A stretch of 35,598 nt of DNA from Planctomycetia bacterium (GTDB lineage: Bacteria; Planctomycetota; Phycisphaerae; Phycisphaerales; SM1A02). Location: positions 1 to 35,598 of the forward strand of contig SXUJ01000099.1 of assembly GCA_005790565.1 (NCBI GenBank), read 5' to 3'. The translations under genes were made by a program, and so were the position numbers. Every line of letters starts with the position of its first letter. The stretch's first letter is position 1. The notes below the pieces were generated by a model. That model was not told the DNA's origin and did not search any database. It was given only the letters and a program-made list of their open reading frames with translations. Shown in pieces: positions 1 to 35,598 of the stretch.

Positions 1-510
1 CACTGCATTCCCATCGATCCGTTTTACCTCACATGGAAAGCGAGAGAGACGGGCCACTCGACGCGGTTCATCGAACTCGCTGGTGAAATCAACACGGCAA
101 TGCCTGCGTATGTGATTGACCGCGTCGCCGAAGCACTCAACGATCAGTCGAAGCCCGTGAAGGGGAGTCGAGTGTTGGTGTTGGGGCTCGCGTACAAGGC
201 GGATATCGATGATGTGCGCGAGAGTCCATCGTTCGAACTCATTGAGTTGCTGCAACATCGTGGCGCACGAGTGGAGTACCACGACCCGCACTGTCCCGCG
301 ACTTGGGCGGGGCGACGACATGACTTGCGGATGACCAGCGTCGCACTCACCGCGGCGTCTATCGCTGACTTTGATTGTGTGCTGATCGCTACGGCGCACG
401 CCGCGGTCGATTACGCACTCGTCGCCGAGCACGCGAGGCTGGTGGTCGACACGCGCGATGCCATGCGCACGTACGAATCGCTTCTTGGTGCGCGGCTCGT
501 GCGCGCATGA
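1..510 (+). CDS. Nucleotide-sugar (UDP-sugar) 6-dehydrogenase, C-terminal part (5' truncated by window)
   Basis: The reading frame is open from base 1, so the N-terminal Rossmann domain lies outside the window. It begins with HCIPIDPFYLTWKARE, the catalytic-cysteine loop of UDP-glucose/GDP-mannose dehydrogenases, followed by the helix RFIELAGEIN. The C-terminal UDP-binding domain follows, with VLVLGLAYKADIDDVRESPS and a YHDPHCP strand. This HCIPIDPFYL form is typical of UDP-N-acetylhexosamine dehydrogenases (WbpA/TviB/WecC type), which oxidise C6 twice with NAD+ to give a UDP-N-acetyl-uronic acid in the cytoplasm. Substrate assignment within the family is inference. A GT4 gene starts 24 bp downstream on the same strand, so it heads or sits inside the polysaccharide locus. 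The product may feed the AsnB-type amidotransferase domain encoded further along. Confidence 0.9.
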   Translation, partial: HCIPIDPFYLTWKARETGHSTRFIELAGEINTAMPAYVIDRVAEALNDQSKPVKGSRVLVLGLAYKADIDDVRESPSFELIELLQHRGARVEYHDPHCPATWAGRRHDLRMTSVALTAASIADFDCVLIATAHAAVDYALVAEHARLVVDTRDAMRTYESLLGARLVRA

Positions 511-534
511 GCCGTCCGACCGAGCCTCGCCCCC

Positions 535-1710
535 ATGCGCATTGTGCAAGCCATCACGAACCTCGACCCGAAGCTTGGCGGAACCGCTCGCGCGGCGATT
601 GATCTCGCGACGGCAATGGCGGCGCAAGGGCATAAGGTGGATGTGTTGACCTCACGAGAGTCCGAACTCCCAGTGGGTTGGGGGCAGGGGGTCGACGCAA
701 ACCCACGGAACATCATGGATGCCGGTCCGGACGCGCTCTTGCTCTCGAGTGCGCTTGGTCGCGAAGGAGTGGAGGCGATTCGGCAGGCCGATGTGGTGCA
801 TCTTCATGCGATGTGGGAACCCTTCAACATCCGCGTGGCCGCACTTTGTCGCTCGCTGGATGTCCCGTACATCTCCACGCCACACGGCATGCTCGACGAT
901 TGGTGCATGGCGCAGAAGACTTGGAAGAAACGCACTCACCTCGCAGCGCGCGGAACACTCATGCTTGAGCGCGCCGCGTACGTGCACTGCACCGCGCGAG
1001 CGGAACTCGCGCAAAGCAAGAAATGGTTTCCCAACGGCCGAGGAACGGTGATCGCGAATCTCATGGACCTTGCTCCATTCGAAGTGCTCCCCGGACCCGC
1101 ACTCGCGCACGCGAGATTCCCGAAGTTGTTTGAGACGAAAGTGCGACTACTCTTCCTCGGGCGCGTCACCCCGAAGAAGGGACTCGATGTACTCATTCGA
1201 GCGCTTGCGCTCCTGCGTGCCGAGCAGATTGACGCGAGCATTCTTGTGGTCGGAAACCCTGATGCTCGGTACGGAGCCGAGCTCGAGCAGTGTGCGCTTG
1301 CCGCTGGCGTGACGCAGCATGTGCACTTCCTCGGGCATATTGACGGCGCACTCAAGGTGTCGATCATCGAAGCGTGCGACCTCCTTGTCATCCCCTCAAG
1401 TCAAGAGAACTTCGGCTTCGTGTTCTACGAGGCGCTCGTGTGCCGAACTCCAATCGTGACCACGAATCTCGTTGACACGCATGAGGAACTCTACGAGAGC
1501 GGAGCAGCGACGATCGTCGATCGGAACCCCAAGAGTGTTGCGGATGGCGTGCGCCGCGGTCTCGTCGAGCACGCTCCAAATGCGGCGTGCCGCGCTTGGG
1601 CACGCGATTGGGTGTTTCGCATTTGCAACCCCAAGGCCGTCGCGATGCAATTCGAACGCATGTATGAATCAGCCAGAATGATGCGTGATTCTGCACTCAC
1701 GGGTCTATAA
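535..1710 (+). CDS. Glycosyltransferase family 4 (GT-B fold)
   Basis: A 391-aa retaining GT4/GT1-type glycosyltransferase, cytoplasmic or membrane-associated, that would add a sugar to the lipid-linked repeat unit. The N-terminal domain starts MRIVQAITNLDPKLGGTARA, the usual acceptor-side loop. HLHAMWEP, HGMLDDW and CTARAELAQSKKWFP follow. The second Rossmann domain starts at LLFLGRVTPKKGLDVLI. The E-x7-E nucleotide-sugar motif is ENFGFVFYE, residues 291-299. It follows the UDP-sugar dehydrogenase by 24 bp and is probably cotranscribed. It is clearly paralogous to the GT4 at 11949-13181: both share WEP..N, GMLDDW, CTAR.EL.QSKKWFP and NLMDL. Donor and acceptor cannot be read from the sequence. 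Confidence 0.9.
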   Translation: MRIVQAITNLDPKLGGTARAAIDLATAMAAQGHKVDVLTSRESELPVGWGQGVDANPRNIMDAGPDALLLSSALGREGVEAIRQADVVHLHAMWEPFNIRVAALCRSLDVPYISTPHGMLDDWCMAQKTWKKRTHLAARGTLMLERAAYVHCTARAELAQSKKWFPNGRGTVIANLMDLAPFEVLPGPALAHARFPKLFETKVRLLFLGRVTPKKGLDVLIRALALLRAEQIDASILVVGNPDARYGAELEQCALAAGVTQHVHFLGHIDGALKVSIIEACDLLVIPSSQENFGFVFYEALVCRTPIVTTNLVDTHEELYESGAATIVDRNPKSVADGVRRGLVEHAPNAACRAWARDWVFRICNPKAVAMQFERMYESARMMRDSALTGL

Positions 1711-1838
1711 CACAAGGCCCGCCGACCTTTCCTCCAAACCGGAAGTATGTTGACGCAGTGGGGTTATGGCGACTCCTGACTTCTAGGCACGCCCGCTCCG
1801 AGCTTCATCCATTGTGTTTGATCGTCGATGATTGTTCC

Positions 1839-3836
1839 ATGCCGCGTTCGCTTCGCTCAATCGGTTCCCTCGTGACGATCGTCCAATTGGCGATCGCTCG
1901 CGGCGCGTTCGCAGTCGAGCCGCCGATCATGCGTGTATGGGAAACCGCGAGTGGTGGCAACGGTCACGCCTACGAGAGCCTCACGCTGGAGTCGCCGCAA
2001 TCGTTCGCGCAGGCACAAGTCACCGCAGAACGACGCGGCGCTCGACTTGTCCTGCCCAACTCACCAAGCGAACAGGCATTCGTCCGCACACTCTTGCTTG
2101 ATTCTGCACTTTCCTCGTCGTGGATCGATGGCTGGCGCGATCCGGATTGGAGGCCGGGCATCCTCGACTCCGCGAGTGTTCCTGCTGCTTGGCTTCGAGA
2201 GTGTGGAGTCGACAGAACACTCGACATCGTGTTGGTCGGTGATAGCAATGTGTTGTTTCGCACGACCGGATGGGATCACGGATTCCAGGCCGCGCTCGCG
2301 AGCCACAATTTCTTGTGTGCTGCCATTGGTCCCACCTCCTTCAATCATGACGGCGGCTCCGCGGGCTGGCGTTGGTCAAAATTCATCACACCCCACGGCG
2401 AGTGGCCGCCGGAGTTTGGAAACGCGGCGACTTCAACGCTTCACGCGCCCGCAGGACTTGCGCAACATCACGACTTCCCGAATGGCTTCCCAAACACGGG
2501 TGCCGGTTACACCTGGCTGTCGAGCGGAAGTGCGTCGGTGTTGGGCGGCGTTGACATTGCTGCAAACCATCCATTCATCGCAGACGCCGCGCCCATCGAG
2601 TTCCGGATTCGGCATGGACTTCTGCCTGGTGGCGGCAGTGTCTGCCCGACTGCCTGGCGAAACTACTCCTCCGAGCACATCTCCAACGGCTGCGTGCTGT
2701 GCGAGTCGCCTGTCACACAGATGGCAGAATCATCACTCTCGATTTCTGGCGCGTTTGGCAAGGGCTCGGGATTCCGGTTCACACTTGATAGCGGGTCCGG
2801 ACTTGTCGCGCCGGTCTTTCTTTCATGGGCTTCGGTTGAACGGACCGACGCGACACATGGTTGGGCGGTGAGCGTGCTCGATTGGCATAGCGGCGGAACC
2901 ACTCGCGATATCGCCGATGACATCGATAGTTTCGAAGGCACGACCGCGAGTGATTGGGTCACGCTCCTGCGTGCAAGACAGGCACGCCGCGGACAAGCCG
3001 CGCGAGTGCTCTTCGTTCTCTCTACGGGTATGAATGACACGCCACTCACCGTCGATGATCACGAAACTGCCCTCCGACGCATGATCACGAGCCTTGATGC
3101 GGCTTGGACTGCGGCCGGCGGATCAAGCACAGAGACAGCTTTTCTCATCAAGACATCTCATGATCCGCAACTGGGCGGCAGCAGTGCCCGTTTCGAAGCG
3201 CTCCGTGCTCGCGCGCGACTCGTCGCGGCTGAGCGAGACGACACCGCAAGCGTCGATCTTGGCAAGATCTTCATGCGACCGCTTTTCTTCCCGCACGACA
3301 ATGGTGGCGCTGCGCACCTCACGACACTTGGATACGAGCGCCTCTCCACATACATCGTGGACGCGGCACTCGGCGCGCAAGGATCGGGGTGTGGGTGGCA
3401 GTGGGGGGGCGGGGTCGAGCCATCCAAGATTCCGTGGGACGCTTCCTATCACGACGAGTGCGAGCCGGCGGGCGCGTCCATCGTGGTTACCCCCAAAGGC
3501 GCAGGCGTCTGGGTTGCACGTGCGGCGACGGAAGGACTTCGCTCGCTCGTCTTGGAGTACGACCGCGACTGCGACTTTGATGGCGTCATTGATCGGATTG
3601 CGATCGAACTTAGTCTCGTACTTGACGCCAACGGAGACAGGATTCCAGATATCTGCCAGTGCCTTGGTGATCTCAACTTCGACGGCACGGTCGACAGTGC
3701 AGATCTCGTCATGTTGCTCAGTGACTGGGACCTTGACTCGGCCGCCGACTTTGATGGCTCCAATCGCGTGGATGCCGCTGACCTTGTCACCCTCATTGGC
3801 GAGTGGGGGCCTTGTCTGCCCGCTCAAGGTCGCTAA
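1839..3836 (+). CDS. Secreted SGNH-hydrolase-like protein with C-type-lectin-like N-terminus and dockerin-like EF-hand tail
   Basis: The frame opens at 1758, but ATG 1839 gives a good signal peptide (MPRSLRSIGSLVTIVQLAIA.RGAFA), so that start is preferred (665 aa). Residues ~38-105 (GNGHAYESL, then SFAQAQ..A.RRGARLVL and SEQAFV) resemble the start of a C-type-lectin-like domain. An SGNH/GDSL-like core follows, with a GDS block at residues 134-136, GMND at 397-400 and a DxxxxxH block at 487-493 (DNGGAAH). The tail has DANGDRIPDICQC, a planctomycete-type calcium motif, then two dockerin-like EF-hands (DLNFDGTVDSADL and DFDGSNRVDAADL). It is probably exported and calcium-binding, and might deacylate or bind the polysaccharide. 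The hydrolase call rests on motifs only. The lectin resemblance is weak because the SGNH block interrupts it. Confidence 0.75.
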   Translation: MPRSLRSIGSLVTIVQLAIARGAFAVEPPIMRVWETASGGNGHAYESLTLESPQSFAQAQVTAERRGARLVLPNSPSEQAFVRTLLLDSALSSSWIDGWRDPDWRPGILDSASVPAAWLRECGVDRTLDIVLVGDSNVLFRTTGWDHGFQAALASHNFLCAAIGPTSFNHDGGSAGWRWSKFITPHGEWPPEFGNAATSTLHAPAGLAQHHDFPNGFPNTGAGYTWLSSGSASVLGGVDIAANHPFIADAAPIEFRIRHGLLPGGGSVCPTAWRNYSSEHISNGCVLCESPVTQMAESSLSISGAFGKGSGFRFTLDSGSGLVAPVFLSWASVERTDATHGWAVSVLDWHSGGTTRDIADDIDSFEGTTASDWVTLLRARQARRGQAARVLFVLSTGMNDTPLTVDDHETALRRMITSLDAAWTAAGGSSTETAFLIKTSHDPQLGGSSARFEALRARARLVAAERDDTASVDLGKIFMRPLFFPHDNGGAAHLTTLGYERLSTYIVDAALGAQGSGCGWQWGGGVEPSKIPWDASYHDECEPAGASIVVTPKGAGVWVARAATEGLRSLVLEYDRDCDFDGVIDRIAIELSLVLDANGDRIPDICQCLGDLNFDGTVDSADLVMLLSDWDLDSAADFDGSNRVDAADLVTLIGEWGPCLPAQGR

Positions 3837-3907
3837 GCGCCAGCTGACCCCAAGAACTTCGCAAGCCGACTTCAACCCTCGCTGAAGACGCTTCTTGAAC
3901 CGAGCCG

Positions 3908-5395
3908 ATGAAACGGTACCGAACTGCCTTACCGCAGCGTTGTTCTGTCGCACAATCGGATTCACCCTTGCAAAGCTCTCTGCCAGAACTCGGCCCCGTC
4001 GAAGTGCTGTTGATGCTCGTCGCGGTGCCAGTCGTCGTACTCCTCGCGCTGATGTCGCGAAGGAGCCTGCTCCTGATGTTGGGCGGCTTACTCTTCCTCG
4101 CGTCCATCGGCGTCGCCCGCGACTGGCGAGGCTCCATCTATGGCTCGTGGCTGCTCCCACTCCAGAACGCGCGCAATGTAGTGTTCGCAGGCCTGTCGGT
4201 GCTTCTCCTGCTCGGCGCGATGCCGATGATCGGAAACTCTCGCGTTGGACGCCCTCCGTTTGTCGCGTGGATCATCCTTGCGATCGGACTCTATCAAGGC
4301 TTCATGCGCATAACACATGAAGGTGCGGAAGCGGGCTTGATCTCCATGGCGTTCGCGATCGCGACGATCGTGCCCATTATGTTCATCCTCCCATCGCTCA
4401 TCCGCGACCGCGAGGACATTCGAGACTACTCATTCGTCGTCGGTGTCGGATTCTTGCTCTTCGTTGGCGCGTGCGTCATCCAAGCAGGGCTTGAACCCAG
4501 TCGCCTCACGATCGGGTTACAAGATCGATTCATCGGTGTTGCCGCGAATCCACAGCACGCGGGAACGATTGCAGCGGGCTGCATGATCTTCGCCGCGTGG
4601 CGCATTTGGGGAGAGCCGCTCGCGCGCGGAGTCCCGCTCTGGATCATCGTCTTCGGCGCGTGCGGAGTGGCCATCCTCCTCACAGGCTCACGAACTGCGA
4701 TCGCAATGGCGGGTGTCGGCATCCTCGTGCTCGCCTATCGTCGCGCGGGCCGATCGATCCTCATTCTGCCGATCGGCATCGCGCTCGCTTTCGCAGCGCT
4801 CAAGATCGCGGAAACGCTTGGTATCGATCTTCCTCTCGCACGCCTGACGGAAGGCGGCGATACGCGCTCGGTGGCATGGGCCGAACTCCTCGCAGACTTC
4901 AGATCCTCGCCAATCGCTGGAATCGGAATGGGTGAGCTCGAGATGAGCGAGAATAGTTTCCTCTTTGGAGCGGCATCGTTCGGGATTGGAATGCTCCTGC
5001 TCACGCTGCTCCTCGCCGTCGCGATCCTCGCGCAATGTGTCGCAATCTTCCGCGCAACGCTTCCCTACCGACGACTCCGTCCCTCTGCAGATCTCGTGAT
5101 CGGATTCAACCTCGCGTATCTCTTCGGAGCAAACTTCGAGGGGTACATCATGAGTCGAAACTCGGGGGCAATGATCCTCATCCTCATCTCAAGTTCGCTT
5201 GCGAGCGTGCTGCTCTCGGCAATTGCAAGCGCGGAGTCGAGTGGCGATCCCGATTTCGCCTTAGCGTGGGGGCTCGATGAGCTCGTCCTCTCGGACGAAG
5301 AGATTGCGGCGGAAGATGAAGAAGAAGGTGACTTCAACACCGATTCTGAGGACGCAGCGCCGATTGAGGGTGTGAAAAGCGCACACCAAGCCTAG
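3908..5395 (+). CDS. O-antigen ligase/polymerase family integral membrane protein (Wzy_C-like)
   Basis: A 495-aa polytopic inner-membrane protein with roughly ten or more hydrophobic segments. The signature LTGSRTA at residues 258-264, followed by a transmembrane helix and YRRAGR, is the core of the Wzy_C / O-antigen ligase family. Such proteins polymerise undecaprenyl-linked repeat units (Wzy) or ligate glycan to an acceptor (WaaL) on the periplasmic side. In this locus, with a flippase domain and no lipid-A genes, the polymerase role is the better guess. The C-terminus ends in an unusually acidic cytoplasmic-like tail (DEEIAAEDEEEGDFN). The first ~30 residues before the first membrane segment are polar, so the true start could be slightly downstream. 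The 71-bp gap from the upstream gene allows cotranscription. Confidence 0.8.
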   Translation: MKRYRTALPQRCSVAQSDSPLQSSLPELGPVEVLLMLVAVPVVVLLALMSRRSLLLMLGGLLFLASIGVARDWRGSIYGSWLLPLQNARNVVFAGLSVLLLLGAMPMIGNSRVGRPPFVAWIILAIGLYQGFMRITHEGAEAGLISMAFAIATIVPIMFILPSLIRDREDIRDYSFVVGVGFLLFVGACVIQAGLEPSRLTIGLQDRFIGVAANPQHAGTIAAGCMIFAAWRIWGEPLARGVPLWIIVFGACGVAILLTGSRTAIAMAGVGILVLAYRRAGRSILILPIGIALAFAALKIAETLGIDLPLARLTEGGDTRSVAWAELLADFRSSPIAGIGMGELEMSENSFLFGAASFGIGMLLLTLLLAVAILAQCVAIFRATLPYRRLRPSADLVIGFNLAYLFGANFEGYIMSRNSGAMILILISSSLASVLLSAIASAESSGDPDFALAWGLDELVLSDEEIAAEDEEEGDFNTDSEDAAPIEGVKSAHQA

Positions 5396-5541
5396 TTTCA
5401 CCCATGAAACCAGTCCTCCACGAACTTGGGGCAGATCTCTCTGCGTAGACCACTTGACTCGCTCCTTTTTGAATGTGACCTTCGACATGGTGTGGAAGAG
5501 GTTGTCATCAGTCGTCCATTGTCGCGAAGGGGTCCAAAGCT

Positions 5542-7110
5542 ATGTTGAGCATTCTGTTCTCCGCATCGATCGCGCTCACACTCGGAATGCAGAGCGCGCA
5601 GACCTCTTCCGTGAAATCGATGAAGGCTGCCGGCGCGAAGACGATCGCGCCGGTTGTGGCGCCCCGCCCGAGCGAACCTTCGGCTGCGCCTGGGATCTGG
5701 GCTGCAACTTGGAGTTCGGTGCCAGGGGGACTGCGCTATGTCACGCCGATGATCTGGTTGCGCGACCTGCGGAGTGGATTTGAGACCTTCGGAGTCTCAG
5801 GTAGCCAAGCGCTTCCCGTCGATCGCGTCGCGCAGGAGCTTCGGCAACTCCCCAAGGGTCGACGCGCGCTTCACCTGTGGTACTACCGCGATGATTTGTT
5901 CACGGATCCAAGTGACAAAGTTCCGCAACTCGCAAGTGGTGTTCGAACGCCATGGCCAACCAATGCGGAAACGAAGATTCGAACGCAGTGGACTGCAGCA
6001 CTGAGCGCGCTCTCAACCGCGGGCGCGAAACCAGAGGTTCTCATTCTCGATAATGAGGAAGCGGGCCACCTCACCAATTGGCATCTCACGGCCGCGCAGA
6101 TTTCCGTGCTCATGGACGATGCTCGGTTCAATGACGCGATGCTTATGTCCACGACTTCCTCTGTCAGTAGCATCGTGAAACCATACATCGGTGCAACCTA
6201 CGCGGGCCCTCACAGTGGCTCCGGCTACCTCGCGTGGAATCTCGTCATTCAGTCGATTGCGAATCAAGCGATTGACCGTGCCATTTGGCAGCCCGCGCGC
6301 GCTCGCTTCCCAGAACTCAAGGGAAGCAACTATCAGGGGTCCAAGATCTCGGTTGGAGAAGCAAGTTCAGACTTCAATGGCCACGCCCAACCACTCAACA
6401 ATCGATTCGGGACCGCGAGTGCGCCCGCGCTCTACGGTCTACTCGACGGCGCTGCGCGCTACTGCTCGATCGATTCCGCCGATCGCACACGTTTGCGACT
6501 TGGAGCGGGCGGAACGCCCATCGGGAAGAGTGCGTGGATGGCATTTCTGATGGATGTCCAAGTTGGGCGCTCCGTTCGGCGCAGCGACGCAAACCCAATG
6601 CACCCCTGGATCGCGTCTCCAAGCTGGCGCGGCGATACGGAGGGAACGGCGTGCTACAAGTTGGACCCTCGTTACTACGACGAAATGGTGCGACATGTCG
6701 CGCTGTTGCGGACCGAAACCTTCATGCTGTGGAACCCGCCGGAACTTGTGGGCGGCGTGGAGTCAACGATTTCGCGTGACCGTCGACACGCAGAGGGCCG
6801 TGCTCTCGATCTCGTACTGAGCGACATCAATCGTCGCCTCGGTGACAAACTTGCAGAGCCACTCGACTCGTCGCGGCTCGCGTGGGATTCTCGCATCATC
6901 GCAACCGGTGCCAAAGTTGGCACGAATGCCTATCTTTGGCGCGTCACCGCGAAGCCAGAAGTCCGCTCGTTCCAAGTAGGAAGTGGTGGACCAATTGTGC
7001 AGATCCCCGTCGGCGCAGTCGGAGCATGGATCACATCGGCGCGCGCTGAATTGCCTACTCTACGCGCCATTGGCGGCGAGAACACCGCGATTGCGGGAGT
7101 GACTCCGTGA
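5542..7110 (+). CDS. Secreted protein of unknown function, possibly a TIM-barrel hydrolase-like fold
   Basis: I do not recognise this 522-aa protein. It starts with a short signal-peptide-like segment (MLSILFSASIALTLG, then a polar stretch), so it is likely exported. The body has beta-strand/helix alternation reminiscent of glycoside-hydrolase barrels. HLWYYRDD sits at ~111-118. VLILDNEEAG at ~166-175 has an acidic cluster at a strand end. FMLWNPPEL lies near residue 395. These are suggestive only. The last ~100 residues look like a beta-sandwich (YLWRVTAKPEVRSFQV, IVQIPVGAVGAWI). It lies inside the polysaccharide locus, 146 bp after the Wzy-like gene and convergent with gmd. A role in trimming or binding the polymer would fit but is inference from position. 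Confidence 0.65.
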   Translation: MLSILFSASIALTLGMQSAQTSSVKSMKAAGAKTIAPVVAPRPSEPSAAPGIWAATWSSVPGGLRYVTPMIWLRDLRSGFETFGVSGSQALPVDRVAQELRQLPKGRRALHLWYYRDDLFTDPSDKVPQLASGVRTPWPTNAETKIRTQWTAALSALSTAGAKPEVLILDNEEAGHLTNWHLTAAQISVLMDDARFNDAMLMSTTSSVSSIVKPYIGATYAGPHSGSGYLAWNLVIQSIANQAIDRAIWQPARARFPELKGSNYQGSKISVGEASSDFNGHAQPLNNRFGTASAPALYGLLDGAARYCSIDSADRTRLRLGAGGTPIGKSAWMAFLMDVQVGRSVRRSDANPMHPWIASPSWRGDTEGTACYKLDPRYYDEMVRHVALLRTETFMLWNPPELVGGVESTISRDRRHAEGRALDLVLSDINRRLGDKLAEPLDSSRLAWDSRIIATGAKVGTNAYLWRVTAKPEVRSFQVGSGGPIVQIPVGAVGAWITSARAELPTLRAIGGENTAIAGVTP

Positions 7111-7139
7111 TCAGGCGAACTCTGCGCAAGTTGTGATCG

Positions 7140-8183
7140 TCAGCCTTGACCTTGATTGACTGAGACATCGTGCCCAGCAGCGCGAAGAGTCTGCTCGCGC
7201 TTGGCGAGCTCCAAGTCGTGCTCGACCATCATGCGCGCAAGCTCTTCCACCGAAGTCTTCGGAACCCACCCAAGTTTCGTCCGAGCCTTGGTCATGTCGC
7301 CAAGCAACTGCTCCACTTCCGCAGGTCGGAAGTAACGCGGATCAACTTCGACAAACTCTTGGTAATCGAGACCGAGCTGTCGAAACGAAAGCTCGCAAAA
7401 TTCGCGTACGGAAATCATCTTGCCTGTGGAGATGACGAAATCATCGGGCTCGTTCTGCTGCAACATGAGCCACATCGCCTCGACATAGTCTCCGGCATAT
7501 CCCCAGTCGCGAAGCGCGTCGAGATTGCCAAGGAAGAGCTTCTTCTGCAAGCCCAGCTTGATGCGGCAAGCCGCGCGCGTGATCTTGCGCGTAACGAAAG
7601 TCTCTCCGCGGCGCGGGCTTTCGTGATTGAACAGAATCCCGCATGAAGCATGCATGCCGTAACTCTCGCGATAGTTGACCGTGATCCAGTGCGCGTACAA
7701 CTTGGCGCATCCATACGGGGATCGCGGCCAGAACGGCGTCGTCTCCCTCTGTGGAACTTCCTGTACCTTGCCAAACATCTCGCTCGAAGACGCTTGATAA
7801 AAGCGCACGCGTTTGCCAGACCAATCTTGGTAGATGCGCACCGCGTCAAGCAACTTGAGAACCCCAGTGGCGACAACATCCGTAGTGAACACGGGCTGAT
7901 CAAACGAAACACGCACATGACTCTGCGCGGCGAGGTTGTAAACCTCGTCCGGTTTCACTTCTTGGACGATCCGCCCCAGCCCGTTCGCGTCCGCAAGGTC
8001 GCCATAGTGAAGGCGTAATCGCGATGCCTCGTGCGGATCGCGATAGACATGATCGATGCGCTCAGTGTTGAAACTCGACGACCGGCGAATGATCCCGTGC
8101 ACTTCGTACCCCTTGGAAAGGAGAAGTTCAGTGAGGTAACTGCCGTCTTGACCAGTGATGCCGGTGATGAGCGCGCGCTTCAT
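7140..8183 (-). CDS. gmd: GDP-mannose 4,6-dehydratase
   Basis: A 347-aa short-chain dehydrogenase/reductase of the extended type, full length for Gmd. It converts GDP-D-mannose to GDP-4-keto-6-deoxy-D-mannose in the cytoplasm, the first committed step to GDP-L-fucose. The NADP-binding motif is [10 protein letters not shown] at residues 8-17. The specificity loop [15 protein letters not shown] follows. The catalytic residues are in SSSEMFG (~132-138) and Y157-x3-K161 ([12 protein letters not shown]). [16 protein letters not shown] is the characteristic Gmd substrate loop. It lies 131 bp downstream of the AsnB-flippase fusion on the same strand and is probably transcribed with it. Its partner, the GDP-fucose synthase, is at 13233-14234 on the opposite strand, so the two fucose-pathway genes are split between divergent units. 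Confidence 0.96.
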
Positions 8184-8314
8184 AGTTGCAAAGTTTAGGG
8201 GTGTGAACGAGTCAGCAGGGGGTCTGGGAAATCATTCTTCGACGCTTCGAACCGACGGCTTGAATGGCGAGACGAGAACCGCCGTCAGCGCGCTCCTGAC
8301 CCGCGTAACCGAGA

Positions 8315-11300
8315 TCACTCTCCGAGGGGATTCGCCAAACGCTTGCGCATTTCTTGCACTAATCCAAAGATGTGAAGGTGCGTCGCGGCACTCACCCAGC
8401 GCAGCACCACGACATAGACCACGAGGCCCAGTGCACCCGCCGCGATTTGTGCGACAAGCGAGAGCGACGTGGTGTTGCCGAGCCAATACAAGAGCGTCGC
8501 CTGCGGGAGGAAGGCGATGACGCTCGCCGCAATCGGTGCGGCATACGAAGAAAGAATGGTCCGCACGGTTCCAGAACGGAGCTGCAACGACAACGCGATC
8601 GCGGCAGGGCCGGCAATCATCGAGACGAGGAATACGCCAAAGGCGACATGTCGAGCGACGCCAAGCCATGCGCCAAGGAAGACCGCGACGGTGAGGCACG
8701 CCGTCTGCGCGATTTGAAAACGAAGGAGCGGCTTGAACCGGCCCGACGCGCGCATGTAAGCCGCCGCGATTTGCACAGGGCTTAGCGCAAGAAACGCAAT
8801 GCTCAGAATCGACAACGAGATCCAGGCGAGGCCCCAGCGCTCCGGGAGGAGGACATGAATGATCGCGGGACTTGCGATCGCGAGACTGATGCATAGTGGA
8901 GCCGTCACAGCGAGCGTCAGTCTGACTGTGGTGACGTATGTCAATCGCATCCGCTCGGGATCGTGTTGCAGCCTCGCCAAGATCGGCTGCGCAATTCCCG
9001 CCACGGTGTAGGAGAGAAGCATATTGATGGCGCTCGCCAGTTGATAGGCAATCGTGTAACGACCGAGGACATCGTCGGGATGAAAGACAGACAATGCGAA
9101 GTAATCGATGGTCTGTGTCACACCGTTGAGGTAGTGTTGGACTCCTCCGGCCCAAAAATCCCCCATCGCGCTTCGGATGCGTGCAGGTATACCTGGGCGA
9201 TTCAAACTGATGCCCGCCGCCGTGGTTGTTGCGATGCAACGCGACAGGGCAAAGATGAGCATCGGCGCCATCAATGCCCAGCCACCGAACCCAAGGAGTC
9301 CGAAGACCCCCGTCAGCACGACGGTCAGAATGGACCCGATCGTATCGATCGTCGCAAGGAACTTGAAGCGAAGGTTGAGGCGCAGTTTCGCGCTGGCGAC
9401 GCTCGTAAATCCATCCAGCAGGATTCGGATCGCCATCGCAATCACAAGGATCGCGATGTTCGGGTCGCCGTACTTTGCGTGAATCAGTGGGAACGCGCCA
9501 AGGCAGAGTCCAACAATGAGGACGCCAGCGATCATGGCAAGCCAAAGACACGCCGACTCCCACAGGTTCCGATGCCGCTGATGTCGCACCAACAGGTCAC
9601 CAGCCGCGCCGGGGAACATGAAGCTCAACAGCGTTCCGATAGAGATGGCGGTGGTGACCGCGCCAACATCCGCAGGGGTGAGTGTCCATGCGGCAATGAG
9701 ATAGGTGAGGACTCCGCTTGCCTTCTGCACACCCGCTTGCACTAACCCCCAGAACGCGCCGCCCGCAAACTGCGTTCGTGTGTCAACAGTCGCAGACTCT
9801 CCGCCTGACTGCATCGTCGCCGTCGATTCAGGGTTCGCGCGCTCCTCGCGTCGATCAAGCACTGCTTCAACATCTCGCCCAGCGTCATCCACCGACACAA
9901 GCGTTGCTGCCACGTTGCTCAGTTCGCGCTGGACCTCGCTCCTGCCCCATCGCTCTAGCCATGTCTCGAACATGAGGCAGTTCCACAGTTCCCACTGCGA
10001 GCGAACTCGACCAGTTTGGTGGTCATTCCAGAGTGAGTGGACGGATTCGGCATCAAGGAACCCTTCGCTCTCAAGTCGCGCCCGATCGAGATAGTGTGCC
10101 CCCCAATCTCTCAATTCATCACGCAACCAATCACCAATCGGCACACTGAAGCCCATCTTGGGGCGATCCACGAGTTCGCGCGGCACATGCCGATCGAGCA
10201 AGTCGCGTAACAGCACTTTGTTGCTTCCGTCGCGAAACTTGAAGCAAGCGGGAATCCGCAGCGCCAATTCGATGAGTCGATGATCAGTGAGCGGCTCTCT
10301 CGCTTCAAGGCTATTCGCCATGCTCACGCGATCCATCTTTGCGAGAATCTCGTCTGGCATGTAGCTCGCCATATCGCACACCGAGGCTCGCGTGATCGCG
10401 CACCCGACGCGCGCACGCCGCGTCCGATCAGTCATTGAGCAAAGTGGCTCGTGAGGATCCACGAGGTAGAGGTGCGGGCGCTTCACCACGGAGGCAAGTT
10501 GTGAATAGACCTCACCTGAATAGCGGAGGCTCAGAATCGACGAGAGTTTGAGCAGGCGGTCACGGGGGAGACTGTTGAAGTGCCCGGGGATGAAGCGCCC
10601 GAGCGGATTGATCGCCACAGCTGGCAAGATGCCCGCGATACCAGCCGCGGCACTCATGCCAACACGCAGTGGATAAGGCCAGCGCTGGAGAATCCCCTCG
10701 AGCCGCTCAGTAAACGGATATCGATCGTATCCACCAAAGAGTTCGTCCCCACCATCACCACAGAGCGCAACCGTGATGTCGCGTCGAGCCAACTGACAAA
10801 CGATGTAGGAAGGGATCGCGGAGCTGTCGGCGAATGGCTCGTCGTAGATATCTGACAACTTGGGAATCAGATCTAGTGATTCGCGCGCGCCGACATAAAG
10901 TTCAGTGTGATTCGTCCCGAGATGCTCGGCGATCTTCCGCGCGTGCGGAGCCTCGTCGTAGATCGCTTCGCGGAAGCCGATCGTGTAGGTTCGGAGTGGT
11001 TGTGGCGAGAGCTTCGCTGCAATCGCTGTCACGAGCGATGAGTCAATACCTCCGGAGAGAAATGTGCCCAGCGGAACATCTGCGATCATGCGCAATCGAA
11101 TCGACTCCGTCAGTTGCGCTTCAACTCGTTCGATCGCCTCTTGATAATCAAGAATCTGCTCCTCTGCCGCCTGTTCGGCGGCACGCGCTGCGCTCCAGTA
11201 TTCGACCAATTCCGCTCGCGCCGTCGCTGGATCGATCACTGCGATGTGACCTGGCTCCAACTTCTGAAACCCCTCAAAGATGCAGTGCGGAGAGGGGACA

Positions 11301-11884
11301 TACGAGAAACGCATGAAGAGCGCGACGGCCCCGCGGTCCACGGGTGGGCACCGCAGCGGGAGAGCCCGAATCGCCTTGAGCTCGCTCCCGAACACAATCG
11401 TTCGGTTCCCTGGGCCCATGTGACCCCAAAAGAGCGGCTTCACTCCGACTCGATCCCGTGCGAGGAACAATCGTCGAAGCGATGCGTCCCAAACCGCAAA
11501 TGCAAACATCCCGACGAACTTTGGAATCGACTCGCGCACGCCCCACTGTTCAAACGCCGCGAGCATCACTTCTGTGTCGGAGCCGCCGCGAAACTGGTGC
11601 CCGAGCCGTGTCAACTCGTCGCGCAGAATCTTGAAGTTGTAGACCTCGCCATTGAACGCGATCGTGAATCGACCACTCGACGACCGCATCGGTTGATGCC
11701 CATCGGCACTGCAGTCTTGAATCGAGAGCCGCCGGAACCCGAACCCAACGCGATGCTCCCGATCAAACCAAGTTCCCTCGTCGTCAGGGCCGCGAAGCCG
11801 AATGGCGTCGGACATGCGACGGAGGATTTGCTCCGGCTCTCGAAAAAGCCCGTCACGGTCAATGAATCCAGCGATACCACACAT
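8315..11884 (-). CDS. asnB: In-frame fusion: AsnB-type glutamine amidotransferase + Wzx-like polysaccharide flippase
   Basis: One uninterrupted 1189-codon frame. Residues 1-~640 form a complete class-II glutamine-dependent asparagine synthetase-like protein: nucleophile Cys2 (MCGIAGF), NGEVYN at 78-83, SGGIDSS PP-loop at 277-283 and GDGGDELFGGY at 376-386. An acidic/polar linker (~640-695) follows. Residues ~696-1189 form a hydrophobic MOP-superfamily protein with about 12-14 membrane segments, starting FAGGAFWGLVQAG, with QTIDYFALSVF and LGRYTIAYQLA as in Wzx-type O-unit flippases. Each half is full length. AsnB-type proteins in polysaccharide loci amidate uronic acids, and Wzx moves lipid-linked units across the inner membrane. 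An internal ATG at 9814 (residue 691) could give a separate flippase. The fusion is real at DNA level as given; a lost stop from sequencing error cannot be excluded. Confidence 0.88.
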   Translation of the reverse strand: MCGIAGFIDRDGLFREPEQILRRMSDAIRLRGPDDEGTWFDREHRVGFGFRRLSIQDCSADGHQPMRSSSGRFTIAFNGEVYNFKILRDELTRLGHQFRGGSDTEVMLAAFEQWGVRESIPKFVGMFAFAVWDASLRRLFLARDRVGVKPLFWGHMGPGNRTIVFGSELKAIRALPLRCPPVDRGAVALFMRFSYVPSPHCIFEGFQKLEPGHIAVIDPATARAELVEYWSAARAAEQAAEEQILDYQEAIERVEAQLTESIRLRMIADVPLGTFLSGGIDSSLVTAIAAKLSPQPLRTYTIGFREAIYDEAPHARKIAEHLGTNHTELYVGARESLDLIPKLSDIYDEPFADSSAIPSYIVCQLARRDITVALCGDGGDELFGGYDRYPFTERLEGILQRWPYPLRVGMSAAAGIAGILPAVAINPLGRFIPGHFNSLPRDRLLKLSSILSLRYSGEVYSQLASVVKRPHLYLVDPHEPLCSMTDRTRRARVGCAITRASVCDMASYMPDEILAKMDRVSMANSLEAREPLTDHRLIELALRIPACFKFRDGSNKVLLRDLLDRHVPRELVDRPKMGFSVPIGDWLRDELRDWGAHYLDRARLESEGFLDAESVHSLWNDHQTGRVRSQWELWNCLMFETWLERWGRSEVQRELSNVAATLVSVDDAGRDVEAVLDRREERANPESTATMQSGGESATVDTRTQFAGGAFWGLVQAGVQKASGVLTYLIAAWTLTPADVGAVTTAISIGTLLSFMFPGAAGDLLVRHQRHRNLWESACLWLAMIAGVLIVGLCLGAFPLIHAKYGDPNIAILVIAMAIRILLDGFTSVASAKLRLNLRFKFLATIDTIGSILTVVLTGVFGLLGFGGWALMAPMLIFALSRCIATTTAAGISLNRPGIPARIRSAMGDFWAGGVQHYLNGVTQTIDYFALSVFHPDDVLGRYTIAYQLASAINMLLSYTVAGIAQPILARLQHDPERMRLTYVTTVRLTLAVTAPLCISLAIASPAIIHVLLPERWGLAWISLSILSIAFLALSPVQIAAAYMRASGRFKPLLRFQIAQTACLTVAVFLGAWLGVARHVAFGVFLVSMIAGPAAIALSLQLRSGTVRTILSSYAAPIAASVIAFLPQATLLYWLGNTTSLSLVAQIAAGALGLVVYVVVLRWVSAATHLHIFGLVQEMRKRLANPLGE

Positions 11885-11948
11885 GACGGAAAGTCTCGGA
11901 GAAGGGACACAGACAGTTTCGTCGGGCGAGTAGAATATCTAGCCCACG
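11885..11948. promoter_or_regulatory. Divergent intergenic region between the asnB-flippase fusion and a GT4 gene
   Basis: These 64 bp separate two divergently transcribed starts (fusion on minus, GT4 on plus), so promoters for both directions must lie here or inside the flanking genes. A TAGAAT hexamer at 11931-11936 could be a -10 element for the plus-strand unit, but there is no good -35 at the right distance. The call rests on gene arrangement. Confidence 0.35.
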
Positions 11949-13181
11949 ATGAAGATCGTCCATTTCATCGACCATCTCGACCTCCGACGTGGAGGTCCCG
12001 CCGGCGCCGTCGTCGCATTGGCAAACGCCATGGCCGAGCGGTCCCATCAGGTCATCGTCACAACCACTACCGCACGCGACACCCCTGCATCGTGGGGGCC
12101 TGGAGGCGCGCAACCGGCATGCATCGCGCTCCCAACACTGCGTGCACGCATGCTTTCTCCACCGGCCATCGCCCAACTTCGCGAACTGATGCGCGGGGCA
12201 GATGTGGTCCACCTGCATGGAGTTTGGGAACCTTCCAATGCGCAGGTTGCCCGCCTCGCACGACGAATGCGGATTCCGTACTTCGTGAGTCTCCGAGGAA
12301 TGCTCGACGATTGGTCGATGGATCAGCGCTGGCTGAAGAAGCGCATCTATTGGCTCCTTTCCGGCAGGCGATACCTCGCGCGGGCTGCGGTGGTGCACTG
12401 CACCGCGCGACTCGAACTTCGTCAGTCGAAGAAATGGTTCCCGCAACGACTCGGGCGTGTGCTTTACAACCTGATGGATCTGCGTCAGTTTCACTCAATG
12501 CCAGGTCGGGAACTCGCCTGTAAGAAGTGGCCTGTTCTCTCGACCGATCGACCGAAGTTGCTCTTTCTCAGCCGACTTTCGAGCAAGAAAGGGCTTGAGC
12601 ACCTCATCTCCGCAGCCGCCATTCTTACCAAGCAGGCGGCCGCGAGTGCTTCGGCCGCGCCTATTGTGATGATCGCGGGAACGGGCGACGACGCCTATGC
12701 CAACGAATGCCGCGATCTTGCGGCGGAGTTGGGGATTGCATCGTCCGTCCACTTCGTTGGCCATGTTGGGGGCGCGGAGAAGATTTCGCTCCTGCAGGCG
12801 TGCGACCTCTTTGTCCTTCCCACAAGCCAAGAAAACTTTGGGTTTGTCTTTTTCGAGGCACTCGCGTCCGGCCTGCCGGTTGTGACGACCAACCTCATCG
12901 ATACCGCTGGCGAGATCGAAGCGAGCGGCGGCGGATTCATTGTTCCCCAGTCCGCCGAGTCCATCGCTGCCGCATGCACGAACGCTCTCGCGGAACGGGC
13001 TGCGTTAGAGGCCAAGGGACGCGCGGGGAGGGCTTGGACTTTCGAAAACCTCGATTCCAACACCATTGCTGCCGCCTTTGAGTCGCTCTACCGAGAGTAC
13101 TCCTTAGAAGGTGTCAGTTTCCGAGATTGCGTCCTCGCGAAGGCGGGTGCAAGTGATGTTTGCGCGTCAAGCGACCGATAG
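11949..13181 (+). CDS. Glycosyltransferase family 4 (paralogue of the GT4 at 535-1710)
   Basis: A 410-aa GT-B glycosyltransferase. The N-terminal domain opens MKIVHFIDHLDLRRGGPAGAV. VVHLHGVWEPSN, RGMLDDWSMDQ and CTARLELRQSKKWFP follow. The C-terminal donor domain starts at KLLFLSRLSSKKGLEHLI. The E-x7-E motif is ENFGFVFFE at residues 295-303. Relative to the GT4 near the left end, the shared motifs and spacing indicate gene duplication within the locus. It is first in a plus-strand series (GT4, GDP-fucose synthase, GT4, formyltransferase, deacetylase) with short gaps or overlaps, so it is probably the first gene of that operon. Its donor sugar is unknown; GDP-fucose is possible from the neighbour but unproven. 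The C-terminal ~25 residues after REYSLEG look non-conserved. Confidence 0.9.
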   Translation: MKIVHFIDHLDLRRGGPAGAVVALANAMAERSHQVIVTTTTARDTPASWGPGGAQPACIALPTLRARMLSPPAIAQLRELMRGADVVHLHGVWEPSNAQVARLARRMRIPYFVSLRGMLDDWSMDQRWLKKRIYWLLSGRRYLARAAVVHCTARLELRQSKKWFPQRLGRVLYNLMDLRQFHSMPGRELACKKWPVLSTDRPKLLFLSRLSSKKGLEHLISAAAILTKQAAASASAAPIVMIAGTGDDAYANECRDLAAELGIASSVHFVGHVGGAEKISLLQACDLFVLPTSQENFGFVFFEALASGLPVVTTNLIDTAGEIEASGGGFIVPQSAESIAAACTNALAERAALEAKGRAGRAWTFENLDSNTIAAAFESLYREYSLEGVSFRDCVLAKAGASDVCASSDR

Positions 13182-13232
13182 TAGGCGAACACTTCCCCGC
13201 GCAACTCCCTCCGCAGTCTTCACCAACTTCTC

Positions 13233-14234
13233 GTGCCCACAGATCTGTCCAACGCAAAGATTGTCGTCACCGGTGGCGCCGGCTTCCTTGGTCGGGCGCT
13301 CCTTGCGGAACTTGCCACACGAGGATGCGCGCAGGTGTTCGTCCCACGCCGTCGCGAGTATGACCTCACGCGCGAGGCGGATGTTGCGCGACTCTACAAG
13401 GATCGTTCGCCAGACATCGTCTTACACCTCGCGGCAGAAGTGGGAGGCATCGGCGCGAATCAAGCAAACCCCGGTCGATACTTCTTCGCCAACATGGCGA
13501 TGGCGTTGCATCTCATTGAATACGCACGCCTGCACAACCTGAAGAAGTTCGTGCAAGTCGGAACGATTTGCGCTTATCCCAAGTACACGCCTGTTCCATT
13601 TCGAGAAGAAGAGTTGTGGAATGGGTATCCGGAAGAAACCAACGCACCCTATGGCGTCGCAAAAAAGGCCGCCATGGTGATGCTCGACGGCTACCGCCGT
13701 CAATACGGACTTGCATCGTCCTACCTTCTTCCCGTCAACCTGTACGGACCGTGGGATAACTTTGATGTGCAAACCTCCCATGTCATTCCCGCGCTCATTC
13801 GCAAGTGCGTGGAAGCGCAGGAAGCATCCCGTCCATTCATCGAATGCTGGGGCGATGGAAGCGCGAGCCGTGAGTTCCTGTTCGTGGAGGATGCGGCGCG
13901 CGGCGTCGTGCGTGCTGCGGAAGTGATGAATGAACCTGTGCCCATCAATCTTGGCACCTGTATGGAAATCACAATCAAGCAGCTCGTCGAATTGATCGCG
14001 CAGCTCTGCGACTACACCGGCGAAATCCGCTGGGATCCATCGAAGCCAAATGGACAACCTCGGCGCTGTCTTGACACTAGTCGCGCCGCAGAGTTGCTCG
14101 GCTGGCGTGCGCGCGTTCCCTTTGAAGAAGGACTGCGGCAGACCATTGCTTGGTATCGCGCGAATCGGTCCTATCGGGCATCGCATGATCCATCACTCGC
14201 TGCCCCGCCGACTCCCGCCGGCACATCGAAGTAG
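13233..14234 (+). CDS. fcl: GDP-L-fucose synthase (GDP-4-keto-6-deoxymannose epimerase/reductase)
   Basis: A 333-aa extended SDR protein starting with GTG at 13233. It epimerises C3/C5 and reduces C4 of GDP-4-keto-6-deoxymannose with NADPH to yield GDP-L-fucose. The cofactor motif is GGAGFLG at residues 14-20. The catalytic Tyr-Lys pair is Y140-x3-K144 in NAPYGVAKKA, and AAEVGGIGANQANPG is the family's typical loop. The serine-loop position reads GTICAYPK, so Thr111 stands where E. coli-type enzymes have Ser, while the conserved Cys113 is kept. LPVNLYGPWDNFD and SHVIPALIRKC are diagnostic. It acts after Gmd, whose gene is 5 kb away on the other strand. The next GT4 starts 5 bp after its stop, which suggests cotranscription. 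A short Asp/Ser/Pro-rich tail is extra. Confidence 0.92.
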   Translation: MPTDLSNAKIVVTGGAGFLGRALLAELATRGCAQVFVPRRREYDLTREADVARLYKDRSPDIVLHLAAEVGGIGANQANPGRYFFANMAMALHLIEYARLHNLKKFVQVGTICAYPKYTPVPFREEELWNGYPEETNAPYGVAKKAAMVMLDGYRRQYGLASSYLLPVNLYGPWDNFDVQTSHVIPALIRKCVEAQEASRPFIECWGDGSASREFLFVEDAARGVVRAAEVMNEPVPINLGTCMEITIKQLVELIAQLCDYTGEIRWDPSKPNGQPRRCLDTSRAAELLGWRARVPFEEGLRQTIAWYRANRSYRASHDPSLAAPPTPAGTSK

Positions 14235-14239
14235 GGTCT

Positions 14240-15499
14240 ATGCGCGTACTCATCCTCAACCAGTGTTTTTATCCCGATGTTGTTGCGACCGCGCAGCATG
14301 GATGGGATTTGGCGCGACACCTCCGCAGCAAGGGGCATGAAGTCACCGCGATTGCGTCGCGATCCATTTATGGCGCGAAGGGTGCGACACTCGCTCGGAA
14401 CGAAACCGTCGATGGCGTGCGCATCGTGCGAGTGGGGGCAAGCATCTTCGGGAAGTCCTCGATTGTGGCGCGCATCTTTGATTTCGCGTTCTTTTATGTC
14501 CTCGCGGTCTGGACCGCCATCACGCTTCCCAAGCACGATGTCTGTGTTTGCTTCACCACGCCACCCTTCATTGCCGTCGTCGGTTGGATTCTCCGCCTCA
14601 CGCGGGGTACGCGATATGTCTATTGGGTGATGGATCTCTATCCAGATCTTCCCGTGGCTTGCGGTGTCATGCGCGAGCGATCACTCGCCACTCGCTTCTT
14701 CGAGCGCCTCAATCGATTCTGTTTGCGCCGGGCGAACCGCGTGGTGGTGCTCGGGCGGTGTATGGAGCAGCGCGTGCTCGACAAGGGCGTGAGTGCCTCG
14801 AACATCGTTCGCATCAATGTCTGGAGCGATCAAGAGGAGATTCGTCCTGTTACTCCTGAGGCGAATCAATTCCGCAGAGAATGGGGTGTTGGCTCTCGAT
14901 TGCTCGTCATGTACTCGGGCAACTTTGGCATCGGACACGATGTCGAAACGATCGCGGATGGCGTGATTCGACTCCGCGATAACCCGCGCATTCTCTTCGC
15001 GTTCGTGGGCGGGGGAAAACGAAAAAGTGAACTCATCAGTCTGCTCGCAGCAGCAGGGGTCTCGAACTTCATCGAAGGGCCGTATCAACCGCGCGAACGG
15101 CTCGATGAGCTTCTCAGCGCAGCGGATGTCCATATCGCGAGTCTCAAGAATGGCGTCGAAGGAATCATGGTGCCGAGCAAGCTCTATGGCGTCCTCGCCG
15201 CAAGCCGACCAATCATCTTTATCGGTGCGCGCACTGGTGAAGTCGCGCGCGTCATTGAGGAGGAGCGTTGCGGTGTCGTCATTGCCTGTGGTGACGGAAG
15301 CGCGTTTGCCTCGGCAGTCACGAACTTTGCAGCCGACCGAGCGGAGACAGAACGAAGCGGTGCACGCGGCCGTGCCGCGCTCACCAGCACCTGGGGCGCG
15401 TCCCACGCGCTCGCCAAGTGGACAACACTGCTCGAGAGCGTCAGTACGGACCAGCAAGGCGCAGCCCGCACCTCGTCCTCGCAACCCAACTCTAGGTGA
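14240..15499 (+). CDS. Glycosyltransferase family 4, WbuB/WcaI-like
   Basis: A 419-aa GT-B enzyme of the WbuB/WcaI-type subfamily, known for transferring fucose or N-acetyl-fucosamine-type sugars in O-antigen and colanic acid loci. It starts MRVLILNQCFYPD.VATAQH. CFTTPPFIAVVG and YWVMDLYPDLPVA are the subfamily's signature. The donor domain starts at LLVMYSGNFGIGHD, and GIMVPSKLYGVLAASRPIIFIG forms the nucleotide-binding end. It begins 5 bp after the GDP-fucose synthase stop codon, so use of GDP-L-fucose is an attractive inference. The last ~25 residues (Ser/Gln/Arg-rich) look like an unstructured tail and run into the next gene's possible GTG start. Confidence 0.9.
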   Translation: MRVLILNQCFYPDVVATAQHGWDLARHLRSKGHEVTAIASRSIYGAKGATLARNETVDGVRIVRVGASIFGKSSIVARIFDFAFFYVLAVWTAITLPKHDVCVCFTTPPFIAVVGWILRLTRGTRYVYWVMDLYPDLPVACGVMRERSLATRFFERLNRFCLRRANRVVVLGRCMEQRVLDKGVSASNIVRINVWSDQEEIRPVTPEANQFRREWGVGSRLLVMYSGNFGIGHDVETIADGVIRLRDNPRILFAFVGGGKRKSELISLLAAAGVSNFIEGPYQPRERLDELLSAADVHIASLKNGVEGIMVPSKLYGVLAASRPIIFIGARTGEVARVIEEERCGVVIACGDGSAFASAVTNFAADRAETERSGARGRAALTSTWGASHALAKWTTLLESVSTDQQGAARTSSSQPNSR

Positions 15500-15528
15500 C
15501 TCGGATAAGTGAGAGAAGGCAGCACCCG

Positions 15529-16326
15529 ATGAGCTCAATCCCAGCCCCCAATCAAGCGCCCGCGCCACTGCGTGTTCTCCTTGTGACGGAGAATGACCCG
15601 CTCTATGTGCGGCAGTTCTTCGATGTGTTCTTCGCCGAAGTTCCTCGTGACCAAATCGAACTTGTTGGCGTAACAGTTTCCCGCGCCTTCCATGAACCGC
15701 TGAAGAAGACCGCGCAGCGCGTGCTTCGCTTCTATGGACTCTTTGACTTCGCCCGCCTGCTTCCTCGGTACCTCTTCGCGAAGTTGACCGGCCAGTCCAT
15801 CTCGAAACTCGCGGTCAAGCATGGGTTCCCACTCTTGCAAGCCGCAAGCGTGAATTCGCAGGAGTACATCGACGCTGTAACCGCGTTGCGTCCTGAGATG
15901 ATTGTCTCGGTCGCAGCCCCCGAGATTTTCAAGTCGCCGCTACTGCGCGTCGCGACCATCGGCTGTCTCAACATTCACTCGGGCCGCATCCCCGAGTACC
16001 GAGGCATGATGCCGACTTTCTGGCAGATGTTGGAAGAACAACCCTTCGTCACTGTGACCGTGCACGAGATGGTGGAGAAACTCGACTCGGGCGGCATTGT
16101 GGACACGCTTCAGTTTCCATTGCATAAACGAGATTCACTCGATCGCGTGATCTCTGGGACAAAGCAGCAGGGCGCGCGACTCATGATCCGCGTACTCCGG
16201 AAAATCGCTTCGACCCGCTCTATGCCCGCTGCAACACCGCTTGACATGTCAAAGGCGCGGCTCTTCAAGTTCCCCCAACCCACCGATGTGCAGAAGTTTC
16301 GCGCGGTTGGCCACCGGATGATCTGA
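15529..16326 (+). CDS. Formyltransferase-family protein (sugar N-formyltransferase-like)
   Basis: The product belongs to the methionyl-tRNA formyltransferase / sugar N-formyltransferase fold, which uses N10-formyl-tetrahydrofolate. The catalytic triad is visible: Asn148 and His150 in NIHSGRIPEYRG, and Asp186 in EKLDSGGIVD (numbering from the ATG at 15529). The frame also offers a GTG at 15496 overlapping the previous stop (GTGA). I prefer ATG 15529 because GAGAGAAGG lies about 9 nt upstream, giving 265 aa. The N-terminal half (RVLLVTENDPLYVRQFFDVF) differs from true tRNA formyltransferases, and no tRNA-binding C-terminal domain is present. That and the context point to a polysaccharide sugar amine as acceptor. 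Its stop overlaps the deacetylase start (TGATG), suggesting translational coupling. Confidence 0.85.
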   Translation: MSSIPAPNQAPAPLRVLLVTENDPLYVRQFFDVFFAEVPRDQIELVGVTVSRAFHEPLKKTAQRVLRFYGLFDFARLLPRYLFAKLTGQSISKLAVKHGFPLLQAASVNSQEYIDAVTALRPEMIVSVAAPEIFKSPLLRVATIGCLNIHSGRIPEYRGMMPTFWQMLEEQPFVTVTVHEMVEKLDSGGIVDTLQFPLHKRDSLDRVISGTKQQGARLMIRVLRKIASTRSMPAATPLDMSKARLFKFPQPTDVQKFRAVGHRMI

Positions 16327-17198
16327 TGTCACGCGTCCCGCACCGCCCGCTCCACGCGCTCTCCTTCGATATCGAGGATTGGTTTCACATCGTGGACATT
16401 CCTGGTCTTGACGACCCAACGAAATGGCCTGCCATGGAGACGCTCGTCGAACGCAGGACGGACGACATCCTCGCCGCGCTTGATCGACACGGCACACGCG
16501 CATCGTTCTTCGTGCTGGGGTGGATCGCGGAGCGCTATCCCGCACTCGTGCGCCGAATTCATAACGCGGGTCACGAACTCGGCTCTCACTCCTTCTGGCA
16601 CCGCCGCATATTCACGCTCGATCGAGAGGAGTTTCGCCGCGATACCAAGCTCTCGCTCGATGCGATCGAGTCGGCATGCGGGGTTCGTCCGGTCGGATAC
16701 CGCGCGCCAAGTTTCTCGATTCTCCAAGGGACCGAGTGGGCGCTCGATGTCCTACTCGACTGCGGAATCCGCTGGGATGCGAGTCTTTTTCCAACCCAGC
16801 GCGGTCATGGCGGCTATCCGTGCGCCGACGCGCCGCACATGTTCACTGCGCTTCCATCGGGTCGATCGATGCCCGAACTTCCGCTTGGCGTAATGAGAAT
16901 TGCGGGTCGCGGATTGTGCTTCTCTGGCGGCGGCTACATGCGGCTCCTGCCGCTCTGGTTCATTGAACGAGGCTTTGCACAATTCGTGTCGCGTGATCTT
17001 CCGGTTGTGATCTACCTTCATCCTCGCGACTTTGCGCCAGAATGCCCGCGCGTGCCCATGCCGTTCTCGCGCAAGTTCAAGTGCTATGTCGGGATGCACA
17101 CAACGATGCCAAAACTCGAAGCACTCTTGGCTCGACACTCTTTCGCGCCCTGCGGAGATGTGCTGCGCGAGCGAGGATTACTTGGCGTGAGTGCTTGA
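16326..17198 (+). CDS. Polysaccharide deacetylase, XrtA/DUF3473-associated type
   Basis: A 290-aa NodB-fold deacetylase without signal peptide, so likely cytoplasmic. Motif 1 is the family variant LSFDIEDWFH (Asp15, Glu17, Asp18). The metal-binding HxxxH is H88-SFW-H92 within GHELGSHSFWHRR. Motif 3 is YRAPSFSI (125-132). The C-terminal DUF3473 region shows LCFSGGGYMRLLP and VVIYLHPRDFAPECPR. This subfamily is common in exopolysaccharide loci of the PEP-CTERM/exosortase type and is expected to remove N-acetyl groups from aminosugar residues. The start ATG overlaps the formyltransferase stop by one base. A deacetylase translationally coupled to a formyltransferase suggests exchange of N-acetyl for N-formyl. 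Its 3' end overlaps the convergent GT2 gene by 21 bp. Confidence 0.92.
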   Translation: MSRVPHRPLHALSFDIEDWFHIVDIPGLDDPTKWPAMETLVERRTDDILAALDRHGTRASFFVLGWIAERYPALVRRIHNAGHELGSHSFWHRRIFTLDREEFRRDTKLSLDAIESACGVRPVGYRAPSFSILQGTEWALDVLLDCGIRWDASLFPTQRGHGGYPCADAPHMFTALPSGRSMPELPLGVMRIAGRGLCFSGGGYMRLLPLWFIERGFAQFVSRDLPVVIYLHPRDFAPECPRVPMPFSRKFKCYVGMHTTMPKLEALLARHSFAPCGDVLRERGLLGVSA

Positions 17199-18035
17199 TG
17201 CCTGCCGCTCCACGATCTTCAGTCGGATCTGAAAGAAGTAGATTGCCTTCATGATGGCAAACGCGAGACCCGCGCAGCCGTCGAGAAATCCGCGCTTCAC
17301 GATGTAGCTATGGACGAAGTACGCGGGCGCAAGCCACCAACGCGCGAGCGAACGATACTTCTTTCGCTGCACCGCGGTGAAGTGACTCCACGCTTCAGGG
17401 GTCGACATCAGTTTTGCATAGCGCGCGGCTTCCCACGAGGAGTAATCGTTATGCCGCGCGATATAGGCGTGAAGCCCTTTGTAGTCGTTGTGCTCGATCG
17501 TTGCGCAGAGTTGCCCGACGGAGCCCTTGAGGACTGGGTGCTCGTGCACCTCCATATCCAGCTTGCTCCATTCGTTTTCGTCGATGCGTTCGTAGAGACC
17601 CGCGCCGTTTCGGATGAGCGCGAGCTTGCGCATCGGAGAGCCGTGGCGCAGTTCTTTCCCCATGAAGAAATTCGAGTAGTAAATCCAGTAACCATCATGC
17701 GTGGAGTTGGGCAGTGTGACTTCCAACTCCCGCACGAAGCTCTCGTCGAGATACTCATCCGCGTCGAGAAAGAGAATCCAAGGGGTTTGAAAGGTTCGGT
17801 GCAGCAAGACCCAGTTGCGCTTCTTTGGAAAATGCCCATCCCACTTGAACAGCAAGTACTCCGCACCCGCTTCCCGCGCGATGGCCTCTGTCCGATCAGT
17901 GCTTCCTGAATCCACCACCACCACTTCTGCAAACCGACCCAAACGGCTGAGGCACTTGGGCAGATTGCGTTCCTCGTTCTTGACAGGAACCACGACGGTG
18001 ACCGGAATCTTGGCATTTGGGAGGGGCGCGGCCAT
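17178..18035 (-). CDS. Glycosyltransferase family 2 (WaaE/KdtX-like)
   Basis: A 285-aa inverting GT-A glycosyltransferase. The nucleotide-binding start is VTVVVPVKNEERNLPKCL (residues 12-29), then VVVVDSGSTDRTEAIA. The metal-binding DxD is Asp91-Ala-Asp93 in ILFLDADEYLDE. The layout, with DGYWIYYSNFFMGK, a HEHP motif and YSSWEAARYAKL, matches the WaaE / lipopolysaccharide core beta-glucosyltransferase-like group. The C-terminal ~50 residues (FVHSYIVKRGFLDGCAGLAFAIMKAIYFFQIRLK) form an amphipathic or membrane-anchoring segment common in that group. It is the only glycosyltransferase here on the minus strand, convergent with the deacetylase and divergent from the acetyltransferase 75 bp away. 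The sugar transferred is not determinable. Confidence 0.92.
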   Translation of the reverse strand: MAAPLPNAKIPVTVVVPVKNEERNLPKCLSRLGRFAEVVVVDSGSTDRTEAIAREAGAEYLLFKWDGHFPKKRNWVLLHRTFQTPWILFLDADEYLDESFVRELEVTLPNSTHDGYWIYYSNFFMGKELRHGSPMRKLALIRNGAGLYERIDENEWSKLDMEVHEHPVLKGSVGQLCATIEHNDYKGLHAYIARHNDYSSWEAARYAKLMSTPEAWSHFTAVQRKKYRSLARWWLAPAYFVHSYIVKRGFLDGCAGLAFAIMKAIYFFQIRLKIVERQASSTHAK

Positions 18036-18110
18036 TGGAACAACTTCATCGGCGTCCGCCTTGGGTGGGCTTCACCACACACCCCCGAATCTGCCGATAG
18101 ATGGGCAATC
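18036..18110. promoter_or_regulatory. Divergent intergenic region between GT2 and WcaF-like acetyltransferase
   Basis: 75 bp separate two divergent starts and should carry at least the start of both transcription units. No convincing -35/-10 pair or operator palindrome is visible. The call rests on gene arrangement only. Confidence 0.25.
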
Positions 18111-18668
18111 GTGGACATCGAAGACCTCGTTACTGAACGCTCAACGAGCCCCTACACCTTCAAAGAGAAGGTTGGGCGCATTCTCTGGGGCGTGGTGCAA
18201 GCCACGGTCTTCCGTTGCACCTTTCACAACTGGTACAGCATTCGGCGGGCCATGCTCTCCTGCTTTGGCGCGAAGCTGCACTCGACAGTGCGCATCCGTC
18301 GCACGGTTCTCATTGAGTGCCCGTGGAACCTCCGAATGGGCGCCGACAGTTCGATCGGGGACCGAGCAATCATCTACTGCCTCGGGCCGGTCACGATTGG
18401 CGATCGGACCACGCTCTCGCAAGGCGCACACATCTGTGCTGGAAGCCATGATTACCGCAAGCGCGCGATGCCGTTGCTCCGACCACCCATCGACATTGGC
18501 AGTGATGTCTGGATTGCGGCGGATGCCTTCGTCGGTCCCAAAGTACGGATCGGGGATGGCGCAATCCTTGGCGCACGCTCTGCGGCGCTCACGCCGCTCC
18601 AAGAATGGACGATCTACTCTGGCAACCCCGCGCAACCTATAAAAGCTCGCGGCATCATCGAAGCGTAA
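18111..18668 (+). CDS. WcaF-like hexapeptide-repeat O-acetyltransferase
   Basis: A 185-aa left-handed beta-helix acyltransferase starting with GTG. The N-terminal region (FKEKVGRILWGVVQATVFR) and the FGAKL turn match the WcaF/colanic-acid acetyltransferase group. Hexapeptide repeats run from ~residue 58 to 165 (IGDRAIIYCLG, VTIGDRTTLSQGAHIC, IDIGSDVWIAADAFVGPKVRIGDGA). The catalytic His is His113 in CAGSHDYRK. It would transfer acetyl from acetyl-CoA to a sugar hydroxyl of the polysaccharide precursor in the cytoplasm. Together with gmd, the fucose synthase and a WcaI-like GT this gives a colanic-acid-like gene complement. It is the last polysaccharide gene in the window; cysS follows 19 bp later on the same strand and may be read through. 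Confidence 0.9.
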   Translation: MDIEDLVTERSTSPYTFKEKVGRILWGVVQATVFRCTFHNWYSIRRAMLSCFGAKLHSTVRIRRTVLIECPWNLRMGADSSIGDRAIIYCLGPVTIGDRTTLSQGAHICAGSHDYRKRAMPLLRPPIDIGSDVWIAADAFVGPKVRIGDGAILGARSAALTPLQEWTIYSGNPAQPIKARGIIEA

Positions 18669-18687
18669 CTCCGCGCACTCCCTCCTT

Positions 18688-20193
18688 ATGCCGCTCCGTC
18701 TTTACAACACACTGACGAAGTCACTGCAAGACTTCACGCCTATTGATCCAGCCGGATGCGTTCGTTTCTACTCGTGCGGACCTACGGTCTACGACGATGC
18801 GCACATCGGAAACTTCCGCTCCTTCCTCAACGCCGATGTCTTGCGCCGAACACTTGAACTCTCCGGCTACACCGTTCGGCATGTCATGAACATCACTGAT
18901 GTTGGTCATATGACCGAGGATGACAACGCCGATGGTGGGGGCGAGGACAAGATGTCACTCGCCGGCCGACGCATCGCGGAAGCGAAAAAGTCTGGCGCGC
19001 TTCCGCCCGGCACAGACATAGACCCATCAAACCCCTACGCGGTTGCGGAGTTCTACGCCTCGCGATTTCTCGAAGACGCGCGCCATCTCGGCTTGCGGGT
19101 TGCTGAGGAAGAGCGCGCCCAGCCGCAACTCATGCCTCGACCGACCCGTTGTGTGAAGGAGATGATCGCACTGGTTTCCACGCTCATCGCACGCGGCAAT
19201 GCTTATGTCGCGAGTGACGGCGTGGTGTATTTCAGCGTGCTGAGTTTCCCCGCGTACGGGCAACTGTCAGGTAACACGCTTGACAAGATTCGCGAGGGCG
19301 AGGGCGGGCGGATCAGTGCAGTGCATCAAGCAGTGAAGCGGCATCCGGCAGACTTCATGCTGTGGAAGGCGGACCCGACGCACATCATGCGATGGCCGAG
19401 CCCGTGGGGTGAGGGATATCCAGGATGGCACCTCGAATGCAGTGCGATGGCGGAAATGCTCCTCGGAAGCGAGATCGACCTGCATTCGGGTGGCGAAGAC
19501 AACATTTTTCCGCATCATGAGTGCGAGGTCGCGCAGAGTTGCTGCGCAAGTGGGTTGCCTTACTTTTCGCGGGTTTGGTTTCACACCCGCCACCTCCAAG
19601 TGGAGGGCGAGAAAATGTCGAAGTCAAAGGGCAACTTCTTCACCGCCCGTGACCTCTTTGCCAAAGGCGTGACGCCCGCGGCACTGCGCCTCGAACTCGT
19701 TCGAACCCACTACCGCACGAATTCCAACTTCACCCTCCAGGGACTGCGTGATTGTCAGCGCATGATCGATCGATGGTGTGCTGCAGAGCGCGCACTGCAT
19801 GAGCGCCAGATGGATGGCTTGTCGGGCGTTGGTCCAATGCAGCGTGCGCTTGTCGAGTTCAAAGCGGCGCTCGAAGATGATCTCAATGTCGCACGCGCGA
19901 TCGGCGCGCTCAATTCCGCAATCAACGAACCTGCGGCGGGCGACGCGAGCGCGGAGCGTGACGCCATTGCTCAAATGAACACCGTGCTGGGGGTGCTTGA
20001 ACGCAACAACGCTCTCAACACAAGCGCGCAGGATGATCTCGCCACGCGAGTTACTGCACTCTTGGAGTTGCGCAAGCAAGCACGGGCTGCCAAAGATTTT
20101 GCCGCTAGCGATCGTGTGCGCGATGAACTCACTGCTCTCGGCGTCAAGATCAAGGATGGGCCGCAGGGCACAACTTGGGAGCGTGTCGTCTAA
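18688..20193 (+). CDS. cysS: Cysteinyl-tRNA synthetase
   Basis: A 501-aa class-I aminoacyl-tRNA synthetase that charges tRNA-Cys. Zn-binding Cys30 lies in FYSCGPTVYDDAHIGNFR, with the HIGH-type motif HIGN at 39-42. WHLECSAMA and HSGGEDNIFPHHECE supply the other zinc ligands. The KMSKS loop is EGEKMSKSKGNFF. Compared with the short E. coli enzyme there is an extra segment after MNITDVGHMTEDD (roughly residues 78-115, including KMSLAGRRIAEAKKSGALPP), which I take as a lineage-type insertion. The C-terminal helical domain ends in the usual RDELTALGVKIKDGPQGTTW. It lies 19 bp behind the acetyltransferase and convergent with metG across a 285-bp gap in which I see no gene. Confidence 0.98.
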   Translation: MPLRLYNTLTKSLQDFTPIDPAGCVRFYSCGPTVYDDAHIGNFRSFLNADVLRRTLELSGYTVRHVMNITDVGHMTEDDNADGGGEDKMSLAGRRIAEAKKSGALPPGTDIDPSNPYAVAEFYASRFLEDARHLGLRVAEEERAQPQLMPRPTRCVKEMIALVSTLIARGNAYVASDGVVYFSVLSFPAYGQLSGNTLDKIREGEGGRISAVHQAVKRHPADFMLWKADPTHIMRWPSPWGEGYPGWHLECSAMAEMLLGSEIDLHSGGEDNIFPHHECEVAQSCCASGLPYFSRVWFHTRHLQVEGEKMSKSKGNFFTARDLFAKGVTPAALRLELVRTHYRTNSNFTLQGLRDCQRMIDRWCAAERALHERQMDGLSGVGPMQRALVEFKAALEDDLNVARAIGALNSAINEPAAGDASAERDAIAQMNTVLGVLERNNALNTSAQDDLATRVTALLELRKQARAAKDFAASDRVRDELTALGVKIKDGPQGTTWERVV

Positions 20194-20478
20194 ACCTCGG
20201 CGCGCTTTCAGAACAGCGCACTTCGAATGCGAGTGGGGCAGACCATTTGTCATCACCGGTGGTGTTCCTCGGGTTTCGCGGCAACAGCTTGTGAATGCGT
20301 TATGGAAGTGGTTCCAAGCACTGCGGCCACGAACGAGGCGAAAAGTGGTTTGGAGTGTGGATGCGTGTTTCGATTCCAACGTGAGTCGCGTCGGCAGACT
20401 TCTCGAATGAACAGCGCCACGCGTGCGATTCCGTCGCCTAACTCCAGACTTGTCGCAAAATCTCCCCCTCGCGCCGGG

Positions 20479-22080
20479 CTAGGCGGTCGGCGCATCCACA
20501 CGCATGAACGGCGCGCACTTGAGAATTCGTGTGCCAGCAGTCAACCGACCCCAGCGCGCAGCGTTCACCAGCCCACCCGTCGCAAACTCGCCTTCGATCG
20601 GACTCCCAAGGGCCGTCAGAACCTCGGCACACTTCGCGGGCATGATGGGTGACAACAAGACTGCAGCAACACGCACGCCCTCCGCACAGGCACCAAGGAT
20701 GCGCGCGACCTCCGGAAGTTTCGCTGGGTCCTTCGCGAGCTTGAAGGGCTGTGTCTCGTTGATAAGTACATCAACCGCGCGGATAAGGGAGAGCGCGCAA
20801 TCCGCGGCTTCCGCCAACTCGAAGTTGGCATAACGGCGTTGCACCTCGACCGCGGTGGTTCCCGCCAACTCGCTCCAGGAAGGCGCCTGTGCGGATGAAG
20901 AACTCGGCATGCTCGCAGTCTCGGCATCGGGCATCACGCCCGCGAAGTACTTTTCGATCATCGAACTCGTGCGCGATGCACAGTTGGCGAAGGTGTTCAC
21001 CAACTGAGATGTATAGATCTCATGAAAGTGCTTCGGACTGAAATCAGCGTCCTGTGTTCCGATTGGTCCTTGGGTCGTCATGTACCAACGCCATGCGTCA
21101 AGCCCGTACTTCGCGAAGTACTCCTCGATCGTGGGAAGATCGATGAAATTGCCGAGGGACTTCGACATCTTCTGCCCATTCGAAATCCAGAAGGAGTGCG
21201 CATAGACACACTGAGGCATCGGGAGTTCAAGCGCCATGAGCATTGCCGGCCACACGACCGCGTGAAACCAGAGGATCTCTTTTCCGATCACCTGATACAC
21301 GGGTGGCCAGTACTTCCCCCGAAGGGATGCGGTCGTACCCTTCGGGTCCGCGAGACCAAGTGCGGTCGTGTAATTGAATAGCGCATCGATCCACACATAG
21401 ATCACATGCTCAGGAGCGCCGGGCATTCCAATGCCCCATGAAAAATTCGTGCGCGTGATCGGAACATCCATCAGGCCCTCACGCAGTCGACCCCGCACTT
21501 CGTTGAAGCGACCGAGTGGTCGCACGAACGCGGGCTGCGCATCGAAGAATTTTTCGAGCTTCGATGCATACGCGCTGAGCCTGAAGTAGTAGTTGTGTTC
21601 CTTCGCACGCACCAACGGCTTGCCACTGATGGGGCTCTTGTAATCGAGTTCCTTTGCCCGCGTGTCCGTGACATACTCCTCTTGTCCTTCGTCATACCAG
21701 CCTTCGAATTCGCCCAAGTAGACATCACCAGAAGCCAAGAGACGCTGCACAAACAACTTGACCTGCGACTCGTGCCGTTCCTCTGTCGTACGAATGAAGT
21801 CGTCATTCGAAAGCCCAAACAGCGCCATCACCTTTCGAAACTCCTCTGAGTTCTCATCGGCGAGAGCCTGTGGCGATATGCCGCGCTCACGGGCACTCTT
21901 CTCGACCTTCGCGCCATGTTCGTCGGTTCCAGTCAGGAAGAAGACATCGCGGCCATCGAGTCGTTGTGAACGCGCCCAGACATCACAGAGAGTGGTCGTG
22001 TACGCATGGCCGATGTGTGGACGATCATTCACATAGTAAATCGGCGTCGTAATGGATACGGGCGTGCGCATTGATGCCAT
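20479..22080 (-). CDS. metG: Methionyl-tRNA synthetase
   Basis: Class-I synthetase that charges tRNA-Met. The HIGH motif is PHIGHAY (HIGH at residues 22-25) and the KMSKS loop is NGQKMSKSLGNF (304-308), numbering from the preferred ATG at 22080. The frame is open back to 22170, but the extra residues are basic and unlike the family, which normally starts just before ITTPIYYVND. ATG 22071 is another option. The connective-peptide knuckle (GWYDEGQEEYVTDT...SPISGKPL, ~128-157) has no CxxC pairs, so it appears to be the zinc-free one-knuckle form. At ~530 aa it lacks the C-terminal tRNA-binding EMAP domain. Divergent from a single-TM protein gene; the starts lie about 50 bp apart. Confidence 0.96.
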   Translation of the reverse strand: MASMRTPVSITTPIYYVNDRPHIGHAYTTTLCDVWARSQRLDGRDVFFLTGTDEHGAKVEKSARERGISPQALADENSEEFRKVMALFGLSNDDFIRTTEERHESQVKLFVQRLLASGDVYLGEFEGWYDEGQEEYVTDTRAKELDYKSPISGKPLVRAKEHNYYFRLSAYASKLEKFFDAQPAFVRPLGRFNEVRGRLREGLMDVPITRTNFSWGIGMPGAPEHVIYVWIDALFNYTTALGLADPKGTTASLRGKYWPPVYQVIGKEILWFHAVVWPAMLMALELPMPQCVYAHSFWISNGQKMSKSLGNFIDLPTIEEYFAKYGLDAWRWYMTTQGPIGTQDADFSPKHFHEIYTSQLVNTFANCASRTSSMIEKYFAGVMPDAETASMPSSSSAQAPSWSELAGTTAVEVQRRYANFELAEAADCALSLIRAVDVLINETQPFKLAKDPAKLPEVARILGACAEGVRVAAVLLSPIMPAKCAEVLTALGSPIEGEFATGGLVNAARWGRLTAGTRILKCAPFMRVDAPTA

Positions 22081-22130
22081 GGAGCGACGATTGTACGGTT
22101 GATAGCGAGTCGAGTCGCTACGCTTGTGTT

Positions 22131-22841
22131 GTGCCGGAGACCGATGAGAACCCTTCGCAGGATCGACCACAAGCAGGCCGTCGCCCGAACACGGACATCA
22201 GCGCGCTTGCGGTAACCGCAACATTTGCTGTTGTCGTGTTCTCCATTTTTCTCGGCGTGTTTGGCCCGCGGATTGGCAACCGCCCTGGGTTCACAGTTGG
22301 CGTTCCGTTGGGGGAACTCGCGGTCGCCGTAGAGTCTCGGCATGGTGAACGAATCGTCAACGCGATACACGCTGCGCCGCGAAGTGTGTTGACAGCTGAG
22401 GAGGCGCAATCGAAACTTAAGTCGATTCTCACGACGGAGGTCGTGCTCCCAGAACTTGAACGCAGCGCCCGCTGGATCAGTGTGGATGCGGTCGCGTTGC
22501 CGGGGGGTCGCGCAGCGGTTTTGTTCGCGCAGTTCCGCGTCGATGGAAGAACCGAGTACGCCACAACCTGCATCTTCAACGACGAGGATCGCTTCACTGT
22601 CTACGACACCTTCGGTCGACCCATCGGACTCCCAGATGGTGAAGTGTTCGCCATCGAACCTCCAAGCGAATTCGGTGGAACGACGATTGTCGCCTGGCGA
22701 AACGGCGCGCTCGTTTGGGTGCTCGCGAGCGGAAGTCAAGAGTTGCTTGAATCGTTCGAGGCCATGATTCACGCCGCCAACCCGACTCGCGCGCTCGTCC
22801 GAGAGGTGCAAGTTCCGCCAATGTCATCTGTCTCCGATTGA
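22131..22841 (+). CDS. Single-pass membrane protein, unknown function (faintly anti-sigma-factor-like)
   Basis: I do not recognise this protein with confidence. From GTG 22131 it is 236 aa: a short polar cytoplasmic start, one transmembrane helix (ISALAVTATFAVVVFSIFLGVFG, split here for reading as ISALAVTATFAVV and FSIFLGVFG), and a ~190-residue extracytoplasmic domain. The frame is open from an ATG at 22071, but that start would overlap metG's 5' end. The C-terminal region (WISVDAVALPGGRAAVLFAQF, then TTIVAWRNGALVWVLASG) has the strand pattern of periplasmic sensor parts of some anti-sigma factors. No sigma gene or zinc-finger motif is nearby, so this is only a resemblance. A secreted TPR-like protein gene follows 69 bp later and may be cotranscribed. 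Confidence 0.6.
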   Translation: MPETDENPSQDRPQAGRRPNTDISALAVTATFAVVVFSIFLGVFGPRIGNRPGFTVGVPLGELAVAVESRHGERIVNAIHAAPRSVLTAEEAQSKLKSILTTEVVLPELERSARWISVDAVALPGGRAAVLFAQFRVDGRTEYATTCIFNDEDRFTVYDTFGRPIGLPDGEVFAIEPPSEFGGTTIVAWRNGALVWVLASGSQELLESFEAMIHAANPTRALVREVQVPPMSSVSD

Positions 22842-22910
22842 AGTCCATCAAAAACCGTGCATCCTGAAGGGGAGTTGCCGATCAAACAGGGTCCGGCGGT
22901 GCTCCAACTC

Positions 22911-24686
22911 ATGAACCGACTTCCCCTCATCTCTTCAGCGCCCGCACTCGCGAGCCTAGCACTCGTTACTGTGGCTTCGACTGCGCTCGCACAGAATCCG
23001 CCGCGCAACGCCCAGTTCGCAGGTCGTGGTCAGGGCATGGGGACGGGAACAGGCATGCAGGTCTATGACCGCGTGTACCGCCCTGGTGTTGCGCTCCCAA
23101 TGGGTGCGGGCAATGTGATGGATGCCAACACGCGCGTCGGATCTTTTGGATCAAACAACCCGACTCTCCCTGGCCCTGATTACAACGCCCGAAACTTGGT
23201 CGTCACCGATAGCGTGCCGGGAGGCCGTGGATTCCGTGGCACCGTCGGCTACTCGGCCGCGGGAGATTTCGCTGGTGTGACGGGGTCAGATTCGACCTAT
23301 GGATTCCGAGCTGGAAGTGCTATGTCGAACCCAGCCTTCATACAGTCTGGACTTTCGAGCGACCGGTTCCTGATTGGTCAAGGGCTTGGAGTCTTCGAGT
23401 ACCGCCGCGACTCCACCCCAATCGGAATCGAGCAACTTCGCGTTGCGGAAGGAAACTCCGACAGCCGCCTGCGATTGGATCGCATGAATACCTCACTCTC
23501 GCTCGGTCGACAAAGTTGGGATGTTGGCGAGGACCGCCTCGTCGCGACAGGGCAAGGTGATGACGGAAGCCCGCTTCGTTTCACCATCTCTCCGCTCCGA
23601 GGAATGCAACTCGCGAGTTTGAGAGATCCCTTAGTTGCAAGCGGTTTGCCGCTCTTTGAGACGGCTCGGGTGCGGAACGACTTCCGCGATGGACTCACGA
23701 CTCCAGAGGCACTTCTTCCGCGACTCAACAACGACCCACTCACCACCATGCCGGGGCTTGGACCAGAAGTGGTTGCGGTCAACGCGGAGGTCGCCGCGCT
23801 CAGTCTCGCGCCACGGAGTTACACCGAGATTCTTACGAAGGTCGTGCAGTCGTACGAAAAGGACCCAACCAAGTCCATCGATGCGGATCCCGCCGCACTC
23901 GCGCGTGTTCGCGGAGAACTTGCCAAGCTGCGTGGAGACCTCGAGAAAGGCACCGACAGCGCAGAACCGCCAATCCAAGATGCGCCGAAGCCGGTCACCG
24001 ACACGCCTCCGACGAGCAATCCAAACACAACCCCAAGCGATCGACCGACCGATCCACCGTCCGCACTGCAGCCACCACCACTCCCTGGCAACGCGCCATA
24101 TCCAACGGGCGAAAAACCTGCCGCGCTCAAGCCTCACGCCGCTGCGAAACTCTCGATCCCCGAACTCGCGAATATTCTGCGGCACAGTAAACGAGTCGAC
24201 GAACTCGCTTCGGGCGATCGAATGCGGGTTGATGAGTTGATCCGTCTTGGTGAAGCGTCGCTGCGAGAAGGCGACTACTTCCGTGCGGAGGAGCGATTCC
24301 AACAATCACAAACGATTGCCGCGAAGAATCCACTAGCGGAAGCTGGGATTGCAAACGCGCAACTTGGTGCCGGACTCTATCTCTCCACTGCACTCACGCT
24401 TCGCAACCTCTTCGCGTCGAATCCAGAACTCATTGACATCACCTACGACCGCGCGCTGCTGCCGAGCGAAGATCGAATCTCCACCGCAGTCCAAGCACTG
24501 CGCGATCGCATCGCGCTCAAGGCCGACGCCGCCGACTTTGGATTAGTGCTCGCCTACATCGGAAAGCAAACCGAGAGGCCCGCGCTCATCGAGGAGGGAC
24601 TTGCGGAGCTGGTCGGAAACCCACAGCGGGAGTTGATGCGCGAATTGCTTCGCGAGGTATGGCTCACGCCAATCGCTCCGCGATAA
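22911..24686 (+). CDS. Secreted protein with Pro-rich linker and TPR-like C-terminus
   Basis: Start chosen at ATG 22911 because it gives a clean signal peptide (MNRLPLISSAPALASLALVT followed by VASTALAQ); an upstream in-frame GTG at 22857 only adds a polar leader. The mature protein (about 565 aa) opens with a Gly/Met/Asn-rich stretch (GRGQGMGTGTGM), then an unrecognised middle domain with ERLRL-type beta strands. A Pro/Thr-rich linker follows (~residues 350-405), then a TPR-like helical region (~430-530: LIRLGEASLREGDYFRAEER, then ANAQLGAGLYLSTALTLRNLF). It is probably periplasmic or outer-surface and involved in protein contacts. No enzymatic motif is visible. It is 69 bp after the single-TM gene and convergent with lgt (17-bp gap). 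Confidence 0.75.
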   Translation: MNRLPLISSAPALASLALVTVASTALAQNPPRNAQFAGRGQGMGTGTGMQVYDRVYRPGVALPMGAGNVMDANTRVGSFGSNNPTLPGPDYNARNLVVTDSVPGGRGFRGTVGYSAAGDFAGVTGSDSTYGFRAGSAMSNPAFIQSGLSSDRFLIGQGLGVFEYRRDSTPIGIEQLRVAEGNSDSRLRLDRMNTSLSLGRQSWDVGEDRLVATGQGDDGSPLRFTISPLRGMQLASLRDPLVASGLPLFETARVRNDFRDGLTTPEALLPRLNNDPLTTMPGLGPEVVAVNAEVAALSLAPRSYTEILTKVVQSYEKDPTKSIDADPAALARVRGELAKLRGDLEKGTDSAEPPIQDAPKPVTDTPPTSNPNTTPSDRPTDPPSALQPPPLPGNAPYPTGEKPAALKPHAAAKLSIPELANILRHSKRVDELASGDRMRVDELIRLGEASLREGDYFRAEERFQQSQTIAAKNPLAEAGIANAQLGAGLYLSTALTLRNLFASNPELIDITYDRALLPSEDRISTAVQALRDRIALKADAADFGLVLAYIGKQTERPALIEEGLAELVGNPQRELMRELLREVWLTPIAPR

Positions 24687-24703
24687 TCAGAACACCGCGA
24701 CGG

Positions 24704-25717
24704 CTAGGCTCCCGCACGAGCGTGCAACCAACCGCCGACGAGGGGGCGCTTTTGCTTGGCGCTCACGGTGTAAAAGACAAATCCAGCGATGACGAGAAGC
24801 GCAGAGAGTTGCATCGGAATCGTGATGCCCATGATGCTCGGAAGATCAGCATCCGCCTGACGAAACTGTTCCGTCACAAACCGCAGCACCCCATACACCA
24901 CGCAAAACGAGCCGGCGATCACCCCTTGTCGGCGCGGCGACATCCACAAGAGCGCCAACACGCTGAACACAATCACCCCTTCACTCAGTGCCTGCATGAA
25001 GTTGATAGGCCAGTACGCGGTAAGGGTCGGAAGCAATCGCTCTTGGATCGATGTGTTGCCGAGGTAACACTCGTCGCGGATGAGTTGCTGCAATCCAAGG
25101 TCAGAACGAGCAAGCAGGCGCTCATTCGCAAACACCGCAGCCCCATTCCACTGCGGAAGAAAGACCTCGTCGGGATACTTCACACTCCACCACGGCGGGT
25201 TGCTTTGCATCGAAAGCGGAAGTGCCTTTCCCCACAACTCCGCATTCACCCAATTCGCGAGCCGACCAAAGCACAGACCGATGGGCGCGACGAAGGCAAC
25301 TGCATCGCACACCGCGAGAAGGGAAATCGCACGCGATCGCGCAAACCACACACAACCAATCGCAACACCGAGCATGCCGCCGTGACTCGACATCCCGCCT
25401 TTGTGGAGCGCGAGCACTCGCCAGTAGGGCATCGCCGACTCAAACTCGACAAAAAAAGATGGTTCGTAGAAGAGGCAGTGCCCGAGCCGACCTCCAACCA
25501 CAACGCCGATCATCATGCAGAAGACAAGATCGCCCACCTCTCGAACCGAAATCGGGATCAGCAACTTTTTCGAAAGCGCCCTCAATACAAACCAACCCAC
25601 CAGAAATCCAGCGGCGTACGACAAGCCATACCACCGTGGACCAACGCCCTGGGAGAATTCAATCACGAATGGATCGAGTGTATGAAGCGTGGACTCGGCG
25701 ATGCACTTACTGAACAT
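24704..25717 (-). CDS. lgt: Prolipoprotein diacylglyceryl transferase
   Basis: A 337-aa polytopic inner-membrane enzyme that moves diacylglycerol from phosphatidylglycerol to the lipobox cysteine of prolipoproteins. RWYGLSYAAGFLVGW opens the first helix region. KGGMSSHGGMLG (His112) and GRLANWVNAELWG (151-163) are the family's two signature motifs; the second is usually GRxGNFxNxE, so G-to-A and F-to-W changes are present. The frame is open back to 25789, but ATG 25717 gives a sensible N-terminus and avoids overlap with divergent trpD, which starts 42 bp away. C-terminal helices with RRQGVIAGSFCVVYGVLRF are also typical. Confidence 0.95.
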   Translation of the reverse strand: MFSKCIAESTLHTLDPFVIEFSQGVGPRWYGLSYAAGFLVGWFVLRALSKKLLIPISVREVGDLVFCMMIGVVVGGRLGHCLFYEPSFFVEFESAMPYWRVLALHKGGMSSHGGMLGVAIGCVWFARSRAISLLAVCDAVAFVAPIGLCFGRLANWVNAELWGKALPLSMQSNPPWWSVKYPDEVFLPQWNGAAVFANERLLARSDLGLQQLIRDECYLGNTSIQERLLPTLTAYWPINFMQALSEGVIVFSVLALLWMSPRRQGVIAGSFCVVYGVLRFVTEQFRQADADLPSIMGITIPMQLSALLVIAGFVFYTVSAKQKRPLVGGWLHARAGA

Positions 25718-25758
25718 GGGAGAAATGCTACGCCTTTGATTGGGAGTACGCTTCGTCC

Positions 25759-26823
25759 ATGACAACCCATGCACCAAGCGAGTTCCCACGAGGGGATCGC
25801 GCCGGCGATCTCACACCGGCACTCCGGACCTTGTTGTCGGGTCGCTCGCTGAGCGAGTTCGACGCAACACAAGCCTTCAAAGCGCTCGCAAGTGGATCGG
25901 CGCATGAGGGGGAGATTGGTGCGCTCCTTGCACTTCTCGCGACTCGGGTGCCGACGGTCGATGAACTCGTTGGCGCCGCGCGCGTGATGCGCGACAATGT
26001 TGATGCGGTTCCTACAACAATCGACCCAGCGGATCTGCTCGATACCGCTGGTACAGGGGGCGCTCCGAAGAGCTTTAATGTGAGCACGATTGCAGCGATT
26101 GTCGCCGCCGCAGCGGGAGCAAGGGTTGCGAAACACGGCAACCGGTCGCGTACGGGGCGCGGTAGTGCGGAAACACTCGAGCGAGTAGGCGTGCATGTCA
26201 GCGCTTCTCGCGCGACTCAAGCGCGGTGCTTGAGTGAGTGTGGGATTTGCTTCTGCTTCGCGATCCACCATCACCCGGCCGCGAAGCATGCTATTGGCGT
26301 GCGCAAGGCGTTGGGGTTTCCAACCATCTTCAACTTGCTTGGCCCGCTCACAAATCCAGCGCGTGCGCGCCGACAGGTCATGGGCGTCTATGCGCCGCAA
26401 TTCATGCGTCCGATCGCTGAGACCTTGCTGCGCTTGAACGCAAAGCGGGCGCTTGTGCTTCACTCGGATGATGGCCTTGACGAGATTTCCATTCTGAAAT
26501 CAACACGGGTCAACGAGGTACGAGACGGTGCCATTCATGAATGGACCATCGACCCCCGCGCGCTGAAGCTCGCAGAGGCAGATCCCAAACAACTCGCGCC
26601 CGCTTCACTCGATGAGGCCGCGGCGCTCTTTGAGTCGGTCCTTCGCGGCGACGAACGCGGTCCCTGCCGCGACCTTGTCCTTGTCAACGCCGCGGCTGCG
26701 ATACTGGCTGCCGATAAGGCGCCGACCCTTGAAGCTGGCATCCAAGTCGCCGCACAATCGATCGATTTCGGCGATGCGTGGAAGTGCTTTGAGTTACTCC
26801 GCGAGGTTTCGGCGAAGGGATGA
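25759..26823 (+). CDS. trpD: Anthranilate phosphoribosyltransferase
   Basis: A 354-aa enzyme of tryptophan biosynthesis that joins anthranilate and PRPP to give phosphoribosyl-anthranilate. The PRPP-binding GTGG is at 98-101 (DTAGTGGAPKSFNVST). KHGNRSRTGRGSAETLE (125-141) replaces the usual KHGNRxxSSxSGSAD loop and is one residue shorter. FAIHHHPAAKH, LGFPTIFNLLGPLTNP and HSDDGLDEIS (magnesium-binding DE) are canonical. It stands alone here: no other trp gene is in the window. The first ~18 residues before LTPALRTLLSG are an N-terminal extension, so the true start may be slightly downstream. Convergent with the secreted ClpP-like gene (38-bp gap). Confidence 0.96.
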   Translation: MTTHAPSEFPRGDRAGDLTPALRTLLSGRSLSEFDATQAFKALASGSAHEGEIGALLALLATRVPTVDELVGAARVMRDNVDAVPTTIDPADLLDTAGTGGAPKSFNVSTIAAIVAAAAGARVAKHGNRSRTGRGSAETLERVGVHVSASRATQARCLSECGICFCFAIHHHPAAKHAIGVRKALGFPTIFNLLGPLTNPARARRQVMGVYAPQFMRPIAETLLRLNAKRALVLHSDDGLDEISILKSTRVNEVRDGAIHEWTIDPRALKLAEADPKQLAPASLDEAAALFESVLRGDERGPCRDLVLVNAAAAILAADKAPTLEAGIQVAAQSIDFGDAWKCFELLREVSAKG

Positions 26824-26861
26824 GTGGCGGCGGGTTGCGTGCGTGTGATCCCGATTGGCCC

Positions 26862-27887
26862 TCATGGGACTTTGAGGTGCTCAATCACTTTCTCGTAGGC
26901 TTGTTCAAGTTTCTTTTTCTTGCCGCTCATCGTCTTCTGCCGAGACGCTTCGAGTTGACGGTTTGACCCGCCACCAGTGACCAAACTCTGATACTCCTCA
27001 AGCGAGTTCAATTGTGCTTCAAAGGTCTTGATGAGTTTCTGAAGTTGGCGCTCGTCGGACCTAATCTCTGAACTCAAGTCAAGCACGCTTTGCTTCTTGA
27101 CCTCCAGTTGGTCCAGCATATCTTCGCTCGAGGTTGCTCTCTTCGCGAAACCGGTACTCAGCATCAGGGTGTAGGTGAGGGTGAGCACATCACTATTGCT
27201 ATCAATCCTGACTACCTCTGGAGCGCCACTCGTGTCGGAGAATCCGCCGCTCGGTGAGTGCCAGAGCTCTGCCTCTTTCTCCTTCATCGCCCTCGCAATA
27301 CAGGGACATCGCTTCGTTGCGCGTGCGGCTTCGTCGTCGATGGCGCTGCTGAAGCTCCGGAACTTTGCTTCGAGCTCTGGATCATCCTTGAGGACTTTCT
27401 TCATGGAGACTGGTCCAGTGTCGCCAACCAGAATCGTGACTGCCGCACCGACTCGAGATGCGGGCATCACGAAGATTTCGTTGCAGGCAAGCGTGATCAG
27501 CGCCGCAGCGCTCCCTGCATCATGAACGAATGCAATCGTTCGCACTCCGGAATCAGAGAGGCGAAGGATCTCACGAATGACTTCTTCCTTTGTATCCACC
27601 CGGCCCCCAGGGCTATCGATTTCGAGCACAAGTATCTTGCAACCGGACTTGCGAACCTGATCAGCGCATCTCCGAAACGCCGCTGCAGAGAAGGACTGCT
27701 CGGACGCATCCAACCCTACGGTGCCTTTAAGTGGAATCCAAGCGACCGTTGGAGCGCTTGACTGAGTTTTCGAATCGCGTGTCCTCTTGACCACTGTCCC
27801 AGGCGGAGTCGCGTGCGATGCTTGAGCGGCGAGCAACCCGGCGCTAGAGAGCGCCAACACGAGTATGGAAGTGAGGGATCGGCGCAT
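26862..27887 (-). CDS. Secreted ClpP/NfeD-like serine peptidase homologue with C-terminal coiled coil
   Basis: A 341-aa protein with signal peptide (MRRSLTSILVLALSSAGLLA / AQA). Residues ~48-190 carry a ClpP/crotonase-like fold as in NfeD1b and SppA-type membrane proteases: VAWIPLKGTVG, ILVLEIDSPGGRVDTKEE, IAFVHDAGSAAALITLACNE with probable nucleophile Ser126, and VMPASRVGAAVTI. The remainder departs from NfeD: there are no transmembrane helices or NfeD beta-barrel. Instead residues ~250-341 are charged and helical, likely a coiled coil (QLQKLIKTFEAQLNSLEE). It would act in the periplasm or planctomycete paryphoplasm, substrate unknown. The general base is not obvious. The gene is followed by convergent trpD and preceded by a 368-bp region without gene. 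Confidence 0.75.
   Translation of the reverse strand: MRRSLTSILVLALSSAGLLAAQASHATPPGTVVKRTRDSKTQSSAPTVAWIPLKGTVGLDASEQSFSAAAFRRCADQVRKSGCKILVLEIDSPGGRVDTKEEVIREILRLSDSGVRTIAFVHDAGSAAALITLACNEIFVMPASRVGAAVTILVGDTGPVSMKKVLKDDPELEAKFRSFSSAIDDEAARATKRCPCIARAMKEKEAELWHSPSGGFSDTSGAPEVVRIDSNSDVLTLTYTLMLSTGFAKRATSSEDMLDQLEVKKQSVLDLSSEIRSDERQLQKLIKTFEAQLNSLEEYQSLVTGGGSNRQLEASRQKTMSGKKKKLEQAYEKVIEHLKVP
27859..27880 (+). repeat. 22-bp imperfect direct repeat, copy 1 (inside signal-peptide codons of the ClpP-like gene)
   Basis: The segment ACGAGTATGG-AAGT-GAGGGATC recurs at 28159-28180 as ACGAGTATGG-TGGG-GAGGGATC, 19 of 22 bases identical and exactly 300 bp apart. On the minus strand copy 1 encodes part of the ClpP-like signal peptide. 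Flanking bases do not match, so a short duplication or a shared binding site are both possible, and so is chance. Confidence 0.4.
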
Positions 27888-28158
27888 TGCTTTTCTCTGT
27901 TGCTTGCCTCTACTGCTTGCCTTGGTGGCTCTTCTCGATAAATCTTCTCTGTGGATCTCTTCAGAGACCTGTCGCAGGCTACCGTGGTTTAGCGCGCGAA
28001 CCTCAACGACACACGCGTCGCGAATGGGTAATCGCTTCGTTGTTTGCAGTCTCCGTATGCGTTTCCCACATATCGATGGCAGTTCCTTGGCGCGCCATTG
28101 GTGGCTGGTTTGTGAAAGGCATCACAAAAAGGTGGAGAACAGAGAGTCGACTCCACGC

Positions 28159-28180
28159 ACGAGTATGGTGGGGAGGGATC
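28159..28180 (+). repeat. 22-bp imperfect direct repeat, copy 2 (intergenic)
   Basis: This partner of the copy at 27859-27880 lies in the non-coding gap upstream of comEC, in the same orientation and at 300-bp spacing. Three mismatches fall together in the middle. Confidence 0.4.
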
Positions 28181-28197
28181 AGTGATGGTTCGTTGAT

Positions 28198-28232
28198 GGA
28201 TTGAATGGTCGAAATGGTTGAAATGGGAAAAT
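28198..28232 (+). repeat. Short tandem repeat, 9-bp unit
   Basis: Reads GGATTGAAT-GGTCGAAAT-GGTTGAAAT-GGGAAAAT, nearly four copies of a GGTTGAAAT-like unit. It ends 23 bp upstream of the comEC start. It could be a slippage-prone array or a stacked binding site; nothing further can be said. Confidence 0.5.
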
Positions 28233-28255
28233 GACTTGAGGCGGCGATACCTCCC

Positions 28256-31222
28256 ATGAAACACCCTGCGCTCTCGCGCACATGGTGGGAACAACACGAG
28301 TGGCTCTGCGCGCCATCGCCGAGCCACAGTGCTGTGTACTGCGCTCCCCTCTGCCCACTTGCAACGATATCCGTCGCCGTAGGCATGTGGTGTGGTTGCG
28401 CAATCATTGGTGCCGGGTGGGTACCTGGAGTTCCTGGAGAAACGAATATTGCGAGCGAGCTCGAGCAGTCCGCAGCAGGAATTCATGACTGGGCCTCGCC
28501 ACTAAGCATTGCAAGTATCACATGCGCTCTCGCTTCCATGCTCTTTGTGGGGCGTGCGGTCATCGCCGTGAATCGACTCATCGTCAGCGCGTGTCTGATC
28601 GCAATCGCTGCGATGTTGTGTGGCGCGAATCTCTCGGCTCGCGAGTTCCTTTGTACACACCAAGAGACACCGCTTCGCCTTGCGCAGGAGAGCGCGCTTG
28701 TGCACTTGGAAGGAACACTGCTCGATGTCCCACAGCATCGCCTCACTGGTTCCGACGAGCTCTCAAGGTTCTATGGCTCGCGTGACCGCTGGACCGCGCT
28801 TCTCGACTCCGTCACATTGATGGATGACGACCAGAGTCGTTTGGAAATCGATGGGTTGTGCTCGGTTGTTGCCTCTGGTGCAGCACCGAGTTGGAGGGCG
28901 GGAGAGCGGTGGTCGTTTCTCGGACGACTCAAACTGCGATCGCCGCCTGCGAATGAGGCCGAGAGCCTCAACGCGTTTGGGCGACCGTCGAGTCGCGTGT
29001 GGGGATCGTTGTCCGTTGAGCATGGTGATCTCGCGACACACGCGAAGACATTGGATCGTTGCTGGCCAATCTTGAGATCGTTCATGGCGATGCGAGCAGT
29101 GATGCGCGCGCAACTGCGAGAGTCTGCGCTCGCAGGGATGCCAGGAAATGACGGAGATCCCGTGCGCGCGATGTTGGTCACCTTGCTGCTTGGGGGTGAA
29201 GAAGATGGATCACGAGCAGTCGAGCAACGCTATCAGGTCGTTGGTCTCTCTCACATTCTTGCGGTGAGTGGATTCAATCTGGTCGTTCTTGGCGCGGTTG
29301 CTGGATTTCTCGCGCGCGTCGTGATCCGGTCCCACCGCGGGCAACTCCTTGTGGTGCTTTTGATCATGCTCGCGGCGCTCTTTCTTCTCGCGCCAACCGC
29401 GAGCGCGATGCGTGCGGCAACAATGGCTGTGATAGGGGTTGCTGGAGGATTAGTGCGGAGGGACTGGAACGCTGGAGCAATCCTCTCGGTGGCAGCAGTT
29501 ATCGCAATGCTGATCAGGCCGTCCATAGCGACCGACGCTGGATTCCAACTCAGTTTCGCAGCGGTGCTTGGGCTCCGGTTTTTCGCCGCGCCGCTTCGCG
29601 CCACACTCTTTCCCGCGATCAATCCGCAGCCGATCCGACTCATGGGTTTCCTTGTGCTCGCTTTCGCAACAGCGGTTGCGACCAGCCTAGCGGCAACGCT
29701 CGCGACATTGCCAATACTCCTCACTCGATTTGGGACACTCGCCCCATACTCCATCATCGAGACGCTCTTGTGCACTCCACTCGCGACCGTGATCATGGCG
29801 ATTGGGTATCCGAAGATTGTGCTTGGAAGCGTCTGGCCAACGCTTTCTGCTCCAATTGGTCAACCGCTGTATTGGTTGGGGTGGACACAGAACGCCCTCG
29901 TCGATCAGTCGTTGTGTCTGCCGCACCTTGGCGCGCGCTCGATTTCGCCCACTTCGATACTTGGGGAGCCCATGAGTTTGGTGTGGGTGGTGGTTTGGAG
30001 TCTCGCGCTTTGGAGTTGTTGTCGTGCAAGGACAATGCGATCACGCCGAATGGGCGCGTGTTCTCTCGTGGTCTGCGCGCTTGTCCCCATTGCTCCACTC
30101 CTCGCCACTCGTCCCTCGCCTTGGTTTGAACTACGGGCACTCTCGGTTGGAGATGGAACATCGATGATTGTGCGGAGTGGCGCGGCGACAGCGCTGTTCG
30201 ACGGAGGCTCGTTGACGAGTTGGAGCATCGCGCAGCGCGCCCTCCTTCCAGAACTTCGCCTCCTGGACACGCCTGTTGTCGATGCCGCGTTTGTCTCGCA
30301 CCCGAATCTCGATCACTTCTCAGCTCTTCTTGACATTGCCCGCTTTGTTGGCATTCAGACTGTCTACATCACCAGACAGTTTCATCTCGCTGCCCAAGAT
30401 CCCGAGGGCTCCGCCTGCGCGCTCCTCATGGGCCTTCGATCGGTAGGAACGCGGGTCGTGATCTTCGAGTCTGGTGATCGCCTCAAGCTTGGCAATGCAA
30501 CTTGGAGCATTCTGGCCCCCGACGGCGAGTTTGTGCCTCGCAACGCAAATGACTCGTCGTTTGCGATTCAGGTCGAGGTGGATCAGCAAGCAGCTGCCTC
30601 CGGCCACTTGCGTCGGGTGTTGTTGGTTGGCGACCTTGAAACCGAGGGCATCGCTCGGCTACTACAGAACCACAAGAGCCCACTAGCAGGTGGTGTGTCA
30701 ACGCCTCGCACTTCATTGATCGCGGATGTACTTGAACTCCCGCATCATGGAAGTTGGCGCGCCATCGTTCCGAGTCTCATTGAAGAGGTTCAACCATTGG
30801 TGGTGTTGCAATCGACTGCGCCGCGTCGCTTTCGCACCGATCGCTACGCGCCTTTGATGCTGGCTCGTTCGCGCGGAGTCACATGCCGCGACGGTGCTTT
30901 GCGCGTGCGAATCGACGCACTAGGCTGCCTTGAATTCGACACTTTCAATTCCGATGCGTGTGTATGGGTCACACGTCGGGTGGAACGACGCGGACGAACA
31001 TCGCGCGGTCCACCTCAACCAAGTTTCCAACTAGGCCGTGTGTGCCGGCACGAATCTCAATCTCTACGCCCGTGCCGTGAATCGGAATGCAAACACGATG
31101 TGATGCCTCTTCTGCGCTCAAAGAAAAGGACGCTTCGGCCACGCTGCCGCTCTTTGGGCTCGGGGTGTTGTCCTCGCGGACTCGGATCACCGCGCTCGCA
31201 CCGGGAATCGTCGAATCCTTGA
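28256..31222 (+). CDS. comEC: ComEC/Rec2-family DNA-uptake membrane protein
   Basis: A 988-codon frame with the three ComEC parts. N-terminal membrane helices and a DUF4131/OB-like region span ~30-270. The Competence domain starts at ~305 with LLLGGEEDGSRAVEQRYQVVGLSH split by the hallmark HILAVSGFN at 333-341, followed by many helices to ~600. A metallo-beta-lactamase domain spans ~620-900 (HPNLDH at 682-687, VGDLE, and LPHHGS with His830-831). The family forms the inner-membrane channel for transforming DNA. The natural C-terminus should fall near residue 900 (LRVRIDALGCLEFDT). The remaining ~85 residues are Arg/Ser/Cys-rich and run antisense into the convergent gene ending at 30969, so they look like read-through past a lost stop. 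No other competence gene is nearby. Confidence 0.88.
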   Translation: MKHPALSRTWWEQHEWLCAPSPSHSAVYCAPLCPLATISVAVGMWCGCAIIGAGWVPGVPGETNIASELEQSAAGIHDWASPLSIASITCALASMLFVGRAVIAVNRLIVSACLIAIAAMLCGANLSAREFLCTHQETPLRLAQESALVHLEGTLLDVPQHRLTGSDELSRFYGSRDRWTALLDSVTLMDDDQSRLEIDGLCSVVASGAAPSWRAGERWSFLGRLKLRSPPANEAESLNAFGRPSSRVWGSLSVEHGDLATHAKTLDRCWPILRSFMAMRAVMRAQLRESALAGMPGNDGDPVRAMLVTLLLGGEEDGSRAVEQRYQVVGLSHILAVSGFNLVVLGAVAGFLARVVIRSHRGQLLVVLLIMLAALFLLAPTASAMRAATMAVIGVAGGLVRRDWNAGAILSVAAVIAMLIRPSIATDAGFQLSFAAVLGLRFFAAPLRATLFPAINPQPIRLMGFLVLAFATAVATSLAATLATLPILLTRFGTLAPYSIIETLLCTPLATVIMAIGYPKIVLGSVWPTLSAPIGQPLYWLGWTQNALVDQSLCLPHLGARSISPTSILGEPMSLVWVVVWSLALWSCCRARTMRSRRMGACSLVVCALVPIAPLLATRPSPWFELRALSVGDGTSMIVRSGAATALFDGGSLTSWSIAQRALLPELRLLDTPVVDAAFVSHPNLDHFSALLDIARFVGIQTVYITRQFHLAAQDPEGSACALLMGLRSVGTRVVIFESGDRLKLGNATWSILAPDGEFVPRNANDSSFAIQVEVDQQAAASGHLRRVLLVGDLETEGIARLLQNHKSPLAGGVSTPRTSLIADVLELPHHGSWRAIVPSLIEEVQPLVVLQSTAPRRFRTDRYAPLMLARSRGVTCRDGALRVRIDALGCLEFDTFNSDACVWVTRRVERRGRTSRGPPQPSFQLGRVCRHESQSLRPCRESECKHDVMPLLRSKKRTLRPRCRSLGSGCCPRGLGSPRSHRESSNP

Positions 31223-32660
31223 GTCGAAACTCCCCAACAAACATCCAACCAGGCTGATTGTCAGGGGTGGCGATTGTGCTATTCGATGGACCCTCGAGCA
31301 GTAAGGTGGCTGCTCCAAAGTCTGAAATGCGAGCTCGGCCGCGCACAGTCGTGAAGTGCCCGCGTGGAACCGAAACCCGAAAGGCGCCCGGGATCTCGGC
31401 TGTCAAGACATGCTCCGCATCAACCACCTCAAACGCATCTGGTTGGAGCGCAATCGCGCCTACAGCTCCGATGGCGACCTCACATGTTCCCGTCTCGCGA
31501 TGACTTGGTTCAATCACCTCTGGTTGCACTTCGGGCTGCTCAAAAACCCGAGAGGTCTCCTTCGAATCCCCTTCGTCCAACGCAAACGACATGGTCTTGG
31601 AACTGAATCGCAGCACGCCATTCATACTCAGCTCAAGGTCATGGGCGTCAACAATACTCCCGTCCCGAAGCCACACTCTTGCCACGCGCTTGCTTTCAGC
31701 ACTCTTGGCGAAGTCGCGGCGCGTAACAGCTGTCTCTGCAAATCGAACGCGCGCGACCCTTGTGATCGGCACGCTCACGCTCGGTGTGGGCGCGCGGCTT
31801 GTTTGATCAATGGGTCCGGCGTCGATACTGATGACGAGATTGTTCGACATCGATTCCACAAACCCCCTCATCACATCACCATTGATCAACTCCACCACAT
31901 CGACGAGCTGATTCCCGTTGGCCCTCTCTTCGAGACTTGGTTGGTGAACCGCAGGGTGCAGAGTGACCTCGGCAACTTCGTCAAGCACCACCTCAGTGCA
32001 GCCAAGAGTCGCGTGCCTCCAGAACACATGATCGAGTACAAGATGCAAGGATCCTGTAAACCGCTCGCCGTTACGCAACACTAGTAATCCCTGCGGCAAT
32101 CGAGGCGCGACTGTCGCGGCACCGCTCTCGGAAGTGATTGGAGCATTGATTGGACGCCGAGCCTTCGGGCGCTCTGTTCCCTCCTCGCCACGAAGACGCG
32201 CCGCCTCCAAACTCAAGAATGATTTAGAACTCTCGATAGCTGGGCCAATACTGCCATCTGGTCGACGGATATCGCCGGTTCGAAGCGCACGGGCATCAAG
32301 CGGCAGCCATAGTGCGAGAACATGGCTCCGCGCAATGGTTTGTGCGGCGCATCCTGGAACTGTCGTTGCTTCGATCTCGCGTGCGATCAATGTGATGGTG
32401 TCGGCAGTGATCGTGTCAAGGCCTCCACAGATCTCTGAACCGTCGCGGAGCAAGAGCTTGGCGTGTGTCGATCGTGCGTGCGCCGCGTCGTTCTTGGCGT
32501 CGCTGGAGATTGGGAGCTGTTGTTGTTCCGCCTGCCCCGCAAGACTCGTGGTGGTAGCAAACAGCGCCGCGGAAACGATCGTGCTCACGAGACTGAGATC
32601 ACGGCACCACCAGCCGAGGCTTGGCTGAGTGGAAGTTGGGTTGCGAGCCTTCGTGTGCAT
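30969..32660 (-). CDS. Secreted protein with four internal beta-type repeats, unknown function
   Basis: Start set at ATG 32660, 14 nt after the upstream gene's stop codon. It gives a signal peptide after a short basic N-region (LVSTIVSAALFATTTSLAG). The frame extends to 32912, but that part overlaps the upstream gene and is Arg/Cys-rich. The mature part has four copies of a pattern [K/V]xLxxGxxxxGxLxxxxxxxLxI at ~67 (AKLLLRDGSEICGG), ~191 (GLLVLRNGERFTGS), ~253 (DVVELINGDVMRGF) and ~326 (ARVWLRDGSIVDAH), likely small beta-barrels of SH3/Sm-like type. The C-terminal ~150 residues look like a beta-sandwich of NPCBM-like type. It is the last gene of the minus-strand run. Its 3' end is overlapped by comEC. 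Confidence 0.75.
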   Translation of the reverse strand: MHTKARNPTSTQPSLGWWCRDLSLVSTIVSAALFATTTSLAGQAEQQQLPISSDAKNDAAHARSTHAKLLLRDGSEICGGLDTITADTITLIAREIEATTVPGCAAQTIARSHVLALWLPLDARALRTGDIRRPDGSIGPAIESSKSFLSLEAARLRGEEGTERPKARRPINAPITSESGAATVAPRLPQGLLVLRNGERFTGSLHLVLDHVFWRHATLGCTEVVLDEVAEVTLHPAVHQPSLEERANGNQLVDVVELINGDVMRGFVESMSNNLVISIDAGPIDQTSRAPTPSVSVPITRVARVRFAETAVTRRDFAKSAESKRVARVWLRDGSIVDAHDLELSMNGVLRFSSKTMSFALDEGDSKETSRVFEQPEVQPEVIEPSHRETGTCEVAIGAVGAIALQPDAFEVVDAEHVLTAEIPGAFRVSVPRGHFTTVRGRARISDFGAATLLLEGPSNSTIATPDNQPGWMFVGEFRLKDSTIPGASAVIRVREDNTPSPKSGSVAEASFSLSAEEASHRVCIPIHGTGVEIEIRAGTHGLVGNLVEVDRAMFVRVVPPDV

Positions 32661-32673
32661 GGCAAGACACTGA

Positions 32674-33810
32674 CTACTTCTGAAAAATCGGGAGGTACCG
32701 CTTCGGCATCTGCAGCACAATGAGCGCCATCGCGGTCGCGTACGCATCGCCAGACTGCGCATCAGCCCAGGATCCATCCGCTTGTTGCCGAGAGAGCAAT
32801 TCGGCTCGCACCGCGGGCCACCACTTACTCCAACGATCACCCCCGGCGAGATACATCGCTTGCGCTGCGTAATAGTGCCCGTAGTAGTAATGCGATTGAG
32901 CAAATGCGCCATTCACCGCGCCTGGGTGTGGAAACGCAAACTTCATGAGGTAGTCAAGACCACGCTCGGCGGAGTCGTCTTCATACACACCGGCGTAGAA
33001 GAGTGCCGCAACCCCTGCGGCGGTGCGTGGCCACAAACTCCCTCCGGCCTCTTTCATGTATCGAAATCCGCCGTCGCTGTTTTGGCACGCACGAACATAG
33101 CGGACCGCCGCATCGATGGTCTCTTTCGGAACCTTCAACCCAGCGTTTCGAGCACTTCGAAGCGCCATGACTTCACAGATCGTCACTGAAATGTCTGCGT
33201 CGTAGGGCACGGGGTTGTAGCGCCATCCGCCTTGATCGTTCTGACAATTCACGATGAGTTGCACCGCGCGCGCCAACGCGTCACGCACTCGCTCATCCGA
33301 ACGATTCATGCCATGGATCTCTCCCAGGAAGAGTGTGGCAAATCCATGTCCGTACATGGGGCCGCTCGAGTCATCGCTGGCGATGAGCCCGGTTTCGCTG
33401 CAGTTCGACAACACGAAATCCAACACCCGTTGCACAACCTCGCCATAGGTGCCGCGGCCTGGCACGCTTCCTTGCGCCATGAATGCGATGGCTCCAAGCG
33501 CACTGATACCGGCATGGTGCGCTAATCGCCCCCGGCCCAAACTTCCATCCTGATTCTGCACCGTCTTGAGATACTCAAGCCCCCTTCGAATTGCCTCTTC
33601 GAGTTCGGGGGTGATTTCGTCTTCGATTGGTGCGTTTTCCGCACCACGAGACTGCGTCGTTGCCGGTGTGGATTGTGGGGTTGTGATGGCGGGAGGCACG
33701 ATTGGTGTTCGTATTGGTGCATCTTGCGCAAAGCAAGCAACCCCGACGCCGAACAAGATTGGCAGCAGGAGGCGCGCAACCGCCGGTTGTGCTGTCCGAC
33801 CAAGCATCAT
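32674..33810 (-). CDS. Secreted prenyltransferase/squalene-oxidase repeat protein (alpha/alpha toroid)
   Basis: A 378-aa protein with signal peptide (LLLPILFGVGVACFAQ) and a Thr/Pro-rich spacer. An alpha6/alpha6-toroid domain with four QW-like motifs follows: NQDGSLGRG (~86), NDQGGWRYN (~191), NSDGGFRYM (~244) and QADGSWADA (~343). The fold is shared with terpene cyclases and prenyltransferases. The catalytic DxDD of squalene-hopene cyclases is not apparent, so a binding or scaffold role is more likely than cyclisation. Such secreted repeat proteins are frequent in planctomycetes beside VWA/coiled-coil membrane proteins. Its ATG overlaps the previous gene's TGA (ATGA), indicating translational coupling. 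Confidence 0.88.
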   Translation of the reverse strand: MMLGRTAQPAVARLLLPILFGVGVACFAQDAPIRTPIVPPAITTPQSTPATTQSRGAENAPIEDEITPELEEAIRRGLEYLKTVQNQDGSLGRGRLAHHAGISALGAIAFMAQGSVPGRGTYGEVVQRVLDFVLSNCSETGLIASDDSSGPMYGHGFATLFLGEIHGMNRSDERVRDALARAVQLIVNCQNDQGGWRYNPVPYDADISVTICEVMALRSARNAGLKVPKETIDAAVRYVRACQNSDGGFRYMKEAGGSLWPRTAAGVAALFYAGVYEDDSAERGLDYLMKFAFPHPGAVNGAFAQSHYYYGHYYAAQAMYLAGGDRWSKWWPAVRAELLSRQQADGSWADAQSGDAYATAMALIVLQMPKRYLPIFQK

Positions 33811-34550
33811 CGCGACGCCTCTTCGGCAAGTCGTTGGTAATACTCGCGCGTCAATCTCTCATAGGGCACCGAGACATGATCGCGACGACCTTGGAGAAGA
33901 AGTTCGCGCACGCGACGCGGAAGTCGTCCCCACTCAATGCGAGCCTCGCGCAACTCGGCGCCCGCGTTCCCTTGTTCAAACGGCGCGGGAGAGTCGGATG
34001 TGCTTCCGTCTTGTGTGGTGCTGCGCTCTTTGGTCGATTGTTCAGACTGCTCACGGGGCTTCGAATCACTGGGCTCACTCTTCCCCTCGCTTGGATCACC
34101 ATTCTCACCCTTGGACTGCTTGGATTGCGAAGAGCTCGAACTAGAACTTGAAGACTGTTGTTGTTGCTGACGGGCCGATGCAATGAGCGCGTCAAGCGCC
34201 TTGAGTGCTGCCTCTTGTGCTCGTTGAGTTCCCAGCCCAGTATCTTGCGCGTCCTGCAGTCGCGCCCGACTTGTTTTCATTTCTGTAAGCGCGCGCTGCA
34301 TGAGGTCAGCCAGAGTTGGCTGCCCTGAGAGCGCGCGATCGACGGCGCCCTCGCGCTTTTCGCTGGCGATTTCGTCAGCGCCACGAGAACCACCGCGATC
34401 CTCTTCTGGAATCCCCAAGATGTCATCGAGTGATCGCGCGGCAGCCTTCGAACCATCGTTCGCTTTCGGTGGCGTGGGTATAGACGACGGCGCGTTCTGA
34501 GGCACAAACAGCAGTGTGCAAACAAGGGGCGTCAAAACGGAGTGCGGCAT
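33807..34550 (-). CDS. Ser/Gln-rich low-complexity secreted protein (planctomycete type)
   Basis: A 247-aa protein with a weak N-terminal signal segment (LTPLVCTLLFVPQ). A short helical region (~79-127) is followed by a homopolymer stretch of five Gln (128-132) and nine Ser (133-141). An acidic/Ser/Lys/Glu disordered region runs to ~195. A conserved-looking C-terminal helix pair follows (REARIEWGRLPRRVRELL, then YERLTREYYQRLAEE). Proteins with this last motif accompany coiled-coil and VWA-type gene runs in planctomycetes; function unknown. The ATGA overlap with the downstream gene and co-orientation with the small membrane protein upstream support an operon. Confidence 0.75.
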   Translation of the reverse strand: MPHSVLTPLVCTLLFVPQNAPSSIPTPPKANDGSKAAARSLDDILGIPEEDRGGSRGADEIASEKREGAVDRALSGQPTLADLMQRALTEMKTSRARLQDAQDTGLGTQRAQEAALKALDALIASARQQQQQSSSSSSSSSQSKQSKGENGDPSEGKSEPSDSKPREQSEQSTKERSTTQDGSTSDSPAPFEQGNAGAELREARIEWGRLPRRVRELLLQGRRDHVSVPYERLTREYYQRLAEEASR

Positions 34551-34649
34551 AAGGAAAACGCTCAGGCTTGAAGTTTCTGCTTCTGTCTATTGCATCGTCT
34601 CAGAATCTGGTTCGTTGCAGGAATGTGCCCAATTCGGAGAAGAAGTTGC

Positions 34650-34865
34650 TCATCGACGACCCCCGCGTCGCCGCCGAGCCCATGGTTGGTCGGGATCTGT
34701 TTCATCATCGAAGAACAAGAGGAAGTCAATCGCACTCGCCTCGCCACCACTAATTCCACGATCACCCCCTCCAGCGAAGAGTGCAATCACGATGCCCACA
34801 GCAATCGCGCTCACAATGAGCAAACCACAACCCACGATCGCGAAAGTTGAAATCACGCCAGCCAT
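34650..34865 (-). CDS. Small single-pass membrane protein, unknown function
   Basis: A 71-aa protein whose ATG lies inside the last codons of the upstream gene (13-nt overlap) and is preceded by AGGAG about 6 nt upstream, one of the few good ribosome-binding sites in this window. A single strongly hydrophobic helix (FAIVGCGLLIVSAIAVGIVI) is followed by a Gly-rich turn. The C-terminus is first acidic (FDDETDPDQ), then ends in an Arg/Gly cluster. No family is recognised. The frame, ribosome-binding site and overlap make it a likely real operon member. Confidence 0.6.
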   Translation of the reverse strand: MAGVISTFAIVGCGLLIVSAIAVGIVIALFAGGGDRGISGGEASAIDFLLFFDDETDPDQPWARRRRGGRR

Positions 34866-35598
34866 CGCAGCTCCTGTTTTCGCGCGCGTGCCTGTTGCCG
34901 CGAAGGCGTGGTTGGAGGACTCGCCTCCGGTGTGGTAGTTGGTTTTTGATCAGTGGGTGTCGCTTTGGACTTCTCCATACTGTTGGCGATCGCTTCCGTG
35001 AGTTCCACGATTCGTGCCTGTCGTTCGGCTAGCGCCGCGCGTTGGGCGATGAGGCTGTCCTCGGCAAGCCCTCTCTCCCGCGCTGACTCCAGTTGCAGTG
35101 TTCGTTGGAACAGTTGCCGCTGCATTTGTCGGAGAAGTTTGAGTTCGGCGAGGGGTGGAATCGGTTCACTAGACGGAGCGCTCCCGCCACCTCCACCCGT
35201 CTCTCCTTGTGGGGGTTGCCGCTCCGTGAATGGATCCTCGTCTTCATCCTCTCCAAGGGCGGTGATGAGGTCGGCGAGCCCTTGCGCGCCGTCGGTTTGG
35301 GCCACCACTGCCTCCGCCGATTCCGCGCGATTCAAAGTTTCCACTGCGCGACCAAGGAATTGATCAATGTCTTTGTGCACATCGGTAAACGCAGGGCTCT
35401 TGGAGATCGATTCTTCGTCGCTGAGCAACCCAGAGATTGCATCGCGCACCTCGCCTTGCGTCAATGCAAGCCGCCTCAGTTCCAATTGCTCGCGACGAGT
35501 TGGAGTGGTGCCCGTGGAATCCGCGATCTTTTGAGTCAGCGCCTTCAGTGCCAACTCTTGTTCAAGGAGACTACGGTACTTCTCCAGCAACTCCTCGC
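34853..35598 (-). CDS. Coiled-coil protein, C-terminal part (5' truncated by window)
   Basis: The frame runs to the right edge of the window without a convincing start (only a TTG at 35590, with GAG codons before it), so the protein continues outside. The visible ~248 residues are mostly charged helices typical of coiled coil: EKYRSLLEQELALKAL, then LLRQMQRQLFQRTLQLESAR and QRAALAERQARIVELTEAI. They are broken by an acidic/Gly-rich linker (GEDEDEDPFTERQ, then GGGGG). The tail is Thr/Pro-rich. This resembles the long alpha-helical proteins that precede Ser/Gln-rich and squalene-repeat proteins in planctomycete gene runs. No catalytic motif; function unknown. Confidence 0.7.
   Translation of the reverse strand, partial: EELLEKYRSLLEQELALKALTQKIADSTGTTPTRREQLELRRLALTQGEVRDAISGLLSDEESISKSPAFTDVHKDIDQFLGRAVETLNRAESAEAVVAQTDGAQGLADLITALGEDEDEDPFTERQPPQGETGGGGGSAPSSEPIPPLAELKLLRQMQRQLFQRTLQLESARERGLAEDSLIAQRAALAERQARIVELTEAIANSMEKSKATPTDQKPTTTPEASPPTTPSRQQARARKQELRWLA

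Follow-up and report, generated by a model that had tools for sequence, protein, structure and literature searches.

The window, by which we mean the whole 35,598-nt stretch of DNA analysed, contains on its minus strand an open reading frame of 1189 amino acids that starts at position 11884, ends with a stop codon at 8317–8315 and has no internal stop (Table 1). As the first-pass annotation had described, two complete domains, an AsnB-type amidotransferase and a MOP/Wzx-type flippase, are fused here in frame with no stop between them; all four Pfam matches in the two halves exceed their cut-offs and cover most of the family length. Judged by these matches, one single protein unites a putative amide-forming enzyme with a putative sugar-unit exporter in a small planctomycete group, and because both are one protein, a physical link between modification and export is possible.

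The dehydrogenase fragment at the edge of the window belongs to a uronic-acid-forming class, and its full-length homologue at L025 scores 403.6 bits against TIGR03026, above the cut-off of 189.8. A nucleotide sugar dehydrogenase shares the locus with the fusion in the window and in G073; the stretches fetched from genus g32 and from G118 gave no match to it when searched with the C-terminal fragment as the only query. In each of the three genera that carry the fusion, fused loci (G002, G073, G096–G098) have a homologue of the GT4 glycosyltransferase as their divergent neighbour; the split locus of G118 has one too, as do the loci where G017 and G018 keep a flippase without AsnB.

Table 1. Position and strand of features in the window, with remarks on their assignment
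Feature	Position	Strand	Remarks
Nucleotide sugar dehydrogenase, C-terminal part	1..510	+	Cut by window edge; TIGR03026 132.8 bits, whole-protein cut-off 189.8
Wzy/O-antigen-ligase-like membrane protein (weak)	3908..5395	+	PF04932 E 6e-4, 20.1 bits, below cut-off 31.7
GDP-mannose 4,6-dehydratase	7140..8183	-	Downstream of fusion; TIGR01472 542 bits, cut-off 415
AsnB-Wzx fusion gene	8315..11884	-	1189 codons + stop
MOP/Wzx-type flippase half	8318..9775	-	Residues 704-1189; Polysacc_synt_3 at 8834-9682
Linker	9776..9946	-	Residues 647-703; variable, without conserved internal start
In-frame ATG, proposed internal start	9812..9814	-	Residue 691; position not conserved in relatives
AsnB-type amidotransferase half	9947..11884	-	Residues 1-646; Pfam, NCBIfam, PDB sequence alignments
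GT4 glycosyltransferase, divergent	11949..13181	+	
GDP-L-fucose-synthase-like	13233..14234	+	278.9 bits, below equivalog cut-off 500
WcaI-like glycosyltransferase	14240..15499	+	173.3 bits, below cut-off 276
Formyltransferase-fold protein, possibly sugar-modifying	15496..16326	+	PF00551 above cut-off
XrtA-type polysaccharide deacetylase-like	16326..17198	+	TIGR03006 246.6 bits, below cut-off 276.2
WcaF-like acetyltransferase	18111..18668	+	173.2 bits, below cut-off 192

The N-terminal half has both Pfam domains and the motifs of an AsnB-type glutamine amidotransferase (Cys2, SGGxDS and GDGGDE): GATase_7 lies at residues 51–173 (E 1.6e-40, 138.4 bits against a cut-off of 25) and Asn_synthase at residues 254–644 (E 1.3e-106, 357.7 bits against 21), and the Cys2 nucleophile, SGGIDSS and GDGGDE were all found. 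Across the seven fused proteins that were aligned (G078 was left out), Cys2, N78-G79-E80, D103, S277, G279, D281-S282 and GDGGDE (377–381) are invariant, with L028 as the exception to SGGxDS (SSGVDS). E. coli AsnB could be aligned over the glutaminase and synthetase regions in PDB sequence alignments, Cys2 being aligned to 7ylz only. Among NCBIfam models, TIGR03108 (eps_aminotran_1) scored best, at 562 bits, which falls short of its curated cut-off of 816.9 and makes it the nearest model rather than the family of this protein; the generic model for glutamine-hydrolysing asparagine synthase, TIGR01536, was passed (473.5 bits, cut-off 267.1). For this reason the sequence does not settle which acceptor is used, and uronamide formation is a putative assignment. 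TIGR03108 describes amidotransferases of the XrtA/PEP-CTERM system, and an exosortase (PF09721), which a genome with such a system should have, was detected in eight of the nine genomes searched, that of the window among them; G118, whose genome is 81% complete, gave no PF09721 match.

The C-terminal half matches Polysacc_synt_3 (PF13440; residues 735–1017, E 1.1e-34, 120.5 bits against a cut-off of 23) and Polysacc_synt (PF01943; residues 709–973, E 1.2e-11, 45 bits against 28.2), either of which above cut-off marks a Wzx flippase of the MOP/PST type. It falls below the equivalog cut-offs of NF007773 (94.6 against 273), TuaB (NF047674; 70.4 against 580) and Oglyco_Wzx (59.9 against 720), and no PDB sequence matched it up to an E of 1. 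A complete, multi-helix flippase had been proposed; a crude hydropathy count gives 12–14 membrane segments across the seven fused proteins and 14 in that of the window, and the length is 486 aa rather than about 495. An AlphaFold run with four sequences gave a mean pLDDT of 37.4 and an unusable model. Between the halves, the acidic linker put at about 55 residues proved to span about 57 (647–703), or 65 aa when counted to the first membrane-helix anchor, with 12 D/E and 7 K/R.

The same architecture was present in 8 of the 181 genomes of the family, spread over three genera: three of four genomes in g1, two of 16 in g28 and all three in g32, the exceptions including 14 g28 genomes and G003, which belongs to the window genome's own genus. 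The fused proteins diverge down to about 45% identity. In a sample of 400 genomes of the order, eight carried the fusion, all within this family, and in overlapping samples of the phylum (392 genomes) and class (397) it was found in G000 and G097 only; scoring took in no more than the two highest-ranking regions of each genome in these three samples, and up to three in the family survey. Among all frames of at least 700 codons in 146 loci, no further fusion appeared outside the eight named genomes; other long AsnB frames extended at most 47 residues beyond the AsnB match and owed their length to open stretches before it. In a plasmid collection, 548 records matched, none with 80% of the query covered in one place. 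Four of the relatives are MAG records; L024 and L025 share a sample name, and the others differ.

The first-pass annotation had offered, as its alternative, the loss of a stop codon between two adjacent genes. Stop-codon loss, a frameshift or an assembly error confined to one genome is hardly credible and is refuted by the recurrence of the fusion: seven of the eight loci, in three genera, keep the same single frame, and the one point in favour, the broken copy of G078, has its break inside the flippase half and not at the junction.

Recurrence in relatives with the same linker had been named as what would support the fusion. The fusion recurs, and its linkers differ among the fused loci in both length and sequence, are fast evolving and little conserved, and have no in-frame stop in any of the eight. 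Within g1, linker dN/dS was 0.19–0.38 (NG86, three pairs, dS near saturation), and by this measure the linker evolves like coding sequence within the genus. Linker homology between clades did not rise above shuffled sequences, the lowest fractions being 0.076 for nine g1–g32 pairs and 0.031 for six g28–g32 pairs. The g1 and g28 linkers failed in the same way (lowest fraction 0.091 of six pairs) despite their common clade, and the comparison therefore cannot decide between one fusion and two.

These linkers also bear on whether the product might be cut or internally started, so that amidotransferase and flippase work as separate proteins. In-frame start codons do occur in seven of the eight linkers, and the ATG once proposed for the flippase does exist in the window; we rejected it as an internal start because its place is not conserved among relatives. 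No other start is conserved in place either: G078 has none, G096 a single ATG right where the linker begins and G002 only a GTG. With g1 linker changes favouring synonymous sites as well, we regard separate products as improbable.

Not all relatives carry the fusion. In G118 the same two genes are separate, with a stop/start overlap of 8 nt. In G011, G019, G012 and G060, a separate AsnB-type gene overlaps the flippase gene by 4 nt (three loci) or lies 5 nt upstream of it, spacings that were all taken from the nearest plausible starts. In total, 22 unfused flippase loci were fetched, and 5 of them have an adjoining AsnB-type gene; those of G017 and G018 show no AsnB match within the 10–11 kb fetched, and both fall inside the group in the flippase tree with weak support (87/46). 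That the fused proteins form one clade is rejected by both trees, which place them on two branches and require at least two changes; these would be either two fusions, or one fusion and one fission.

The stop/start overlaps, 8 nt long in G118 and 4 nt long in three further loci, suit an account of mere co-expression, in which coupled overlapping genes became one frame through a small indel. The fusion would then provide fixed stoichiometry and membrane placement with no mechanism of its own, and amidation would occur at the UDP-sugar stage, in keeping with the fast, little conserved linkers and with the proposal, in the cited account, that WbpS acts on nucleotide sugars (UDP-sugars; PMC6025236). 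We consider this a serious contender, somewhat short of an even chance. Against it stands that three genera kept the fusion, at identities as low as about 45%, and that fused proteins occupy two distinct branches in either tree, a persistence that suggests some benefit.

The reading we prefer, and hold to be probable from the sequence comparisons, is that of one bifunctional enzyme-transporter of a Wzx/Wzy-type exopolysaccharide locus, which forms a uronamide and also flips the unit on its lipid carrier. The N-terminal half would be an amidotransferase of the cytoplasm that uses glutamine and ATP to convert a uronic acid carboxyl to a carboxamide, the flexible linker would keep this half on the cytoplasmic side of the flippase, and the flippase would carry the repeat unit, bound to undecaprenyl diphosphate, across the inner membrane. 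Tethering would fix a 1:1 ratio and place amidation beside the export gate. In favour of this reading are the single open frame, the intact motifs, the recurrence in three genera, the coding-like evolution of the g1 linkers, the closely coupled gene pairs of unfused relatives, the best NCBIfam score going to the family in which WbpS is placed, and the dehydrogenase in the loci of the window and G073. We infer that the product stays one chain and that its substrate is a uronic acid, as we do the stage of amidation and any gating of export. Several findings weigh against this bifunctional reading: the TIGR03108 shortfall beside a pass for the generic model, the flippase retained without AsnB in G017 and G018, the g28 genomes and G003 that lack the fusion, the broken flippase frame of G078, and the dehydrogenase left unmatched by its fragment in g32 and G118.

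A stronger version makes the fusion an export checkpoint, in which the flippase takes only amidated units handed over by the tethered enzyme and unamidated units stay inside. This is plausible, if on balance unlikely. Teichoic acid that lacks its modification is reported to be retained by TacF, a MOP flippase (PMC13385700); an AsnB-type gene sits next to the flippase gene in the five unfused loci, as in Porphyromonas gingivalis, where a WbpS-type gene adjoins wzx (PMC7468200); and the trees allow two independent fusions. However, the linking sugar of P. gingivalis is reported not to require WbpS (PMC7468200), and export there would therefore do without amidation; a related WbpS is the one proposed to use UDP-sugars (PMC6025236), and a long variable linker does not in itself imply substrate hand-over. 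Against amidation as the last cytoplasmic step, as the first-pass annotation had it, speak this proposal for WbpS and the report that in Helicobacter pullorum chain extension stops in a wbpS mutant (PMC6025236); another cited discussion leaves the step at which WbpS acts unsettled (PMC7468200). More doubtful still is a self-contained quality control in which the lipid-linked uronic acid is edited at the mouth of its own flippase, only edited units pass, and the architecture arose twice from translationally coupled pairs; if it did arise so, this would point to selection for a physical link.

We found no published description of an amidotransferase fused to a flippase in the open-access literature, in line with the first-pass remark that no such protein was known; this absence is not proof for the literature elsewhere. 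In the cited account, TacF, the pneumococcal teichoic acid gatekeeper, likewise tests a chemical modification before transport, this being phosphocholine, with no attached amidotransferase mentioned there (PMC13385700). Uronamide-forming WbpS has been placed in the TIGR03108 eps_aminotran_1 family (PMC7468200). Enzymes of this kind (P. gingivalis PGN_1234, P. aeruginosa WbpS, E. coli O121 WbqG) share with the fusion a class II glutaminase joined to Asn_synthase and a gene within a polysaccharide locus; they are described as separate genes, whereas the fusion adds a flippase and misses the TIGR03108 cut-off. With MOP flippases of the Wzx/PST type (PF13440, PF01943; nearest NF007773 and TuaB) it has in common a full-length flippase domain in a Wzx/Wzy-like cluster, and it differs in its N-terminal 650-residue catalytic domain and linker, and in missing their equivalog cut-offs. 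For most Wzx flippases it is, to our knowledge, still a question whether glycan modifications are checked during export; the fusion, its split relative and the flippase-only relatives at related loci form a ready-made comparison for whether amidation gates flipping. Mycobacterial MurJ/MviN is a MOP flippase with an extra pseudokinase domain that has a role in control. There the extra domain is regulatory, whereas in the fusion it is a putative substrate-modifying enzyme, so that flippases known to bear an added domain would gain a catalytic example.

As the first-pass annotation had claimed, 8315-11884 is a single open frame in which an AsnB-type amidotransferase half and a MOP/Wzx-type flippase half are joined by a linker; the gene lies on the minus strand. 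Third-position G+C was alike on the two sides of the junction. The claimed Cys2, SGGIDSS and GDGGDE motifs are all present in the AsnB half, together with N78-G79-E80 and D103. Alignments to AsnB of E. coli (1ct9), to 6gq3 (an asparagine synthetase) and to 7ylz (a hydroxyamidotransferase) span both AsnB domains; the E. coli enzyme reads GEGSDE, with E opposite the first D of GDGGDE. The flippase half gave zero matches to PDB sequences up to E 1. Each half belongs to a known kind. The first-pass annotation knew of no described protein of this architecture, and searches of an open-access library aimed at it found none.

Features of the fused gene and its locus
Feature	Location	Strand	Extent or match
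Fusion ORF	ATG at 11884, stop 8317-8315	-	1189 residues
GATase_7	residues 51-173		Pfam, far above curated cut-off
Asn_synthase	residues 254-644		Pfam, far above curated cut-off
Polysacc_synt_3	residues 735-1017		Pfam, far above curated cut-off
Nucleotide sugar dehydrogenase	window		TIGR03026
Wzy-like protein	window		weak match
GDP-mannose dehydratase	window
GDP-fucose-synthase-like enzyme	window
Several glycosyltransferases	window
Formyltransferase-fold protein	window
XrtA-type deacetylase-like protein	window
WcaF-like acetyltransferase	window

Judged by its predicted genes, the window is an exopolysaccharide locus. A full-length homologue of the dehydrogenase in a relative's locus (L025) has ManNAc dehydrogenase and TviB as nearest specific models, both below cut-off. 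The window's genome also carries an exosortase, two more PF13440 matches elsewhere and further AsnB-type genes, the nearest (49%) unfused. The protein at 1758-3836 and proteins near fused or split loci (L119, L120, L121) end in a shared short tail made of Asp-rich repeats, dockerin-like in appearance; in L119 and L121 the match is confined to this tail.

The fusion was found in eight of the 181 genomes of the family: three of four in the window's genus g1 (G000, G001, G002), 2 of 16 in g28 (G073, G078) and all three in g32 (G096-G098). Within g1, full-length single frames also occur in G002 (87% identity) and G001 (75%); G003 had no fusion and no flippase match at 1e-15. Four relatives are Planctomycetota MAG records, two with an identical sample name. 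Seven of the eight fusions are intact single frames; in G078 (L026 7995-11416; G078:C174:20402-23811) the frame breaks within the flippase half, through sequencing error or gene decay. Overlapping samples of the order (400 genomes, eight fusions), class (397, two) and phylum (392, two) held none beyond this family, 548 matching plasmid records held none, and among frames of at least 700 codons in 146 fetched loci both halves met only in the eight genomes.

The first-pass annotation would have counted recurrence with the same linker as support; the fusion does recur, and between genera the linkers (57-100 residues from AsnB end to first membrane helix) aligned no better than shuffles. All eight lack an in-frame stop; a single linker could be stop-free by chance (3-47% of base shuffles), so the weight lies in the eight taken together, though they are related. 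Linker dN/dS in g1 was 0.27, 0.38 and 0.19 (NG86, three pairs); AsnB gave 0.05-0.07 and the flippase 0.05-0.16. These figures are rough, given a dS close to saturation and a linker of only 54-57 codons. On sequence grounds, the linker is translated. The flippase start proposed at ATG 9814 has no counterpart at the same position in six aligned relatives, and no internal start codon is conserved across the linkers: that of G078 has none, that of G002 a single GTG.

AsnB lies directly upstream on the same strand in five of 22 unfused flippase loci (L063-L084; flanks of about 1.5 kb, frames of at least 350 codons). In G118 (genus g34), which also has an upstream homologue of the window's divergent glycosyltransferase (GT4) gene, AsnB ends about ten residues beyond the conserved RW; the flippase begins in a different frame, its ATG and the AsnB stop overlapping by 8 nt. 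Reckoned from nearest plausible starts, G011, G019 and G012 each have a more distant AsnB-type gene that runs 4 nt into the following flippase (start TTG in G012), and in G060 the two genes are 5 nt apart. G017 and G018 have a related exopolysaccharide locus with a flippase and homologues of GT4, Wzy-like, hyp5542 and gmd, and no AsnB match within the 10-11 kb fetched; these loci (L130, G017:C24; L131, G018:C233) offer a natural control for amidation's role. Three states therefore exist, flippase alone, coupled pair and fusion, and their occurrence side by side gives the system its interest.

In the flippase tree G118 joins g32 (100/99), apart from g1 and g28, and G017/G018 are placed with G118 and g32 at weak support (87/46); AsnB trees give the same position for G118 (100/100 reduced, 97/75 larger). 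A single clade of all eight fused proteins was rejected (p-AU 0.0008 for flippase, 0.0002 for AsnB) in a test of a group defined by fused state and run once the trees had been seen. On these trees two changes are needed, either two fusions or one fusion plus a fission in G118. The weak nesting of G118 within g32 in the reduced AsnB tree (81/23) would favour fission, and its tidy overlap with no linker remnant a pre-fusion state.

On the minus strand of L126 (G079:C121:1500-7983), a different MOP flippase continues into 486 further residues, GT4-like by eye, in one open frame of 1005 codons; the counterparts in G086 are separate adjoining genes (compare L127/L128; G086, G082). L126 may represent another type of fusion between a flippase and an enzyme, found in a single genome only.

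The nearest amidotransferase model for the AsnB half is eps_aminotran_1, below its cut-off. PMC7468200 places P. gingivalis WbpS in that family, reports that its deletion abolished a uronamide and puts its gene next to wzx; we therefore infer that the fused protein probably couples conversion of uronate to uronamide with flipping. H. pullorum wbpS data in PMC6025236 put amidation ahead of further chain extension and so weigh against its being the last cytoplasmic step, as first proposed. That the flippase passes only amidated units therefore stands as a hypothesis for testing rather than a finding: TacF (PMC13385700) is a precedent for a MOP flippase screening a modification, whereas P. gingivalis WbpS is called nonessential in PMC7468200. 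There the amidotransferase gene stands beside wzx; here it is fused to the flippase.
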